Below, piece after piece: positions 1 to 64,000 of a stretch of DNA of 64,000 bases. The notes beneath the pieces were generated by a model. That model saw only the letters and a list, made by a program, of their open reading frames with translations, did no database searches and was not told the origin of the DNA. This DNA comes from Phycisphaerales bacterium (lineage in GTDB: Bacteria > Planctomycetota > Phycisphaerae > Phycisphaerales > UBA1924), in the NCBI GenBank assembly GCA_020427635.1, contig JAGQOH010000009.1, forward strand, positions 1 to 64,000, read 5' to 3'. Numbering within the stretch: position 1 is the stretch's first letter; each line of letters starts with the position of its first letter. The translations under genes were made by a program, and so were the position numbers.

Positions 1-186
1 CTTCTGCGAGGCGAAGCCGGGCACCCGGCCGCCATCAGCGACCATCCTAGGGGCGAGAACCCGCCCGCACCATCGCCATCACCCTCCCAAACGCTACGCC
101 AGAACCAGCCCTCCGGCGGGCTCATGCGCCATTTGCGGCATCCAATCGCAGGTTTCCACCTGCGGGCAGACGCCCGCGGAGCCCCC

Positions 187-402
187 ATGATAGATCCTCG
201 ACCACGCTCCAAGCCATTGTCTGCTCGCTCTGCCACCGCCAGGGGAGGTGTGTTGGCGTGCCTTGGACTGCTCACGATGATCCTGGCGGCGGGATGCGCA
301 CATGTCCCCACGCAGCGAGCGACCATTGAGCACCGTGCGCTGGTGGCGGCCCCCACGCCGCTGATCGAGCTGCCATCGCTGCAGACGGCGCTGCGCCGGT
401 AG
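187..402 (+). CDS. small putative lipoprotein
   Basis: The gene encodes 71 residues. A basic, proline- and serine-rich N-terminus of about 20 residues is followed by a hydrophobic run and the lipobox LAAGC, so signal peptidase II processing and lipidation are expected. The mature part is only about 35 residues and matches no family I recognise. I chose the ATG at 187 because GGAG lies about 6 bases upstream; an ATG at 124 is in frame but would put 21 more residues before the signal sequence. It is followed 31 bases later by kynA on the same strand, but nothing links their functions. It may be a real small lipoprotein or a chance reading frame; the lipobox and ribosome-binding site favour the former. 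Confidence 0.5.
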
Positions 403-433
403 CCCGCACGCGACGTCGTATGATGCGGCGATC

Positions 434-1276
434 ATGGCGCGCGCATTCGAGCAAACGATCCAAACCGACTTCACCGACCGCCTCGACTATGCAGGCTATC
501 TCGACCTGCAGACGTTGCTCAGTGCGCAGCATACTCGCTCCCCTGGCCCGCACCACGACGAGATGCTGTTCATCATTCAGCATCAAACGTCCGAGTTGTG
601 GATGAAGCTGATCATCCACGAGCTCCGGGCCGCGATCGCTGCAGTACAGAACGATCGCTTGGAGCCCACATTCAAGATCCTGTCACGCGTGAAGCTCATC
701 CAGCGCAACCTCTTTGAGCAATGGGGCGTGCTGGAAACGATGACGCCAAGCGACTACGCGCAGTTTCGTGGCGTGTTGGGACCGGCATCCGGCTTCCAAA
801 GCCACCAATACCGCCTAATTGAGTTCCTCCTTGGCAACAAGGACACCAACGCGATCCGCGTGTTCAAGCACCTGCCCACGATCCACACGGAACTCGATGA
901 GGCCCTGCGGGGGCCAAGTCTGTATGACGAATTCTTGCGTCACCTGTCGCGGCGCGGCATGGCGGTGCCTGGCGTTTGCACCGAGCGAGACTGGTCGCAG
1001 CCCATCGAACCCAATGCCGAGCTTGTGGGCGTCATCAAGCAGATCTATGCGAGCCCGGAGCAACACTGGGATGCCTATGAAATGTGCGAGAAGCTGATCG
1101 ATGTCGACCAGCAATTCGCGCTGTGGCGCTTCCGCCACTTGAAGACCGTCGAGCGAACGATTGGTTATAAGCGCGGTACGGGTGGCAGCTCGGGCGTGTC
1201 GTTCCTCAAGCAGGCCGTCGAAATCCGTCTGTTCCCGGAGCTCTGGGACGTGCGCACGCAGATCGGCGCGGTGTGA
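434..1276 (+). CDS. kynA: tryptophan 2,3-dioxygenase
   Basis: This is a haem enzyme that opens the indole ring of L-tryptophan with O2 to give N-formylkynurenine, the first step of the kynurenine pathway, in the cytoplasm. The 280-residue length is normal for the bacterial family. Family signatures are visible: [17 protein letters not shown] near residues 40-56 (distal pocket), [12 protein letters not shown] near residue 120, the proximal haem ligand region RHLKTVER with His235, and a C-terminal [11 protein letters not shown] loop followed by FPELWDVRT. The ATG at 434 has no strong ribosome-binding site, but an earlier start would not add conserved sequence. Its stop codon overlaps the next start (TGATG), so it is translationally coupled to kynU. 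The kynurenine formamidase needed between the two steps is not adjacent. Confidence 0.95.
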
Positions 1277-2586
1277 TGGCCACAGACTTGCACGCTCCGC
1301 CGCGCCACCTGATTCGTCCCGAGATTCTCGCGGCGACCGATGCGCTTGGTGAGGAACTGACAGAGGAAGCGTTGCGCGAGCACATCTGGCCGCTCTTCTC
1401 GCGCGTGTTGAATCGCCCGATCCATCCGAAGCTTGGACGGCCTGAGATCTATCTGGCGAACCACTCGCTGGGGCGGCCGCTGGATTGCACTGCGGATGAT
1501 GTCATGGGCGCGCTCGATCTGTGGTACCGAGACCTCGACGCCGCGTGGGACGGCTGGATGGAAGCGCGCGACAAGTTCCGTGCGCTGGTGGCCGCACTGC
1601 TGGGCGTCGAACGCGCTGATTGCGTCGTGCCCAAGACCAGCGCGGGGCAAGGCCTGCGGGCCGTGCTCAATGCGCTGCTTCGCCCCGATCGTCCGCTGTC
1701 CATCGTCGCCACTCGGGGCGAATTTGACAGCATCGACTTCATCCTGAAGATGTACGCCGACAAAGGCTGGGCGCAGGTGCATTGGGTGGAGGCATCAGGT
1801 GGTCGCCAAGGCGTGCCATGCATGACTAAGGCTGACATCACCGGCGCGGTGGCGGCGCACAACCCAGACCTGCTCGTTGTGTCGGGGGCCTTCTTCTCGA
1901 CGGGCCAAGTGCTGGAGGCGGCCCTGTGGGAGATCGCGGAGTTCGCCCACAAGGCAGATACCCTCGTCCTCGCGGACCTCTATCACAAAGTTGGTGTCGT
2001 GCCGCCCTGCCTGGATCGGTGGAATCCCTGGATCGATTTCGCCATCGGTGGCTCGTACAAGTACATCCGCGGCGGCCCCGGCGCATGCTGGCTCTACATC
2101 AACCCGCGCCATCTCGATCACGACAACGAACCCGGTGCGCTGCGCACGCTCGACACGGGCTGGTTCGCGAAAAAGGACACGTTCAAATACGAGCGCACTG
2201 AGAAACCTCTGCTCGCACCCGGCGGCGATGCATGGCTCGAATCCACTTCGCCATTCTCAACGTGTTACCAGGCCCTTGCCGGCATGGAACTGATGCTCGC
2301 GATCGGCGTCGAACGGCTGCGTATGTACTCGATCGAGCAACAAGTCTTGATGCGAGACATCTTCCACGGCAAAGGTGTGGACATGTTCGACCCCGATCCG
2401 CCCGCCCAGTTCGGCGCGTTCTCACTCCTCCCGCATCACAACGCTCCGGCCCTCTCCGACGCCCTCCGCGAAGAAGGCGTCAACACCGACGCACGCGGCA
2501 AGTACGTCCGCTTTGGCCCGGACATTTTGAACTCGCGTGAGGAGCTCGAGCTCGCCGCCCTGATCACCGCCCGCGTCATGAAGTAG
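1276..2586 (+). CDS. kynU: kynureninase
   Basis: This is a PLP enzyme of the class V aminotransferase fold that cleaves kynurenine (or 3-hydroxykynurenine) to anthranilate (or 3-hydroxyanthranilate) and alanine. The product is 436 residues. Visible marks are YLANHSLGRP near the N-terminus, the substrate/PLP segment TSAGQGLRAVLNALL, an ADLYHKVGVVP segment, and the PLP lysine K262 in GSYKYIRGGPGACW. A GTG at 1273 is in frame but the ATG at 1276 overlaps the kynA stop by one base, typical of coupling. The last 11 bases overlap the 3' end of the convergent histidine kinase gene. Operon context with kynA makes kynureninase much more likely than another class V aminotransferase. Without the rest of the pathway in the window, catabolism and NAD synthesis cannot be told apart. 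Confidence 0.88.
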   Translation: MATDLHAPPRHLIRPEILAATDALGEELTEEALREHIWPLFSRVLNRPIHPKLGRPEIYLANHSLGRPLDCTADDVMGALDLWYRDLDAAWDGWMEARDKFRALVAALLGVERADCVVPKTSAGQGLRAVLNALLRPDRPLSIVATRGEFDSIDFILKMYADKGWAQVHWVEASGGRQGVPCMTKADITGAVAAHNPDLLVVSGAFFSTGQVLEAALWEIAEFAHKADTLVLADLYHKVGVVPPCLDRWNPWIDFAIGGSYKYIRGGPGACWLYINPRHLDHDNEPGALRTLDTGWFAKKDTFKYERTEKPLLAPGGDAWLESTSPFSTCYQALAGMELMLAIGVERLRMYSIEQQVLMRDIFHGKGVDMFDPDPPAQFGAFSLLPHHNAPALSDALREEGVNTDARGKYVRFGPDILNSREELELAALITARVMK

Positions 2587-3436
2587 ATGTAGCGCCCGCG
2601 CGCGGCAGGACGATTTCAAAGTCCGTGCCTGCGTTTGGCGAGGTATGCACATCGATCGTGCCGTGGTGCGCTTCGATGATGCGCTTGGTTGTGGGCAAGC
2701 CCAGCCCACTGCCACCCGACTTGGTCGTGAAGTATGGGCGAAAGATGCTCGCCCGCACGTCGTCGGCAATGCCGGGCCCGGTGTCAATTACATGCACGGC
2801 CCAACCTTGCTCCGGGCCGCTCGCCGCGTGCGTGCGCACGATCAGTTCCATCGTGGCGTTCGGGTTGGCGACATTCGTGCCCGTCATTGCCTGCGTGGCA
2901 TTGAGCAGCAGATTCAACAGCGCCTGTTTCAGGTGGTCCGCATCCAATTGCGCGGGCATGGGCCCGGGGCCAAGCTCCGCCCGCAGACGCACGCCCACGT
3001 GCTCGGCCTGGGGCCTGTAGAAATCGATCAACTCCTCCACGACTTCGTTGACATCATGCTCGCGAAGGTCCAGACGCAATTCGCCCGCGAACTTCAGGAA
3101 GTCGCCCAGAATGTCGCGCAACCGCTCGGCTTCGCGCGAAAGCGACCCCACGCGCGCGACCAGGCGGCGTTTTTCATCCTCGCCCAGCGTCGAATCGCGG
3201 ATGCCCTCGCTCAGCAGCTCTGCATTGAGCCCGATCGTGGAGAGCGGGTTCTTGATCTCGTGAGCAAGCCCGCCGGTCATCGCGCCGATTTCGGCCAGGC
3301 GCTCAGCATTGCGCGCCCGACGCTCCGCCGCACGCACGCGCCGATACTGGCGGCGCGCCACAGCAAGCGTCGCGGCCCAGACAACCACCGCGCCGAGCGC
3401 CATGCCAACCAATGCGCCAGACCACCACGCGTTCAT
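2576..3436 (-). CDS. membrane-anchored sensor histidine kinase (NtrB/AtoS-like)
   Basis: The product is 286 residues: one N-terminal transmembrane helix (about residues 5-27), a basic coiled segment, then a HisKA dimerisation domain with the phospho-acceptor His59 in GGLAHEIKNPLSTI, and a HATPase_c domain with the N box (LLNLLLNATQAM), G1 box (DTGPGIADD) and G2 box (GGSGLGLPTTKRI). There is no sizeable extracellular sensor domain and no PAS domain, so the signal probably comes from the membrane or a partner. No response regulator is adjacent; the gene upstream on the same strand is a cold-shock protein 45 bases away, so they could share a transcript. Its 3' end overlaps kynU by 11 bases in convergent orientation. 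Confidence 0.9.
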   Translation of the reverse strand: MNAWWSGALVGMALGAVVVWAATLAVARRQYRRVRAAERRARNAERLAEIGAMTGGLAHEIKNPLSTIGLNAELLSEGIRDSTLGEDEKRRLVARVGSLSREAERLRDILGDFLKFAGELRLDLREHDVNEVVEELIDFYRPQAEHVGVRLRAELGPGPMPAQLDADHLKQALLNLLLNATQAMTGTNVANPNATMELIVRTHAASGPEQGWAVHVIDTGPGIADDVRASIFRPYFTTKSGGSGLGLPTTKRIIEAHHGTIDVHTSPNAGTDFEIVLPRAGATSTS

Positions 3437-3481
3437 CGCACAGACAGTATCCGCGCCCGGAACATCACGCCCAGGCCCGCA

Positions 3482-3778
3482 TCACACTGTCCGTCTGGGG
3501 TTGCGGGTCGACACACCGACCGATCGCACGCGCACATCAGGCTCGTCGATGCGCTCGACCTTGGTCGCATGCCAGCCTTTGTCGCCGCGCTCTGCGCTGT
3601 AGCGCACGCGGCATCCATCCTTCAGCACACGAAAGCCATCGCCCTCGATCTGCGTGAAGTGGACGAAAATGTCCTGCTCTTCAGGCCCGACAATGAATCC
3701 GAACCCCTTGCGCGGGTCGAACCACTTCACCGTGCCTTCAACGTCTTGCAACACCGTCGTTCCCGGCGAATCCTTCAT
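3482..3778 (-). CDS. cold-shock domain protein
   Basis: This is a 98-residue single-stranded nucleic-acid binding protein with one cold-shock domain. RNP1 is seen as KGFGFIVG and RNP2 as DIFVHFTQI, preceded by GTVKWFDPR. The domain spans about residues 10-75. The remaining C-terminal tail is arginine- and valine-rich and longer than in the minimal 66-70 residue CspA family. I chose the ATG at 3778 because GGGAGG lies five bases upstream; a longer frame to 3910 adds a cysteine- and arginine-rich stretch with no conserved sequence. The gene lies between the haloperoxidase-like gene and the histidine kinase, all on the minus strand. Confidence 0.93.
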   Translation of the reverse strand: MKDSPGTTVLQDVEGTVKWFDPRKGFGFIVGPEEQDIFVHFTQIEGDGFRVLKDGCRVRYSAERGDKGWHATKVERIDEPDVRVRSVGVSTRNPRRTV

Positions 3779-3985
3779 CGGGCCTCCCCGCTGCGCGCTG
3801 CTCGCACGTTCGCATTGAGCCCGAGCGCGCACCACGCCGCACCCCCAACGGGACCCCTCGAACGCGCGGGGCAAAATGCAGCCACCGCGACACGTCCCAT
3901 AAGCTATCACGCTCCGGATAGGAGTTCAAACTGGGCAAACTGACGGCGCCACCCGAGGCGTCGCAGGAGCCCGAGGCATGTGCCA

Positions 3986-6085
3986 TCACGTCGGCCCACA
4001 GGAGCCACCAAACGCTGTCAGACACTCCATGAGATCGTCGAGATCTGTGTTGCCGTCGTGGTTCAGATCGCCCGCAACATCGCTCGTGCCAAAGGTATAG
4101 AGCACAACTTGCAGATCGTCGAGGTCAACGGCGCCATCGCCGTTCGCGTCGCCGTGGCAGGCCACGCCCTCGAAGTACTGCACCGCATAGTTGAACGCCT
4201 CGGGCCCGATCACCTGACCGATCTGTCGCCCCGGCAGGTCGTCTGCGGGGGGGTGAATACCACCCCAAATGCGCGACAGCGATGTCTGATCCGACGCGTC
4301 ACGATACGTCGCCCACTGCAAGGTGATGTCCTGGCTCGGGCCTTCCTCAAAGACGAGGAACTGGTTCTGCGGGCAGTGGAACTCGCCCAACCCACCCGGG
4401 AAGAACGCTGAGCCGGTCAGCAAGGTCATCAACTCGGATGCGCCCCGACTGAACGTCGAATGGCCCGACACAAACCCTGGGAACGGCGGCGTTACGAAAC
4501 TCGGGCGCTGATAGGGCCACCAGTTCTCCGCGAGAATCCACCCCACGCCCGCATCGTCCGTCGCAGGATCCGCAATGAACTCGGGCCCGCGCCACGCTTT
4601 GATGGCGATCTTGCCAACGTGGGCCGCAAGATGCTCGTGGTGTTGGCCGGGCGCGCTGCTCGCGGCCGTCACCACTTCGATGAGCCCTGCATGCAAGTCA
4701 ATGCCGCTTGGGTCGTATGAGATCTCACCTGGGTCTGAACACTGACCCTGATCGCACATCCAACGAATCGCTGAGATCGGTCGGATGAAGTCGTACCATC
4801 CCTTGATGCCCCATGCGGTGATCGCGACATCATGCATCATGCCACCCATCGCGAGATATGCCTTCACATCCCATTCGAGGTCGGGCAGGATCGGGCCCAC
4901 ACCCGCCATGCGCTTTTCGAACAGCGGGTGATCATTGACGTAATTCAGAATCGTGAACCAATGGCCGGGCGGCGTCTCGGAGTTTGGTCCATCGGCCCAG
5001 AACTCCGCGAGCACGCGCGCGTAGTCGCCGCGCGGCACGACATTCGGTGCATAGGGCAAGCCAGTAACCGGGTTGATCGGGTGGCCCGTGCCGATGTCGC
5101 CGCCGTTGGCAAAGTCGTAATAGGCCGCCCAGTCATTGACGTCCGGCAAGGCGGTGTTGCCGATCGACCCGGGCGAAATATCGATCATGACGCCATCCGT
5201 CGGATCAAGATGACTGCTCCATGCGCAGACCATCTCAAAGCCCCACTTGTAGTAGTCGTCGCCTACGCCGTTCACATGTGGCGGCGGGCCCGGATCGTGA
5301 TAGACCCAGTAGTCAAAGCCATCGCGGGAATACACGTTTGCTTCTTGCAGCTCAAGCGAGAACGGCTTGACAATCCCCCACTCCGGGCTCAGCGCCGGCG
5401 GATAGCCGAAGGGAATAACGTGCCCACTCTGGTCGACAAAGAAGTTGAGGCTGATTTCCTGCCATCGGTTCGGATCGACAATGTCCGGATTGCCGGGCAG
5501 ATCGGGCACGATGGGTTCGTTCACCGGCTGGTACGACGTATTGGCGAAGTTGTTGGCTTCATTCGAACCATCGGTCAGGCCATAGGCGATATACGAGGCC
5601 GCGATGCGATTGCCCAGCGCAGCGGGCGAGTCGCCTACGGTTGACGAATCGGTAATGTCATAGCCAAGCGCGACCATGCGATTGATCAGCGCCGGCAGCA
5701 CGTCGGCAGCGCCAACCGATGTCGAAAACCGATGGTAGAGCAACCGGAATGCGGCGTAGCTGATCGCTTCCTTACGATCGGCCTGAGCGTTCGTCGTTGG
5801 CAGCTTTTCGTGGTGCAGATACTGATCGGCGACGTCGTCATAGGCCGCCCATGCATCCCACATCGCCGCCGACACATGAAAGAGATTCCGCGCATGCACC
5901 GTGGGCCGTGCAAGGTCGTGGCGAATTGCGTTAAGTAGTTCTTCGTTCCACTGACGGGCGACTGATTGCGTGCCGGCGAATGCGGGCGCGGTCAGACAAA
6001 GTGCAAGGCCAAGCGCCGCCGCCCCCCTGCATCGACGAAGCCAACCAATCCGAAGCCATCCCCAAACGCTGCGCAGCAACCACAT
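3986..6085 (-). CDS. secreted vanadium-dependent haloperoxidase-like protein with C-terminal dockerin-like repeats
   Basis: The product is 699 residues. The N-terminus has a basic region and hydrophobic core ending in LTAPAFAG, a Sec signal peptide. The body matches vanadium haloperoxidase/PAP2-like secreted enzymes: a helical region with HVSAAMWDAWAAYDD, and near residue 540 the vanadate/phosphate-binding signature PGFVSGHSTFSRGA, where the histidine would be catalytic. The C-terminus carries two EF-hand repeats (GDANGDGAVDLDDL and GDLNHDGNTDLDDL) of the dockerin type I kind. Function could be halide oxidation or phosphomonoester hydrolysis; the sequence does not decide. The ATG at 6085 is set by AAGGAGG seven bases upstream; the longer frame to 6172 is rejected. 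It lies 182 bases downstream of pnp, beyond the pnp terminator, so it is probably transcribed on its own. Confidence 0.8.
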   Translation of the reverse strand: MWLLRSVWGWLRIGWLRRCRGAAALGLALCLTAPAFAGTQSVARQWNEELLNAIRHDLARPTVHARNLFHVSAAMWDAWAAYDDVADQYLHHEKLPTTNAQADRKEAISYAAFRLLYHRFSTSVGAADVLPALINRMVALGYDITDSSTVGDSPAALGNRIAASYIAYGLTDGSNEANNFANTSYQPVNEPIVPDLPGNPDIVDPNRWQEISLNFFVDQSGHVIPFGYPPALSPEWGIVKPFSLELQEANVYSRDGFDYWVYHDPGPPPHVNGVGDDYYKWGFEMVCAWSSHLDPTDGVMIDISPGSIGNTALPDVNDWAAYYDFANGGDIGTGHPINPVTGLPYAPNVVPRGDYARVLAEFWADGPNSETPPGHWFTILNYVNDHPLFEKRMAGVGPILPDLEWDVKAYLAMGGMMHDVAITAWGIKGWYDFIRPISAIRWMCDQGQCSDPGEISYDPSGIDLHAGLIEVVTAASSAPGQHHEHLAAHVGKIAIKAWRGPEFIADPATDDAGVGWILAENWWPYQRPSFVTPPFPGFVSGHSTFSRGASELMTLLTGSAFFPGGLGEFHCPQNQFLVFEEGPSQDITLQWATYRDASDQTSLSRIWGGIHPPADDLPGRQIGQVIGPEAFNYAVQYFEGVACHGDANGDGAVDLDDLQVVLYTFGTSDVAGDLNHDGNTDLDDLMECLTAFGGSCGPT

Positions 6086-6206
6086 GTTGGCCCCTCCTTT
6101 TGCTAGGCGAGCTCTCCCGCGCCGTGGGACCGCTGCGCCCAACACCATTATCCGGACGGGCTCCCAACACACAATGCCAAACTTGCTCGATTTCCAACGC
6201 AGGGAA

Positions 6207-6240
6207 TGAAAAAAGCGGCCGCAACTGGTGCGACCGCTTC
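6207..6240 (-). terminator. Rho-independent terminator after pnp
   Basis: On the minus strand an 11-bp stem (6229-6239 pairing with 6213-6223, one G-U pair) encloses a five-base loop and is followed directly by a run of six T. It lies about 30 bases after the pnp stop codon. This is the clearest intrinsic terminator in the window and marks the end of the rpsO-pnp transcript. Confidence 0.9.
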
Positions 6241-6267
6241 TGCAACCATCAAATGCCCGTTGCGGGC

Positions 6268-8457
6268 TTACTTTGCCTCGGCCATCTCCTCTTCGACGTC
6301 GGCCTCGACTTCGTCGGCTGGGCCTTCTTCAGCCAGCACGGCCTTGCGGCTCAGCTTGATGCGACCCTGATCGTCGACCGAGATGACCTTGACCTTGATC
6401 ACGTCGCCCAGCTTCACCACGTCGGTCACATGCTTCACATAGCCCTGCGCGAGCTCGGAAACATGCACCATGCCATCGGTGCCCGGGGCAAGCTCGACGA
6501 ATGCGCCGAAGTCCTTCAGCGCCACAACCTTGCCCGTAAAGACAGTGCCAACCTTGATGACCGCACTGAGCGCTTCGATCTCGCCCTTGGCGCCTTCGAT
6601 CGCATCGCGACCGGTGCCTGCCACTTGCACGGTGCCATCGTCTTCGACATCGACCGTCACGCCCCACTTCTCCTGCAGCGCGCGAATGGTCTTGCCGCCC
6701 GGGCCGATCAGCTTGCCAATCTTGTCCGGATCGATGTGGAGCGAAATGATGCGCGGCGCCTTGGGTGACACATCCTCGCGCGGCCCCTCGAGCACCTCTT
6801 CCATCTTCTCGATGATCTCGAAGCGGCCCTTGCGCGCCTCTTCGAAGCACTCACGGATCTCATCCATCTTCAAGCCACGCGCTTTGAGGTCAAGCTGAAT
6901 GCCTGTGATGCCTTCGCGTGTGCCGACGATCTTGAAGTCCATGTCACCGAAGAAGTCTTCTTCTCCGATGATGTCCATGACACGGACGACCTTCTTGCCC
7001 GACTCGTCGGTAAAACGCCCGACCGTGATGCCGGCACAGGTGTTCGTGATCGGCACGCCCGCGTCCATGAGCGCCAAGCAGCCGCCCGTCGCGGACGCCA
7101 TCGACGAAGAGCCGTTGGACTCGGTAATGTCGCTCACAAGGCGCACGGTGTACGGGAAGTCTTCCGGCGAGGGCATGATGCCCGCAAGCGAGCGCTCCGC
7201 CAATGCACCGTGGCCGATCTCGCGGCGTCCGGGACCCATGATGCGCCCCGCCTCGCCCACGCAGAAGGGCGGGAAGTTGTAGTGCAGATAGAACTTCTTG
7301 GAGTACTCAGGCATGAGCCCGTCAACAACCTGCTCGTCTTTGGCTGTGCCAAGCGTGCACGTGACCAGGGCCTGGGTCTCGCCGCGCTGGAAGAGCGCCG
7401 AGCCGTGCGTCTCGGGGAAGATGTCGACTTCCATTTCGAGCTGACGAATCTCGTCAAGGGCGCGCCCATCGGCTCGCAGGCCCTTCTCGACGATCAGCTT
7501 GCGCGTGCACTTCTTCTCGAGCGTGCGGAAGGCCTCCTTGGCCATCGCGCGGCGCTTGGTCGAAGTCGCCCATTCGCCATAGGTGCCGCTGTCCTTCTCG
7601 GGGAAATGCTCGTCGAGCACCTTGGTGCGCAGCGCGTTGATCGCATCGCCACGCTCGTTCTTGCTCTTGATCTGGCGAAGTTCGAGCATCTCCTTCTCGC
7701 AGAGCTTCTTGACCTCGGCAACGATGTCCTCGTCGGGCAGGTTAATGTTGTCGCCCAGCACCTTCTCTTGACCCGCAACCTTCACCAGGTCATTGATCAA
7801 CGCGAGCGTCTCTTCGATGTATCCGTAGCCAAACTCCATCGCAGCAAGCACGTCCTCATCGGGCACTTCCGCGGCCCCGACTTCGATCATGTTGATGCCG
7901 TCCTTGTGACCGGCGAGCACCAGGTCAAGGTCGGAATACTGCATCTGGGTATTGGTCGGGTTGATGATGAACGCCGGGCCCTCGTCAGTGAAGACGCGGG
8001 CGACGCGCACCGTCGCGGTTGGGCCTTCGAAGGGGGCGTTCGAAATGGCCAAGGCCGCCGACGCCGCACATGCCGCGATCACATCCGCATCGTTCTCTTC
8101 GTCATGCGAGAACACCCAGCACTGGATCTGCACCTCGTCGATGAAGCCATTGGGGAACAATGGCCTGATCGGGCGATCGATCATGCGCATGGTGAGGACT
8201 TCCTTTTCGTTCGGCGCCCCCTCGCGTTTGCGGAATCCGCCCGGGAACTTGCCGGCTGCTGGCAGCTTCTCGCGATAGTCGACCTGCATGGGGAAGAAGT
8301 CGAGCCCCGGGCGCGGGTTGGCCCGCACCACTGTGGCGAGCACCTGCGTGCCGCCGTAGGTCGCCAGTACGCACGCATTGGCGAGCTTGGCGATCTTGCC
8401 TGTTTCGAGTGAGAACGTGCGTCCGCCGATTTCGCGTTCGACCTTGTGATATGCCAT
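6268..8457 (-). CDS. pnp: polyribonucleotide nucleotidyltransferase (PNPase)
   Basis: This phosphorolytic 3'-5' exoribonuclease, usually part of the RNA degradosome, is 729 residues, close to the usual ~700. Domains in order are a first RNase PH domain (from GGRTFSLETGKIAKLANA), a helical linker, a second, catalytic RNase PH domain with GRREIGHGALAERSL, a KH domain with IGPGGKTIRALQEKW, and an S1 domain with TGKVVALKDFGAFVEL. The C-terminus is a short acidic tail. The ATG at 8457 is preferred over a TTG two codons upstream. The gene follows rpsO on the same strand after a 266-base spacer containing a stable hairpin, the arrangement in which pnp is autoregulated in Escherichia coli. It ends at a strong intrinsic terminator. 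Confidence 0.98.
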   Translation of the reverse strand: MAYHKVEREIGGRTFSLETGKIAKLANACVLATYGGTQVLATVVRANPRPGLDFFPMQVDYREKLPAAGKFPGGFRKREGAPNEKEVLTMRMIDRPIRPLFPNGFIDEVQIQCWVFSHDEENDADVIAACAASAALAISNAPFEGPTATVRVARVFTDEGPAFIINPTNTQMQYSDLDLVLAGHKDGINMIEVGAAEVPDEDVLAAMEFGYGYIEETLALINDLVKVAGQEKVLGDNINLPDEDIVAEVKKLCEKEMLELRQIKSKNERGDAINALRTKVLDEHFPEKDSGTYGEWATSTKRRAMAKEAFRTLEKKCTRKLIVEKGLRADGRALDEIRQLEMEVDIFPETHGSALFQRGETQALVTCTLGTAKDEQVVDGLMPEYSKKFYLHYNFPPFCVGEAGRIMGPGRREIGHGALAERSLAGIMPSPEDFPYTVRLVSDITESNGSSSMASATGGCLALMDAGVPITNTCAGITVGRFTDESGKKVVRVMDIIGEEDFFGDMDFKIVGTREGITGIQLDLKARGLKMDEIRECFEEARKGRFEIIEKMEEVLEGPREDVSPKAPRIISLHIDPDKIGKLIGPGGKTIRALQEKWGVTVDVEDDGTVQVAGTGRDAIEGAKGEIEALSAVIKVGTVFTGKVVALKDFGAFVELAPGTDGMVHVSELAQGYVKHVTDVVKLGDVIKVKVISVDDQGRIKLSRKAVLAEEGPADEVEADVEEEMAEAK

Positions 8458-8666
8458 GTGCAATGCCCTTCGGCATCACCGGCTCGCCAATGCACAGCGT
8501 CCTTCATCGGGTCGCGCTGCCGCACATCCGCGTGCGCCGGGTCTCACCCTGACTCGCCCACCGCGCCGAAGAGCTGGAGGCAAGAAGCGCCTCATCAACG
8601 ATCGCGCCGATTGCCCCACGCTGTCCGCGGGCGAACGAGCCAGAACGAGTTTGTTGTCAGCACCCC

Positions 8667-8689
8667 GAGCCGCCGCGCGCCGGCGGCTC
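8667..8689 (-). promoter_or_regulatory. stem-loop in the rpsO-pnp spacer
   Basis: A perfect 8-bp GC-rich stem (8682-8689 with 8667-8674) and a seven-base loop lie about 35 bases after the rpsO stop codon. No T-run follows on the minus strand, so it is a weak terminator candidate. In E. coli the same spacer holds a terminator and an RNase III processing hairpin that controls pnp; an equivalent role here is inference from position only. Confidence 0.45.
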
Positions 8690-8723
8690 CTGGCGATGCT
8701 GCTGTACGTCAATGCCCGCGCGA

Positions 8724-8990
8724 TTACTTGCGCAGGCCCAATCGCTCAATCAACTTCAAATAGCGCTCGCGGTCCGTCCGCTTCAGATACGCGGACAACC
8801 GGTTGCGCTTCGACACCATCAGCTGCAGACCACGGCGCGAATGGAAATCGTGCTTGTGGTCTTTCATGTGCTCCGTCAGATCACGGATCCGCTCAGTCAA
8901 GATCGCCACCTGCACCTCAGGCGACCCCGTGTCGCCATCGTGACGGGAGTAGTCCTTGACCAACTGCGTCCTACGTTCCTGTGCAATCAT
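8724..8990 (-). CDS. rpsO: 30S ribosomal protein S15
   Basis: S15 is an 88-residue protein (family 88-89) that binds the central domain of 16S rRNA early in small-subunit assembly. Family features are [16 protein letters not shown], the loop [16 protein letters not shown] and the end [19 protein letters not shown]. The start MIAQERR at 8990 matches the family length; the frame is open to 9170, but that extension is not conserved. It is the first gene of an rpsO-pnp pair and is divergent from an aminotransferase gene, with 159 bases between them that must hold both promoters; I see no convincing consensus boxes there. Confidence 0.97.
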
Positions 8991-9149
8991 GCCAACATCC
9001 GTTGGGCCTTGGCGAAGCTTCGCCGCCGCCCGCACTTGGTTTGTGTGTTCTCCAACCGCTTCCAGGAACCAAGGATAGCGATCCCCAACCCGCCCGGCAA
9101 TTCGCGGCGCTCTCGGGGTCCGCCCCGCCCCGTCGATATAGTCCCCGTC

Positions 9150-10445
9150 GTGGCGTCCACACCCACCCAAGCAGATCGCCTCCGCCTGTCCAGACGGGTC
9201 GAATCCCTGCGGCCATCGAGCACCCTCGCGGTCGCCGCCAAAGCCAAGGCCCTCGAGCTCGCGGGCAAACAGATCCTCACCTTCTCAACCGGCGAGCCCG
9301 ACTTCGACACCCCCGAGCCCATCAAGCAAGCCGTCTGGAAGGCCATCCAGGCCGGCCGCACCGGCTACGGCGCTGTCCCGGGCTCCCTTGACGCCCGCAA
9401 GCTCATCGCCGATCGCTTCGCCCGCGAGAACGGGATCGACACCTCGCCCGACCACATCGTCATCTCCGCTGGCGGCAAGCACTGCCTCTACAACATCATC
9501 CAGGCCCTGGTCGACCCCCCCAAGCCGGGCGAGCAACCCGCAGAGGCCATCCTCCCCGTCCCCGCATGGGTGAGCTATGCCCCGCAAGCCGAACTCGCCG
9601 GCGCGAAAGTCATCGAGGTGGACACCACCCCCGACTCGGGCTTCCGCATGTCCCCCGAGCAGCTCGAAGCCGCGATCACCCCCAACACGCGCCTGCTCTT
9701 TCTCAACTCCCCCTCCAACCCCTGCGGCACGATGTACACCCCCGACGACCTCCGCACCCTCGCAGCCGTCGTCGAACGCGCCGCGAACACCATCGCGCCG
9801 AACCTCGTGGTCATCTCCGATGAGATCTACGACAAGCTGATCTATCCCGAACTCGCGCCAAATGAAACGGTCGAACACTTCTCGATTGGTTCGATCCCTG
9901 CGATTGCCGAGCGCGTGATCACGGTGAACGGCTTATCCAAGACCTATGCCATGACCGGCTGGCGGCTCGGCTACTTCACCGGCTCGGGACAATACGGGCT
10001 CGACGTCGCCAAGGGCGCAGCCAAGCTGCAAGCGCAATCAACAACCGCCGTGCCCGATTTCTTCATGCCCGCGTTTGATGCTGCATTCAGTGCGTGCGAT
10101 GCCATCGTGGAAGAACGCCGCCGCGCCTTCGCCTCCCGCGGCAAGCTCATGCACGACATGCTGAGCAACATCCCAGGCCTTGTCACCCCCGCGCCCGTCG
10201 GCGCGTTCTACTGCTTCCCCGATGTTTCAGCACACTTTGGCAAGCGCTCCCCCAACGGCGCGCTGATTGTCTCTGCGATGTCATTCGCCGCAGCACTGCT
10301 CGAAGAACATCTTGTCGCGGTCGTCCCCGGCGAAGACTTCGGCGGCGCCGGCGCCAACTGCTGCCGCCTGACCTTTGCGTGCAACGAAGCGCAGATCACG
10401 CAGGGCGTGGAGCGGGTCGGGGCGTTTGTTGCGAGTTTGAAGTGA
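9150..10445 (+). CDS. PLP-dependent class I aminotransferase (aspartate aminotransferase-like)
   Basis: The product is 431 residues of fold-type I aminotransferase, subgroup Ib, close to bacterial aspartate aminotransferases that interconvert aspartate and oxaloacetate with glutamate/2-oxoglutarate. Signatures are [11 protein letters not shown] (substrate binding), [23 protein letters not shown], the [10 protein letters not shown] segment, and the PLP lysine K264 in [21 protein letters not shown] at 9150 is taken as the start, since the [15 protein letters not shown] segment that normally opens the family lies just downstream; the frame extends to 8712 but overlaps rpsO antisense. Substrate could be aspartate, another amino acid or prephenate. 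A hypothetical protein gene follows 11 bases later. Confidence 0.88.
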
Positions 10446-10456
10446 AACTCCGGGTC

Positions 10457-11818
10457 ATGAGCGAGACCGACAAGCGCATCGTGCGCTGGGTCGCGCGCAC
10501 AGTCCTCATTGGATTGTTCACGAGCGGGCTCACACTTGCGATTCGCCTTGCAACCAAACCCGCACCGCCGCCCAATCGCGACTACGTCGCGGAATACAAC
10601 GCGATGCTCGATCAGATCGGGCCGTACGACCAGGGGGTCTGGAATCGAATCGAGGGCGAAGCAATCGTTTGCGAGGTCTACTGCGAGTCGGCGGCGAAGG
10701 AGGTGTTCGGCGACCTGGGCACAGCCGACGACATCAATGTATTCCTACTGCTCTTCCCGGAGGATTACGTCTTCCCCGACCAAAACCCCCCGATCGATCC
10801 CCGAGATGAACTGACCCTTGAGGCGACCCGCCTTGCCTACGAACGCTTGGACGACCTCGATGTCGGTGTATCTCTTGATGAGCCCTTTCGCGCGCCTCCG
10901 ATGAGGCCTCCGCTCCAGTCGCATGTGTTTTCCGGCAACACCGAGGACGTTCGGGCCCTCGGCTTTCTTTTGATGGCTCGCTGCGACTTCGCGCTCCAAA
11001 GACGCGATCGGGCTGGAACGGCGCAACACCTGAGGCGCCTTACGCAATCTGCCCATGTATCAATTCAAAACTGCTCCGGCATGGACATCATTTCCGGCGT
11101 CAGCATGATGCGATACGCACACGTTCAAACCGCGCGCACTATCGCAAGCAACTGCGGAATCAACCCGTCCGAACTTCTCGCTGCGCTCCCACACGATTTG
11201 CGGATGACTCAAGTCATGATGCGAGATTCGAAAGCCAGCCGGCTTCTCTTGCTCGACACCTTCGATCGCCACTTCAACGGCGATCCCACTGGTACGATCG
11301 AGCGCTATGGTCTTCTCACGCGACTGTGGGCAAGCCACGGCGAGTATTACAAGGCGATCAACGACAAGTTTGACCTTGTCGATCAGTGGGTCCAATTGCC
11401 GCCCATCGAGCGACGCAAGCAATCGCTGCGTGATCTAATTGCGCCGGTGAATACGCCGAACAAGTTCATCGATGAACTTATCGAGATCGCACTTTGCAGG
11501 CCCGACTTGATGGACTTTGCTGACCAACGGTACAAGGCCATTCGACTCATGCTGGCCCTTGAAGTTCACCGCGAACGCAATGATGCATACCCAGAGGCGC
11601 TGACCCAACTTGTGCCAGACATTTTGCCCGAGTTGCCTGATGATCCCTACGCTACGGATGGCATGTTCCACTATGCCCGCGAAGGCGATTCGTACCGCCT
11701 TTGGTCCGTTGCGTTCGATGGCGTCGATGACAACGGTGCGCCGATGGAATCCAAACGCGGCAACGACCCATTCAGCGGCAAGGGCGACTGGTTACTTTTC
11801 CCACCACCACCCGAGTAG
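10457..11818 (+). CDS. membrane-anchored hypothetical protein
   Basis: The product is 453 residues. One N-terminal transmembrane segment (about residues 9-30, WVARTVLIGLFTSGLTLAI) is followed by a large soluble, mostly helical region presumably outside the cytoplasm. The C-terminus reads DDPYATDGMFHYAREGDSYRLW and then VAFDGVDDNG, a pattern like the C-terminal part of planctomycete pseudopilin-type proteins, where glycine- and aspartate-rich segments bind calcium. I recognise no enzyme family. It starts 11 bases after the aminotransferase stop and may be co-transcribed with it; no functional link is evident. It ends two bases before the bipartite hairpin element. Confidence 0.7.
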   Translation: MSETDKRIVRWVARTVLIGLFTSGLTLAIRLATKPAPPPNRDYVAEYNAMLDQIGPYDQGVWNRIEGEAIVCEVYCESAAKEVFGDLGTADDINVFLLLFPEDYVFPDQNPPIDPRDELTLEATRLAYERLDDLDVGVSLDEPFRAPPMRPPLQSHVFSGNTEDVRALGFLLMARCDFALQRRDRAGTAQHLRRLTQSAHVSIQNCSGMDIISGVSMMRYAHVQTARTIASNCGINPSELLAALPHDLRMTQVMMRDSKASRLLLLDTFDRHFNGDPTGTIERYGLLTRLWASHGEYYKAINDKFDLVDQWVQLPPIERRKQSLRDLIAPVNTPNKFIDELIEIALCRPDLMDFADQRYKAIRLMLALEVHRERNDAYPEALTQLVPDILPELPDDPYATDGMFHYAREGDSYRLWSVAFDGVDDNGAPMESKRGNDPFSGKGDWLLFPPPPE

Positions 11819-11820
11819 TC

Positions 11821-11902
11821 GTGTGCCGTGGTTGCCTTGGGCAACCACGCGTGTCTGCAACCAAGTTTCAAGACATGGTCACCCAAGGTGACCATGGCAC
11901 AC
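11821..11902. repeat. bipartite palindromic element, copy A
   Basis: Two perfect hairpins stand 25 bases apart: a 9-bp stem with a TTG loop (11828-11848) and a 10-bp stem with a CAA loop (11874-11896). The outer ends (11821-11832 and 11891-11902) are also inverted repeats of each other, 12 bp with one G-U pair, so the whole unit can fold as one long stem or as two separate hairpins. The element fills the gap between two convergent genes. A second copy in opposite orientation is at 25403-25483. Confidence 0.85.
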
Positions 11903-11911
11903 GAGCGAAGC

Positions 11912-13309
11912 TCACACCAACAACATCATCGGCGCTTCGAGCATCTGCTTCACCGTCGCCAGATACTGCGCAGCCATCGCGCCATCGATCACGCGGTGAT
12001 CGCTCGACATCGTCATCTGCATCTCGTGCCCGATCTCGATCGTGTCGACGCCATCCTTCTCGACCACCACAGGCTTCTTGATCGCGCCGCCCACCGCAAG
12101 AATCGCCGAGTTGGGCGGATTGATAATCGCGGTGAAATGCTCGACGCCATACATGCCAAGGTTCGAGATCGTGAACGTTGCCCCGGACATTTCGTCGATC
12201 GTCAAGCCGCGCTCGCGGGCCTTCATCGCCAGCGCCTTCGTATTCGCCGAGATCTGCCGCAGCCCCATGCGATCGGCATGCTTGAGCACGCCAACCACGA
12301 GCCCGCCGCCCTCGCCACTTGCCTGATCGATCGGCAGCGCAATCGCAACACCAACATTCACTTCGCCATGGAATTGGACGCTCTTGCCGTACTCGCCCCA
12401 TGACGCGTTGATGTACGGGTGCTGATACATCGCCTTCGCGCACGCCCGCACCACGAAATCATTCACGCTCAGCTTCACGCCATAGGGCTTGAGCTGCTCG
12501 TTGATGTGCTCCCGCTGCTCGAGCAGCGCATCCATCCGCGCCGTCACCGTCACCTGATAGTGCGGCACGCTCGTCTTGCTCTCCACCAACCGCCGTGCGA
12601 TGGTCGCACGCATATTCGAGAGCGCCACGGTCTTGCCCTGCAGCATCGGGCCATCGCCCATGTCGAACGCAGTGCCGGGCACTGTTGCTGCGACAGGCGC
12701 TGCGCCGCGCGACGGCTGCGCGGGCGCAGGCATGGGCACTGGCGCTGCCATTGGTGCAACTGCCCCACCGCCGCGCGCCGCTGCTTCGACATCGCGTTGA
12801 ATGATGCGCCCGCCGGGGCCTGTGCCTTCGATGCCGGCAAGATTCACGCCGCGTTCCTGCGCGACCTTCTTGGCGAGGGGCGATGCAAACACGCGCCCGC
12901 CGCCATGGCCGTTGCTCGTGTGCGCGGGTTCCGCGACGGCGGTGCTCGATGCGCCATTGCTCGACGAATCGCTCCCGCCCGATGATGCCGCTGCCGTCTC
13001 CTCGCTCTTCGCAGGCGCGCTCGCGTTGGCACCATCGGCATACTGCGCCTTTACGCTGGCCGCGTCCTCGCCGTCCTCTGCAAGCACCATGATCGCCGTG
13101 CCGACGCGCACGCTCTTGCCTTCCTTGAGCAGCAACGCCGCGACCGTACCATCGTCGAAACTCTGCAGCTCCATCGTGGCCTTGTCGGTTTCGATGTCGC
13201 CCAGCACATCGCCCGCCGAGACGCTGTCGCCTTCCTTGACGCTCCACGACACGATGGTGCCTTGCTCCATGGTGTCGGACAGGCGGGGCATGGTGATTTC
13301 GATGGACAT
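11912..13309 (-). CDS. pdhC: pyruvate dehydrogenase E2, dihydrolipoamide acetyltransferase
   Basis: This is the core of the pyruvate dehydrogenase complex; it transfers acetyl from lipoyl to CoA. The product is 465 residues: one N-terminal lipoyl domain with the lipoylation motif ETDKATME near residue 45, an alanine/serine-rich linker, a peripheral-subunit binding domain (ASPLAKKVAQERGVNL to GTGPGGRI), a second alanine/proline-rich linker, and the catalytic CAT domain with SSDHRVIDGAMAAQYL, whose histidine and aspartate are catalytic. Its ATG overlaps the E1 beta stop by one base, so translation is coupled. E3 (dihydrolipoamide dehydrogenase) is not in the window. The gene stops 9 bases from the bipartite hairpin element. 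Confidence 0.95.
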   Translation of the reverse strand: MSIEITMPRLSDTMEQGTIVSWSVKEGDSVSAGDVLGDIETDKATMELQSFDDGTVAALLLKEGKSVRVGTAIMVLAEDGEDAASVKAQYADGANASAPAKSEETAAASSGGSDSSSNGASSTAVAEPAHTSNGHGGGRVFASPLAKKVAQERGVNLAGIEGTGPGGRIIQRDVEAAARGGGAVAPMAAPVPMPAPAQPSRGAAPVAATVPGTAFDMGDGPMLQGKTVALSNMRATIARRLVESKTSVPHYQVTVTARMDALLEQREHINEQLKPYGVKLSVNDFVVRACAKAMYQHPYINASWGEYGKSVQFHGEVNVGVAIALPIDQASGEGGGLVVGVLKHADRMGLRQISANTKALAMKARERGLTIDEMSGATFTISNLGMYGVEHFTAIINPPNSAILAVGGAIKKPVVVEKDGVDTIEIGHEMQMTMSSDHRVIDGAMAAQYLATVKQMLEAPMMLLV

Positions 13310-14328
13310 CAGAGCGCCCCCTTCACAGCCTTCACAATCTTCCCCGCATTCGGCAAGTACGCCTGCTCCAACACCTTCGAATACGGCGTCGGCACATCGT
13401 CCGTCGTCACGCGCACCGGCGGATGATCGAGCCAGTCAAAGCAGCGCTCGCACACCTGCGCCATCACCTCACTCGCAATGCCCGCGAAGGGCCAGCTCTG
13501 ATCGACAATCACGATGCGGTTCGTCTTCTTGACGCTCTCGATGATCGAATCAATATCGAGCGGGCGAATCGTGCGCATATCGAGCACATCAACTTCGATG
13601 CCGTCGGTCGCCAGTTCGTCCGCGGCTTCCAGGCAGAAATTCACAGGCCGCCCAAAGCTCACGAGCGTGCACGCATCACCCTCGCGATGCTTGTACGCCT
13701 GTCCGAACGGAATCGCATATTGCTCTTCAGGCACATGCGCCTTGTCGCCCAGCATGCGCTCACTCTCGAGGAAGAACACCGGATCCGGATCGCGAATCGC
13801 CGTGACAAGCAAGCCCTTCGCGTCATACGGGCAGCTCGGAATCGCCATCTTCAAGCCCGGGACGTTTGCATAGAGGGCTTCAACACACCAGCTGTGCGTC
13901 GAGCCAAGCTGCCCGCCCGCGCCGTCGTTGCCGCGAAAGACCGCAGGGCACCCCCACTGTCCGCCTGACATATACAGCATCTTCGGCGCGTTGTTCAGAA
14001 TCTGATCGGCAGCAACAAGACTGAACGACCAGCTCATGAATTCGACAATCGGCTTGAGCCCATACATCGCGGCCCCGATCGCGAGCCCGGCAAAGCCGTT
14101 CTCCGAAATCGGCGTATCAATGATGCGCTTCGGCCCGAACTCCTCGAGCATGCCCTCGGAGACTTTGTACGCGCCTTTGTATTGCGCCACCTCTTCGCCA
14201 AGCAGGAAGATGCGCTCATCATTGCGCATCTCTTCGCTCATGGCTTCCCGCAGCGCTTCGCGAAACTGAATCACGCGATCGCCCGTGCGAGGGGGAAGGG
14301 CACCAACTGCATCCATGACTGCTGACAT
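13309..14328 (-). CDS. pdhB: pyruvate dehydrogenase E1 component, beta subunit
   Basis: The product is 339 residues of the transketolase-like beta chain that pairs with E1 alpha to decarboxylate pyruvate on thiamine diphosphate. Family segments are FREALREAMSEEM, FLLGEEVAQYKGAYKVSEG, DTPISENGFAGLAIGAAM, PIVEFMSWSFSLVAADQ and GQLGSTHSW, with the C-terminal transketolase domain (DVLDMRTIRPLD). The start overlaps the E1 alpha stop by one base and its stop overlaps the E2 start, giving a tightly coupled three-gene operon. Substrate is taken as pyruvate rather than a branched-chain 2-oxo acid or acetoin from overall similarity; the sequence alone does not fully exclude acetoin dehydrogenase. Confidence 0.93.
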   Translation of the reverse strand: MSAVMDAVGALPPRTGDRVIQFREALREAMSEEMRNDERIFLLGEEVAQYKGAYKVSEGMLEEFGPKRIIDTPISENGFAGLAIGAAMYGLKPIVEFMSWSFSLVAADQILNNAPKMLYMSGGQWGCPAVFRGNDGAGGQLGSTHSWCVEALYANVPGLKMAIPSCPYDAKGLLVTAIRDPDPVFFLESERMLGDKAHVPEEQYAIPFGQAYKHREGDACTLVSFGRPVNFCLEAADELATDGIEVDVLDMRTIRPLDIDSIIESVKKTNRIVIVDQSWPFAGIASEVMAQVCERCFDWLDHPPVRVTTDDVPTPYSKVLEQAYLPNAGKIVKAVKGAL

Positions 14329-15464
14329 CAGTTCCCCTCCAACAGTGCATTGCCGGCGCCCTCGACATACACATCAGGCCCCAGCGGGCTCAGGTTCTTC
14401 TCGCGGTTCACATACACGTCGCTGTAGAGTTCTGAGAGATCGGGCTCCGGGCTCTCTTCGGCGTACTCCACCGCCGCGCGCACCTGCGCCTTCACGTCCT
14501 TCTGCATGTCCTTGTACTGCTCGTCCGTCAGGCTCTCGCGCTCGTTGAGCAGATAGTCACTCAACGTCACAATCGGGTCGCGCTCCTGATACGTCAGCAC
14601 TTCATCCTTCTCGCGGTACTTCTGCGGGTCGCTCATCGAGTGGCCCTGATAGCGGTAGGTCTTCAGGTTCACGAAGCCCGGGCGCTGCTCATCACGCAGC
14701 ACGTCCGCGAACGGCTTGAAGTTGTCATACACATCCATCATGTCCATGCCGTCGAACTCGAGGTACTCGATGCCATACGCCGCTGCCTTGCGCCCCAGAT
14801 CCTTCGCCATCGTCGTGCCACGATGAATTGCAGTGCCCATCGAGTAACCGTTGTTCTCGACGATGTAGATCACGGGAATGCTGAGCAGCCCGGCGAGGTT
14901 CATCGCCTCGTGCAGCGCACCCTGGTTCAGTGCGCCATCGCCCAGATAGCACAGGCACACCTTTTTCTTGGCCTTGCCGCCATCGAGACCTTTCTTGAGC
15001 ACTTCCCACTCATAGCGCGCGGCGAACGCGAGCCCTGCGCCGACGGGCGTCTGCGCACTCACGATGCCGTGCCCGCCAAACAGCCAGTTGGGCTTGTCGA
15101 ACATGTGCATCGACCCGCCCTTGCCCTTGGCGCAGCCGGTGACCTTGCCAAACATCTCAGCCATGCAGAACTTCGGATCCATGCCGCGTGCGAGTGCGTG
15201 CCCGTGATCGCGATAGGCCGTGATCACCGGATCATCTGGCTCGACACTGCGGATCGTGCCGAGCGCGCAGGCTTCCTGCCCGTTGTAGACATGGCAGAAG
15301 CCGCCGATCTTCGCCTGCTGATACGCCGCCATCGTGCGCAGCTCGAATTCGCGCATGAGCAGCAAGTCGCGCAGCCACCCATGCAGCGTCTTGTCTGGCA
15401 GCTTTGCGGCCAAGCCCTTGGCCCGATTGTTCCCAGCCCTGGTCTGCGTCGTCGTTGTCGGCAT
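14328..15464 (-). CDS. pdhA: pyruvate dehydrogenase E1 component, alpha subunit
   Basis: The product is 378 residues of thiamine diphosphate-binding alpha chain. The ThDP motif begins GDGALNQGALHEAMNLA and ends in ENNGYSMGT; the substrate and phosphorylation-loop region reads YRYQGHSMSDPQKYR. The GGHGIVSAQTPVGAGLA segment is typical of the pyruvate-specific family. The ATG at 15464 is preferred because GGGGAG lies four bases upstream; the frame runs on to 15521 without conserved sequence. It is the first gene of pdhA-pdhB-pdhC, 159 bases after the upstream Cys/Met enzyme gene, so the operon promoter probably lies in that gap. Confidence 0.95.
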   Translation of the reverse strand: MPTTTTQTRAGNNRAKGLAAKLPDKTLHGWLRDLLLMREFELRTMAAYQQAKIGGFCHVYNGQEACALGTIRSVEPDDPVITAYRDHGHALARGMDPKFCMAEMFGKVTGCAKGKGGSMHMFDKPNWLFGGHGIVSAQTPVGAGLAFAARYEWEVLKKGLDGGKAKKKVCLCYLGDGALNQGALHEAMNLAGLLSIPVIYIVENNGYSMGTAIHRGTTMAKDLGRKAAAYGIEYLEFDGMDMMDVYDNFKPFADVLRDEQRPGFVNLKTYRYQGHSMSDPQKYREKDEVLTYQERDPIVTLSDYLLNERESLTDEQYKDMQKDVKAQVRAAVEYAEESPEPDLSELYSDVYVNREKNLSPLGPDVYVEGAGNALLEGN

Positions 15465-15623
15465 GCGGTCTCCCCGGCCCGTCTGCGATGCAAGCGCTCC
15501 GGTCCCTGTATCGGCGCGCACGATAACCCTCTGTCGGCTCGATATCCCGATTCTAGCCGAATCCCGCCACCCCGAGCAGGGGGCTTGGCCGCATCACCAG
15601 GGCCACCGCCGCGACGTACGGCC

Positions 15624-16847
15624 CTACGGCAGTCCCACCGCGTTGATCGCCCGCTCGAGCTGGCGCCACCGCTGCTCGAGGCTGCCCGTGTACCCCACGG
15701 AGATGCGCACGAGCCCGGGTGAGAGCCCTGCGGACTGTCGCGCCTCCTCTGACATCTCGCTCGACGTCGAACTCGCCGAGCACGACATCAAGGTGTCGAA
15801 GTACCCAAGGCTTACCGCCATGAACCCGAAACGCTCTGTGTTCTGCAAGTGCTCCATGAACTGGTTCGCGCGCTCCGTCGACTTCAGGTCCAACGCAAAA
15901 ACGCCGCCAAATCCATAGTCCCGGTGCGCCAGGCGCGCCAAGAGCGCATGATCCGGATGACTCTCAAGCCCCGGATACACAACCTTGTGCCCCATGGCCT
16001 CGATGCGCTGCGCAAAGGCCAGTGCCCGGCGGCTATGCTCGGCCATCCGCAATCCTAAGTGTGGCAAGCGTAAGCTGATGCTGAACGCCACCTTCGGATC
16101 CATGGTGGGCCCCAGCAGCATGAGCGACCCCAGGTGCAAGTCCATCAAGCTCGTGATGAACTCCGTGCTTCCACAGATGATCCCTGCAATGATGTCCGAC
16201 GCGCCGTTCACGAACTTCGTGGCGCTATAGACCACCACGTCGGCGCCGAGCTGGATCGGCGAGACCACCAGCGGCGTAAACGTGTTGTCGACGACCAGCT
16301 TCGCCCCGTGCCGATGCGCAAGCTCCGCAAGTTTCGGAATGTCCGCCACGCGCAACGTCGGGTTGCTGAGCGTCTCGACATACAGCACCTTGGTCTTCGC
16401 CGTGAACGCCTGATCAACCTGCGCCAGATCTCGAGCGTCAACAAATGTCGTTCGAATCCCCGCCTTTGCGGGCAGGTAGTCATTGAGCAGCGCGTAGGTC
16501 CCGCCGTACAGCGTGTCCCCCGCGACGACATGCTCGCCTGTGTTGCACAACTGCATGACGGTCGCAGCGATCGCGCCCATGCCACTGGCCGCGCAATAGC
16601 CTGCCTCCGCCCCCTCGAGCGCCGCCATCTGGCGACCAAGCACATACACCGTGGGATTGAAGTGCCGCCCGTAGAGGTAGCACCCGCCCGTGTCGGGCCC
16701 GCGCCGCCCTTGGAAAATCTCGGGCATCGTGCCGGCGTGCATGACAGTAAACGTCGTGCTTGCCTCAATGGACATATTGACGCCGCCATGCTCACCAAAC
16801 TCGTGGCGCACGTCGGCAAACGCCTCAAGCGGATCGAACTCGGGCAT
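15624..16847 (-). CDS. Cys/Met metabolism PLP-dependent enzyme (methionine gamma-lyase/cystathionine gamma-synthase type)
   Basis: The product is 407 residues of the trans-sulfuration PLP family. Signatures are YGRHFNPTV, the SGMGAIAA segment, VVAGDTLYGGTYALL, ETLSNPTLRVADI, VVDNTFTPLV and the PLP lysine K211 in YSATKFVNGASDIIAG. The cysteine-containing SLGYFDTLMSCSASSTS replaces the SLG…ESLIQHPASMTH pattern of many relatives, so substrate specificity cannot be read off. Candidates are methionine or homocysteine gamma-lyase and cystathionine gamma-synthase/lyase. The start at 16847 has AAGGAG nine bases upstream; a longer frame to 16931 runs into the hairpin downstream of the next gene and is rejected. 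Confidence 0.85.
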   Translation of the reverse strand: MPEFDPLEAFADVRHEFGEHGGVNMSIEASTTFTVMHAGTMPEIFQGRRGPDTGGCYLYGRHFNPTVYVLGRQMAALEGAEAGYCAASGMGAIAATVMQLCNTGEHVVAGDTLYGGTYALLNDYLPAKAGIRTTFVDARDLAQVDQAFTAKTKVLYVETLSNPTLRVADIPKLAELAHRHGAKLVVDNTFTPLVVSPIQLGADVVVYSATKFVNGASDIIAGIICGSTEFITSLMDLHLGSLMLLGPTMDPKVAFSISLRLPHLGLRMAEHSRRALAFAQRIEAMGHKVVYPGLESHPDHALLARLAHRDYGFGGVFALDLKSTERANQFMEHLQNTERFGFMAVSLGYFDTLMSCSASSTSSEMSEEARQSAGLSPGLVRISVGYTGSLEQRWRQLERAINAVGLP

Positions 16848-16894
16848 CTTGCAACACTCCTTCGGGCTTGCGAGCGGCGGAGGCGCATATGACA

Positions 16895-16933
16895 GCATGC
16901 CCGCTGCACCATTGCAAGGTGGAGCGGGCATGC
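16895..16933 (-). terminator. strong hairpin, putative terminator
   Basis: An 11-bp perfect stem (16895-16905 with 16923-16933) continues after one mismatch with 4 bp and a seven-base loop. It lies 40 bases beyond the stop of the minus-strand EEP-family gene. No T-run follows, so it may be a mRNA 3'-end hairpin or processing site rather than a classical intrinsic terminator. Confidence 0.55.
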
Positions 16934-16972
16934 AGATGGCCTCGTCGTGCTAAGCCGACCCAGCCTTGCGAA

Positions 16973-18493
16973 TCAGCAAACGTTCCCGAAGTTGAACAGC
17001 ACCAGGTTCAGGTCGCCAAGGTCGACCATTCCATTGCCATCCACATCGCCATTCGTGCCCGGCGTCACCGTATTGCCAAAGTTGAACAGCACGGTGTTGA
17101 CGTCCGCGAGATCGACCGCGTTGTTGCCGTCGGCATCACCCGGGCAGACCACGCTGGCCACATTGCCAATGATCTGCACCATCCGATTGGGCTCATCAAT
17201 GTCATCGCTGACAATAGAAACCGTCTCGTCGATCGGGCCCACGATGTTGGTCATCACGCCGACCACATGCACATTGCCACTGCCCGCGGCCGCAACGTAG
17301 TTGCCAAACGTGACCGACAGTCCGCTCGAACCAAAGAGGGTGTAGTTCAGGTCGGCAATGCCATTCGCCGACCACAGCGCCACATCGCCCGCGTTGTCGA
17401 CCGGCACCATCGCGTCGACCGACGAACCCTGCGCCACAGTGCCGATGTCGATCACCAGCGGGGCGTCGACCTTTGGAGGCACGCGCATGTCCATGAACAC
17501 CGGCAGGTGCCCTGCGCCCACGCAGACATTGATCAGCGCCTGCGCAACCGCCGGCCCGACCATCGAATTGCCCGTGGTCGTCAACGTCGTGTTGAAGCTT
17601 GTCCCATCGTTGCCCCAGGCTCGATACGAGTGATTCGGATCGTTCCAGGTCGTTGTGCTGTAGGGGATTGCTGCGTCACCGATGTAATCCATCCCGAGAC
17701 CGTCCACGAGCGAAAAACTCGCCAGCAACTGGTCGTGACGGTCGTCCATGCCGCCCGCGCCGATCGGATCCTGTGTATGCACGAACCTAAAAGTGCCCGT
17801 GTTGTTCCAGTTTCCAGGCGTGAAGATGGGATCAAACAGCCGCCCGTCGTTGTTCGCCATGCTCGATGTCATGTGAACGTATGCCGACTGCGACGAGCTT
17901 TGAATGTTGAAGTCGCCCCCAAGAATGAAATTCCAGCCAGCCGGCAGAGACTCAGCGTTGGCACGAATGTTCTGCGCCTCGATCAACCGCCGGTCCTGAT
18001 CCGAACTTGCTGAGCCCGCCTTCATGTGGCTCGCGTAGAGCGCGATGACCGCTTCCGGGGCCGCGTAGTCCTTGATCCGCACGTCATAGCGATTGACATC
18101 GCGCGGCGGAAGCGGCGGACCGGCGCCGATCTGAATCACGGTCATCCCGAGAAAGTCCACCTTGCTCGTGCGATAGAACATCGCGTTGTCGGTGTCGTTG
18201 CCATTGTTGAAGGGTGCCGCCGCCCAATCCCCTGGGCTGCCCGGCGCTGTGTTGAGAATGCTCAAGAAGCTGTTCACTGCCGCCTGGCTCAGGAACTCTT
18301 CACAAAGAAAAATGTCCGGCGCCATCGCCTCGCCATTGAAAGACTCGTAGATCGACGTCTGCAGGTCAGCAGCCCGCCCGCCGTTGTAGTTCGAGATGTT
18401 CCAGTTCGCCACCCGCAGCTGGGCCATCGCGTTCGGCGCCATCGTTCCCGCGCAGACCGCAACCACCAACCCCAACACACCACTTCGCTTCAT
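16973..18493 (-). CDS. secreted endonuclease/exonuclease/phosphatase-family protein with dockerin-like C-terminus
   Basis: The product is 506 residues with a Sec signal peptide (MKRSGVLGLVVAVCAGTM to AMAQ). The N-terminal ~270 residues resemble the EEP fold: RVANWNISNYNG near the start, CEEFLS, YASHMKAGS, FILGGDFNI and a late DDRHDQLLASFSL, which correspond to the metal- and phosphate-binding loops of DNase I-like enzymes. The order is normal, but the final SDH motif is replaced by DRHDQ, so activity is uncertain. A middle beta-rich region follows. The C-terminus has two EF-hand repeats (CPGDADGNNAVDLADV and GDVDGNGMVDLGDL). The ATG at 18493 has AGAGGG nine bases upstream. It is divergent from the 18758 gene across 264 bases that must hold both promoters. 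Confidence 0.75.
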   Translation of the reverse strand: MKRSGVLGLVVAVCAGTMAPNAMAQLRVANWNISNYNGGRAADLQTSIYESFNGEAMAPDIFLCEEFLSQAAVNSFLSILNTAPGSPGDWAAAPFNNGNDTDNAMFYRTSKVDFLGMTVIQIGAGPPLPPRDVNRYDVRIKDYAAPEAVIALYASHMKAGSASSDQDRRLIEAQNIRANAESLPAGWNFILGGDFNIQSSSQSAYVHMTSSMANNDGRLFDPIFTPGNWNNTGTFRFVHTQDPIGAGGMDDRHDQLLASFSLVDGLGMDYIGDAAIPYSTTTWNDPNHSYRAWGNDGTSFNTTLTTTGNSMVGPAVAQALINVCVGAGHLPVFMDMRVPPKVDAPLVIDIGTVAQGSSVDAMVPVDNAGDVALWSANGIADLNYTLFGSSGLSVTFGNYVAAAGSGNVHVVGVMTNIVGPIDETVSIVSDDIDEPNRMVQIIGNVASVVCPGDADGNNAVDLADVNTVLFNFGNTVTPGTNGDVDGNGMVDLGDLNLVLFNFGNVC

Positions 18494-18757
18494 GTTCCAC
18501 ATCCCTCTTCGTCGACACCCACATTGGCCCCTGGGAGTCATGCCTGGGGCCCTGTCGCCCCACCCTGCCTTTCTCGGCCCAGGGCGGATCGGACACGCAT
18601 GCTATCTGAAACGTGCATCCAGAACACTTTGAAATTCGCCGAAACCCAAACAGAAGCTAGAGTTGTGAAGCGGAACCGGGTGCCGAAGGTACAATTCGGA
18701 GCCCAAAGGCAGCCCTGAACCCGCGATGACCGATAACAGTGCGGGATCACCCGTTAT

Positions 18758-20749
18758 ATGACCAAGCCAATTGCCGCCATTCTGGGTCTGCTCTTCGTCG
18801 GGGTCGCCATTGCCACGATGTCCATCGGCGGGGGCTCGGATGACGCACAGCCCACCGACAACGCAGGGTTCACGAGCCGAGTTGCGGGCGGCAGTCCCCG
18901 CGCAACGCCGACCTCCGACCGCTCGCTGCTGAGTGACCGTGCGACACCCACGCCTGCTCTTCCGGAAACCACTTCCGCCCCAAGGATCGGCACCTACTCC
19001 GGGCCGCTGCGTGGCGACACCCCGACCCGCTCAGAGACCAAGCGACCCAATCCAGGTTCGGGCGCGCCGCCCATTTCAACCGCCCAAGCCGCGGGGCGCA
19101 ACAACCGCGAGCGTCCGGACACGAGCGTTCGCCGCCCAACCCCGCCTCAGCGTGGGACGATTACACCCGTCGACCAGCCTCCCATGCGCGTTCCGGGCAT
19201 GAGCAGCGCCGAGCAGCAGATGCGCATGCGTCAGCAGCAGTACAACCAGTCGCTTGGGCTGACTGAATCGACCGGGGGCCGCGTAAGCCAAGCGGTGCCG
19301 ATTCCAGGCTCAGCGCCTCGCGATCCGGGACACTTCACGGAAGCCGACAATGCAAACAACTCCGGGAGCCGTCCACCCTCACTTGAAGACCTCTTGAGCG
19401 GGTTGCTTGGAAGCAGCGGCGGCTCGGGTAACGGTGGCGGCACCACGGTCATTACAGGCGGCGCGCCGCCAAACATCGAAGCGCGCTGGCGTCACGTCAC
19501 AATCGATGGCGCGTGCGACGAACTCGAGGGGTACCGCTCGAACGACCTGTACTTGCGTTTCGACGCTGCGGCCCGCGTGACAACGATCGACTCGGGCGTT
19601 TCATCGACAGGCATCGCGCCGGTGTCAGGCAGCTTCTATCAAGCGCCGACCGGAAGCGACCGCAAACCAAGCACCACTGCACTCCTGGCGGATCCTTGCG
19701 TGGCATTCGATACCTATGTCGCGATGAACGACACCGAGGTGTTGTTCCTGCCAGCTGGGTCGGGTGTGAACTTCAACCCAACCGCGCGCGCCACATGGTT
19801 TGGACTTGGCGTCAACGCGGTGCAGAATCGCTCGCTCTTCGACGACGACGCCTACTACGTGCATATCGGGCGCTTCACAGTGCCCACGACAGCGGGCGGC
19901 GTCACCGGCTCGATCGCAGTGTCCTATGGCGCGCTGGGCGGCAGCCTGCCCACCACCACAACGATCAACATTCCCTCCTGTGCCGACTGCTGGGACGGGC
20001 CCCCGCCCCCCGAACCCGACCCGGGCACGGATCCTGGCACCGACCCTGGGACGGATCCCGGCACCGATCCCGGAACGGATCCCGGTACTGACCCGGGCAC
20101 CGACCCCGGAACGGATCCCGGTACTGACCCGGGCACCGACCCCGGAACGGATCCCGATCCGGGTCCCGTCAACAGCCTTATGTGGCTAGCTGTCGACAAT
20201 GGCAACTGCACCGAAGCTCCGGTGTCCGGCGTCCATACCGGCATCGACCTCTCCGCCAGCACCACCTATGACCTCTTCTGGCGCACCGACAATGCCCATC
20301 GGCTGGTCACGGTGGCCACAGGTGACCCCGCGTCGGGTGCCGTCGCCCCGTTGTTGTTCAGCCCGGGTACGCCTTTCCAGCATGCAGCGGGCGACAACCT
20401 GCCGCCCGACCCCCTGTTCTTCACTTTGACCCCGTGTCTGGAATTCGACAGCTACTTCGCCTTCGGCACCTTGACCTCTGCGGACTTCATTGGCTTCCTG
20501 CCTGCCGAGCCTCCCGAGGGTGACTGGGGGACTCAGCTTGATCTGGCATGGTTCGGCTTGCCCAGCCCAACCGCCCAGAGAGACAGCGCAACCTTCGGCG
20601 ACCAAAGCTATTACGTTCGCCTTGGGCGCTTCACGCTGGCCAATGGCTCCACCGTGAGCGGGCAGATCGAGATCGCCTACGGCGCGTTTGGCACAACCGA
20701 TCTGCTGACGATCACGCTCGACGTTCCAGCGCTCCCCAGCGCGCCCTAG
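18758..20749 (+). CDS. secreted protein with two copies of an unrecognised domain joined by a PGTD-repeat linker
   Basis: The product is 663 residues. The N-terminus MTKPIAAILGLLFVGVAIAT is a signal peptide or membrane anchor, followed by about 200 residues rich in P, T, S and R with little predicted structure. Two similar domains follow (about residues 245-408 and 470-660). They share a cysteine-containing (V/L)xFD(T/S)Y segment, a WFGL motif, a YYV(H/R)(I/L)GRFT segment and a V(T/S)GxIx(V/I)xYGA segment. Between them is a linker of eleven PGTD repeats. I do not recognise the domain; the pattern suggests an all-beta, disulfide-stabilised extracellular fold. The start ATG has a weak GGGA upstream. 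The tricorn protease gene follows 173 bases later. Confidence 0.7.
   Translation: MTKPIAAILGLLFVGVAIATMSIGGGSDDAQPTDNAGFTSRVAGGSPRATPTSDRSLLSDRATPTPALPETTSAPRIGTYSGPLRGDTPTRSETKRPNPGSGAPPISTAQAAGRNNRERPDTSVRRPTPPQRGTITPVDQPPMRVPGMSSAEQQMRMRQQQYNQSLGLTESTGGRVSQAVPIPGSAPRDPGHFTEADNANNSGSRPPSLEDLLSGLLGSSGGSGNGGGTTVITGGAPPNIEARWRHVTIDGACDELEGYRSNDLYLRFDAAARVTTIDSGVSSTGIAPVSGSFYQAPTGSDRKPSTTALLADPCVAFDTYVAMNDTEVLFLPAGSGVNFNPTARATWFGLGVNAVQNRSLFDDDAYYVHIGRFTVPTTAGGVTGSIAVSYGALGGSLPTTTTINIPSCADCWDGPPPPEPDPGTDPGTDPGTDPGTDPGTDPGTDPGTDPGTDPGTDPGTDPGTDPDPGPVNSLMWLAVDNGNCTEAPVSGVHTGIDLSASTTYDLFWRTDNAHRLVTVATGDPASGAVAPLLFSPGTPFQHAAGDNLPPDPLFFTLTPCLEFDSYFAFGTLTSADFIGFLPAEPPEGDWGTQLDLAWFGLPSPTAQRDSATFGDQSYYVRLGRFTLANGSTVSGQIEIAYGAFGTTDLLTITLDVPALPSAP
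20021..20152 (+). repeat. tandem repeat encoding an 11-fold PGTD linker
   Basis: Eleven 12-base units encode Pro-Gly-Thr-Asp inside the 18758-20749 gene. Within it a perfect 36-base unit is repeated (20069-20104 and 20105-20140) with a further third of a copy to 20152, showing recent expansion by unequal exchange or slippage. The encoded linker is acidic and flexible. Confidence 0.95.
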
Positions 20750-20922
20750 TCTGACCGCTGCTGCGAAAACGCCAGCGGGCAAGCAGTGTGCGAATTCGCC
20801 TACACTGCAACTCTGATTCACCAAATCAGAACAAACAAGAGCAGCGACGCCCGGGTTGTGGACCACTGCGCGATCGCTGCCTCAATTCGGATCCGTCCAC
20901 CCAGCTAATTGGAGGAGTACAC

Positions 20923-23900
20923 ATGCAAGCCTTGACGCCCGGTGTCTTGAGCGCCGTTGCGATCCTTGCCGCCTCTGCGGGCGCGGCCTCGGACGCGATT
21001 CGCCCCGATGCCCTCATGCTTCAGTTCCCCGACGTCTCGCAGACCCAGATCTGCTTCGTCTACGCCAATGATGTGTGGGTCGTGCCCAAGAGCGGCGGAC
21101 AGGCGACGCAGCTCGCCGCCCCCGAGGGCCCGGAACTCTTCCCTCGCTTTAGCCCGGACGGCAAGACGATCGCTTTCCTCGGCAACTATGAAGGCGACGG
21201 CGACCTGTACACCATTCCCGTCAGCGGTGGCATTGCCCAGCGCGTGACCTATCACCCGGCCACGGAGATGCTGTGTGATTGGACGCCTGATGGTGGCCTG
21301 CTGTATTCATCCAACGGGTACTCGGGCCTCGGGCGCGCGCCCAAGCTCTTCACCGTGAGTGCGCTAGGCGGCTCCTCGACGCCGCTGCCCGTGCCCTATG
21401 GCGACGCGGGCGCCATCTCTCCCAATGGTGAGTGGCTCGCATACACGCCCCACAACCGCGACTTCCGCACGTGGAAGCGCTATCGCGGCGGTATGGCGTC
21501 CGAGATCTGGCTGTTCAATCTGAAGAACATGACTTCCAGGCGCGTCACCACATGGGAAGGCACTGACACGCGCCCGATGTGGTCGCCCGACGGACGCACG
21601 CTGTACTACCTGTCCGATGGTGGGTCAGAGCATCGCCTGAACATCTGGAGCTATGACGTTGCCTCACAGCGCAACAACCAAGTCACGAGCTTCAAGGACT
21701 ATGACGTCAAGTTCCCGTCGATCGGCCCGAGCGAGATCGTCTTCACCAATGGCGACAAGATGTACCTGCTCGACCTTGGCACCAAGCAAACGCGCACCGT
21801 GGACGTGACGATCCCGGGCGATCGCCCGACGCTGCGCCCGAAGATGGTCGACTACGCGGACTACGGCGCCGACTTCGACATCTCTTCGACCGGGAAGCGC
21901 GTCGTTGCGGAAGCGCGCGGTGACATCTGGTCGCTCCCCGCGGAAAAGGGCATCACGCGCAACCTGACGCCCGACACCGACGGCAGCGCCGAGCGCGACC
22001 CCATCTGGTCGCCCGATGGCAAGTGGGTTGCCTACCTCTCTGACCGAAGCGGCGAGTACGAGATCTACGTCCAACAGTCCGATGGCAAGGGCGACGTGCG
22101 CCAGCTGACGCACAATGGCGACGCCTACCGCTACATGCACAACTTCTCGCCGGACTCCAAGAAGATTGTTTATGGCGAGAAGGATGGCTCGGTCTATCTG
22201 CTCGATGTCGAATCCGGGGAGGCGAAGAAGGTCGCCCAAGACATGTTCGCGCAACAGCCTGCGATGAGCTGGGCGCAGGATTCGAACTGGATCGCCTTTG
22301 CCCTGTCCACGGACAATCAGCAGCGCGCGATCTTCCTCTACAACGTCGAGAATGACGAGCTGACGCAGGTCACGAGCTCATTCTTCGATGCGAACAACCC
22401 TGCGTTCGATCGTGATGGCGATTTCTTGTACTACGTGTCGTCGATGCACTTCCAACCGGAGTACTCGGATATCGACCTCACGTTCGTGTACAACGAATCG
22501 CAGAACATCATCGCGGTACCCCTGAACAGCGAGGTGGAGAACCCTTGGGCGCCGGAAGTTGATGAAGAAGAGTTCACTGCTGACGATGACGAAGCCAACG
22601 CCGATGAGGACACTTCCGAGGATGGGGACGATGACAACGGCAAGTCTTCAGACGATGCCGCGGACACCGAGGTCCATCCGCTGCAAGGCGTTTGGGAAGG
22701 CACGGTGACGGGGCTGAAGGCGCTGGGCTCGCCCGAGGATGAAATCTCCTTCATGCTCGTGATCTCTGTCGACGAGGATGGCAACATCACCGGATATTCC
22801 GAGACGATGGGGCAGAAGGAAGACCTGGGCGAAGTCACCTTTGATGAGGGCTCGGGCGAGTTCGTTGAGGAATCCGAATCCAACGGCATGAAGTCGATCA
22901 CCAAGTGCACCGTCAAGGATGGTGAGATGGTCGATGGCACCGTCGAGATTCCCGACATGGGCATCACGCTCCACTTCACCGCGACACGTTCGTCTACCGA
23001 ACTCGATGAGGACCAGGCGAAGGACGCCAAGAAGAAGGACAAGGACGAGCCGGTCGTCATCGACCTCGACGGCTTCGAATCGCGCGGCATCATGCTGCCG
23101 ATCGACAATGGCAACTTCTCAAGCCTTACGGTCAATGACAAGAACCAACTCATCTACATGCGCGCCGGCGAACCCTTCGGCACCATTCAACTCTTCGACA
23201 TCACGGAGAAGAAGGATGGCGAGCGCAAGGTTGTGGGCGGTTCAGTCGGTTACGCCATGTCAGGTGATGGCAAGCAGCTCGCAGCGGTCTCGATCGACCT
23301 GTCGCAGTTGCAGGCTGCCCAGCGTGGCGGCGGCGGCGTGCGCCCGAAGGTTGCCGTCATCAAGGCGGCGCCCTCGCAGAGCATGGGCAAGGCCGTCCCC
23401 ATGGATTCGATGAACGGCCTGATCAACCCGCGCGACGAGTGGGCCCAGATCCTGCGCGACGCCTGGCGCATCCAGCGCGACTTCTTCTATGACGCGAACA
23501 TGCATGGCGTGAACTGGCAAGCGGTGTATGACCGCTATTCCGCGATGCTTCCTGATTGCACGACGCGCGACGATGTGAGCTTCCTCATCCGTGAGATGAT
23601 TTCCGAGCTCAACGTCGGCCACGCGTACTACTTCGGTGGCGACACGGGCGAGCACCCGCCGCAGATGAATTGCGGCATGCTCGGCGCTGATTATGAACTC
23701 GTGTCGACCAACGAGGGTAAGGCCTACAAGATCACCAACATCGTCGAAGGCGCCGCTTGGGATCACGATGCGCGTGGCCCGCTGTCGATGCCTGGCGTCG
23801 ATGTCAAGGAAGGCGACTTCATCCTTGCGGTCAATGGCGTGCCGATTGACACCACCAAGGACATCTATGCCTCGTTCCAGGGCCTCGCCGGGAAGCTCAC

Positions 23901-24681
23901 GCAGCTCACTGTCTCCGAGAAGCCCTTCATCGATGACGATGCGCGCGACGTGTTCATCGAGCCCATCGGCGGCGAGAACAACCTGCGCTACCGCGCATGG
24001 ATCGAAGCCAACCGCAAGTACGTCGAGTACAAGACCGACGGCAAGGTCGGCTACCTCTATGTGCCCAACACCGGTGTTGATGGCCAGTCCGACCTCTTCC
24101 GCCAGTACTACGGCCAGCGCGACAAGCTCGCGCTGATCGTCGACGAGCGCTGGAATGGCGGCGGGCAGATCCCGACGCGCTTCATCGAACTGATGAATCG
24201 CCCGGTCACCAACTACTGGGCTGTGCGCGATGGCAAGGATTGGATGTGGCCGCCCGACTCGATGCAGGGCCCCAAGTGCATGCTCATCAACGGGCTCGCG
24301 GGCTCGGGTGGTGACATGTTCCCGGCGCTGTTCCGTCAGGCGGGCGTTGGCAAGATCATCGGCATGCGCACCTGGGGCGGGCTCGTCGGCATCTCCGGCA
24401 ACCCCGCGCTCATCGATGGCGGCTACACCTCAGCACCGACCTTCGCCTACTACGAGAAGGACGGCACCTGGGGCATCGAGGGCCACGGCGTCGACCCCGA
24501 CATCGAGGTCATCGACGATCCGGCGCTCATGATCGCCGCGCCGGGCGAAGTGGCTGATCCCCAGTTGGATGCAGCCATTCAGCTCATGCTCGATGAGATT
24601 TCTGTGCATCGCTACGTCCCGCCGCACCGTCCGCAGCCCGTGGACCGCTCGGGCATGGGCATCCGCGAGCAGGACAAGTAG
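20923..24681 (+). CDS. tricorn protease homologue (S41 family) with inserted domain
   Basis: The product is 1252 residues. A signal peptide (LSAVAILAASAGAAS) makes it exported, unlike archaeal cytosolic tricorn. Next come beta-propeller PD40-type repeats (for example FSPDGKTIAFLGNY, WSPDGRTLYYLSDGG, WSPDGKWVAYLSDRSGEY), a very acidic stretch at about 544-585, an inserted domain at about 585-690, a lysine-rich linker, the rest of the propeller, a C1 helical domain, a PDZ domain, and an S41 catalytic domain with the nucleophile Ser1128 in NGLAGSGGDMFP. The end is the usual RTWGGLVGI and GHGVDPDIEV. The ATG at 20923 has GGAGGAG five bases upstream. It probably trims peptides in the periplasm. 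A hairpin terminator follows 12 bases after the stop. Confidence 0.92.
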   Translation: MQALTPGVLSAVAILAASAGAASDAIRPDALMLQFPDVSQTQICFVYANDVWVVPKSGGQATQLAAPEGPELFPRFSPDGKTIAFLGNYEGDGDLYTIPVSGGIAQRVTYHPATEMLCDWTPDGGLLYSSNGYSGLGRAPKLFTVSALGGSSTPLPVPYGDAGAISPNGEWLAYTPHNRDFRTWKRYRGGMASEIWLFNLKNMTSRRVTTWEGTDTRPMWSPDGRTLYYLSDGGSEHRLNIWSYDVASQRNNQVTSFKDYDVKFPSIGPSEIVFTNGDKMYLLDLGTKQTRTVDVTIPGDRPTLRPKMVDYADYGADFDISSTGKRVVAEARGDIWSLPAEKGITRNLTPDTDGSAERDPIWSPDGKWVAYLSDRSGEYEIYVQQSDGKGDVRQLTHNGDAYRYMHNFSPDSKKIVYGEKDGSVYLLDVESGEAKKVAQDMFAQQPAMSWAQDSNWIAFALSTDNQQRAIFLYNVENDELTQVTSSFFDANNPAFDRDGDFLYYVSSMHFQPEYSDIDLTFVYNESQNIIAVPLNSEVENPWAPEVDEEEFTADDDEANADEDTSEDGDDDNGKSSDDAADTEVHPLQGVWEGTVTGLKALGSPEDEISFMLVISVDEDGNITGYSETMGQKEDLGEVTFDEGSGEFVEESESNGMKSITKCTVKDGEMVDGTVEIPDMGITLHFTATRSSTELDEDQAKDAKKKDKDEPVVIDLDGFESRGIMLPIDNGNFSSLTVNDKNQLIYMRAGEPFGTIQLFDITEKKDGERKVVGGSVGYAMSGDGKQLAAVSIDLSQLQAAQRGGGGVRPKVAVIKAAPSQSMGKAVPMDSMNGLINPRDEWAQILRDAWRIQRDFFYDANMHGVNWQAVYDRYSAMLPDCTTRDDVSFLIREMISELNVGHAYYFGGDTGEHPPQMNCGMLGADYELVSTNEGKAYKITNIVEGAAWDHDARGPLSMPGVDVKEGDFILAVNGVPIDTTKDIYASFQGLAGKLTQLTVSEKPFIDDDARDVFIEPIGGENNLRYRAWIEANRKYVEYKTDGKVGYLYVPNTGVDGQSDLFRQYYGQRDKLALIVDERWNGGGQIPTRFIELMNRPVTNYWAVRDGKDWMWPPDSMQGPKCMLINGLAGSGGDMFPALFRQAGVGKIIGMRTWGGLVGISGNPALIDGGYTSAPTFAYYEKDGTWGIEGHGVDPDIEVIDDPALMIAAPGEVADPQLDAAIQLMLDEISVHRYVPPHRPQPVDRSGMGIREQDK

Positions 24682-24692
24682 GGATTCTGAAA

Positions 24693-24732
24693 ACGCGCCG
24701 GTTGGTGGGAACCAACCCACCAGCTGACGCGT
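24693..24732 (+). terminator. hairpin terminator after the tricorn gene
   Basis: A stem of 16 pairs with one mismatch (outer 5 bp, inner 7 bp around the loop AACCAA at 24710-24715) lies 12 bases after the stop codon and is followed by a moderately T-rich stretch. It probably ends the transcript of the protease gene. Confidence 0.65.
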
Positions 24733-24824
24733 CTAGTTGTTCAGCATTGCCACAACCCCAGGGGGCGTCTGGCGCATCTGCGCCCGGCGCCCCTTTCTCC
24801 TTGTCTTGGTGAGGTGGCTTCTTG

Positions 24825-24863
24825 TCCCCCTTTCCCCGTGGGAGAGGGGTTCGGGGAGAGGGC
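24825..24863. repeat. imperfect C-rich/G-rich palindrome in an intergenic region
   Basis: A run of pyrimidines (about 24825-24836) is followed by CCGTG and then purine-rich GGAGAGGGG, which can fold back, and by a second GGGGAGAGGG. The pattern is like short intergenic repeats of the CCCTCTCCC…GGGAGAGGG kind found in many GC-rich bacteria. Only one copy is in this window, so repeat status is inferred. It lies upstream of the 24886 gene. Confidence 0.35.
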
Positions 24864-24885
24864 TTCGCCTGACTACGATGACACC

Positions 24886-25398
24886 ATGAAGCTCATCCCC
24901 CGCTTCATCCGCAAACGCCGCCTGCGCTGGCCGTTTTGGGTAAGCACTTGCCTCGCAACAGCGTTACTCACCACCTCGTTCGCGACCAACTGGTTCTGGT
25001 TCATCTACGCCTCGGCGACAGGGCTGGACTTCTTCTCGGTCGAGGTTTCCCGGGGATGTGTGTCCTATGCCCAAGGCCACAACTTCAATGCACGACCGAC
25101 GAGCTACCGCGGCTGGGAGTTGTATAGACCGAGTTACAGCGCACCGTTTCGATGGACGCCGGGAATCAGCGAGCGGCCTGCACAGGGCCAGCCTCGTCTT
25201 GCGATGTGGGTTCCCCTTTACATCTTTGCCGCGCCCTTCGCCCTGTTCTCCACCATCTCCTTCTTCCGCGCGCCGTTGAAGCACGCCGAAGGCCACTGCC
25301 CCCACTGCGGCTACGACTTGACCGGCATCAGCGATGAGAGGTGTCCGGAATGCGGAAGGAACGACAGGCGAGACGCCCGTTCCACCGAGATAGAGTAG
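24886..25398 (+). CDS. membrane protein with C-terminal zinc ribbon
   Basis: The product is 170 residues: a basic N-terminus, a transmembrane helix (about residues 15-42), an extracytoplasmic loop of some 60 residues, a second helix (MWVPLYIFAAPFALFSTISFF), and a C-terminal zinc ribbon with two CxxC pairs, CPHCGYDLTG and CPECGR, followed by a charged tail. This ribbon is very frequent on small planctomycete membrane proteins and is the best lineage clue in the window. Function is unknown. The ATG at 24886 has no clear ribosome-binding site, so a different start is possible. The stop is four bases from copy B of the bipartite hairpin element. Confidence 0.8.
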   Translation: MKLIPRFIRKRRLRWPFWVSTCLATALLTTSFATNWFWFIYASATGLDFFSVEVSRGCVSYAQGHNFNARPTSYRGWELYRPSYSAPFRWTPGISERPAQGQPRLAMWVPLYIFAAPFALFSTISFFRAPLKHAEGHCPHCGYDLTGISDERCPECGRNDRRDARSTEIE

Positions 25399-25402
25399 CC
25401 GC

Positions 25403-25483
25403 GCGTGCCATGGTCACCTTGGGTGACCATGCGGCGCGCACCGCACATGTGAAAACGTGGTTGCCCAAGGCAACCACGCCATA
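25403..25483. repeat. bipartite palindromic element, copy B
   Basis: This is the reverse-complement arrangement of the element at 11821-11902. Two perfect 10-bp hairpins, 25409-25431 (loop TTG) and 25456-25478 (loop CAA), have arm sequences nearly identical to those of copy A but a different 24-base spacer. The outer inverted repeat is weaker here. It again lies between the 3' ends of two convergent genes. Confidence 0.85.
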
Positions 25484-25509
25484 CCCTCAAGAAATGTCCT
25501 GCGTCGTTG

Positions 25510-27036
25510 CTAGCAGCTCGTCCCGAAGCTGAACAGCACGACCTGCAGGTCATCGAGGTCGACATCGCCATCACCATCAGCATCGCCGTCGGCAAAGGGC
25601 GCGACCGAGCCGCCAAAGTTGAACAACACCACCTGCAGGTCATCGAGGTCGATGTCGTTGTCACCGTCGGCATCGCCCGGGCAGACCATGGCCGCGACCT
25701 GGAACTCGTAGGCGCCGATGTCGACCTTGGGACCAACGCCGCTCCCCGTGTCGGAGGTGTCGGGATCGTCGACGAAGCGCGGGTTGCCATCGAGATCGAC
25801 GCTGGCGCCAGAGGAGTAGATGCTGGTGAGGCCTGCGTCGATACAGGGCGAGCCAGCCAGGAGACGCAGATCGTCGTCTTCGGTGCCGAATATGTCATCG
25901 CCACCGTCGGCGTCAACGAACATCGGCTCGACATTCAAGATGTGTGTGCCGTCGGGATAGCCGCCCTCGATCAGGGAGTAGGCGACATCGGCGGCAAACA
26001 TTGACGCATCGACGAAGTTGTCTGTGACATTGCCCCAGATGATGAAGTTCTGAAGGATGTAGAAGTCGCCCGTGAGCGAGAGATAGACGCCGGAGCCGCC
26101 AAAGCCGGCGGTATTGCCGACCACGGTGCAGTTCGCAGCGGTCATGCGAGCGCTGGATCCGCAGAAGATGCCGCCACCACGGATGGCAGAATTGCCGGAA
26201 AACAGGCAGCCCAAGAGCACCGGGTCGCCCGGCCCTAATGAAACGCCGCCGCCACCGCCGCCGGTGGCCTCGTTGCCAAGGAACGAGCAGTTGATCAGTG
26301 TGGGCGCGGCGGAATTGGTCACCATCGCGCCGCCGCTGGTCGCAGCAACATTACCCCGAAACAGACAGTTGGTGATCACCGGCTCGGTGTTGAATTCGAT
26401 GTTGAGCATGCCGCCGGCAGATCCGTCGCTTGTGTTTTCCACGAAGTCGCAATCCGTCACCGTCGGGCTGCTCCCGCTGCGGTTGTTCATGCCGCCGCCC
26501 GCACCGGTTGCGAGGTTCTGCTCAAAGGTGCACCGCGTGATCGCCGGATGACTGAAATTGATATTGAGCATGCCGCCGCCCTGATCTCCCGTGTTTTGCA
26601 TGAAGACACAGTCCTCGATCGTTGGACTCGAGCCATCGTTCAGCATGCCGCCGCCGCCAAAGCTGGGCCCAAACGCGCCGTTGCCGTTCTTCAACGTCAG
26701 CCCCGCAATCAAGGTCCCGGCGTTCTCACCACTCACGCATTGAATAACGATCCCGTTGTTGGTGCCGTCGACGATGGTCGAGGTAACGATGGCGCGGTCA
26801 GATGGGTCGATCGAGCGAAGCGTGATGGCCTTGCCCATCATGTTGAGATGCTCGGCGTAGAACCCCGGGGCAACAACGATCTCATCACCGGCATTCGCCG
26901 CGTTGATCGCGCCTTGAATGGTGGCTTGATCGCCAGGGACGTTGATCACGGCCGCCAATGCCGAAGAATTCCAAAGCCCGCTCGCGAAAGCCGCGCCGGC
27001 CACCAACATCAGCTGCATCGATCCAGATGTATACAT
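25510..27036 (-). CDS. secreted right-handed beta-helix protein with dockerin-like C-terminus
   Basis: The product is 508 residues. A signal peptide (MYTSGSMQLMLVAGAAFASG) leads into a parallel beta-helix of the pectate-lyase/PbH1 type, visible as many coils of the pattern GGGMLN…SPTIEDCVFMQNT. A VDIGAYEFQ segment typical of the end of such helices follows. The C-terminus holds two EF-hand repeats (CPGDADGDNDIDLDDL and GDADGDGDVDLDDL). It may bind or cleave polysaccharide, but no catalytic lyase residues are evident. The ATG at 27036 has GGAG six bases upstream; the longer frame to 27126 lacks a better signal. It is probably monocistronic or read together with the dockerin-tailed gene upstream on the same strand. 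Confidence 0.85.
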   Translation of the reverse strand: MYTSGSMQLMLVAGAAFASGLWNSSALAAVINVPGDQATIQGAINAANAGDEIVVAPGFYAEHLNMMGKAITLRSIDPSDRAIVTSTIVDGTNNGIVIQCVSGENAGTLIAGLTLKNGNGAFGPSFGGGGMLNDGSSPTIEDCVFMQNTGDQGGGMLNINFSHPAITRCTFEQNLATGAGGGMNNRSGSSPTVTDCDFVENTSDGSAGGMLNIEFNTEPVITNCLFRGNVAATSGGAMVTNSAAPTLINCSFLGNEATGGGGGGVSLGPGDPVLLGCLFSGNSAIRGGGIFCGSSARMTAANCTVVGNTAGFGGSGVYLSLTGDFYILQNFIIWGNVTDNFVDASMFAADVAYSLIEGGYPDGTHILNVEPMFVDADGGDDIFGTEDDDLRLLAGSPCIDAGLTSIYSSGASVDLDGNPRFVDDPDTSDTGSGVGPKVDIGAYEFQVAAMVCPGDADGDNDIDLDDLQVVLFNFGGSVAPFADGDADGDGDVDLDDLQVVLFSFGTSC

Positions 27037-27246
27037 GTCGTGCTCCGCACCAAGCGTGGACAACAAAACCGGCTGGACCGCTTGGTGAGGACTCACCCAG
27101 CTCGGCCATTGTACCATGCGAAACACATCAATCCAACGCGCAACAGCGCACCGCCGATCGAACTCCCAACCTGCTCCGCACCGCGTTGGAGGCGCACCCT
27201 ACCCGCAGCCGCAAGGGGCACACAAGGGGGCCAAACTGGGCAAGGC

Positions 27247-28182
27247 TCAGCTCCCGAACCAGAACAGCAGCACCTGCAGGTCGTCCAGGTCGACAATGCC
27301 GTCGGCGTTGAAGTCGCCAGCTGCGGCGTCGGAGGCGAAGTTGAAGAGCACGATCTGCAGGTCGTCGAGGTCGACATCAAGGTCGCCATCGGCGTCGCCC
27401 GGCTGGGACGAGTTGAACGCGACATCGAGGCTTTGCGCGTTGTAATAGAACTTCGCGACGCGATCGGGAAACCCGATCTGCATCGTCGTGTCGAAGGTAT
27501 TGTTGACCGCGAAGCCTTCGATGATGCGGAACTTCTGGTCGGGCGTGGGCACGCCCGTGCCCACGATTTCGAGCGTGCCGCCGGTGTTCACCGAGGCGAG
27601 GGCGACGAGTGCGCCATGCGAGGGCGCCGACGCATCGATGCCGACGCGAAGCGTCGCGGTCGGATCAAACGTCACGGTGCCCGAATGATTCCACTGCGAA
27701 TGCGCATTCACATAGACGACGCCCGGCACCACAAGCAGCGGCGACTCCGTGGACTCAAACACCACGCCCTCGAGATAGAGCGACCCTTGGATCGTTGCGG
27801 CTGAAAGGACGTGAAGGTCCGCAGATTGCGCGATCACTGAAGCGCCCGGGGCGATGTACAGCACGTCGGTCGTGATGACCTGCCCGGGCCCGCGGAACTC
27901 GTCGCTGAACACCGCGTCACCCGAATACACCTCGAGGCTCTGCACCTGGTGCGAGCCATTAGGACGAATGACCAGCGTCGCGTCCGTCGTGCCGGGCGCG
28001 ATGCCAAACTGAATCACATCACTCGTGCCCGGCACCATGCTCGTGGACCAGTTTGTCGGGTCGTCGAAGTCGCCCACCAGGTCGTCCACCCAAACGAGGG
28101 GAACGCTCGCGCCGGCCTGGGCGAGGGCGGCGGTGGCGAGAAAGGCGACAACGGCAAGGGGCATTGCACGGCTCATGCTCAT
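27247..28182 (-). CDS. secreted hypothetical protein with dockerin-like C-terminus
   Basis: The product is 311 residues. A signal peptide (AMPLAVVAFLATAALAQAG) is followed by a beta-rich domain beginning VWVDDLVGDFDDPTNWS, a pattern seen in autotransporter- or lectin-like extracellular beta-structures that begin with 'W…G…W'. It ends in two EF-hand repeats (GDADGDLDVDLDDLQI and GDFNADGIVDLDDLQV). No catalytic site is recognised. The ATG at 28182 (GGA six bases upstream) or the one at 28176 could be used. It lies 210 bases upstream of the beta-helix gene on the same strand and shares its C-terminal domain type. It is divergent from the ParA-CBM48 gene. Confidence 0.75.
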   Translation of the reverse strand: MSMSRAMPLAVVAFLATAALAQAGASVPLVWVDDLVGDFDDPTNWSTSMVPGTSDVIQFGIAPGTTDATLVIRPNGSHQVQSLEVYSGDAVFSDEFRGPGQVITTDVLYIAPGASVIAQSADLHVLSAATIQGSLYLEGVVFESTESPLLVVPGVVYVNAHSQWNHSGTVTFDPTATLRVGIDASAPSHGALVALASVNTGGTLEIVGTGVPTPDQKFRIIEGFAVNNTFDTTMQIGFPDRVAKFYYNAQSLDVAFNSSQPGDADGDLDVDLDDLQIVLFNFASDAAAGDFNADGIVDLDDLQVLLFWFGS

Positions 28183-28402
28183 CTGCTTTCCAATGGCGGG
28201 GTCTGGGAGGAGAGATTCGCTCAAAGCCATATTGGACGCGGAGAATGGCCCTCGTCCAGTAAAGCCAGCGGTATTTCTGAATTCTGGGCACTCGGTGAAC
28301 GCTCAGTTTCAAAGTGCAAGCGGCTCGGCCGCCGATAACCGTCGGGAGGTCGGCGCGGGGCCAGGGATCGGCCCGCGGGGCGGTCGGCGAAGGACCCGCC
28401 CG

Positions 28403-29881
28403 GTGCTCATGGGCTATGCATGCGCCCACGGGGCCACCGCTTTGCGCACGATCGCAATTGTCAACCAGAAAGGCGGCAGCGGAAAGACCACCACCGCGAT
28501 CAATCTTTCCGCCTCGCTTGCCTCGCTGGGTCATCCCACGCTGCTCGTTGATCTCGACCCCCAATCGCACTGCGCGCTGGGGTTGGCGATTCCGGATGGC
28601 CGCATTGATCTGCATGTGGGCGATGCACTGCTCGCACCCGACGATCGCCAGCTCGATGTGTCGCGTCTGTTGTGGTCGGTGCGCTCCGGGCTGCACCTGA
28701 TGCCTTCGACGACCAAGCTGGCGGGGCTCGAAGCGCCGCGCGGTGGGCTGGCCAGCCGCACCGATCGTGACAGCCGCCTGCGCACCACACTGCGCAAACT
28801 CGCGGACCGTTACACCTGGGCCGTGGTCGATTGCTCACCCTCGATCGGGCTGCTGACCTTCAACGCACTGCGGGCGGCAGACGTGGTGCTCATTCCAGTC
28901 GAAACAGGGTATTTCGCCTTGCGCGGCGCCGAGAAACAGGTCGCAGCACTCGAAGCGATGTCGCGCCGCATGGGCGAGGCGCCAAGTTACCGCGTGCTCG
29001 CCACGATGCATGACCCGGCCTCGGCGCTGAGCAGAGATGTCGTCAATGAACTGCACCGGCGCTTTGGCAATGCCGTCGTACCGACCGTGGTGCGCCAGGA
29101 CGGACGGCTCAAAGAGGCGGCCTCGCTTGGTGTCCCCGTCATTGACTATGCACCGCGCTCCAAGGGCGCCGAGGACTATCTCGAATTGGCGCGCTGGGTC
29201 GAACGTCGCCTGGGCGATGGCGAATCCCTTGCCGCATCGACAGGCGCATCAGCAACGACAACGCTCTTTGGCGCTCCGGAAGAATCGGGGCATTCGGGCG
29301 CGACAACCTGCCCGGCACCCGCCGACGATGCGACCGGAGAGATGGAAGACGCCTCAGCTGCGCAAGAGCACGAGATCGCGCCCGCGATGAGCCGCGCCGC
29401 AGAACTTGCGGCCCGTGCCAATCGCCTAATCGCCGCCAGCGAGGAGACGCATCGCAGTCGGATGCGCGACGAGCGCGTCGTGCAGGCAATGATGGAAATC
29501 ACGGCGCCGACCAGCGCGTTCGTAGCGCACCCGGCGCGCCAGGTGGCGCACAGTGAGATCGCTCGGTTCTTCGGCGCGCACCACACGGCGCGCGGCGTGC
29601 TCTTTGTCCAGCCTGGCTCGGCGGACCAAGTGCTTGCAATCGCAGGCGACCACAATGGCTGGTCGACCACCGCGAGTCCCATGCGCTTCAACGCCGCGTT
29701 GGGCGTGTTCGAAACTGTCATCGAGGCCAAGCCAGGCGCATTGCGCTATCGCCTGGTGATCGATGGGCGCTGGATGACCGACCCGTACAACCCTGATTCC
29801 GTGACCAATGCATTTGGCGAGAAAGACAGCGTCGTGCATGTGCCCGCTGCGCACGCGCAACCGACAGGAGGCCCGCAATGA
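28403..29881 (+). CDS. ParA/MinD-family ATPase fused to a CBM48 (AMPK-type glycogen-binding) domain
   Basis: The product is about 492 residues. The N-terminal ~250 residues are a ParA/Soj ATPase: deviant Walker A NQKGGSGKTTTAINLS, switch segment DLDPQSHCALGL, and Walker B region VVDCSPSIGLLTFNAL. A low-complexity linker and a charged helical segment (about 330-390) lead to a C-terminal domain with FVQPGSADQVLAIAGDHNGW and YRLVIDGRWMTDPYNPD, the hallmark of AMPK1_CBM/CBM48 glycogen-binding modules. I chose GTG 28403 because AGGA lies eight bases upstream; ATG 28409 is the alternative. No parB is adjacent. The stop overlaps the next start by four bases. ParA proteins position cargo on nucleoid or membrane; the fused module suggests the cargo is polysaccharide. 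Confidence 0.85.
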   Translation: MLMGYACAHGATALRTIAIVNQKGGSGKTTTAINLSASLASLGHPTLLVDLDPQSHCALGLAIPDGRIDLHVGDALLAPDDRQLDVSRLLWSVRSGLHLMPSTTKLAGLEAPRGGLASRTDRDSRLRTTLRKLADRYTWAVVDCSPSIGLLTFNALRAADVVLIPVETGYFALRGAEKQVAALEAMSRRMGEAPSYRVLATMHDPASALSRDVVNELHRRFGNAVVPTVVRQDGRLKEAASLGVPVIDYAPRSKGAEDYLELARWVERRLGDGESLAASTGASATTTLFGAPEESGHSGATTCPAPADDATGEMEDASAAQEHEIAPAMSRAAELAARANRLIAASEETHRSRMRDERVVQAMMEITAPTSAFVAHPARQVAHSEIARFFGAHHTARGVLFVQPGSADQVLAIAGDHNGWSTTASPMRFNAALGVFETVIEAKPGALRYRLVIDGRWMTDPYNPDSVTNAFGEKDSVVHVPAAHAQPTGGPQ

Positions 29882-31185
29882 CGAGCCCCAGTGGAACGCA
29901 TGATGATCGATCCATGCACCGCCCGGAACCGCCACGGCGCGAATTCGACGCGCTTGCGGAACTCTTTCTGGGTGATGCCGATGGTGCGCCCGATGTCTTC
30001 CCATTCCCACGCCGAGAGGATGGGGCGACATCCGCGCCGCGCCCGCTGCCAATGACCCAACGCGCCACACCTTCAGTTGAAGGCGCAGCGCCGGCCGATG
30101 CACACGCGCGTGCCGGCACCCGGGTTGAAGTGCTCTTGATGGGCCACTTGCCCGTGCGCTCCGGGCCCTGGGCGTTGCAGTACGCCGCATCCGTTGCACG
30201 CCACGAACACATTCCAGTGGCGCTGTTGCGTATGTCGCCTGCGGAAGAAGGCGAATCGCCTCGCGTTTCAATCGATTTGCTTGGGACCCAGCCGGCCTGG
30301 ACAGGCGATCGCAACCCCTCCTTCGTCGAGGCATTGGCCCACGCACGCGCGTCGGCACAGCGCTGGATTGTCCTCGTTGGCGAGCTGGACGAAGCAAACG
30401 TGTTGACCATGGCGGGCATTGATTCAATCACCGTGCTGAGTGGCGCGAATGAGGCAGCCGTCGTTGACGCCTATCGCATGCTCAAGGCGATGGCGAGCCA
30501 CGAGGACGCAGACGACGCGCCGGCGGTGCGCATCTCGATCATGGGCGCAGATGATGAGCGTGCCGATGCCGCCGGACGCAAGCTGCAACATGGCGCGCGC
30601 ACCTTCCTGAACCTGGATGTCGAACTGGCGCCACCCCTTGGCAAGATGGGGCCGACCGGTTCCACGTCGCTCTTCCGGGGCAGCGCACCGCTTAGCGCCG
30701 AAGACCTGGTCGCGCTCATTCGCGCGCAAGACGATCTGCCGGCGCCTGCGACGCAGGTCCGCTCGGAAGTGCGCCCGACGGCAGAGCCATCTGCTGCCAC
30801 CTTCGCCGAGCCCAAGATCCCTGCGCCCCCAGACGCGTCGCGGTTGGTCGCGCTGGTCGATGGGCTGCGCTCGCTCGATGTCGCCTGTCCTGCAGCACCG
30901 GAGGTGCAATTCGCTGCCGACGAGCAAGGCCGCTTGCACGTGCTGGCGGATGGCGCGCTTGCACTGCAGGCCCTCTCGCAAGCAGCGGCCTGGGCCGATC
31001 TGCATCGCACACTCATCGGGCAAGCCATTGGGGCGGCGATCCCCACAAGCATGATTACACAGCACGTCTTCGCCCACGACGCCAAGGCGATGCGCTGGCT
31101 CCTCGACACACCTGTGCGCATTCACCTAATCACGCGCGCCACGGTGCGCGGCGAGTCTGTGACAGTCGCCTGCGCCCTGAACTGA
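29878..31185 (+). CDS. MinD/FlhG-like protein lacking the P-loop (putative partner of the ParA-CBM48 ATPase)
   Basis: The product is 435 residues. The centre follows the strand-helix order of MinD/FlhG ATPases: a first strand VEVLLMGHLPV, then a helix and strand (AASVARHEHIPVALLRM), and later VLSGANEAAVVDAYRMLKAM, then ISIMGADDERADAAGR and ARTFLNLDVEL, which match the FlhG/MinD segments 'DAYxLIK', 'VNxVxSxxEG' and 'xRFLxxxLxxLG'. The place of Walker A holds GHLPVRSGP with no lysine, so ATP hydrolysis is unlikely. The C-terminal ~120 residues (from about 315) are unrecognised. ATGA overlap with the ParA-CBM48 gene implies co-translation and a shared complex. The MinD relationship is my reading of sequence pattern, not a database result. 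Confidence 0.65.
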   Translation: MTSPSGTHDDRSMHRPEPPRREFDALAELFLGDADGAPDVFPFPRREDGATSAPRPLPMTQRATPSVEGAAPADAHARAGTRVEVLLMGHLPVRSGPWALQYAASVARHEHIPVALLRMSPAEEGESPRVSIDLLGTQPAWTGDRNPSFVEALAHARASAQRWIVLVGELDEANVLTMAGIDSITVLSGANEAAVVDAYRMLKAMASHEDADDAPAVRISIMGADDERADAAGRKLQHGARTFLNLDVELAPPLGKMGPTGSTSLFRGSAPLSAEDLVALIRAQDDLPAPATQVRSEVRPTAEPSAATFAEPKIPAPPDASRLVALVDGLRSLDVACPAAPEVQFAADEQGRLHVLADGALALQALSQAAAWADLHRTLIGQAIGAAIPTSMITQHVFAHDAKAMRWLLDTPVRIHLITRATVRGESVTVACALN

Positions 31186-31193
31186 CTGAGCAA

Positions 31194-34100
31194 TCAGGCG
31201 TCGGCTGTCTCTGCAGGCACATGTGAAACCGCCCGCACAGCAGGGCCGCGCGCGGACTTCGCGTGACTTGCGATGAGCAACTCGCCCCGACCAGGCCTGG
31301 GGAACGCTTCGTCCGATGACGCCTTGCTTGCCAAGATTGCTCGCAAGCCGGCCTGCATATCCAGCGTGAGACTGAACGCCAGCGGCACGAGCACCAACGT
31401 GAATACTGTTGAGACAAGCAAGCCCCCGACCACCACGGACCCGAGCCCGCGATAGAGCTCTGAGCCGGCGCCAGGGAACAACACGAGCGGCATCATGCCG
31501 CCCACGCTCGTCAGCGTGCTCATGAAGATCGGTCGCATGCGCGTCGACACCGCCAGGGCCACCGCTCGCGCGGGTGCCACAGGCCCTTCGGGCGTGTTCG
31601 CATCGACATCTGCGGTGCCCGCCATGAAGTGCAGCGCCTGATGCACGATGAGAATCGCATTGTTCACCACAACGCCAACGAGAATCACGAAGCCGAGAAT
31701 CGTCAGCACATCGAGATTCTGATTCGCAACGAGCGGATTGGCCGCGGTCCACTCATGCACGATGCGCAGTCCGGCAAACCCGCCCACGAGCGCCAGTGGA
31801 ACGGCAAACATGATCACAAACGGATAGATGAAGCTCTCGAACAGCGCGCACATGAGGAGGTAGACCACCAGAATGGCCCACACAAATCGCGCGGTGCCAA
31901 GCTCCGGATGGCGCGCAACCAGCAGCGCAACCCCCCCCAGCACGGCGCCGAGCAGGATCGCGCCCGCGCCGCCGTACAGGGGTGAGATCGAACTGCGCTT
32001 GACTGCAACAAGTGTGCCCCAAAGGCCGACAAGCACGCCAACACCTACCAATGCAATCCCTGCCCAGCGCAGCAAGCCCTGCCAGCCCGCGGACTGCGCA
32101 TCGGGCGCTGCAGGCTTGCCAAGCAGTGCGCCCTTGACCTCATCGAGCTTCGCGGCAGTGCCTTCCAATCGAATGCGCATCGTTCGATCAATGAGCCCCG
32201 CATCACGCAATTGCACGATGTAACTGCTCTCAATATCGCGCATGATCGTCTCGAGCGGAAGCCCCTCGGGCGGTGTCACGCGCAACGTCACCGCGGACAG
32301 TTCTTCAACCCGACGCACCGCCTGCGGTGCGAGCCCGGGCGCAAGCTCTACCACAGACGCGATCGGTACGATCGGGCCCGCAGGAGTTGCGATCGGAATG
32401 TCGGCAAGCTGCTCTTTCGACGCCAGACGCTCACCTGGCGGCAACAAGCGAATGTCGATCGTGTCGCCGAGACCGTAGTACTCGCCTGCAAAAGCGCCGT
32501 CGAACAGCGCACGCACTGATGCCCCCACCGCTTCAGTGGTCAAGCCAAGTTCACGCCCGCGCGCAGTCAGGTTCGCGCGATACTCCTGCTGTGGCAAATT
32601 GAAATTGCCCGGATCCGGCCGCACCTTGCCATAGCCATAGTCGGGCGACTGCCCCATGATGTTGTAAAGCCGATTCGCCGCTGCATTCACGCGCTCGAGC
32701 TTGGGGCCAGCGATCTCGACATCAATCGTGTTACCACCGCCCACGCCGCGCCCGAACAAACTGCTTTGCGCGGCAAACCCAAACACATCCGGCGAGGTCG
32801 CCATTGCGCCAGACAGTAGATTCTCGAGTGGCTTGACAACATTTTCGTCCGTCGATGTCACGCCGCCAAACATGTTGCCGCCAAACGCGCCGACGAAGAA
32901 GTTCTCCACGCCCACAGGCTCGAATGGCTTGGGCGGCGGACCGCCAAAGCTCTGGCGTTGAATCTTGGGCAGCGTTGCCAGCTTCGCCTTGTCATCGGGC
33001 TCGACGCCCAAGTAAGGACCCACCACCTTGTCAATGCGATCGGCAATCGTCTCGAACTGCTCCACCGAATAGCCCGGCGGGATCGCCATACCGCCAAAGA
33101 CAAGGTTGCGATTGCCTGCAGGAAGATAGTCGAGCGGCGGCATGAGCTTCATCGCGCCGTAGAGCGAGGCGCCCATCAGCAGCACGATCAATGCCGGTCG
33201 CATTGACCAGCCGCGCCACCCAGTGATGAGCCAATGAATGAGCCCGGCGAGCAAGCTGTTGAGCTTGCTGAAGATGGGCGTAATGCCAAACAGATTGTCG
33301 ATTGCATGGCGCACGCCGCGATGTTCCCGACCAGCAGTGCCAAGCAGGCGTGCGCACGCCGCCGGGATCACGGTGATCGAGACCACGAGGCTCAAGAGCA
33401 CGGAAGCAGAAATCGCGAGCGAAATGTCAAAGAACAGCTGCCCCGCTTCTTCGCGGATCGTAAGGATCGGAATGAACACCGCCACAGTCGTGAGCGTGGC
33501 CGCAATGATCGCGCCAACCACCTCGCGCCCGCCGTCATACGCCGCTCGAATCGCAGGCTTGCCCATCTGTCGATGTCGGTAGATGTTCTCGAGCACAACG
33601 ATTGCGTTGTCGACGACCATGCCCGTCGCAAAGGCGAGTCCTGCGAGCGAGATCACGTTGAGCGAGCGTCCGAGCAGGAGCAGCACAAGGAACGTGCCGA
33701 TCACCGAGATCGGAATCGCGATCGCGACAACGCCAGTCGCTACAAACGAACGCAAGAAGATCAGGAGCACCAGCGCCGCGATCGACCCGCCAACCCACAG
33801 GTTCTGTGTCACAAGCCCGATGGACGACCGGATGTATGTTGTCTCGTCATACACCTGCCGCATGCGCAGCTTGTCGCCAATGACCGGATCGAGGCGGGGC
33901 AGAATCTCCACCCGCACTTCATCAAGGCGCACCTGCACGTCGTCCATGATCGCCATGACGTTGGCGCCGCTCTGGCGAATGACGTTCATCGCAATGCATG
34001 GGTGGCCCATCGTGCGCACGAAGCCGCGGCGCTTTTGCAACCCCAGCTTCACGTCGGCAACGTCACGCACATACACGGGCCCACCTTGGCGATAAGCCAC

Positions 34101-34856
34101 GATCGTGTCCGCGATGTCCTCTGGCGTCTTGAACTGCCCGAGCACGCGCACGCGATAGTCGCGTTTGCCTTCTGCAATCGATCCGACACTGACATTACGG
34201 TTCTCGCTGCGCAGCGCATTGAGCATGTCCAGGTAGGTCAGCCCGCGCTGCGCCAAGCGCACGGGATCGACCAGCACCTGCACCTCTTGCTCGCGCCCGC
34301 CATAGATGTTCACTTCCGCCACGCCATCCACGCGCTCGATGTACGGCTTCACTTCGCGATCAAGCGCGTCGTACAGCGTTTGCACATCCCAATCCGGATG
34401 CTGTGTGTACATCTCGGGCGGTGCGTCGACGATGATCCATGCAATGGCGTTTTCCGACGCGCCATCAGCGGCCTTGATCGTTGGCTCTTCAACATCATCC
34501 GGGTAGTCCGCAACCTGGCGCATCGCGTCGGACACTTCCTGCAATGCCCGACCAATGTTCGTGCCGAGATAGAACTCAAGCGTGATGTTCGCGCTGCCCT
34601 CGGAGCTCACCGAGGTCATCGTGCGCAGGCCCGTGACGTTCTTGAGTTCCTCTTCCTGGTTCTTGACGATCTGGTCGACGATTTCCTCAGGGCCGCGACC
34701 GGGCCAGATCGTATTGACCGTGATTTCAGGGCGATCGACGTTCGGCGCCAATTGGATCGGCACCGCGCCAAAGCCAACCAGTCCCGCCAGTACGACGATC
34801 AACACGCCAACGACAACTGTTACTGGGCGCGCAATCGCAAGGCGCACGAAGTCCAT
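31194..34856 (-). CDS. RND-family efflux transporter (AcrB/HAE1-like) with an insertion before TM7
   Basis: The product is 1220 residues against about 1040 for AcrB. The first half shows TM1 (ARPVTVVVGVLIVVLAG), porter segments, and the TM4 proton-relay segment ATGMVVDNAIVVLENIY, which keeps one of the two AcrB aspartates. The second half has ALFESFIYPFVIMFAVPLALVGG and a GVVVNNAILIVHQAL segment. Between the second porter domain and TM7 (about 925-985) lie roughly 70 extra residues that include two hydrophobic stretches. The C-terminus has a 50-residue hydrophilic tail. The membrane-fusion partner is encoded immediately upstream with a three-base gap. No outer-membrane factor is adjacent. Substrate is unknown; motifs resemble drug rather than metal exporters. 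Confidence 0.92.
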   Translation of the reverse strand: MDFVRLAIARPVTVVVGVLIVVLAGLVGFGAVPIQLAPNVDRPEITVNTIWPGRGPEEIVDQIVKNQEEELKNVTGLRTMTSVSSEGSANITLEFYLGTNIGRALQEVSDAMRQVADYPDDVEEPTIKAADGASENAIAWIIVDAPPEMYTQHPDWDVQTLYDALDREVKPYIERVDGVAEVNIYGGREQEVQVLVDPVRLAQRGLTYLDMLNALRSENRNVSVGSIAEGKRDYRVRVLGQFKTPEDIADTIVAYRQGGPVYVRDVADVKLGLQKRRGFVRTMGHPCIAMNVIRQSGANVMAIMDDVQVRLDEVRVEILPRLDPVIGDKLRMRQVYDETTYIRSSIGLVTQNLWVGGSIAALVLLIFLRSFVATGVVAIAIPISVIGTFLVLLLLGRSLNVISLAGLAFATGMVVDNAIVVLENIYRHRQMGKPAIRAAYDGGREVVGAIIAATLTTVAVFIPILTIREEAGQLFFDISLAISASVLLSLVVSITVIPAACARLLGTAGREHRGVRHAIDNLFGITPIFSKLNSLLAGLIHWLITGWRGWSMRPALIVLLMGASLYGAMKLMPPLDYLPAGNRNLVFGGMAIPPGYSVEQFETIADRIDKVVGPYLGVEPDDKAKLATLPKIQRQSFGGPPPKPFEPVGVENFFVGAFGGNMFGGVTSTDENVVKPLENLLSGAMATSPDVFGFAAQSSLFGRGVGGGNTIDVEIAGPKLERVNAAANRLYNIMGQSPDYGYGKVRPDPGNFNLPQQEYRANLTARGRELGLTTEAVGASVRALFDGAFAGEYYGLGDTIDIRLLPPGERLASKEQLADIPIATPAGPIVPIASVVELAPGLAPQAVRRVEELSAVTLRVTPPEGLPLETIMRDIESSYIVQLRDAGLIDRTMRIRLEGTAAKLDEVKGALLGKPAAPDAQSAGWQGLLRWAGIALVGVGVLVGLWGTLVAVKRSSISPLYGGAGAILLGAVLGGVALLVARHPELGTARFVWAILVVYLLMCALFESFIYPFVIMFAVPLALVGGFAGLRIVHEWTAANPLVANQNLDVLTILGFVILVGVVVNNAILIVHQALHFMAGTADVDANTPEGPVAPARAVALAVSTRMRPIFMSTLTSVGGMMPLVLFPGAGSELYRGLGSVVVGGLLVSTVFTLVLVPLAFSLTLDMQAGLRAILASKASSDEAFPRPGRGELLIASHAKSARGPAVRAVSHVPAETADA

Positions 34857-34859
34857 GCG

Positions 34860-36068
34860 TTATCCCGCTTCCTGCTCATGCGCTGGGGCGCCTGCCTGTT
34901 CGCTCGACTCCGCGGTGCCCTGCAATGCCTGCAGCGGTTGTCCCGGAAACACGCGCTCATTGCCCTCGACAACAACGCGCATACCCGGACGCAGCGCCCC
35001 TTCGCGGATCACCACGCGATCACCTGCCGCAAACTCCACTTGCACGGGCGCCACAGCCGCCACCCCTCCCGCGTCGAAATAGACGAACCACCCAACATCG
35101 GATCGCATCAACGCATCCTTCGATACCGTGATCGCGTCGCCCCGGTTGCCCGTGGGCACCGCCGCGACAGCTGCCATACCCGGTTTGATGTCGCCATCGG
35201 GATTGTCCAGACGAATGCGTACAGGGAAGGTTCGTGCAAGCGTGTCACCGCTGGGCACAATCGTGATTTCGCGCGTCTCGAGCGCCGCGCCCGCGGCATC
35301 AATCCGCAGCGCCACGGGCGACGCCTCGGTCGAGCGTTTGGCCGCCTGCAAAGCCAGCAGATAGTCCTCAGGTACATCGAGCACAACGTCGACTTTCGAG
35401 TCATCAACAAGGTCGATGATCGTCCCGCCCTCATTGACCCACTCACCGACCTCCGCCGTCGTTGCCACGACATGCCCAGCAAACGGTGCGCGGACCGCAA
35501 AATCGGCCAGCCGCTCTTCAGCGCGACGCGTGTTGACCTGGTCGCGCATCACGTCGGCTCGGGCCTGGTCCAGTCGCGCGCGCATCGCCGCGACCTCTGT
35601 GCGCGCATCCTCTGTCTCCCGGCGCGCTGCGCCTTCGGATTGCGCAAGGGCGCTGAGGCGCTCGTAGTCCCGCTCTGCTCTTTCGAGTTCCGCCTCACGT
35701 TCAGTGACCACCGCTAGGTCCGCTGCCAGTTCACTCTGTGCCAGCTCGACGTCCAGCTTCATGAGGGCATCATCCAGACGCGCAATGATCTGCCCCGCGG
35801 TCACGGCGTCCCCCGGGTCGAGATCAAACTCGACAATGAGCCCGGCCTCCTTCGCCGCGACGCGCGAGTACGCCGCCGCTCGGACTTCGCCCGTCACGAA
35901 GCGACGCAACGACACAGGCTCCAATCGCACGTCGTCGAATCGCACACGTGCTGGCGGCGGTCCACCCTGCGCGCGCACCGTCGACTGCAGCGCGCACGCC
36001 AGCAGAAGCACCAACAACAGGGCGCGAGGTCTGATAAGTGATTGTCTGGCGGAGGATCGCTGCAACAT
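34860..36068 (-). CDS. RND efflux periplasmic adaptor (membrane-fusion protein)
   Basis: The product is 402 residues. An N-terminal signal sequence or anchor (RALLLVLLLACALQSTVRAQ) is followed by the split lipoyl domain (GLIVEFDLDPGDAVTAGQ and RAPFAGHVVATTAEVGEWV), with an alpha-helical hairpin of about 90 residues between the halves that is strongly charged, then beta-barrel and membrane-proximal domains. It bridges the inner-membrane RND pump and an outer-membrane channel. The ATG at 36068 is taken; a GTG three codons upstream is also possible, and neither has a good ribosome-binding site. It is transcribed with the pump gene three bases downstream, and follows clpX on the same strand after 96 bases. 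Confidence 0.9.
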   Translation of the reverse strand: MLQRSSARQSLIRPRALLLVLLLACALQSTVRAQGGPPPARVRFDDVRLEPVSLRRFVTGEVRAAAYSRVAAKEAGLIVEFDLDPGDAVTAGQIIARLDDALMKLDVELAQSELAADLAVVTEREAELERAERDYERLSALAQSEGAARRETEDARTEVAAMRARLDQARADVMRDQVNTRRAEERLADFAVRAPFAGHVVATTAEVGEWVNEGGTIIDLVDDSKVDVVLDVPEDYLLALQAAKRSTEASPVALRIDAAGAALETREITIVPSGDTLARTFPVRIRLDNPDGDIKPGMAAVAAVPTGNRGDAITVSKDALMRSDVGWFVYFDAGGVAAVAPVQVEFAAGDRVVIREGALRPGMRVVVEGNERVFPGQPLQALQGTAESSEQAGAPAHEQEAG

Positions 36069-36164
36069 CGCCACCACGCTAGGTCGGTCGATGCGGGCCC
36101 GTCAAACGATCGACGGTCGACGCATCAAACATTCCATGCCTCAGGTGGCCGCCGACCCTCGGAC

Positions 36165-37517
<1,353 letters not shown>

Positions 37518-37867
37518 GTACACCTCTCGCCCGCTTACCAGGTCCACCGCATCCGTGGCGTCCGCAAGGCTGGCGCGACATCCTGGCGCCAGCGGCCGAG
37601 TTCATCCGAACCCGGCCAAGTCTATCGGCGTCGACGGGGCGGCACTGGACGCGACCCCGCCAATGAGGCCGCTTCCTGGCCCACGCCACCGCCACGTTCC
37701 GTCTCACCAGACCATGAATCCTGCCACCTCTGATCGGCCCCGCAACCCAATCGAAGGAATCGAACACTCCCTGCACACCTCGCCCACGTCCTGCTGGCCT
37801 TATGGCGCTCTGCCGCCCCGCCCGAAAACCCGCCGCCAACTGTGCAAATCACTTCGCGGACGCAGGC
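37518..37867. other. 350-base gap between the SHOCT-like gene and clpX
   Basis: I see no convincing gene in this stretch. Short open frames on both strands have no recognisable domain, signal peptide or ribosome-binding site. It should contain the promoter for clpX on the minus strand, but no clear -35/-10 pair stands out. A short inverted repeat (CTGGCG … CGCCAG) is present near 37570-37595. Confidence 0.5.
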
Positions 37868-38302
37868 TTACTCGTCCGACTTGGACGAATCGGACCCATC
37901 TGGTGCGTTCCCCCCCTTGGGCTTGGGTAAGGGCTCACCGGTCAGGTCGAAGCCAGGCGGCGCCTCCAGGCTCTCTCCCCCAGGTCTGGGCCGTGTGGGA
38001 GCCGGCTGATCGCTGGAGCCAGGCGCCGCGTCCCCAGGGGCACGGACCGCCTGCACGATCCGCTGCTTCAGCCGATCAAACTCCTCCCAGGAAATCTCGC
38101 CCGTGTCGCGCATTCTGCGGATGTCATCGAGCAGCAACCCTGGCGGCTCCTGCTCGCCCAGCATTCGTCGGCGCAGGATTGCGATGATCACCCCGCCAAA
38201 CAACGCAAGAGTCATCAGGATCGCAATCCAAAACAGCACCGCGCTCGTAGAGCCGGCGGCGATCAACAGGACGTGCGCTGGCGTGAGCCCGAAGAAGGTC
38301 AC
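37868..38302 (-). CDS. small membrane protein with SHOCT-like segment
   Basis: The product is 144 residues from a GTG start one base after the trigger factor stop. An N-terminal transmembrane helix (about residues 14-41, rich in L, I, A, V) is followed by a basic RRR, then a MRDTGEISWEEFDRLKQRI segment like the SHOCT oligomerisation motif ('lkeLkelG.IteeEfe..K'), and a proline-, serine- and aspartate-rich disordered tail. Function is unknown. Its position, coupled to tig and upstream of clpX, is where clpP usually sits, which suggests a role near the protein quality-control machinery, but that is inference from neighbours only. Confidence 0.65.
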   Translation of the reverse strand: MTFFGLTPAHVLLIAAGSTSAVLFWIAILMTLALFGGVIIAILRRRMLGEQEPPGLLLDDIRRMRDTGEISWEEFDRLKQRIVQAVRAPGDAAPGSSDQPAPTRPRPGGESLEAPPGFDLTGEPLPKPKGGNAPDGSDSSKSDE

Positions 38303-38303
38303 G

Positions 38304-39683
38304 TCACTTCTTGGCCGCACGGGCCTCCATCTTGGCCCGGAAGTCGTCAGCACTGACCTCGGTGGTCTTCGCCTTGGCGACGACCGCATCGAGCGTCTTG
38401 TGCTCGCGAATCTGCTGCATGACCATCTGGATGCGGTTCGTGCGGATCAGATCCGCTCGCAGCTTGTCGGGCCGCACCTGTTGCTGGTGCGCAATCTGCA
38501 TGATCTGGCCATTCACCTCGTCCTCAGTGACTTGCACCTTCATGTCTTCCGCAGCCTTGGCCAGAATGAAGAAGAGCTTCAGCTCCCGCTGCGCCAGCTC
38601 CTGCGACGATGAACGCGCATCGGCAATAGCATTCTCAATGGTCTGCGGGTCGTCGCCGCGATATTCCATTTCCATGCGCTGGCGCGCAAGGCGACGCTCG
38701 GCCTGGGACGCCGTCAATCGCTCAGGCAGCTCGAACTCGATCGAATCCAGCAGCGCTTCGGCGGCTTGTGAGCGCATCGCCGATGCCTGATCGATCTGCA
38801 TCCGGCGCTCGAGTTGCTCCTGCACGCTTTGGCGCAGCTGATCCGCATCGGCAAAGCCGTACTTCTCGACGAGCGACTCAAGCTTCGCGGGGATAATGCG
38901 CTGCACTTGCTCGACATCGAACGTGATTTCCAAGTCGGCGCCGCGCACCGCCTCGCGCTCATGGTGCTCGGGCCCCTTCGCCTTGACCTTGATCGTGTCG
39001 CCCGGCTTGGGCGAACCAACCTGCTTGGAGAAATCATCGACGACAACGCCCAGAATGCGCCCCTTGCCATCGTCCTTCGCCTCGGGGATCTGAATCACCG
39101 CGCCCTCAAGATCATGCACGGGCTCGCTCTCGCCCTTCACCGTCAGCTTGCCGTGGCCAATGCAATAGTCACCCGCCTCAGCAACGTCGTGCGGCTCCAA
39201 CTCGCCCTCATTGCGGCACGCACGATCAACTTGCTCATCAACCTGCTCCGAGGTCACTTCATAGAGCGGCTTCATCACCTCGATGTTCGCGAACGTCGGC
39301 AGGTCGAACTCCGGCGCGACATCCACCTCGACCTTGAACGTGACCGCCTTGCCGTCTTTGATCTCGTCGTCAGAGTCATTCGCGCGCTCGGGGTCGCCAA
39401 TGACGCGCAGGTTGTTGTCTTCGACGGCTTTGGAGTATGCCGAGCTGAGCAACTGGTTCCGCGCCTCGTGACGAATCGCGGCGCCGAACTTCTTTTCGAC
39501 GAGCTTGCGCGGCACGCGCCCGGGACGGAATCCGGGCAGGGTGGCTTCGGATGCGACAAGGTCGATCGAGTTGCCGATCTGCTCGTCGACCGCCGAGGCT
39601 GGAAGCTCAATGGTGATGCGCTTCCGGCACGGGCCAATGTCTTCGATCCTGATCTGCTCTTGGGTCGCTGTCGCTGCTGCCAT
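38304..39683 (-). CDS. tig: trigger factor (ribosome-associated chaperone)
   Basis: The product is 459 residues. The N-terminal ribosome-binding domain carries the signature GFRPGRVPRKLVEKKFG near residues 50-66. A PPIase-like middle domain (about 165-250) is divergent, and the C-terminal helical chaperone domain follows, rich in charged helices and ending KMEARAAKK. It binds nascent chains at the ribosome exit. The ATG at 39683 is at the right distance from the ribosome-binding signature. It is first in a tig/SHOCT-like/clpX gene order and is divergent from the tRNA-Leu and DUF3467 genes across 190 bases. Confidence 0.94.
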   Translation of the reverse strand: MAAATATQEQIRIEDIGPCRKRITIELPASAVDEQIGNSIDLVASEATLPGFRPGRVPRKLVEKKFGAAIRHEARNQLLSSAYSKAVEDNNLRVIGDPERANDSDDEIKDGKAVTFKVEVDVAPEFDLPTFANIEVMKPLYEVTSEQVDEQVDRACRNEGELEPHDVAEAGDYCIGHGKLTVKGESEPVHDLEGAVIQIPEAKDDGKGRILGVVVDDFSKQVGSPKPGDTIKVKAKGPEHHEREAVRGADLEITFDVEQVQRIIPAKLESLVEKYGFADADQLRQSVQEQLERRMQIDQASAMRSQAAEALLDSIEFELPERLTASQAERRLARQRMEMEYRGDDPQTIENAIADARSSSQELAQRELKLFFILAKAAEDMKVQVTEDEVNGQIMQIAHQQQVRPDKLRADLIRTNRIQMVMQQIREHKTLDAVVAKAKTTEVSADDFRAKMEARAAKK

Positions 39684-39873
39684 CGCGCTACTCTCTCGGG
39701 AACGGGGACGAATCGATGTGGTCGGGCCAGGTCGACCCGGAATGCCGGCGCTTCGACGCGCGGCGGGCCGAGCAGGATACCCAGCAATGGCCCGCCAGGC
39801 ACGTCGACGGGCACGGACGCGTGCGATCCAGTGATTCGGCTACACTCTTCGGCCCGAGGGCGGTTTCGCCCAT

Positions 39874-39957
39874 GCCGGAGTGGCGGAATTGGCAGACGCG
39901 GCGGATTCAAAATCCGCTGTCCGAAAGGATTTGAGGGTTCGAGTCCCTCCTCCGGCA
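39874..39957 (+). tRNA. tRNA-Leu (anticodon CAA)
   Basis: The acceptor stem GCCGGAG pairs with CTCCGGC. The anticodon arm (39901-39917) has a 5-bp stem and the loop TTCAAAA with CAA at 39908-39910. A long class II variable arm and a T arm with GGTTCGAGTCC follow. The discriminator base is A, and the CCA end is not encoded. Length and arms are typical of tRNA-Leu reading UUG codons. Confidence 0.95.
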
Positions 39958-40025
39958 CTTCTTTGCACTCAGCACCCCGTCGGGCAGCTCCGCGCCGCGA
40001 CGCACCGCACAGGAGAGAAAGCACA

Positions 40026-40358
40026 ATGGACGGCAATCAGAATCAGCAGCAAGTTCAGATCCGCATCGACGAATCTAAGATGCAGGCGGGCTACGCCAAC
40101 ACCATTCGCTCGGCCACGACACCGGACGAGATCGTGCTCGACTTCGGCATCAACCTGCCCGCACAAGGCCAGAACCAGACGCCGATGATGAACTTCCAGA
40201 TCGGGCAGCGCGTCGTCATGAACTGGCCCACCGCCAAACGCCTCTATGCGTCCCTGCAACAGGCACTCACCGCCTATGAGCAGGCCTATGGCACGATCGA
40301 GGTCAACCAAAAGCGCCCCGCACAGGGCGGTGACGGCGGACGACTCGGCGCGAACTGA
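40026..40358 (+). CDS. DUF3467 family protein
   Basis: The product is 110 residues. The core QIRIDESKMQAGYANTIR, then TPDEIVLDFGINLP and VVMNWPTAKRLYASLQQAL, match the small DUF3467 family, whose function is unknown. The C-terminal 15 residues are glycine- and charge-rich. A GGAG about 12 bases upstream supports the ATG at 40026. It lies 68 bases after tRNA-Leu on the same strand and is convergent with pheA, with only 12 bases between the stops. Confidence 0.85.
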   Translation: MDGNQNQQQVQIRIDESKMQAGYANTIRSATTPDEIVLDFGINLPAQGQNQTPMMNFQIGQRVVMNWPTAKRLYASLQQALTAYEQAYGTIEVNQKRPAQGGDGGRLGAN

Positions 40359-40370
40359 CCCCCATCGGTT

Positions 40371-41579
40371 CTACAGCACGCGCCGCGCCCGGGGATAGCT
40401 TCCAAGCACGTGCAAGTCGCTGCACAGCGCGCGCGATGTTTCAATCGCGTGCGCCACATGTGGATCGTCCCGATGCCCGATGGCGTCGATGAAGAAGGTG
40501 TAGCTCCAGTTGGTGCGCCCGCTGGGTCGTTTGTCGATGTGCGTCAGATTGATGTCCGCGTCCTTGAAGACCAGCAGGACGTCGACCAAGGCGCCCGGGC
40601 GGTCATTTGTCGTGAACATGATGCTCGTCTTGTCATCGCCCGAACGCTCCGCGGGTGTCTTGGCGACCACAAAGAATCGCGTGACGTTGTTCGGGTCGTC
40701 CTCGATGCGCGGGAACAGCACCGCGAGGTCATGCAGCTCGCCAGCCAGTTCCGAGCCAATCGCTGCCGCACCCGCATCCGGCTCGAGCAAGTTCTCCGCC
40801 CGTGCAATCTGCACGGCGCGGCTTGTGCTTGGCGCGGGCACCAACTCCGCCTTGGGATATTGGATCGCAAGCCATTTGCGGCACTGTGAAAACGCCTCGG
40901 GTTTGGAGTGAATCCGCTTGACCTTGCTGGGCTCGCAGTTTGCGAGCAGCGCCTGGTGCACCTCGAGCAAGACCTCGGCATACACATGCACGATCCCCGC
41001 TCGTGCACGGAACGCGTCCATCGTCTCGCGCACGCCGCCGTGTAACGAGTTCTCGATGGGCACCAAGCCATAGTCGACGTGCCCGCGCTGCACCTCTGTG
41101 AACACGCCGTCAATTTCGTGCAGGTCTTCGAAGGTCACCGAGCTGCCAAACTGCTTGCGCGACGCCACGTGGGAGAAGCTGCCTTGCGGCCCAAGGAAAC
41201 CGATGCGCAACGGTCGCTCGAGCGCGAAACTGCCTGACATGATCTCGCGGTAGATCGCCTCAACCGTGCGATCAAGAAGCGGTCCACCCTCGTTATGCCC
41301 CAGCGCTCGCTTCAGCACCGCTTGTTCACGGTGTGGGGCATAGATGGGCGTGCCGTCCGAGCGCTTCAGCCGACCCACATCGACAACAAGCTTGGCTCGC
41401 TCATTGAGCACTGCGATCAGTCGGTGATCGAGCTCGTCGATGCGCTGGCGCAGCTCATCGAGCGACATCTCGGGCAGCTCACCACCCTTCGTGCCCGGTC
41501 GATGATCGAACACCTGTTCGGTGGGTGGCTTGTGCTCGTGCTCGCCTTTGGATGGATGGTGTTCTGATTCGCCTGGCAC
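40371..41579 (-). CDS. pheA: bifunctional chorismate mutase/prephenate dehydratase (P-protein)
   Basis: The product is 402 residues. The first ~37 residues are polar and histidine-rich. A chorismate mutase helical domain follows (from MSLDELRQRIDELDHRLI, about 38-120), then a prephenate dehydratase domain (IGFLGPQGSFSHVA to TRFFVV, where the threonine of TRF is catalytic), and a C-terminal ACT domain (SIMFTTNDRPGALVDVL, then IDKRPSGRTNWSYTFFID) for feedback control by phenylalanine. It converts chorismate to phenylpyruvate. The GTG at 41579 is well supported by AAGGAG eight bases upstream. It is divergent from a membrane protein gene across 167 bases. Confidence 0.94.
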   Translation of the reverse strand: MPGESEHHPSKGEHEHKPPTEQVFDHRPGTKGGELPEMSLDELRQRIDELDHRLIAVLNERAKLVVDVGRLKRSDGTPIYAPHREQAVLKRALGHNEGGPLLDRTVEAIYREIMSGSFALERPLRIGFLGPQGSFSHVASRKQFGSSVTFEDLHEIDGVFTEVQRGHVDYGLVPIENSLHGGVRETMDAFRARAGIVHVYAEVLLEVHQALLANCEPSKVKRIHSKPEAFSQCRKWLAIQYPKAELVPAPSTSRAVQIARAENLLEPDAGAAAIGSELAGELHDLAVLFPRIEDDPNNVTRFFVVAKTPAERSGDDKTSIMFTTNDRPGALVDVLLVFKDADINLTHIDKRPSGRTNWSYTFFIDAIGHRDDPHVAHAIETSRALCSDLHVLGSYPRARRVL

Positions 41580-41746
41580 GCTCGACGCTCCTTCTGTCCT
41601 TGTCCCATCGCCAGATCACCCGGCGCGCCACAGGATTTCGCCCCACATCCTGCGCAATAACCTCCGATTGACGTAACGCGGACGCGCGGCTTCCGAATAG
41701 GCTAGGGGATGGCGCTGCGCCCGGGCGCCACCCATTGGGAATACAC

Positions 41747-42682
41747 ATGCCCCAAGACCTGTCCAATCTGACCAACAGCCTTGACAGTGGAGAACTGCTG
41801 GGCAAGGTGCATGCCGCGAGCCAGTCGCTTGTGGATGTCATCCGCGACATCCCATGGTCGACGCACTCGATTGTCGTTGGCGTGCTCATCGGTGGACTTG
41901 TTTTGGCCCTGTTCGGGCGCTGGTCGCTGCGTCTCGCACTGGCACTGCTTGGCCTGCTCCTGGGTGTGCAGGCCGGCCTCGCGATCCCGGCGGCACTCGG
42001 CGCGGACCTGTCGAGCCCCATCACCGCGGGCGTAGGCGGCTTCCTGGGCCTGCTCATGGGCCTGATCACCTATCGCTTCACCATTGCGGTCGCCGCTGCC
42101 GCCTTGGGGATGGCAGTAGCCACCACAGTCGCCGCAGCGTTTGTGCAATACGCACCGGAAGAACTGCCAAGCTCCATCGCGCGACAGGTCGCTCCAGGTG
42201 GGCCCGTGGGCGACTCGCTCGACACACTGAGCCAACTGAGCAGCGATGGTGCCATGCAGGACCTCGCTCGCTCGGCGCTACCCAGCGTCGATGAAGGACT
42301 GCAGCAAGCCGGGCTCCAGAACGGCGCCCAGCACGTGCGCGACTTCTTCAACCGCGTGCGCGACGTGCTCGGCCCAAGATGGAGTGCGCTGAACCTGCGC
42401 GAGAAGCTCATCGTCGTCATGGCCAGCCTGATGGGCCTGGTTGGTGGCTTTGCAGGTGGGCTCCTGCTGCACAAGAGTGTCGGGCTCCTAGTGACGGCGA
42501 TGAGCGGAACCGCGATGGTGCTGCCCGCCGGCGCGTGGTTGGCGACAGCCAGCGGCGCGGTGGGCGAAGGCACATTGCCAAGCGATCCCCTGGTGTGGGC
42601 AGGCATCTGGCTTGTGTTATCGGCCGTTGCGATTGCGATCCAGTGGCGCTCGAAGAAGCCGCAAGCCGATACCGAGGAGTGA
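41747..42682 (+). CDS. multipass membrane protein (DUF4203/TMEM198-like)
   Basis: The product is 311 residues: a soluble N-terminus of about 40 residues, four closely spaced hydrophobic helices (about 42-125), a soluble middle region of ~90 residues with helices, and three more helices to the end. Glycine-rich helices such as GVGGFLGLLMGLITYRF resemble the DUF4203/TMEM198 family. Function is unknown. The ATG at 41747 is preferred to a TTG four codons earlier. It is followed 54 bases later by a second membrane protein of similar design. Confidence 0.65.
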   Translation: MPQDLSNLTNSLDSGELLGKVHAASQSLVDVIRDIPWSTHSIVVGVLIGGLVLALFGRWSLRLALALLGLLLGVQAGLAIPAALGADLSSPITAGVGGFLGLLMGLITYRFTIAVAAAALGMAVATTVAAAFVQYAPEELPSSIARQVAPGGPVGDSLDTLSQLSSDGAMQDLARSALPSVDEGLQQAGLQNGAQHVRDFFNRVRDVLGPRWSALNLREKLIVVMASLMGLVGGFAGGLLLHKSVGLLVTAMSGTAMVLPAGAWLATASGAVGEGTLPSDPLVWAGIWLVLSAVAIAIQWRSKKPQADTEE

Positions 42683-42736
42683 CGGGCGTGTGCGCGCTGG
42701 TGGGCGTGGCGCGCCCCAAGCGAACAGGAACACGCC

Positions 42737-43582
42737 ATGATGCACCACACGCTTACCGCGCTCACCTCGCTGCTGCTTGCTCAGTGGGAAGACGGCTGGG
42801 TCGACAGCAACGGCGCCGCTTCGGTTGACCACGCCTCGTCGAGCACCGCGGCTCTGTCAGACACGGGCGCAGCGCCATCAGGCCTGCTTGCCGATGCCCT
42901 GCGCGAGCGCCTGGACTTCCTGTGCCATCCCGAAACACTCAAGGAGTTGCTGCTCAACATTCACATCGTTTGGGCCGGCATCTTCATTGCGCTTGGTCTT
43001 TTTAGCGTGATCCACGGTTGGCGCTGGCGCAAGGTGACGGTTGTTGCGCTCGCAGCCATCGCAGGCATGTGGGGCGCCTCGCAGGTCGCGGGGGGCGCGC
43101 AGGGGGCACAGATCATGGCCGCCGCGGTCGCGGTAATCACCGGTATCGTCGCCTGGCCGTTCATGCGATACGCCGCCGCGCTCTTTGGCGGACTCGCCGG
43201 CGCATTTGCGGGCGCAAACATCTGGACCGCGATTGGCCAAGCGCCCGAGCAACACTATGTCGGCGCGCTCATCGGCTTTGTCTTCGTCTGCATGCTGGCA
43301 CTCACGGCATTTCGCTCGGTCATCATTGCGCTCACAACCGTTGTCGGCGCCACGATGCTCGTCATGGGCTCACTTGCAGCGCTGCTGACCATCGACATGT
43401 GGCGCGACGGGCTGCTGGAAACCATCAACGACACCCCCCTGCTCGTGCCGATTCTCACCGGAGCCGTCATCGTTGTCGGCGCGGTCATGCAATACGGCGG
43501 CGGGCTCAAGGGCTTGAACACGATGGCGGATCGCGCACATGCACCGATCGGGAAAAAACCCGTGGAGGCCAAGGCGCACTAG
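42737..43582 (+). CDS. multipass membrane protein, similar in design to its upstream neighbour
   Basis: The product is 281 residues. The N-terminus could be a signal peptide (MMHHTLTALTSLLLA). A serine/alanine-rich soluble stretch and an amphipathic helix lead to six or seven hydrophobic helices from about residue 75, with glycine-rich pieces such as ALFGGLAGAFAGANIW. The C-terminal tail is basic and short. It is probably a DUF4203-like relative of the 41747 gene and likely co-transcribed with it. I assign no function. It is convergent with nuoN, 21 bases apart. Confidence 0.6.
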   Translation: MMHHTLTALTSLLLAQWEDGWVDSNGAASVDHASSSTAALSDTGAAPSGLLADALRERLDFLCHPETLKELLLNIHIVWAGIFIALGLFSVIHGWRWRKVTVVALAAIAGMWGASQVAGGAQGAQIMAAAVAVITGIVAWPFMRYAAALFGGLAGAFAGANIWTAIGQAPEQHYVGALIGFVFVCMLALTAFRSVIIALTTVVGATMLVMGSLAALLTIDMWRDGLLETINDTPLLVPILTGAVIVVGAVMQYGGGLKGLNTMADRAHAPIGKKPVEAKAH

Positions 43583-43603
43583 GCACACACCGCGCCGGGT
43601 GCG

Positions 43604-45244
43604 CTAGTGGTCGGTCACGGATCGCGCGTCCACATGCTCTGCTTGGGATGCGCTGGCCTGTGCTGCTTCAGAAGATGCGCCGTAGCTCGCAGCGTGATCG
43701 CTCAAAGTTGCCAATCGATCCGCAAAGGGCAGCAAAGCAAGTACGCCCACAGCGCTGATGAGCCCCGCCAGTTTGCGCGAGTTGAACGCCGTCACGACGA
43801 GCGACGCCTCGTGCTCGTCACGGTGTTCGAGCAATGGCGCGCCTGCCAGTCGCAGGTAATAGAACGCGGCAATCGCGGAGTTGAGCCCCATCACAACGAT
43901 GAGCGCCACTTCGCCAGCGCGAAGTCCCGCGGTGAACAGATAGAACTTGCCCAAGAAGCCGATCGCGAAGGGCAAGCCCAGCATCGTGACCGATGAGATC
44001 ACCATGATCCAGCCCAGGAGCGGGTGCGTCTTGCACAGGCCGCGCAGGTCATCGACGTCTTCCGCTTCGCCACCCGATTGCTTCTCGAGTGATGCGACAA
44101 CGGCGAACGCGCCGACATTCATGACGCCATAGCTCATGAGGTAGAACAGTACCGCCCCGAGCCCATTGCCCGGCGCGCCGGCCCCCCATGCGCCCGGGCC
44201 TGCAATGATGCCTACGAGCATGTAGCCCGAGTGTGCGATTGATGAATACGCCAGGATGCGTTTCACCGAACGCTGCATGAGCGCCAGCACATTGCCAAAC
44301 GTCATGGTCAGCGCCGCGACCACCCAAAGCAGCAGGCGCAGCTCGCTTGGCAAGCCATACCCGCCGCCAAGCCCCCAGCCAACCGCGCTCGTGAGCAGCA
44401 TGAGCCCCAGGAAGCCCGCGGTCTTGGGCACAAACGCCAGCATCGCGCTCACGCCCGCCGCCGCACCCTGGTAGACATCGGGCGTGTAGAAGTGCATGGG
44501 CACCGCAGCGATCTTGAAGCACAGGCCAACGATCGCCATGACAAAGCCCAGCGTGGCGATGGGCCCCAACGAACCCTGGGCGCCAATCACGCTTGCGATC
44601 GAATGATATCCAAAGAGCTGCGTGTATCCCGTCGCCCCATAGATGAAGGTGAAGCCCATGAGCAGCATGGCCGCCGAGAACGCGCCCAGGAAGAAGTACT
44701 TCACACCCGCTTCCTGCGAGCGGCTTCGCGCCGTCGAAATGCTGACCATGACATACGTCGGCAAACTTGTCAGTTCGAGCGCGAGGAACAGCCAGATCAG
44801 GTCGTCCGCAGATGCGCACAGCATCAGACCGGTCAAGCTGAACATAAAGAACGCGTAGAACTCAGCGCGGTTTGCACGCAGCACATCGAACGGTTTGCCC
44901 GCATCGGCTTCCGCTTCAACTTCGCGGTCAACCGTGCCGGTGAGCAGCAACAGCAGGATGAACCCGACCGCCGCAATCAGTACCTTGGCATAGGGCATCA
45001 CGTGTGGCAGCAGGCTGTCCGCCACACCTTGCGGACCCGTCGCTGCGGCAATCCCCGCAATGATCAATGCCAGACCCGCGGCGCCAACACTCGCGCGCCG
45101 AATCGTCGATGTCTTGCTCAGGCCCAACATGAGCACCACGCACGTGCCGACGAACATCACGATCTCAGGCACGATGATCGACAGCTTGGCGATCATGGGC
45201 GGCACATCAGGCCCGGCGGACATGGCGGCAAGGAGGCTCATCAT
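43604..45244 (-). CDS. nuoN: NADH-quinone oxidoreductase subunit N
   Basis: The product is 546 residues and one of the three antiporter-like subunits of the complex I membrane arm. It has about 14 predicted helices, with the conserved glutamate in FLALELTSLPTYVMVSI and the lysine in the GVKYFFLGAFSAAMLL segment. The C-terminal ~40 residues are hydrophilic and alanine/serine-rich. The ATG overlaps the nuoM stop by four bases. It is the last gene of nuoJKLMN and ends facing the 42737 membrane protein gene. Confidence 0.95.
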   Translation of the reverse strand: MMSLLAAMSAGPDVPPMIAKLSIIVPEIVMFVGTCVVLMLGLSKTSTIRRASVGAAGLALIIAGIAAATGPQGVADSLLPHVMPYAKVLIAAVGFILLLLLTGTVDREVEAEADAGKPFDVLRANRAEFYAFFMFSLTGLMLCASADDLIWLFLALELTSLPTYVMVSISTARSRSQEAGVKYFFLGAFSAAMLLMGFTFIYGATGYTQLFGYHSIASVIGAQGSLGPIATLGFVMAIVGLCFKIAAVPMHFYTPDVYQGAAAGVSAMLAFVPKTAGFLGLMLLTSAVGWGLGGGYGLPSELRLLLWVVAALTMTFGNVLALMQRSVKRILAYSSIAHSGYMLVGIIAGPGAWGAGAPGNGLGAVLFYLMSYGVMNVGAFAVVASLEKQSGGEAEDVDDLRGLCKTHPLLGWIMVISSVTMLGLPFAIGFLGKFYLFTAGLRAGEVALIVVMGLNSAIAAFYYLRLAGAPLLEHRDEHEASLVVTAFNSRKLAGLISAVGVLALLPFADRLATLSDHAASYGASSEAAQASASQAEHVDARSVTDH

Positions 45245-46863
45245 CGGGCTTCTCCTTGCGCAGGCAGCGCCACAAGGGCGAGCCCATGGTCGTCGTCTTC
45301 GCCATCGAAATCTTCGAAGTTGACCCCGTCATACGCCGCGAGCGTGTGCTGGATCGGCGCTTCAAACGCCTTCAGCACTGGCGTTGGATACACGCCCAGC
45401 ACGACGCAGCCAATCGCTAGCGGCACCAGCACGCCAATCTCGCGCCCGGTCAGGTCCTGCGGCAGATGCGCATGCCCATGTGCATCATCATGATGTCCGT
45501 GCCCCGCCGGCTCCTTGAGCGGACCAAACACGACCTTGCCAACCATGTACAGCAGATAGATCGCAGCGACGATCATCCCCGTGCCGGCGATCGCAGCGAA
45601 CCAGAAGCCGAGCGGCCCGCGCACACCACCCACGCCCTCCGCGCCGCTCTGGAACGTCCCAAGCAGGCACATGAACTCGCTCACGAATCCGTTGAGCCCG
45701 GGCAAGCCGACACTCGCCATCGTGAAGAAGCCCATGAAGAACGCCCAGATCGGCATCTTCTTGGCGAGCCCGCCCAGTTCGTCCATCGAGCGCGTGTGGT
45801 AACGCTCATACATCATGCCAATGCAAAAGAAGAGCGCACCGGTCGACAGGCCGTGGTTGATCATGTAGAGGAGCGATCCCTGCGCCCCGATCAGGTTGAT
45901 CGCGACCATGCCAAGCACGCAGAAGCCGAGGTGGCTCACCGATGAGTACGCTACGAGCTTCTTCACATCGCGCTGCACCCAGCAGATCAGCCCGGCGTAC
46001 ACGATACCCACAATGCTGAGCAGCGCAATCGCTTCCGCATATTCCGCAACAGCCGCAGGCACGAAGGGCAGCACGAAGCGGTACACCGCATAGGTACCGA
46101 GCTTGAGCAGCACGCCAGCCAGCACAACCGAACCCGCCGTAGGCGCTTCGGTGTGTGCCAAAGGCAACCATGTGTGCACCGGGAAGAGCGGGATCTTCAC
46201 CGCAAAACCGGCGAGCATCGCCAGCATCACCCAGCTTTGCTCTTTGAGCGACATCGACTGTGCGACCATCTGCAACGTCGCAATGTCCCACGACCACGCG
46301 CCCGTTTGCGCTGACGCCTTCCATGCCACATATACCAGGCCTGCAAGCGCCAGGATTGAGCCCGTGAACGTATACAGGAAGAACTTGATCGCGGCCTTCT
46401 TGCGATTCGTCGAGCCAAACAGCGAGATCAGGATGAACATCGGCACGAGCGTGAGCTCAAAGCACACATAGAAGAACAGCAAGTCCCGAGCCGCGAACAC
46501 GCCCACCATCGGCGCCATCAGCGCCATGAGCCACGCGTAATACGTCTTCTCATCGCTCGTGATCGCGCTGAAACTGCCCAGGACCATGAGCGGCTGCAGC
46601 AGTGCAGTTAGCAGAATGAGCGCCAGCGCCACTGCATCAACACCGAGCGAGAACTCGACGCCAAAGCTGGGCAAGAAGGGCACCGATCCGCCCAGTTGCA
46701 TCGCCCCACTGTTGCCCCAATCAAACTGGAACGCCGCAAGCCCCGCGATGAACAGGCTGATCAAGCTGCCCAGCATCGCCGTGCCGCGTGCCGCGCCGCG
46801 CGGGCCCGATGCGATCAACGCCGCGGTCAGCAAGGGAATCAGGATGAGCGCCCAGAGCATCAT
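45241..46863 (-). CDS. nuoM: NADH-quinone oxidoreductase subunit M
   Basis: The product is 540 residues. Antiporter-like signatures are YVCFELTLVPMFILISL (essential glutamate), the KFFLYTFTGSILAL segment (lysine), and FPVHTWLPLAHTEAPTAGSVVL. A histidine-rich cytoplasmic or loop segment (GHGHHDDAHGHAH) lies near residue 455. It overlaps nuoL and nuoN by four bases at each end, so the subunits are co-translated. It pumps protons as part of complex I. Confidence 0.96.
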   Translation of the reverse strand: MMLWALILIPLLTAALIASGPRGAARGTAMLGSLISLFIAGLAAFQFDWGNSGAMQLGGSVPFLPSFGVEFSLGVDAVALALILLTALLQPLMVLGSFSAITSDEKTYYAWLMALMAPMVGVFAARDLLFFYVCFELTLVPMFILISLFGSTNRKKAAIKFFLYTFTGSILALAGLVYVAWKASAQTGAWSWDIATLQMVAQSMSLKEQSWVMLAMLAGFAVKIPLFPVHTWLPLAHTEAPTAGSVVLAGVLLKLGTYAVYRFVLPFVPAAVAEYAEAIALLSIVGIVYAGLICWVQRDVKKLVAYSSVSHLGFCVLGMVAINLIGAQGSLLYMINHGLSTGALFFCIGMMYERYHTRSMDELGGLAKKMPIWAFFMGFFTMASVGLPGLNGFVSEFMCLLGTFQSGAEGVGGVRGPLGFWFAAIAGTGMIVAAIYLLYMVGKVVFGPLKEPAGHGHHDDAHGHAHLPQDLTGREIGVLVPLAIGCVVLGVYPTPVLKAFEAPIQHTLAAYDGVNFEDFDGEDDDHGLALVALPAQGEAR

Positions 46864-49214
46864 GACAGTGTCATCACCAGCACAATGAGAACAATGATTC
46901 CAATACCCGCGGCCATGCCCGTTGCATAGCCGTGCAAGACGCCTGATTGCATCGGACGCAAAGTCCTGCCAAGCAGGCGCGGCAGCAGCCCCGCCCCGTC
47001 GACCAATGCCCCATCAATAATCAACTTGTCGAACGCGTGGAAGATGTGCGCGATCACACGCAGCGGCGTGCGCAGGATAAGGTCGTAGAACTCGTCGACA
47101 TACCACTTGTGCTCCGCCCAGCGCCCGATTGGACCAATGGCGCGCTTCCAACCATCCGCGCGGCTCACCGCGGCCTTCGTGCGATTGCCAATGCCAAAGC
47201 TCCACGCGCCAACAGGTCCATGCAAGTACGCCGCGAACGCAAGGCCCGCAAGGCCAAAAAGGGTCGACACGTAGTACATGACCGCGTGCGCGTTCATGCC
47301 AAGGAACGAATTGGCGTGGACTTCGCCCGCTGCATGCGCATCAGGAGCGCTGTCGTGCGATGGCGCGCCGTGCGCAGGCGCGCTGTGTGCGGCGACCGGC
47401 ACCACCTCCATCTTGCTATTCGCCAGCGCATGCTCACCCGCCGGCGCTTCGTGGTGCCCAAAGCCCGACTGGTAGAACGCAGTCGAATCGTGCAGCAACC
47501 CGCCGACCCAGCCATGATCACCCATGAAGTTCGGCAGGATGGCGACCGTCGAACCAATCGCAAGCGCCGCAAGCACAAAGTTGATCGCCCACCCCGGCGC
47601 GTGCGGATGAAAGTGGCCATCGCCGTGCCCGTGCGCATCGTGCCCGGCATGACCATGGTCGTCACCGCCGTGCCCGTGGTCATCGTCGTCGCCATGCCCA
47701 TGCGCTTCATCGCCGGGCTCAAACTCCACAGGCCCCACGAACACGCGGAAGAACACGCGGAACGTGTAATACGCCGTCATCCCCGCGGTAATCAGCAATA
47801 CCCAGCCAATGAGACTCGATCCGGCAATCACTTGGTTGGGCGTTGTAAACGCCTCCGCGATGATCATGTCTTTCGACCAGAAGCCGGCAGTAATCACCGG
47901 AATGCCCGAGAGATTCAAGCACCCGACAAGCATCGCGACTGACACGATGCGCCAGCCCTTCATGTTCCACAAGCCCGACAGTTTGCGCAGGTCAAGCTGC
48001 CCGGCAAAGCCATGCATCACAGCGCCGCAGGCGAGGAACAATGTCGCCTTGAAGAAGGCGTGCGTGAAAACGTGATACGCCGCGCCGTTCGTCGTCAAAA
48101 CGCCCAGGCCCGCGAACATGTACCCAAGCTGACTCAGTGTCGAATAGGCCATGATGCGCTTGATGTCGAACTGCGCCATGCCAATCGTCGCGGCCAGGAA
48201 CGCCGTGAACGTGCCGACATACGCAACCACATGCAGCGCCGTGAGCGCCTCATCCATCAGAAACAGCGGATACATCCGAGCGATGAGGTACACGCCCGCA
48301 GTCACCATCGTCGCGGCGTGAATGAGCGCGCTGACCGGCGTCGGGCCTTCCATCGCATCAGGCAACCACACATACAAGGGGAACTGGGCGCTCTTGCCGA
48401 ACGCGCCGATCATGAGCAGCAGCGGAATCCACGTCGCCTGCCATGTACCCGCAAGCGAATGCCCTGAGCCATCGACCCCCGCCGAGACCATCGCAAACAG
48501 CTCGTCGTACTGCACCGTGCCGAACGTCGTGAACGTCAGATAGAGCCCCAGCGCCAGCCCAAGGTCGCCAATGCGATTGACGATGAACGCCTTCTTCGCC
48601 GCCGCCACCGCACTTGGCTTCGTATAGAAATAGCCAATGAGCAGGTATGAGCAGAGGCCCACACCTTCCCAGCCCAGATAGAGCATCACCAGGTTGTCGC
48701 CCATCACGAGGCACGACATCGACACCACGAACAAGGCAAACGCGCTGAAGAACCGCGCGTAGCCCTTGTCATTGGCCATGTACTCGCTGGCGTACAGACA
48801 AATCGCGGCGCCAAGACCTGTCACAAACAACATCCACAGCCAGCTCAGCCCATCCATATAAAAGGACGCGTTGGCCTGCAGCGATTGCCCCGCGCCGCTG
48901 CCCCACGCGACGTTGATCCACTCAAAGGCATGCACGACCCAGGGTTGACCATGGTTCCACTGCAGGAAACCGATGAGGGTGACCACGAAGCTGATGCCAA
49001 GCAGCGCCGTGACCAAATACGCAGGCACGCGCGAGCGCCCGCCCATGTCGCGCTTGAAGAGCAGCATCGCCAGGCAGATCACCGCGCCAAGCAGCGGCAA
49101 CCCGGGCACAAGCGCCATCCACTTCGGGCCGGCCTCAGCCACGTGATACGCAAAGTGCTCCGCCCCGCCACTGGCAAGCGTCGAGAGCGTCGGGATGGCG
49201 TCAAGCAATGTCAC
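46860..49214 (-). CDS. nuoL: NADH-quinone oxidoreductase subunit L
   Basis: The product is 784 residues, longer than the usual ~610-660. The distal antiporter subunit motifs are present: YLGWEGVGLCSYLLIGY, FIVNRIGDLGLALGLYL, and LPDAMEGPTPVSALIHAATMV. The extra length is mainly a histidine- and aspartate-rich loop at about 498-541 and a following soluble stretch with more histidines before the last transmembrane helices and lateral helix. The GTG at 49214 is preferred because AAGGG lies seven bases upstream; the longer frame to 49319 overlaps nuoK. It lies four bases after nuoK. Confidence 0.94.
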   Translation of the reverse strand: MTLLDAIPTLSTLASGGAEHFAYHVAEAGPKWMALVPGLPLLGAVICLAMLLFKRDMGGRSRVPAYLVTALLGISFVVTLIGFLQWNHGQPWVVHAFEWINVAWGSGAGQSLQANASFYMDGLSWLWMLFVTGLGAAICLYASEYMANDKGYARFFSAFALFVVSMSCLVMGDNLVMLYLGWEGVGLCSYLLIGYFYTKPSAVAAAKKAFIVNRIGDLGLALGLYLTFTTFGTVQYDELFAMVSAGVDGSGHSLAGTWQATWIPLLLMIGAFGKSAQFPLYVWLPDAMEGPTPVSALIHAATMVTAGVYLIARMYPLFLMDEALTALHVVAYVGTFTAFLAATIGMAQFDIKRIMAYSTLSQLGYMFAGLGVLTTNGAAYHVFTHAFFKATLFLACGAVMHGFAGQLDLRKLSGLWNMKGWRIVSVAMLVGCLNLSGIPVITAGFWSKDMIIAEAFTTPNQVIAGSSLIGWVLLITAGMTAYYTFRVFFRVFVGPVEFEPGDEAHGHGDDDDHGHGGDDHGHAGHDAHGHGDGHFHPHAPGWAINFVLAALAIGSTVAILPNFMGDHGWVGGLLHDSTAFYQSGFGHHEAPAGEHALANSKMEVVPVAAHSAPAHGAPSHDSAPDAHAAGEVHANSFLGMNAHAVMYYVSTLFGLAGLAFAAYLHGPVGAWSFGIGNRTKAAVSRADGWKRAIGPIGRWAEHKWYVDEFYDLILRTPLRVIAHIFHAFDKLIIDGALVDGAGLLPRLLGRTLRPMQSGVLHGYATGMAAGIGIIVLIVLVMTLS

Positions 49215-49218
49215 GCAT

Positions 49219-49590
49219 TCACCCTTGCAAGCTCGACCACTCTTGTGCGTCCAAGGACTCGCGCTGCCGGAACAGCAGCACGACCAGCGCGAGCGCCAGC
49301 GCTGCCTCCGCCGCGGCAACCGTCAATACGAAGATCACGAACACTTCGCCAGTGTGGTTGAAGTGATATCGACTGAAGGCGATCAGTGCCAACCCGGCGC
49401 CCTGGAACATCAACTCCGTCGACAGGAACATGATGATCAGGTTGCGCCGCGCCAGGAAGCCAATGACGCCCAGCGCGAACATCACCATCGCCACGAACAG
49501 ATAGTGATAGAGCGTGATCGCGCCAAGCCCGCCTTCGATCGCGGCGTGCAATTGCGGCGCGGCATGTGAAGCCAGAAGATTGATCAGCAT
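49219..49590 (-). CDS. nuoK: NADH-quinone oxidoreductase subunit K
   Basis: The product is 123 residues, close to the usual ~100 with a longer N-terminus. It has three transmembrane helices. The conserved glutamates are in FLSTELMFQGAGLALIAF and LTVAAAEAALALALVVLLF, which sit in the proton path between the quinone site and the antiporter subunits. It starts with an ATG that overlaps the nuoJ stop by one base. NuoL follows four bases later. Confidence 0.95.
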   Translation of the reverse strand: MLINLLASHAAPQLHAAIEGGLGAITLYHYLFVAMVMFALGVIGFLARRNLIIMFLSTELMFQGAGLALIAFSRYHFNHTGEVFVIFVLTVAAAEAALALALVVLLFRQRESLDAQEWSSLQG

Positions 49591-50597
49591 CAGTCTTCCT
49601 CCTCCGCATGCAGAAATTGCACCGCCCGGGCCTTGGCCGCCTCGCCAAGCTCCACCTGTTTGCGTGCCAGCACTACCGCGCCAAGCATCGCCATCAGGAG
49701 CACGACGCCCGCCAGTTCAAGCGACATCGGGTGCCCCGCGATGAGCGCCCAGCCCACGCCGTCAATGTTCGATGCCTTGAGATTCGACGGCAGATGCACG
49801 ACCACCTCTTCGCCGCCGCCATCGCTCACCAACTCGGCGACCCGTTCATTCGCCATTGACTGCTCGAGCGCCGCCCGGTCAGTCACACGCAAAGTCACCG
49901 TCCCCGCTGAGACATCCCAATGTTCGTGCAGCTTCTCTTCCGCAGGCTTCTCGAGCCCGTCGAAGACGCCACGTGCATTGAGGTCGCGCATCACCTTGCC
50001 TGGCAGGTGCGCCACGATCGCCTGCTGCTCCCCCGCCGAGCCCGCCGGATCGAGCGAACCAACCCCCTGCGCAAGCATGCCTGTCAGGCCTGCCAGCAGC
50101 AGGAATCCCATCGCAGTCGCCATCACCGGGTCACGAGCTTCAGCGTCATAAGGGCTCAGCGCCTCGACCTCTTCCTCCGACGGCGCCTGCGTCGCCAGCA
50201 TGATCACGAAAAGGTACGTAATCAGGATCGCACCCGCGTAGATGATGATCAACGCGAACGCCAGGAACTCGGCCCCAAGCATCACATACATCGCAGCGCT
50301 CGACAGCACCGTCAGGATGAAGAACAGGGCTGAGTAGACCGGCCGCTGATGCGTCACCACGCGCAGCCCGGCCAGGATCGCGATGCCCGCGAAGAGGTAG
50401 AAGTTGATGTTCGGCATCTGCCCGGCATCTGCCGCACGCAGGCCCAAATGCAGGATCACGCCGCCCAATGCCGCAGCTGCGATCACTGCCCCAATGATCT
50501 GTGGGTTCACCTTTCGCCGCGGTAGCGCCATCAACACGCCGACCGCCCCGACCGCAAGGCCAACGTAAAGCAGCAACGGGTTTACGATCGCGTTCAA
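49590..50597 (-). CDS. nuoJ: NADH-quinone oxidoreductase subunit J, with extra soluble domain
   Basis: The product is 335 residues against about 170-200 in most bacteria. It has four N-terminal helices including the family motif EFLAFALIIIYAGAILITYLFVIML, then about 100 soluble residues (about 185-285) rich in charged residues before a last helix (LAGVVLLMAMLGAVVLARK). A TTG at 50597 is taken as the start: GGAG lies six bases upstream and LNAIVNPLLLYVG matches the family N-terminus. The frame is open to 50852, but that part overlaps the pgsA leader and has no conserved sequence. It is the first gene of nuoJKLMN; nuoA-I are not in the window. Confidence 0.85.
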   Translation of the reverse strand: MNAIVNPLLLYVGLAVGAVGVLMALPRRKVNPQIIGAVIAAAALGGVILHLGLRAADAGQMPNINFYLFAGIAILAGLRVVTHQRPVYSALFFILTVLSSAAMYVMLGAEFLAFALIIIYAGAILITYLFVIMLATQAPSEEEVEALSPYDAEARDPVMATAMGFLLLAGLTGMLAQGVGSLDPAGSAGEQQAIVAHLPGKVMRDLNARGVFDGLEKPAEEKLHEHWDVSAGTVTLRVTDRAALEQSMANERVAELVSDGGGEEVVVHLPSNLKASNIDGVGWALIAGHPMSLELAGVVLLMAMLGAVVLARKQVELGEAAKARAVQFLHAEEED

Positions 50598-50785
50598 TCG
50601 ACGCTCCGCGCTCTGGCACGGCGTCGCTGCGCCGCTTCCAAAAGAGGGCTTCCATACCCCTAGGGGCCAGAGAATAAGCCCCGCGCGCGCGGCGAGCAAC
50701 CGACCGCTCCGCCCCCGCCATGCATGTGGGGGGCCCGAGCCCCAGGTCCACAGCATCTGGCCGCCCAACGTATCCTCGCCCAGAC

Positions 50786-51457
50786 GTGCAGACGCCCCCT
50801 TCCACGCCGACGCCCCTCTTTGGACCCCCAACCCTGCGCGGGCAGTTGCCAAACATGCTGACCGCCGCCCGCCTGGGCCTCGCGGTCAGCTTCTTCGCGA
50901 CCCTCGCCTGGCCCCGGCCCTGCGAAAACCAGCGCGTGATGCTGCTTGCCGCGATCGTGTTCGTCATCGCCGCCTTGACCGATGCGTTGGATGGTTTCCT
51001 GGCCCGCCGCTGGAACGCCGTATCCATCTATGGACGCATCATGGACCCCTTCGCGGACAAAGTCCTCGTGCTTGGGGCGTTCATCATGCTCGCAGGTGCT
51101 GGCTTCGAAGCAGGTGGACGCCAGATGTCAGGTGTCGCGCCCTGGATGGTTGTCGTCATTCTCGCGCGGGAACTGCTTGTCACCTCCATCCGAGGCGTGT
51201 GCGAGTCGCGCGGCATCGACTTCTCTGCGACCCTCACGGGCAAGCTCAAGATGATCCTGCAAAGCGCCGCGGTACCGATGATCCTGCTGGTGCTTGTCCT
51301 GGGCCTCAACATCCGAGATCCCCACCTTGATGGCGATACCGCTCACGAGATCAACCGCGTCATCGCTTGGGTCGTCACCGTCGTGACCGCTTGGTCAGGT
51401 GTGCCCTATGTGCGGCGCGCCGTGCGCGAGTTGTCCAAAGCCGAGGCGCAACGCTGA
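50786..51457 (+). CDS. pgsA: CDP-diacylglycerol-glycerol-3-phosphate 3-phosphatidyltransferase
   Basis: The product is 223 residues. It makes phosphatidylglycerol phosphate from CDP-diacylglycerol and glycerol 3-phosphate in the inner membrane. The CDP-alcohol phosphotransferase motif reads DALDGFLARRWNAVSIYGRI followed by MDPFADK, with all four aspartates. About five transmembrane helices are predicted. The family core starts at QLPNMLTAARLGLAV, so GTG 50786 or ATG 50855 could initiate. Its stop overlaps the pgpA start by one base (TGATG), so the two steps of phosphatidylglycerol synthesis are coupled. Confidence 0.92.
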   Translation: MQTPPSTPTPLFGPPTLRGQLPNMLTAARLGLAVSFFATLAWPRPCENQRVMLLAAIVFVIAALTDALDGFLARRWNAVSIYGRIMDPFADKVLVLGAFIMLAGAGFEAGGRQMSGVAPWMVVVILARELLVTSIRGVCESRGIDFSATLTGKLKMILQSAAVPMILLVLVLGLNIRDPHLDGDTAHEINRVIAWVVTVVTAWSGVPYVRRAVRELSKAEAQR

Positions 51458-52050
51458 TGGCCAAGCCACACAAGAACAAGAACCGTGCTCCGCTCAAGCC
51501 GCTCAATGTGCCGACGCTCGCGCTCTCAACGCTTGGGCTTGGCTTCCTGCGCCCCGCGCCTGGCACGTGGGGAAGCCTGCCACCGGTCGTGATTGTCTTC
51601 GCATGCATGCTTGCCGGCGCTTCAACGCAGCAAGTGGCCGTCGTGCTGATCATCCTGCTGATCGCATCGTCCGCCGTGAACGTCGCCTTCGGGCGCTACG
51701 CCGAGACGCGCTTCGCCTTGCCCGATGGCACACCACAGAAGGACGCGCCGGAAGTCGTCATCGACGAAACCGCCGGCCAATCACTTGCGCTGCTTGCGAT
51801 CCCGATTGAGGCCGCCCTGCTCCTGGAGAACGGCTGGGTCTCGCCCGACGTCCCGCACATCCTGACCCATCCCGAGGTCTTCCTCGCGATGGCGTTCATC
51901 CTGTTTCGAGCTCTTGACACACTCAAGCCGTGGCCCGCGCGTGCGCTGGAAAAGCTTCCGCATGGCTGGGGCGTGCTGCTCGACGACCTGGCGGCCGGCG
52001 CATATGCAGGCATCGCACACGGCCTCATCTACTTCATCGCGACACGCTGA
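51457..52050 (+). CDS. pgpA: phosphatidylglycerophosphatase A
   Basis: The product is 197 residues. It removes phosphate from phosphatidylglycerol phosphate to give phosphatidylglycerol. Family marks are FLRPAPGTWGSLPP, VIDETAGQSLALL, and FRALDTLKPWPARALEKLP followed by GVLLDDLAAGAYA. Three or four membrane helices are predicted, with a basic, lysine-rich N-terminus. Its ATG overlaps the pgsA stop. A small hairpin at 52077-52109 follows. Confidence 0.92.
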   Translation: MAKPHKNKNRAPLKPLNVPTLALSTLGLGFLRPAPGTWGSLPPVVIVFACMLAGASTQQVAVVLIILLIASSAVNVAFGRYAETRFALPDGTPQKDAPEVVIDETAGQSLALLAIPIEAALLLENGWVSPDVPHILTHPEVFLAMAFILFRALDTLKPWPARALEKLPHGWGVLLDDLAAGAYAGIAHGLIYFIATR

Positions 52051-52430
52051 AGCGTTCATGGCCGGCTGCTTGGAATGGGGGTGCGCTGCCTTATGAGCAA
52101 GCGACCCCCGGCGCGAGAGAACGAGGTTGAGTCGAATCCGTCGTGCGCCAGGGCGATCGGGTCTCGCCGGTGCGAGTGCTGCGTCCTGCTCATGCCCCAA
52201 GGTCGACGCGTGCGTGCCCAACGCCGCACATGGCTGGGCCCCGCGCCACCCGCTCACCGCAGTGCATGGCCAGGTCTCATCGAGCCTCTCCTTCGATTGC
52301 GCACCCATCACCGGCGAACCCGAGGCGCGAGACGAGGAGTCCTCTCGCGCAACAACCCCGGTCAAGATGTGTCGGTTGCGACCGCTTGGATACGTCGACC
52401 ATCCAATTCCGTCCGTATGATGCGACCGAC
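52051..52430. other. 380-base gap between pgpA and the ECF sigma gene
   Basis: I see no convincing gene here. A GGGGGT…ACCCCC stem around a 21-base loop at 52077-52109 may end the pgsA-pgpA transcript but lacks a T-run. The rest should hold the promoter of the sigma/CHAT operon. TATGAT at 52416-52421 resembles a -10 box, but no matching -35 is spaced correctly upstream. Confidence 0.45.
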
Positions 52431-53072
52431 GTGTGCCATGCCTCCGCAATCCCGCCTTCGCGCACAGACCCGCAACTGATCGCGGCCTGTCTTGAGAAAG
52501 ACCAGGACGCGTGGCGGGAGCTCATCGATCGCTATAGCCCGCTTGTGCTCTCGATCCCACGCCGCAATGGCTTGGGGCCCGAGGCAGCCGAAGAAGTGGC
52601 CCAGGAAACCTTCGCGCAACTGGTCAAGAGCCTGCCCGCCTTGCGCAATCAGGAGGGTTTGCCCAAGTGGCTCATGACGACCGCTTTTCGTTACACGTTG
52701 CGAGCAAAACGGCGCAGAGCCGCGACCACGGGGCTCGATCGAGCCCCGATGGCGGCGTTGGAACCAGAGGACGTCACCCGCTGGGAGCAGCGCCAGCGCA
52801 TCAACGAGGCGTTGCGCTCCATCGGGGATCGGTGCCGAGACCTGCTCATTGCCCTGTACACGGCGCCCGATCGCCCGAGTTATGACCTCATCGCCAAGCA
52901 GTTCGATATGCCACGGGGCAGTATCGGGCCCACCCGATCTCGGTGCCTCAAGAAGCTTTTGGACGCTTTGCACCACCTGCCCACAGACACTTCGACAGAA
53001 AACAAGTCATCAACGCTATCTGGAGGCGACGCCGCGACACATCTTTCAAGGGACACCGATGCAAGGACATAG
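52431..53072 (+). CDS. ECF-type sigma-70 family sigma factor
   Basis: The product is 213 residues. Region 2 is seen as RDPQLIAACL-like start, DAWRELIDRYSPLVLSI, EEVAQETFAQLVKSL and the -10 recognition helix KWLMTTAFRYTLRAKRR. Region 4 is seen as LRSIGDRCRDLLIALY and the helix-turn-helix YDLIAKQFDMPRGSIGPTRS. There is no region 1 or 3, as in ECF sigmas. The start is uncertain: GTG 52431 is the last plausible codon before region 2 and has no ribosome-binding site; the frame is open upstream to 52143. The 3' end overlaps the next gene by 14 bases, so they are coupled. It probably directs its own operon. Confidence 0.88.
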   Translation: MCHASAIPPSRTDPQLIAACLEKDQDAWRELIDRYSPLVLSIPRRNGLGPEAAEEVAQETFAQLVKSLPALRNQEGLPKWLMTTAFRYTLRAKRRRAATTGLDRAPMAALEPEDVTRWEQRQRINEALRSIGDRCRDLLIALYTAPDRPSYDLIAKQFDMPRGSIGPTRSRCLKKLLDALHHLPTDTSTENKSSTLSGGDAATHLSRDTDART

Positions 53073-53673
53073 CCCACAACAGTTCGATCAGCTTGTCGCC
53101 TGGGCTGCCGGCGAGTGCTCGCTTCAGGAGCATTTGGCTGCAGAACGTGCAATTGCGAATGATCCGGCGCTCAAGGCACTGGCAGACCAACTCACGGCAA
53201 TCTTCGATGGCCTGCAAGCGCATGAACAACCCACCGCGGCGCTCAAGGCAAGGCTGGCACGCCTGCTCGATGAGTCCGGCGCGCCCTCAGTGCTGCAGCG
53301 CGCAAAAGACTGGATCGCAAACGCTGAGCGCTGCGTCGCCACCATGATCCTGGGCCCGCACACGGCACTCGCTGGATTCCGCTCGGCGCCCACGTCGCAG
53401 CAATACGCCTTCACCAGCGCACTGGGTCGCCTAGACCTTCTTGTCGCGCCGGGCGCAGGCGCGGAGCGCGCCGCCCTGAAGGGACAGTTCGCGCCGACGT
53501 CTCAGCCCGCAAAGGCGGCCCTGCTGATGACACCAGCCCGCGAACCGCTCGCCCATACGACCGTCGACGAGCGCGGGCGCTTTGAACTTAACGCCGACCC
53601 GGGTGAGTATGCCCTCGTGCTCGATGTAGATGGTGCTGCACTAGACTGTACGATCGTCGTGCCGCAAGGGTAA
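53059..53673 (+). CDS. hypothetical protein, putative regulator of the adjacent sigma factor
   Basis: The product is 204 residues, with AAGGGA upstream of the ATG. The N-terminal ~75 residues are helical (FDQLVAWAAGECSLQEHLAA then AERAIANDPALKALADQL) and resemble the layout of anti-sigma N-terminal domains, though the HxxxCxxC zinc motif is absent. A linker and a C-terminal beta-rich domain follow (LLMTPAREPLAHTTVDERG, then GEYALVLDVDG), like carboxypeptidase regulatory-like or similar Ig-type modules. No transmembrane helix or signal peptide is seen. It lies between the sigma factor and the TPR-CHAT protein and overlaps the sigma gene by 14 bases. The anti-sigma reading is inference from position and layout. 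Confidence 0.6.
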   Translation: MQGHSPQQFDQLVAWAAGECSLQEHLAAERAIANDPALKALADQLTAIFDGLQAHEQPTAALKARLARLLDESGAPSVLQRAKDWIANAERCVATMILGPHTALAGFRSAPTSQQYAFTSALGRLDLLVAPGAGAERAALKGQFAPTSQPAKAALLMTPAREPLAHTTVDERGRFELNADPGEYALVLDVDGAALDCTIVVPQG

Positions 53674-53695
53674 CGCGGCTCCGCGACGACCATGC

Positions 53696-56458
53696 ATGAC
53701 TGACCTGCAATCCGACAACCTCGCTGATGTATTGCGCAGCGCCACCGATGAGCAGTGGCTAGACGTTTGTGAGCGCGCACGCCAGCTCGCCATCGCCGAC
53801 CTTGGCCAGGCGTTGCAAGTCACGGAACGCCTCGAGCAACTCGGACGGGAACATGCCAACCCCTGCGTGCGCGCCCTGGTCTTGCGCACGCGCGCCCATG
53901 CCCTCGCCTATGCCAATCGGCTCGATGAAGCCCATCAGTTGCTTGAACTGGCCCTGCCCTGCGCCCAATCATGTGGTGACAGCGCCACCATCGGACATGT
54001 GCAAATGACGCGGTTGCACGTGCTCAACCGCCAGGGGCATTCTCAAGCCGCCGCCGAAGCCGGGCGCGATGCCGCCGATCGCTATCGCACCGCCGGTGAA
54101 CCCGTTCACGCGGCCCGCGCGGCGGTGAACTTGGGCGTCGTGCATCGCACGCTTGGCAATCCGGCAGAAGCCATCGAACTCTTCAACCAGGCGCGCTCCG
54201 TACTGGGTAATGACGCGCGCATTGATGCGCAGATCCTCAGCAACCTCGCGGAGGCGTATCTCGAAACCAATCGCTTTGCGGAGGCCGAAAACGCTTTCGC
54301 ACAGGCCAGGGACCGCTTCGCCGAGCTCAACATGGCCCGCGCCACTGCGATCGTGGAGGGCAATCTTGCCGACCTGTTGGGGCGACAAGGTCGATTCTCA
54401 GAAGCGTTCGAGCATTTCGAGCGCGCACGCCGGTCGATGCCACCCGACGAAGCACCGGGAGACCTGGCGCGTCTCCTCGCCGAAGAAGCCGAAGCGATGT
54501 GCCTGGCAGGTCAATGGGCCGACGCCGCCCCGCTGCTCGTGGAATCCCTTCGTCTGCTTGACCAATGGGAGCTCACCCACGAAGCCGCGCGGTCGCAGCT
54601 CACGCTCGCGATGGCCTATCACCGGTGCGGCAAGCGCGAACCCGCGGGCCAAGCACTCGTACAGGCCAGGCGCCGCATTGCGCTGCTCAACGACCAGCGC
54701 CAGCTTGCAAACCTTGAACAAGCAACGGCGGCCTTGGCAATCGCCGACGCCGACCTGCCCCGCGCCGAAGCCGCCCTGGAACGCGCGCTCAAGGCGCTTG
54801 AGGATCGTCCAAGCGAGCTCCAACGCGTCCAGGTGGCGCTCGCATGGCTGGCGATGGATCAAGGTGATCTCGAACGCGCCGACGCCCTGCTCTCGAAATT
54901 ATCGTCCGCTCCTGAAGCTGAATTCGCGCTTGCGCCCATGCAGATTGATCTCAACCATGCCCGCGGTCGCCTGGCAGCGGCGCGCGGCCAGCTGCAACAA
55001 GCCATCGACTTCCTCGAGCAAGCGGCGGATGCAATCGAGCGCATTCGCGGCTCACTGCAAGCAGAGCGCATGCGCTCCGCATTCCTGGGCGGGCACGCGC
55101 GGCTCTTTGACGACTTGCTCGGGGTGCTCCTCTCGCACAATGACGCCGCATCTGTTGCACAAGCCTTCCGCGTCTGCGAGCAGGCCCGCTCGCGCTCGCT
55201 GGTCGACGCCGTGGCAAGCCTGGGGCGCCAACCGCAAACAGAACACGACGACGCATCGGATGTAGCGCTCGTGATGGCCCATCGCTCCAAGCTCAATGCG
55301 CTCTACAGTCGAGCGCTGGACCTGCCGAAGGTTCCGCCTACGCTGGCGCGTGAGATCCATAGCGCTGAGCAGGCGCTGCATGAAGCCGAGCGCCGCTTGC
55401 AGGTGCAAGGTGGGCTTGCCACGGTGCTCGCGCCATCGGCGTCGGCCGACCAAGTGCGACGATCGCTACCGCCAGACTGTGCGCTGCTCGAATATGTCTT
55501 CCATGAAGATGTTCTGCACTGCTTTGTCTTGGACGCGCGCGGCAAACTGCACGTATGCAAATCGATCGCAGAAGGCTCAGCCGTCTGCGATGCGGTCGAC
55601 GACTGGGCGTTCCAGGCCACCCGATCAATGACCTATGACAACGCAGCCCTGCTCCAGACAGCGCCCGATGCTGAACGGACCCTTCAGCGGCTGTTCGATC
55701 TGCTTGTGCGCCCGTTGGCAAATGTGCTAGCCGACGCGTCCGCGCTGCACATCGTGCCCCACGACCTGTTGCACGCCGTGCCCTTTGCCGCGCTGCATGA
55801 TGGAACCAGCTTCCTCGTTGAGCGGCTTCGCTTGTCGCAAACACCCAGCGCGACTTTGCTCACGCAGACGCCTGCCTCGCGCATGCCCGACTTGGCGCGA
55901 GCGCGCGCCCTCGCCCTTGGTTTTGCCGACGCCGCCGCGCCCGCCATCGAGGCCGAGCTTGCCGACTTTGCCAGGATGTGCCCGCATGCCCAGGTCTCGT
56001 CGGGTGCTGAGGCGACGGTCGAGAGCCTGCTCGCAAATGCCACTGGCGCACAACTGCTGCACCTTGCCGCGCATGGTCGGTTCCTGCATGCGTCCCCCCT
56101 GGGCTCGGGCATGCGCCTGGCGGACCGGTGGCTGACAAGCCGCGACCTGCTCGATCTCCGACTCGATCACGCCCTGGTCACACTGAGCGGCTGCGATACT
56201 GGCCGCGCCGCAATCGACGCCTGCGATGAGCTGCAGGGCCTCGTGCGCACGATGTTCGCCGCCGGCGCCAGCGCTCTGCTCATGGCCCTCTGGCCCGTGC
56301 ATGACGAGATCACCCGCACCTTTATGGGCCACTTCTACAGCAGCCCGCCCGGCACGCCCGTCGACCAAGCCTGGCGCGCAGCAACACTCGTTGCAAAGGC
56401 TACATGCGAACACCCGGCAAGATGGGCGCCTTTCGCTTTGTTGACTACCCCTTCGTAA
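53696..56458 (+). CDS. TPR-CHAT caspase-like protease
   Basis: The product is 920 residues. About 480 residues of TPR-like helical repeats (for example AGEPVHAARAAVNLGVVHRT, NPAEAIELFNQARSVLG, RFAEAENAFAQARDRFAELN) lead through a longer helical linker (RIRGSLQAERMRSAFLGGHA) to a C-terminal CHAT domain from about residue 590. The caspase-type dyad is His793 in LLHLAAHGRFLHAS and Cys833 in LVTLSGCDTGRAA, both in canonical context, so proteolysis is expected. The domain ends LLMALWPVHDEITRTFMGHF. It lies 22 bases after the regulator gene and 48 before the subtilase gene. TPR-CHAT proteins cleave specific partners when the TPR part senses a signal. Confidence 0.92.
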   Translation: MTDLQSDNLADVLRSATDEQWLDVCERARQLAIADLGQALQVTERLEQLGREHANPCVRALVLRTRAHALAYANRLDEAHQLLELALPCAQSCGDSATIGHVQMTRLHVLNRQGHSQAAAEAGRDAADRYRTAGEPVHAARAAVNLGVVHRTLGNPAEAIELFNQARSVLGNDARIDAQILSNLAEAYLETNRFAEAENAFAQARDRFAELNMARATAIVEGNLADLLGRQGRFSEAFEHFERARRSMPPDEAPGDLARLLAEEAEAMCLAGQWADAAPLLVESLRLLDQWELTHEAARSQLTLAMAYHRCGKREPAGQALVQARRRIALLNDQRQLANLEQATAALAIADADLPRAEAALERALKALEDRPSELQRVQVALAWLAMDQGDLERADALLSKLSSAPEAEFALAPMQIDLNHARGRLAAARGQLQQAIDFLEQAADAIERIRGSLQAERMRSAFLGGHARLFDDLLGVLLSHNDAASVAQAFRVCEQARSRSLVDAVASLGRQPQTEHDDASDVALVMAHRSKLNALYSRALDLPKVPPTLAREIHSAEQALHEAERRLQVQGGLATVLAPSASADQVRRSLPPDCALLEYVFHEDVLHCFVLDARGKLHVCKSIAEGSAVCDAVDDWAFQATRSMTYDNAALLQTAPDAERTLQRLFDLLVRPLANVLADASALHIVPHDLLHAVPFAALHDGTSFLVERLRLSQTPSATLLTQTPASRMPDLARARALALGFADAAAPAIEAELADFARMCPHAQVSSGAEATVESLLANATGAQLLHLAAHGRFLHASPLGSGMRLADRWLTSRDLLDLRLDHALVTLSGCDTGRAAIDACDELQGLVRTMFAAGASALLMALWPVHDEITRTFMGHFYSSPPGTPVDQAWRAATLVAKATCEHPARWAPFALLTTPS

Positions 56459-56506
56459 ATCCGCTCGGCTCGTGTAGGATGCTGGCGTGCCAAGAGAGGA
56501 TTTCAT

Positions 56507-57847
56507 ATGACCCGTCGGACAACTTGCACAGGCCTTTTGTTCGCCTTGCTCGCCGCCCCCGCTTTCGCGGACGGTTTTGCGCCACACGAAGCGGTCATCC
56601 GCATCGTGCCCGGCGCATCGATCGACGACATCAACGCGGACCTTGGCACCACAGTCATTGATTCAATCCCGCGAGAGCGCACCTACCTCCTCCACGTGCC
56701 CGACGGCTTGAACGAAGAGCAGTTCGAAGAAATGCTCGAGCACGACCCGCGCATTCAGAGCGCCGAACTAAACGACGAAGCCGGTACGCCCGGCGGCCAG
56801 ACACAGAGCTTCTACCTGGGCGTCGCCCCCGCAGCCTTTGACGAACAGTACACGTGGAACACGGTCGTGCCGGGTGGCATCTCGGGCTCTTCAAACGGCG
56901 CCGGTGTCATCGTCGCGATCATCGACACGGGCATCGACGCGACTCATCCCATCTTCGCGGGCCACACCATCCTGCAGGGCGTCGACTTGCTGGACAACGA
57001 CGACCTACCCGATGACACCGCCGACGGCATCGACAACGATGATGATTCCTTCATTGATGAAATGCATGGGCACGGCACTTTCCAGTCGGCACTGATTGCA
57101 CAACTCGCGCCGGGCGCGACCTTGTTGCCCATTCGCGCGCTCGACAGCGATGGCCAGGGCAGCGCATTCACCATCGCCAAGGCGATCTACGCCGCGATTG
57201 ATGGCGGCGCAGACGTCATCAACATGAGCTTGGCGATGAGCTACCGCAACGAGATCATTGAGCACGCCATTGAGCACGCAACCCGCGATGGCATCCTGGT
57301 CGTCGCCTCGGCGGGGAATCGCGGCGGTGATCGCAAGCTCTATCCCGCGGGATTCTCCGACGTCATCGCAGTCGCGTCCACTGATGCTGACGATGTCCTG
57401 AGCTCGTTCAGTTGCTACGGATCGCACATCGACCTCTGCGCACCTGGCAGCGCGTTGGTCAGCGCGGTGCCGGCTGGCGCGTTTGGTCAGTCAGATGGCA
57501 CCAGCGGCGCCGCCGCCCTCGTCAGCGCCACCGCCGCGGTCATGAAGAGTGCAAACACCCATTTGAGTCGTTCTGCACTGAAACAACGCCTGCTGCATTC
57601 GTGTGTTGACATCTCGGCGCACAATCAGTCCATCGCACAGAAGATCGGTGCCGGAAGGCTCGACCTCACCACGTCCTTGGATACCGCCATCGGCAATGGT
57701 GACATCAACCTCGATGGCGTCACGAACTACGATGACCTGACGCTCCTGCTTTACGCATGGGGCAGCGACGACGAAGCCGCGGACGTCAATCTCGATGGGG
57801 TCGTTGGCTACACAGACCTCATGCTGCTCCTGGCGCACATTCACTAA
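56507..57847 (+). CDS. secreted subtilisin-like serine protease with degenerate dockerin-like C-terminus
   Basis: The product is 446 residues. A signal peptide (CTGLLFALLAAPAFAD) is followed by an I9-like propeptide (about 22-95) and an S8 catalytic domain with Asp140 (AIIDTGIDATHP), His189 (HGHGTFQSALIA), oxyanion Asn271 (ASAGNRGG) and Ser333 (DGTSGAAALVSA). The usual GTSMAAP is GTSGAAA here. Acidic EF-hand-like loops lie between Asp140 and His189 (DNDDLPDD, DNDDDSFIDE). The C-terminus has two short EF-hand repeats (GDINLDGVTNYDDL and DVNLDGVVGYTDL). The ATG at 56507 has GAGAGG seven bases upstream. It is last in the sigma/regulator/CHAT/subtilase set and convergent with the 46-haem cytochrome gene. 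Confidence 0.93.
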   Translation: MTRRTTCTGLLFALLAAPAFADGFAPHEAVIRIVPGASIDDINADLGTTVIDSIPRERTYLLHVPDGLNEEQFEEMLEHDPRIQSAELNDEAGTPGGQTQSFYLGVAPAAFDEQYTWNTVVPGGISGSSNGAGVIVAIIDTGIDATHPIFAGHTILQGVDLLDNDDLPDDTADGIDNDDDSFIDEMHGHGTFQSALIAQLAPGATLLPIRALDSDGQGSAFTIAKAIYAAIDGGADVINMSLAMSYRNEIIEHAIEHATRDGILVVASAGNRGGDRKLYPAGFSDVIAVASTDADDVLSSFSCYGSHIDLCAPGSALVSAVPAGAFGQSDGTSGAAALVSATAAVMKSANTHLSRSALKQRLLHSCVDISAHNQSIAQKIGAGRLDLTTSLDTAIGNGDINLDGVTNYDDLTLLLYAWGSDDEAADVNLDGVVGYTDLMLLLAHIH

Positions 57848-57874
57848 CTGACGTTCGGCGTTGCATGTGCAGCC

Positions 57875-60800
57875 TCAGTGCCTCCCGTTCGGGTGGCAGC
57901 TGTAGCACGCCTGGCTCTGCCACACATAGCCGTTCACGTCACTGTGCTTATCGTCCATGCGACTCTGCCGGTGCTCGTGGCAATCAATACAACTGAACGC
58001 GGAGCTGCCTGGCACCGTGTGGCAATCCGAACAGTTCAGGTTCCGGTGCGCGCCGCTGTTGATTGGGAACTGGTGATTGAAGGTCGCCCCGCTCCACGTG
58101 CTCGTTGAGTGGTGGCACAACTCGCAGTCAGTCGGGAACCCGAAGTTGCCGTGGTCCGGATCCGTCGTCGCGTTGTAGTCCGCGATGTGGCACGACGCAC
58201 AGTCACTCGGCAGCCCGTGATACACATTGCTGCCATGGCACGCATTGCAGTTGTGCCCCGCGTGTCCGTTCGTAAGCGGGAACGCGGAGGTGTGCGTGTA
58301 GTTCGCGGTGTCCCACCGTGTCGTGTTATGGCACGCCTGACACACCGTGTTGAACCCAGCCGAAGCATGCCGCGGATCGGTCGTCGCCGTGTAATCATCA
58401 TTGTGACACGCATTGCACTGCGTCGACAGACCGGTGTACACCCCTCCCACGTGGCAATCAGTGCAATCGAGCCCCGCGTGCCCATTGGTCAGCGGGAATG
58501 ACGAAGGATGGCTAAATGTTGCGCCCTGCCACGTGTTGTTCGAGTGGTGACAGATTTCGCAATCGGTACTGAACCCGTTCGTCTGGTGGTTCGGATTCGT
58601 CGTGCCCTGATAGTCCGCCAAGTGGCACGTCACACAGTCACTCGGCAACCCGTGATACACATTGCTGCCGTGACACGCGTTGCAGTTGTGCCCCGCATGT
58701 CCGCCCGTGAGCGGGAATGCGCTCGTGTGCGTGTATGCCGCAGTATCCCATCGTGTCGTGTTGTGACACGCTTGGCACACGGTGTTGAATCCAGCAGAGG
58801 CATGCCGCGGATCCGTCGTCGCCGTGTAATCATCATTGTGACACGCATTGCACTGCGTCGACAGCCCGGTATACACACCGCCCACGTGGCAATCAAAGCA
58901 ATCCAGCCCACTGTGCCCATTGGTCAGCGGGAAGCTCGCCGGGTGCGAGAAGTTCGCGCCGTTCCAAGTGTTCACAGACATGTGGCAAAGCGCACAGTCC
59001 GTACCGAAACCACTTGTCGTGTGATTCGGATTCGTCGTGCCCTGGTAATCCGCCAAGTGGCAATCCACGCAGTCACTTGGCAACCCGTGATACACGTTGG
59101 TGCCGTGGCACGTGTTGCAATTGTGCCCAGCATGCCTGCCGACGAGCGGGAAGGCAGAGGTGTGCGTGTACGCCGCGCTCCCCCACGTCGAGGTGTTGTG
59201 ACACGCCTGACATGTCGTGTTGAAGCCGGCGGATGAGTGCCGCGGATCCGTCGTCGCCGTGTAGTCATCGTTGTGGCATGCGTTGCACTGCGTCGACAGG
59301 CCGGTGTACACACCGCCCACGTGGCAGTCAAAGCAATCCAGCCCACCGTGACCGTTGGTCAGCGGGAACGATGACGGGTGATTGAATGTGGCGCCTGTCC
59401 ACCGTGTTGTGTTGTGACATTGATCACAATCAGTATTGAACCCGCTCGTCGAGTGGTTCGGGTTCGTAGTGCCTTGATAGTCCGCCAAGTGACAGTTCAC
59501 GCAATCACTCGACAGCCCCGTGTACACACCACCCAAGTGGCAATCGCTGCAGTCCAGCCCGCCGTGGCCGCCCGTCAACGGAAAGGCCGACGTGTGGTTG
59601 AAATTCACACCCGTCCAACCGCTGGTCGTGTGGCAGTCATCGCAGGTCGTACTGAAACCCGCCGCCCCGTGGTTCGGGTTGGTGGTCGCGTTGTAGTCTC
59701 CTTGGTGACATGCGGAGCACGAAGTCGAGAGGCCCGTGTACACGCCGCCTGTGTGGCAATCTTGGCAATCAAGACCACTGTGGCCCGCCGTTAACGGGAA
59801 GGTCGACGGGTGATCGAAGTTGGCGCCGCGCCAACGCTGCGTCGTGTGACATACCTCGCAGTCGGTATTGAACCCGCTGGTTGCGTGGTTCGGATTCGTC
59901 GTGCCCTGATAGTCCGCCAGGTGACACGTCACGCACTCACTCGACAGGCCCGTATACACGCCGCCGGTATGGCAGTCCTGGCAGTCCAAGCCGGCATGCC
60001 CCTGCGACAGCGGGAACGCCTGCGTGTGGTTGAAGTCCACACCTGTCCAACCATTGATCGTGTGGCACTCCTCGCAATTCGTGCTGAACCCAGCCGCATT
60101 GTGATTCGGGTTCGTCGTGCCACTGAAGTCGTCACTGTGACACGAAGCGCACGCCGTCGACAACCCGCTATACCCTGAGGGCGCAAAGCCTGACAAGGTC
60201 ACGGGCCCAAGGCCGCCGCCCACCGTGTGGCAGTCTGCGCACGCAAGCCCAGCGTGCCCGCCGCTCAAGGGGAAGCTCGCCGGGTGATTGAACTGGGCCC
60301 CCTCCCACCGCTGAATCGTGTGGCAGAGGTCGCAGTCCGTGCTGAATCCGCTCGCGGTGTGATTCGGACTGTTCGTCGCCTGGTAATCCGGCAAGTGACA
60401 CGTGACACAGTCACTCGACAGCCCGGTATACACACCGCCGGTGTGGCAATCGAAGCAGTCCAGCCCGTGGTGCCCGCCGTTGAGCGGGAAGGCCGCGGTG
60501 TGGACGAAGTTCGCACCCGTCCAGCCAGTGGTGTTGTGGCATTGCTCGCAGTCAGTCGGGAAACCTGCTGCAGCGTGATTCGGACTATTCGTGCTCTGGA
60601 AGTCGCTCAGGTGGCACGCCACGCAATCTGTCGACAAGCCACCAAAGCCATTCCCAACGTGGCAATCGTCGCAGCGCAACCCACCGTGCGCCGCGGTGAG
60701 CGGGAACGATGATGGGTGCGTGAACGAAATCGCGCCCTCCCAGGCCAGCGCCGTGTGACAGTCCTGGCAGTTCGTGCCGAATCCAACGGAATCATGGTCC

Positions 60801-61381
60801 GGATCCGTCGTGCGCACATACGCATCCAAGTGGCACGACTGGCACGTCGTATCCAAGGGCAGAAACACGCCCGACTCCGCCCCCTCGTGGCACATGTAGC
60901 ACTCAGCGCCCGCGTGTGCGCCAATCAATGGGAATCGCGTGCGGTTGTGCGCTGCGATTGCGTCATTTGGACGCCACGTATCCTCCGTGTGGCATCGATC
61001 ACACGATGGCCCAAGGTGTCCCAAGTGAACATCCACGTGGCAGCCCGCGCACCCCTTGGCCGCAAACTGCGTCACGGGCCCACGGTCGTTGTGGCACAGC
61101 AAACACTGCGCACTCTGGTGCGAGCCGGTCAACGGCACACCAGTTTCCGCCTCGTGATCAAACACAAAGTCAGGACGCAACGTATTCCAGTCCGTGCCCA
61201 TGTGGCACAGCGTGCAATCCGCCGGGAAGGTGTCGTGCGGCACCACCGGGCCAAGACTCTCATCCCAGCCCTGGCGCAAGTGAATGCGACTGCAGGACGC
61301 CCAAATCGCAAGCAAGGCGATCAGGGCGCAGGTGCGTGCGCGACGGGCGGCTCTGGCGTTTGATGCGTCAGTGTGTTTCAT
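57875..61381 (-). CDS. giant multihaem c-type cytochrome, 46 CxxCH motifs
   Basis: The product is 1168 residues with 46 CxxCH motifs by my count, about one haem per 25 residues. The N-terminus has a signal sequence (RTCALIALLAIWASCS) whose cysteine could be a non-canonical lipidation site. Four haem motifs near the N-terminus are followed by 13 similar three-haem units of about 67-73 residues and three C-terminal motifs. Each unit follows GLxCxDCH…GVYxGLSxxCxxCH…NPNH…GFxTxCxxCH…W…F.H..…FPLTxGH, and the histidines outside CxxCH could be distal haem ligands. Three 435-bp copies are nearly identical. It starts five bases after the beta-barrel gene and probably sits at the cell surface as a molecular wire. 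Confidence 0.95.
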   Translation of the reverse strand: MKHTDASNARAARRARTCALIALLAIWASCSRIHLRQGWDESLGPVVPHDTFPADCTLCHMGTDWNTLRPDFVFDHEAETGVPLTGSHQSAQCLLCHNDRGPVTQFAAKGCAGCHVDVHLGHLGPSCDRCHTEDTWRPNDAIAAHNRTRFPLIGAHAGAECYMCHEGAESGVFLPLDTTCQSCHLDAYVRTTDPDHDSVGFGTNCQDCHTALAWEGAISFTHPSSFPLTAAHGGLRCDDCHVGNGFGGLSTDCVACHLSDFQSTNSPNHAAAGFPTDCEQCHNTTGWTGANFVHTAAFPLNGGHHGLDCFDCHTGGVYTGLSSDCVTCHLPDYQATNSPNHTASGFSTDCDLCHTIQRWEGAQFNHPASFPLSGGHAGLACADCHTVGGGLGPVTLSGFAPSGYSGLSTACASCHSDDFSGTTNPNHNAAGFSTNCEECHTINGWTGVDFNHTQAFPLSQGHAGLDCQDCHTGGVYTGLSSECVTCHLADYQGTTNPNHATSGFNTDCEVCHTTQRWRGANFDHPSTFPLTAGHSGLDCQDCHTGGVYTGLSTSCSACHQGDYNATTNPNHGAAGFSTTCDDCHTTSGWTGVNFNHTSAFPLTGGHGGLDCSDCHLGGVYTGLSSDCVNCHLADYQGTTNPNHSTSGFNTDCDQCHNTTRWTGATFNHPSSFPLTNGHGGLDCFDCHVGGVYTGLSTQCNACHNDDYTATTDPRHSSAGFNTTCQACHNTSTWGSAAYTHTSAFPLVGRHAGHNCNTCHGTNVYHGLPSDCVDCHLADYQGTTNPNHTTSGFGTDCALCHMSVNTWNGANFSHPASFPLTNGHSGLDCFDCHVGGVYTGLSTQCNACHNDDYTATTDPRHASAGFNTVCQACHNTTRWDTAAYTHTSAFPLTGGHAGHNCNACHGSNVYHGLPSDCVTCHLADYQGTTNPNHQTNGFSTDCEICHHSNNTWQGATFSHPSSFPLTNGHAGLDCTDCHVGGVYTGLSTQCNACHNDDYTATTDPRHASAGFNTVCQACHNTTRWDTANYTHTSAFPLTNGHAGHNCNACHGSNVYHGLPSDCASCHIADYNATTDPDHGNFGFPTDCELCHHSTSTWSGATFNHQFPINSGAHRNLNCSDCHTVPGSSAFSCIDCHEHRQSRMDDKHSDVNGYVWQSQACYSCHPNGRH
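58045..59349 (-). repeat. three tandem 435-bp repeats within the 46-haem cytochrome gene
   Basis: A 145-codon unit carrying six CxxCH motifs is repeated three times in register (anchor positions 58369, 58804 and 59239, each 435 bases apart). Similarity at the DNA level is high, including third positions, so duplication is recent. Unit edges are approximate. Each unit is itself two diverged three-haem repeats. Confidence 0.9.
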
Positions 61382-61386
61382 GGTGT

Positions 61387-63087
61387 TCAGAACCGATGTG
61401 AGAGGTACAAACCAATCGTGTACACGTCGTCTTCTTCACCGAAGTAGTAATCGCCGGTCACATCGACGTACCACTTACCCAGATACCAACTCAGCCCGCC
61501 ACGCACCAGATTGCGCACGTGGGTGCTCTTGCCACTGACGGCCGTGGCGCCGTCGTAGTTGAAAATTTCGTAGCCGAAGTACCCATTAATGTCATTGATC
61601 TGGTGGCGCAGCTCGGCTCGAAGCCCCGTGCCTGAGTTGAAGTTGCCGTCCACGAAGAACACCGCGGCGCGCAGCGCAGGAAGGTCTTCACCCAACGCTG
61701 ACCAATCTGCGGTCAAATCGCCGCTTGAGCCGCTGTTCGTGTCGTCTTGCCACAGGTCATAGTTCGCCGTCACGCGCAAGATCTTGTTGAGCTTCGCCCA
61801 TGCCGAGAAGCTGCCGCGATCGACCTGCCCATTTTCGATGATCTCAACGGGCAGCAGGCGATAGTCCGAGCGCTCCAGCTCAGGCCACCGGAAGCGTGAG
61901 TACCCCACCGAGCCGCCGATGTTCCTCGTGGGCGTATAGCGCACCTGCGCCCAGAACTCCGTAAGTTCGACACCACTGCCCTTGATCTCATCATCGCTCG
62001 TGTAGATGTCCGCGCGGAACGACCCGAACAACCACCACTTGTCGCTGGGACGCCAGTTCATGCGCCCAAGCACCAAGTCTCGGTCTTCCTTGCCCTGGTG
62101 CCACGTCTTTTGATAGCCCAGCGTGGCAGACCCAAGCCCCGGCTTCTCTGTCTCATAGTTCACGAACACGTGGGCGCCGACATCGCCATCCCAATCGCGA
62201 TCGCGGTTGTTGCGCGGAATGATCGCCAGGCCCGTGCCGATCGTCCAGCCCTTGTCGAACTGCAGCGCTGCTTCAGCGCCATCGAGCAGCCCCAACTCCG
62301 GCAAGTAAATCGAATAGAACCGCCCCACTTCCGCGCGATACGACGCAAAGTCCTCGCCACCCCAGGCATACGACAACCGCTCCAATCGCCAGTCGCGCTC
62401 CGTCTCGCTGCCTCGCCCGCTGATCTCATTGCGATGCGCCGCCGCCTCGGCGTCAAAGCGCAAGCGGCCACCGTCGTGCAACAAGTTGCGCACCGTTAAC
62501 GTCGTGCCGAGTCGCCCGGTCATAAACGAACTGTCTCGACCAGACCCCGCATCATGGGTGTAGTGAGAGTTGAAGTAGATGCGCCCCGCGACCTTGATGG
62601 CGCGCTCCGCTGGCTTCTGACGATGCACCGGCGCAAGCAGTGGCTCGTCAGGCGAAATGTCGCTCAGGTCCGTCTCCCAAGGCGGATGCTCTGGCACGAC
62701 CGGCGTTTGCGCCGGCTGCTCCGCATCCGCGGGCTCCGGACTTTCCTCAGGCGGTGGCGCAAGCGGCACACGAATCTCGCCCGGCGTGCCAATCAACGGC
62801 ACTTCCACACCCACAGGCAGGTCCGCACGCGCACTGCTCGCCGAGACAATGTTGATCACCGTGACGATCGGATCGCTGCCGTCCGGAAACAGCCAAAGGT
62901 CCATGCCCGCATGGACGCCATCGAGCCTACCTTTATCGATAAACACACTCTGACCAGACGTCGACGTCACCACCACGCGCAACGGCTGATGCTCAGTATC
63001 AGCGCTCGCATCGTCGGCAAATGCCTGCGTCACCGCGAGCACCATGCTCAGCATGCACACGACCATCGGAAGCACAAACTTCTTCAT
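61387..63087 (-). CDS. outer-membrane beta-barrel protein of a porin-cytochrome type cluster
   Basis: The product is 566 residues. A signal peptide (LPMVVCMLSMVLAVTQAFAD) is followed by a small domain (about 35-105; VFIDKGRLDGVHAGMDLWLF) and a proline- and glutamate-rich linker. From about residue 175 come alternating aromatic/hydrophobic strands to the end, closing with YTIGLYLSHRF, the C-terminal phenylalanine of outer-membrane barrels. I estimate 20 or more strands. It is the middle gene of cytochrome/barrel/cytochrome; its ATG overlaps the upstream cytochrome stop by four bases, and the 46-haem gene follows five bases later. This order suggests the barrel sheathes a cytochrome through the outer membrane. 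Confidence 0.85.
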   Translation of the reverse strand: MKKFVLPMVVCMLSMVLAVTQAFADDASADTEHQPLRVVVTSTSGQSVFIDKGRLDGVHAGMDLWLFPDGSDPIVTVINIVSASSARADLPVGVEVPLIGTPGEIRVPLAPPPEESPEPADAEQPAQTPVVPEHPPWETDLSDISPDEPLLAPVHRQKPAERAIKVAGRIYFNSHYTHDAGSGRDSSFMTGRLGTTLTVRNLLHDGGRLRFDAEAAAHRNEISGRGSETERDWRLERLSYAWGGEDFASYRAEVGRFYSIYLPELGLLDGAEAALQFDKGWTIGTGLAIIPRNNRDRDWDGDVGAHVFVNYETEKPGLGSATLGYQKTWHQGKEDRDLVLGRMNWRPSDKWWLFGSFRADIYTSDDEIKGSGVELTEFWAQVRYTPTRNIGGSVGYSRFRWPELERSDYRLLPVEIIENGQVDRGSFSAWAKLNKILRVTANYDLWQDDTNSGSSGDLTADWSALGEDLPALRAAVFFVDGNFNSGTGLRAELRHQINDINGYFGYEIFNYDGATAVSGKSTHVRNLVRGGLSWYLGKWYVDVTGDYYFGEEDDVYTIGLYLSHRF

Positions 63088-64000
63088 TGCACCTTCCTAT
63101 CGCTCGAATGGAAGCCGTGACAGTCCTGGCACTCGTGGCCCAACGGCCGATACCGCGTAATCACCTGTCCGTTCGACGCCCGTGCCGGCCGATGGCACTG
63201 GCTGCACTCCAAACCAATGTGTTGCTCATCCAGTGGGAATCGTGAGTCGCGCTGGTGATCGAAGGTTGGCTGCTCAAACGTCGCCCGCTCGGTGTGGCAC
63301 CGCGCGCAGTCCACTTGACCGGCCTCCACGAACTGCCCCAGGTGCACATCCTCATGGCACGCTGCACACGCCGTCGAAGGCAGCTTGTAGCCTCGTCCTC
63401 GTACACCGCGCGCTGACCCGTGGCAATCCGCGCACTTTGCCTCAGCATGCGCGCCGATGAGCGCGTACCCAGTCCACTGCTCGTGCATGCTGCCGGTCCA
63501 CTCGATCGCATCGAAGGAATCAGTGGTGTGGCACCGCGCACACCCGTGCTTGCCATTGACCTGGAGCGGGCGACCCGGCTCATCAAACGCTCCGTCATGG
63601 ACATCTTCGTGGCACGCCGCGCAGTCCTGTGCTGTCCCCACAAACTCGCGCACGCCCGCCTTCTCGACGTGGCAACTGCGACACGCCACCGCTTGGTGAA
63701 TGCCGGTCAACGGGAACTTCGTCTGCTGGTGCTCAGCAATCGTGAAGTGCGTGGGCTCGAACGCCGTCGTCGTATGGCACGCGCTGCAGTCATCGCCAGA
63801 CGATGACGCCATGAATTGCCCTGCGTGCGGATCGTCATGGCATGCGGCACAGGACGTCGGCGTCTGTGCATACTGCACCACCTCATCTACTGCGGTATGA
63901 CATTCCGCGCACGTCACCGTGGCATGCACGCCGGTCAACGGGAAGTCGGTCTCTGTGTGGCGTTCGACATCAAACTTGCTTGGCGTGAAATGCATCGGGT
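63084..64000 (-). CDS. multihaem c-type cytochrome, 5' end outside the window
   Basis: At least 303 residues are present, with 11 CxxCH motifs visible (for example VTCAECHTA, SCAACHDDPH, CRSCHVEKA, CADCHGSARG, ECSQCHRPA, ECQDCHGFHS). The pattern of H..T.FPLTG.H before each cluster resembles that of the 46-haem protein, so the two are related. The frame is still open at the window edge and no signal peptide is seen, so more N-terminal sequence, probably with more haems, lies beyond 64000; the ATG at 63995 is unlikely to be the start. The stop overlaps the barrel start by four bases. It would be the periplasmic partner of the conduit. Confidence 0.9.
   Translation of the reverse strand, partial: PMHFTPSKFDVERHTETDFPLTGVHATVTCAECHTAVDEVVQYAQTPTSCAACHDDPHAGQFMASSSGDDCSACHTTTAFEPTHFTIAEHQQTKFPLTGIHQAVACRSCHVEKAGVREFVGTAQDCAACHEDVHDGAFDEPGRPLQVNGKHGCARCHTTDSFDAIEWTGSMHEQWTGYALIGAHAEAKCADCHGSARGVRGRGYKLPSTACAACHEDVHLGQFVEAGQVDCARCHTERATFEQPTFDHQRDSRFPLDEQHIGLECSQCHRPARASNGQVITRYRPLGHECQDCHGFHSSDRKVQ

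What the first reader, a model, noticed from the sequence alone, without database searches (positions are those of the whole stretch)
57875..64000. Cytochrome - outer-membrane barrel - giant cytochrome operon: a probable electron conduit
Seen: three minus-strand genes with a four-base overlap and a five-base gap: a multihaem cytochrome (at least 11 CxxCH), a beta-barrel ending in phenylalanine, and a 46-CxxCH cytochrome. Known: porin-cytochrome complexes (MtrCAB, PCC of Geobacter) pair a periplasmic multihaem protein, a barrel and a surface cytochrome. Inference: this planctomycete-like bacterium moves electrons across its outer membrane with a system of different sequence from Mtr or Pcc.
Basis: partly seen in the sequence, partly recalled or inferred. 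Interest (0 to 1): 0.85.

Follow-up and report, generated by a model that had tools for sequence, protein, structure and literature searches.

The report
Modular electron wire through cell envelope
A planctomycete operon appears to encode a complete electrical path from the cell interior, through both membranes, to a protein "wire" outside; it resembles a poorly understood known type (PCC3) but carries its own flavin/iron-sulfur input protein and an outer wire whose length varies in fixed haem-bearing modules.

Summary
The operon also runs past the window edge: a 756-aa flavin/4Fe-4S protein ending in a five-helix cytochrome-b-like domain, a 23-haem cytochrome with an N-terminal anchor or signal, a predicted 22-strand barrel, and a 46-haem lipoprotein-like cytochrome. 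The same gene set was complete in 64 of 72 loci (Planctomycetota plus one Bacteroidota plasmid; one locus is a duplicate record). All but one of the incomplete loci meet a contig end. The barrel is not MtrB/PioB. Composition, gene order and the inner-membrane motif (WX3HX13H twice, [ST]GXXG) match the published but functionally untested "PCC3" conduit, so "a new kind, unlike known Pcc" is only partly right. Homology to proteobacterial PCC3 could not be tested. Two features look new: the inner-membrane protein is joined to (or encoded beside) a flavin/Fe-S module, and the outer cytochrome follows a strict building rule. That rule is an invariant 7-haem head, then 3-haem (72 aa) or 2-haem (48 aa) cassettes, then a 3-haem cap. 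Its haem number (7-46) changed at least 31 times on the barrel tree, against at least 10 for the periplasmic cytochrome (20-29). Most likely it is a trans-envelope electron conduit; I favour the outward direction.

The parts
57875..61381 (-). MHC2: 1168-aa, 46-haem, lipoprotein-like outer (extracellular) cytochrome
   Evidence: Cytochrome_C7 and TIGR04257 nanowire_3heme (55.7 bits, cut-off 40)
60755..61381 (-). MHC2 7-haem head, aa 1-209, CxxCH spacing 37-18-16-34-19-25; lipobox-like Cys30
   Evidence: spacing nearly invariant across the family (occasional changes of 1-2 residues)
58112..60754 (-). MHC2 repeat array: 12 cassettes of 3 haems (mostly 72 aa), each with three non-CxxCH His (FxH, GGH, NPNH/DPRH), candidate distal ligands
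   Evidence: DNA-level tandem repeats 435 and 216 bp
57878..58111 (-). MHC2 3-haem C-cap, aa 1091-1168 (stop codon 57875-57877)
61387..63087 (-). Outer-membrane barrel, 566 aa, no match to MtrB/PioB or any curated family
62770..62988 (-). Small N-terminal beta (SH3-like) domain of the barrel protein, aa 34-106
   Evidence: AF2 model; weak MreC/FlgT_C resemblance
61390..62595 (-). 22-strand beta-barrel, aa 165-566, pLDDT mostly about 90
   Evidence: outer-membrane barrels are the best fold matches
63084..64000 (-). MHC1: C-terminal 304 aa of the 682-aa 23-haem periplasmic cytochrome; continues to contig position 65132 (L002:8133)

Best explanation
The operon encodes a PCC3-like electron conduit across the whole envelope. 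Proposed steps: (1) gene0, beyond the window edge, takes electrons from NAD(P)H or a low-potential Fe-S donor in the cytoplasm through FAD and two Fe-S clusters; (2) its five-helix C-terminal domain passes them across the inner membrane through two haems b; (3) the 23-haem MHC1 carries them across the periplasm; (4) MHC1 and the 7-haem head of MHC2 meet in or at the 22-strand barrel; (5) the trihaem array of MHC2 extends the path outside the cell to an acceptor such as Fe(III)/Mn(IV) oxide, humic matter or another cell. Shown: the genes, their conserved co-occurrence, motifs, haem counts, modular rule and barrel model. Inferred: haem loading, docking, surface exposure, direction and substrate.
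For: All four components are complete in 64 of 72 loci (one duplicate); 7 of the 8 incomplete loci run into a contig end. The same set, with the inner-membrane protein and flavoprotein as separate genes, occurs on the Emticicia oligotrophica plasmid (MHC1 31% identical with 23 haems; MHC2 38% with 40; barrel E 1e-8) and in the distant planctomycete loci L100-L105. WX3HX13H occurs twice and [ST]GXXG once, on predicted helices 3, 5 and 4, as published for PCC3/PCC4 inner-membrane proteins (PMC5566968). The barrel has 22 strands. A lipobox-like Cys is present in 66 of 69 outer cytochromes. The outer cytochrome has 25.4 aa per haem and the periplasmic one 29.7, inside the PCC3 range 22-39. In the 7-haem clade a conserved 11-haem lipoprotein-like cytochrome gene usually follows, as if head plus long array and head plus terminal cytochrome were alternatives. 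Direction: a cytoplasmic flavin/Fe-S module joined to a two-haem-b membrane domain has the layout of NADPH oxidases and ferric reductases; electrons moving inward to NAD(P)+ would run against membrane potential (inference from general knowledge).
Against: No experiment on this system or on PCC3. Homology to proteobacterial PCC3 proteins was not testable here. The genome has aa3- and cbb3-type oxidases, so aerobic respiration fed by inward electrons is possible, and a genus-mate (OFTM399) comes from an Oslofjord tunnel study whose biofilms oxidise Fe and Mn. MHC2 could face the periplasm. Fold search of the inner-membrane domain found no clear relative.
Confidence: 0.8

Rival explanations
1. 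Same conduit run inward: extracellular Fe(II), Mn(II) or partner-cell electrons enter through MHC2, barrel and MHC1 and reach quinones or oxidases through the b-haem domain, as proposed for PCC3 in iron oxidisers.
For: PCC3 is discussed as an iron-oxidation candidate; the genus-mate is from a tunnel with Fe/Mn-oxidising biofilms; the genome has aa3- and cbb3-type oxidases.
Against: The inner-membrane protein is joined to an FAD/NAD(P)/Fe-S module, not obviously quinone-linked; reducing NAD(P)+ from Fe(II) by this route would be uphill (inference).
Confidence: 0.3
2. The giant cytochrome is mainly a charge store (haem capacitor) and not a wire; the array length sets capacity.
For: Haem number varies 7-46 with a constant head; a capacitor role is suggested for PCC3 cytochromes in PMC10734462.
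Against: An invariant head plus cassettes with the same 24 aa per haem fits a regular extended array equally well; in the 7-haem clade the array is absent and a separate 11-haem cytochrome gene usually follows.
Confidence: 0.15
3. The barrel is an ordinary solute porin that happens to be encoded with periplasmic cytochromes serving a soluble respiratory reductase.
For: Fold searches return generic porins and TonB-type receptors; no curated electron-conduit family matches the barrel.
Against: The barrel profile finds 47 strong places in 34 of 392 Planctomycetota genomes, and nearly all fetched loci carry the same cytochromes and inner-membrane protein; no reductase gene is in the operon.
Confidence: 0.05

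Closest known systems
PCC3 porin-cytochrome complex (Sideroxydans, Leptothrix and others; PMC5566968, PMC10734462, PMC12442390)
   Same: Outer MHC, porin, periplasmic MHC and five-helix inner-membrane protein in the same order; very low aa/haem ratio; 21-27-haem periplasmic MHC in Gallionellaceae (20-29 here); two WX3HX13H motifs and SGXXG.
   Different: Here the inner-membrane domain is joined to (or encoded beside) an FAD/NAD(P)/two-Fe-S module; the barrel has 22 predicted strands where PCC3 porins are predicted at up to 42; the outer MHC follows a head/cassette/cap rule; found here in Planctomycetota and one Bacteroidota plasmid, whereas PCC3 was reported from Alpha-, Beta- and Gammaproteobacteria.
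PCC4 (PMC5566968)
   Same: Porin, periplasmic MHCs, five-helix inner-membrane protein and Fe-S redox proteins; reported in some Planctomycetes.
   Different: PCC4 has no extracellular MHC and its MHCs have 4, 5 and 10 haems.
MtrCAB / MtoAB / PioAB
   Same: Periplasmic MHC, barrel and (Mtr) surface lipoprotein MHC.
   Different: No MtrB/PioB match; MHC1 reaches only 50 of 192 bits for the DmsE/MtrA family; far more haems; different inner-membrane partner.
TIGR04257 trihaem 'nanowire' cytochromes
   Same: MHC2 contains about ten matches to the trihaem c7-type domain.
   Different: Here the trihaem units are strung behind a 7-haem head in a barrel operon.

Membership tests
PCC3 porin-cytochrome complex | Cluster of outer MHC, outer-membrane porin, periplasmic MHC and inner-membrane protein, in this order | tested here: met
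   definition
PCC3 porin-cytochrome complex | Inner-membrane protein with five TM helices, WX3HX13H on TM3 and TM5, SGXXG on TM4 | tested here: met
   Ser is Thr in most members here
PCC3 porin-cytochrome complex | Very haem-rich MHCs, 22-39 aa per haem | tested here: met
   25.4 and 29.7 aa per haem (range)
PCC3 porin-cytochrome complex | Sequence homology of porin and MHCs to the proteobacterial PCC3 proteins | not tested
   No proteobacterial PCC3 sequence could be reached with the searches available
PCC3 porin-cytochrome complex | Porin with many predicted strands (up to 42) | tested here: inconclusive
   22 strands in the AF2 model; the published numbers are from other predictors
MtrCAB / MtoAB / PioAB | Barrel of the MtrB/PioB family (PF11854, TIGR03509) | tested here: not met
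   PF11854 has no hit in the whole genome
MtrCAB / MtoAB / PioAB | Decahaem DmsE/MtrA-family periplasmic cytochrome (TIGR03508) | tested here: not met
   23 haems; 50 bits against a cut-off of 192
Geobacter Pcc (OmbB-OmaB-OmcB) | OmbB-type barrel | not tested
   No OmbB model or sequence was compared directly; only general libraries were scanned
TIGR04257 trihaem c7-type domain (outer cytochrome only) | Match above curated cut-off | tested here: met
   55.7 bits against cut-off 40, 10 stretches

The most novel reading that the evidence does not exclude
A gram-negative envelope conduit wired directly to cytoplasmic NAD(P)H/Fe-S chemistry (in effect a cell-envelope-spanning NAD(P)H oxidase) whose extracellular arm is a haem filament of adjustable length: bacteria lengthen or shorten it by recombining 72-aa/3-haem and 48-aa/2-haem cassettes behind a fixed 7-haem docking head.
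Probability: 0.4. Interest if true: 0.78.

Novelty: new variant of a known kind. Interest (0 to 1): 0.58.

Why it matters
PCC3-type conduits are widely suspected of extracellular electron transfer but, in the papers read here, remain functionally untested. This work extends the same design to many Planctomycetota and to one Bacteroidota plasmid. It supplies an internal control: the periplasmic cytochrome stays at 20-29 haems while the outer one ranges over 7-46 in discrete modules. That makes the question of what sets the length of a biological wire directly testable. The attached flavin/Fe-S module gives a concrete hypothesis for where the electrons come from.

Tried and rejected
MtrB/PioB, DmsE/MtrA and OmcA/MtrC families: rejected or far below cut-off. 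Upstream nitrite or hydroxylamine reductase: not there; the upstream genes are a flavin/Fe-S/b-type protein and divergent ResB/CcsA. PDB sequence search with MHC1 and MHC2: no hit at E 0.01. Fold search of the inner-membrane domain: only unrelated helical bundles, best E 0.025, uninformative. MtrB-like barrels were not among the 50 rows shown for the barrel model, which proves nothing. Search for proteobacterial PCC3 through plasmids: only Methylophaga and Alteromonas inner-membrane homologues in clusters without an annotated porin; genome searches could not be centred outside Planctomycetota. First lipobox regular expression was faulty (0 of 69) and was replaced.

Full report
OBSERVATION. All stated facts hold: three minus-strand genes at 57875-61381, 61387-63087 and 63084-64000, a 4-base overlap, a 5-base gap, 46 CxxCH in the giant cytochrome, 11 CxxCH in the visible part of the first cytochrome, and a C-terminal Phe in the barrel. 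The contig runs to 74284 bases. Beyond the edge, the first cytochrome is complete with 682 aa and 23 CxxCH. Its GTG start overlaps by 4 bases the stop of a fourth gene of 756 aa (gene0, L002:8130-10400, minus strand). Divergently transcribed neighbours are a 393-aa protein, ResB-like and CcsA-like cytochrome c maturation proteins, then a dihaem MauG/CCP-like protein on the other strand.

PARTS. Gene0 has an N-terminal hydrophobic segment, two Fe-S motifs, a YpdA/thioredoxin-reductase-like FAD/NAD(P) domain and a C-terminal domain of about 300 aa. A representative (genus-mate L011) models as five membrane helices with WX3HX13H on helices 3 and 5 and a GxxG motif on helix 4. MHC1 starts with a hydrophobic anchor or signal and has 23 haem motifs. 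The barrel protein models as a small N-terminal beta domain, a disordered linker and a 22-strand barrel. MHC2 has a lipobox-like Cys; a Cys in a hydrophobic context was found in 66 of 69 relatives. In the window protein the -3 residue is Trp, which is not canonical.

CONSERVATION. In relatives, 5 of 121 genomes have the barrel. The genome-contig scan gave 19 loci, carrying planctomycete titles or, in three cases, only 'bacterium'. In 392 Planctomycetota genomes the profile gave 47 strong places in 34 genomes, several with two copies. Neighbourhoods were fetched and annotated: 64 of 72 loci (L056 duplicates L025) have gene0, two MHCs and the barrel. Seven of the other eight are cut by contig ends; L061 lacks the upstream half and is unexplained. 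A plasmid of Emticicia oligotrophica (Bacteroidota) carries the same set, with the inner-membrane protein and flavoprotein as separate genes and a fused ResB-CcsA in front. The distant planctomycete loci L100-L105 show the same split. ResB/CcsA-like genes were seen in 16 loci, a lower bound because flanks were limited.

MODULAR RULE. CxxCH spacing in MHC2 starts with 37-18-16-34-19-25 in nearly every member (7 haems). Then come cassettes of about 31-16-25 (72 aa, 3 haems) or 23-25 (48 aa, 2 haems), both 24 aa per haem, and then a 3-haem cap. Among complete proteins the totals are 7, 10, 13, 16, 19, 22, 25, 28, 34, 37, 40, 43 and 46 (all 3n+1). The six totals off the series (15, 17, 24) contain the 2-haem cassette. 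The window protein is 7 + 12x3 + 3. MHC1 has 20, 23, 26 or 29 haems in 64 of 65 cases. On the barrel tree MHC2 haem number changed at least 31 times and MHC1 at least 10 times. One clade keeps only the 7-haem head; there an 11-haem lipoprotein-like cytochrome, about 60% identical among members, usually follows downstream. This suggests two ways to continue the path beyond the same head.

WHAT IT WORKS LIKE. He et al. 2017 (PMC5566968) described PCC3: porin, outer MHC (median 34 haems), periplasmic MHC (median 21), and a five-helix protein with WX3HX13H on TM3 and TM5 and SGXXG on TM4. Gallionellaceae PCC3 has 21-27-haem periplasmic and 10-35-haem outer cytochromes (PMC10734462). Its four genes are listed in the same order as here (PMC12442390). 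It has not been functionally verified. The present system matches in composition, order, inner-membrane motif and haem density. It is not MtrB/PioB-based. I call it PCC3-like and not PCC3, because homology to proteobacterial PCC3 could not be tested.

DIRECTION. The FAD/NAD(P)/Fe-S module joined to a two-b-haem membrane domain resembles the layout of NADPH oxidases and ferric reductases (general knowledge), so outward flow is favoured. The rival is inward flow. The genome has aa3- and cbb3-type oxidases (type judged from gene context by eye), and a genus-mate is from the Oslofjord tunnel study, where biofilms oxidise Fe and Mn (PMC10732223). That paper searched for porin-cytochrome complexes by known models; the passages read do not describe this operon.

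LITERATURE. The full-text searches made here found no description of this operon in Planctomycetota or Emticicia; the library is open-access only. PCC4 was reported in some Planctomycetes but lacks an outer MHC.

VERDICT. Real, conserved, most likely a complete trans-envelope electron conduit; a new variant of a known but untested kind.

Noticed in passing
L002:8130-10400 (gene0) and homologues: The second Fe-S motif is CVGHGxC...CP in most members: the second Cys is replaced by His, sometimes Val, Ile or Thr, suggesting a His-ligated or [3Fe-4S] cluster.
   Followed up: partly
L029:12308-15106, L070:5313-8177, L105:5655-8564 and others: A conserved 11-haem lipoprotein-like cytochrome of about 900 aa (19 complete copies, about 60% identical; partial match to ExtM) follows the 7-haem version of MHC2, and in L105 sits near a 10-haem one. 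Possibly related to undecahaem cytochromes such as UetJ, not tested.
   Followed up: partly
L030 (NC_018749.1, 78-90 kb): Emticicia oligotrophica plasmid pEMTOL02 carries the whole conduit plus a ResB-CcsA fusion: a cultured Bacteroidota carrier on a plasmid.
   Followed up: yes
L061: A barrel-MHC2 pair without gene0 and MHC1 in the 5 kb upstream, in a genome (G343) that has a complete copy elsewhere (L058).
   Followed up: no
L002:11808-14917: Divergent ResB-like and CcsA-like genes; the genome has three further Cytochrom_C_asm matches, so this maturation pair may be dedicated to the conduit.
   Followed up: partly
L002:14991-16418: Dihaem protein resembling the His-Xaa-Ser-system-associated MauG-like family (277 bits, cut-off 340).
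   Followed up: no
window:53696-56458 and 56507-57847: CHAT-domain protein with TPR repeats, followed by a subtilase with a dockerin-like C-terminus; ORFs of similar size, position and N-termini lie at the same place in the genus-mate (L007), convergent with the conduit operon.
   Followed up: no
L112, L113, L114 (G000 contigs C38 and C81): Other multihaem clusters in the genome: proteins with 8, 13, 11, 4, 5 and 6 CxxCH on C38, and 13, 13 and 9 on C81 beside an RND-type efflux-like gene.
   Followed up: no
L031 and L032: Methylophaga and Alteromonas plasmids carry homologues of the five-helix inner-membrane protein between a 2Fe-2S protein and a c-type cytochrome, without an annotated porin.
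   Followed up: no
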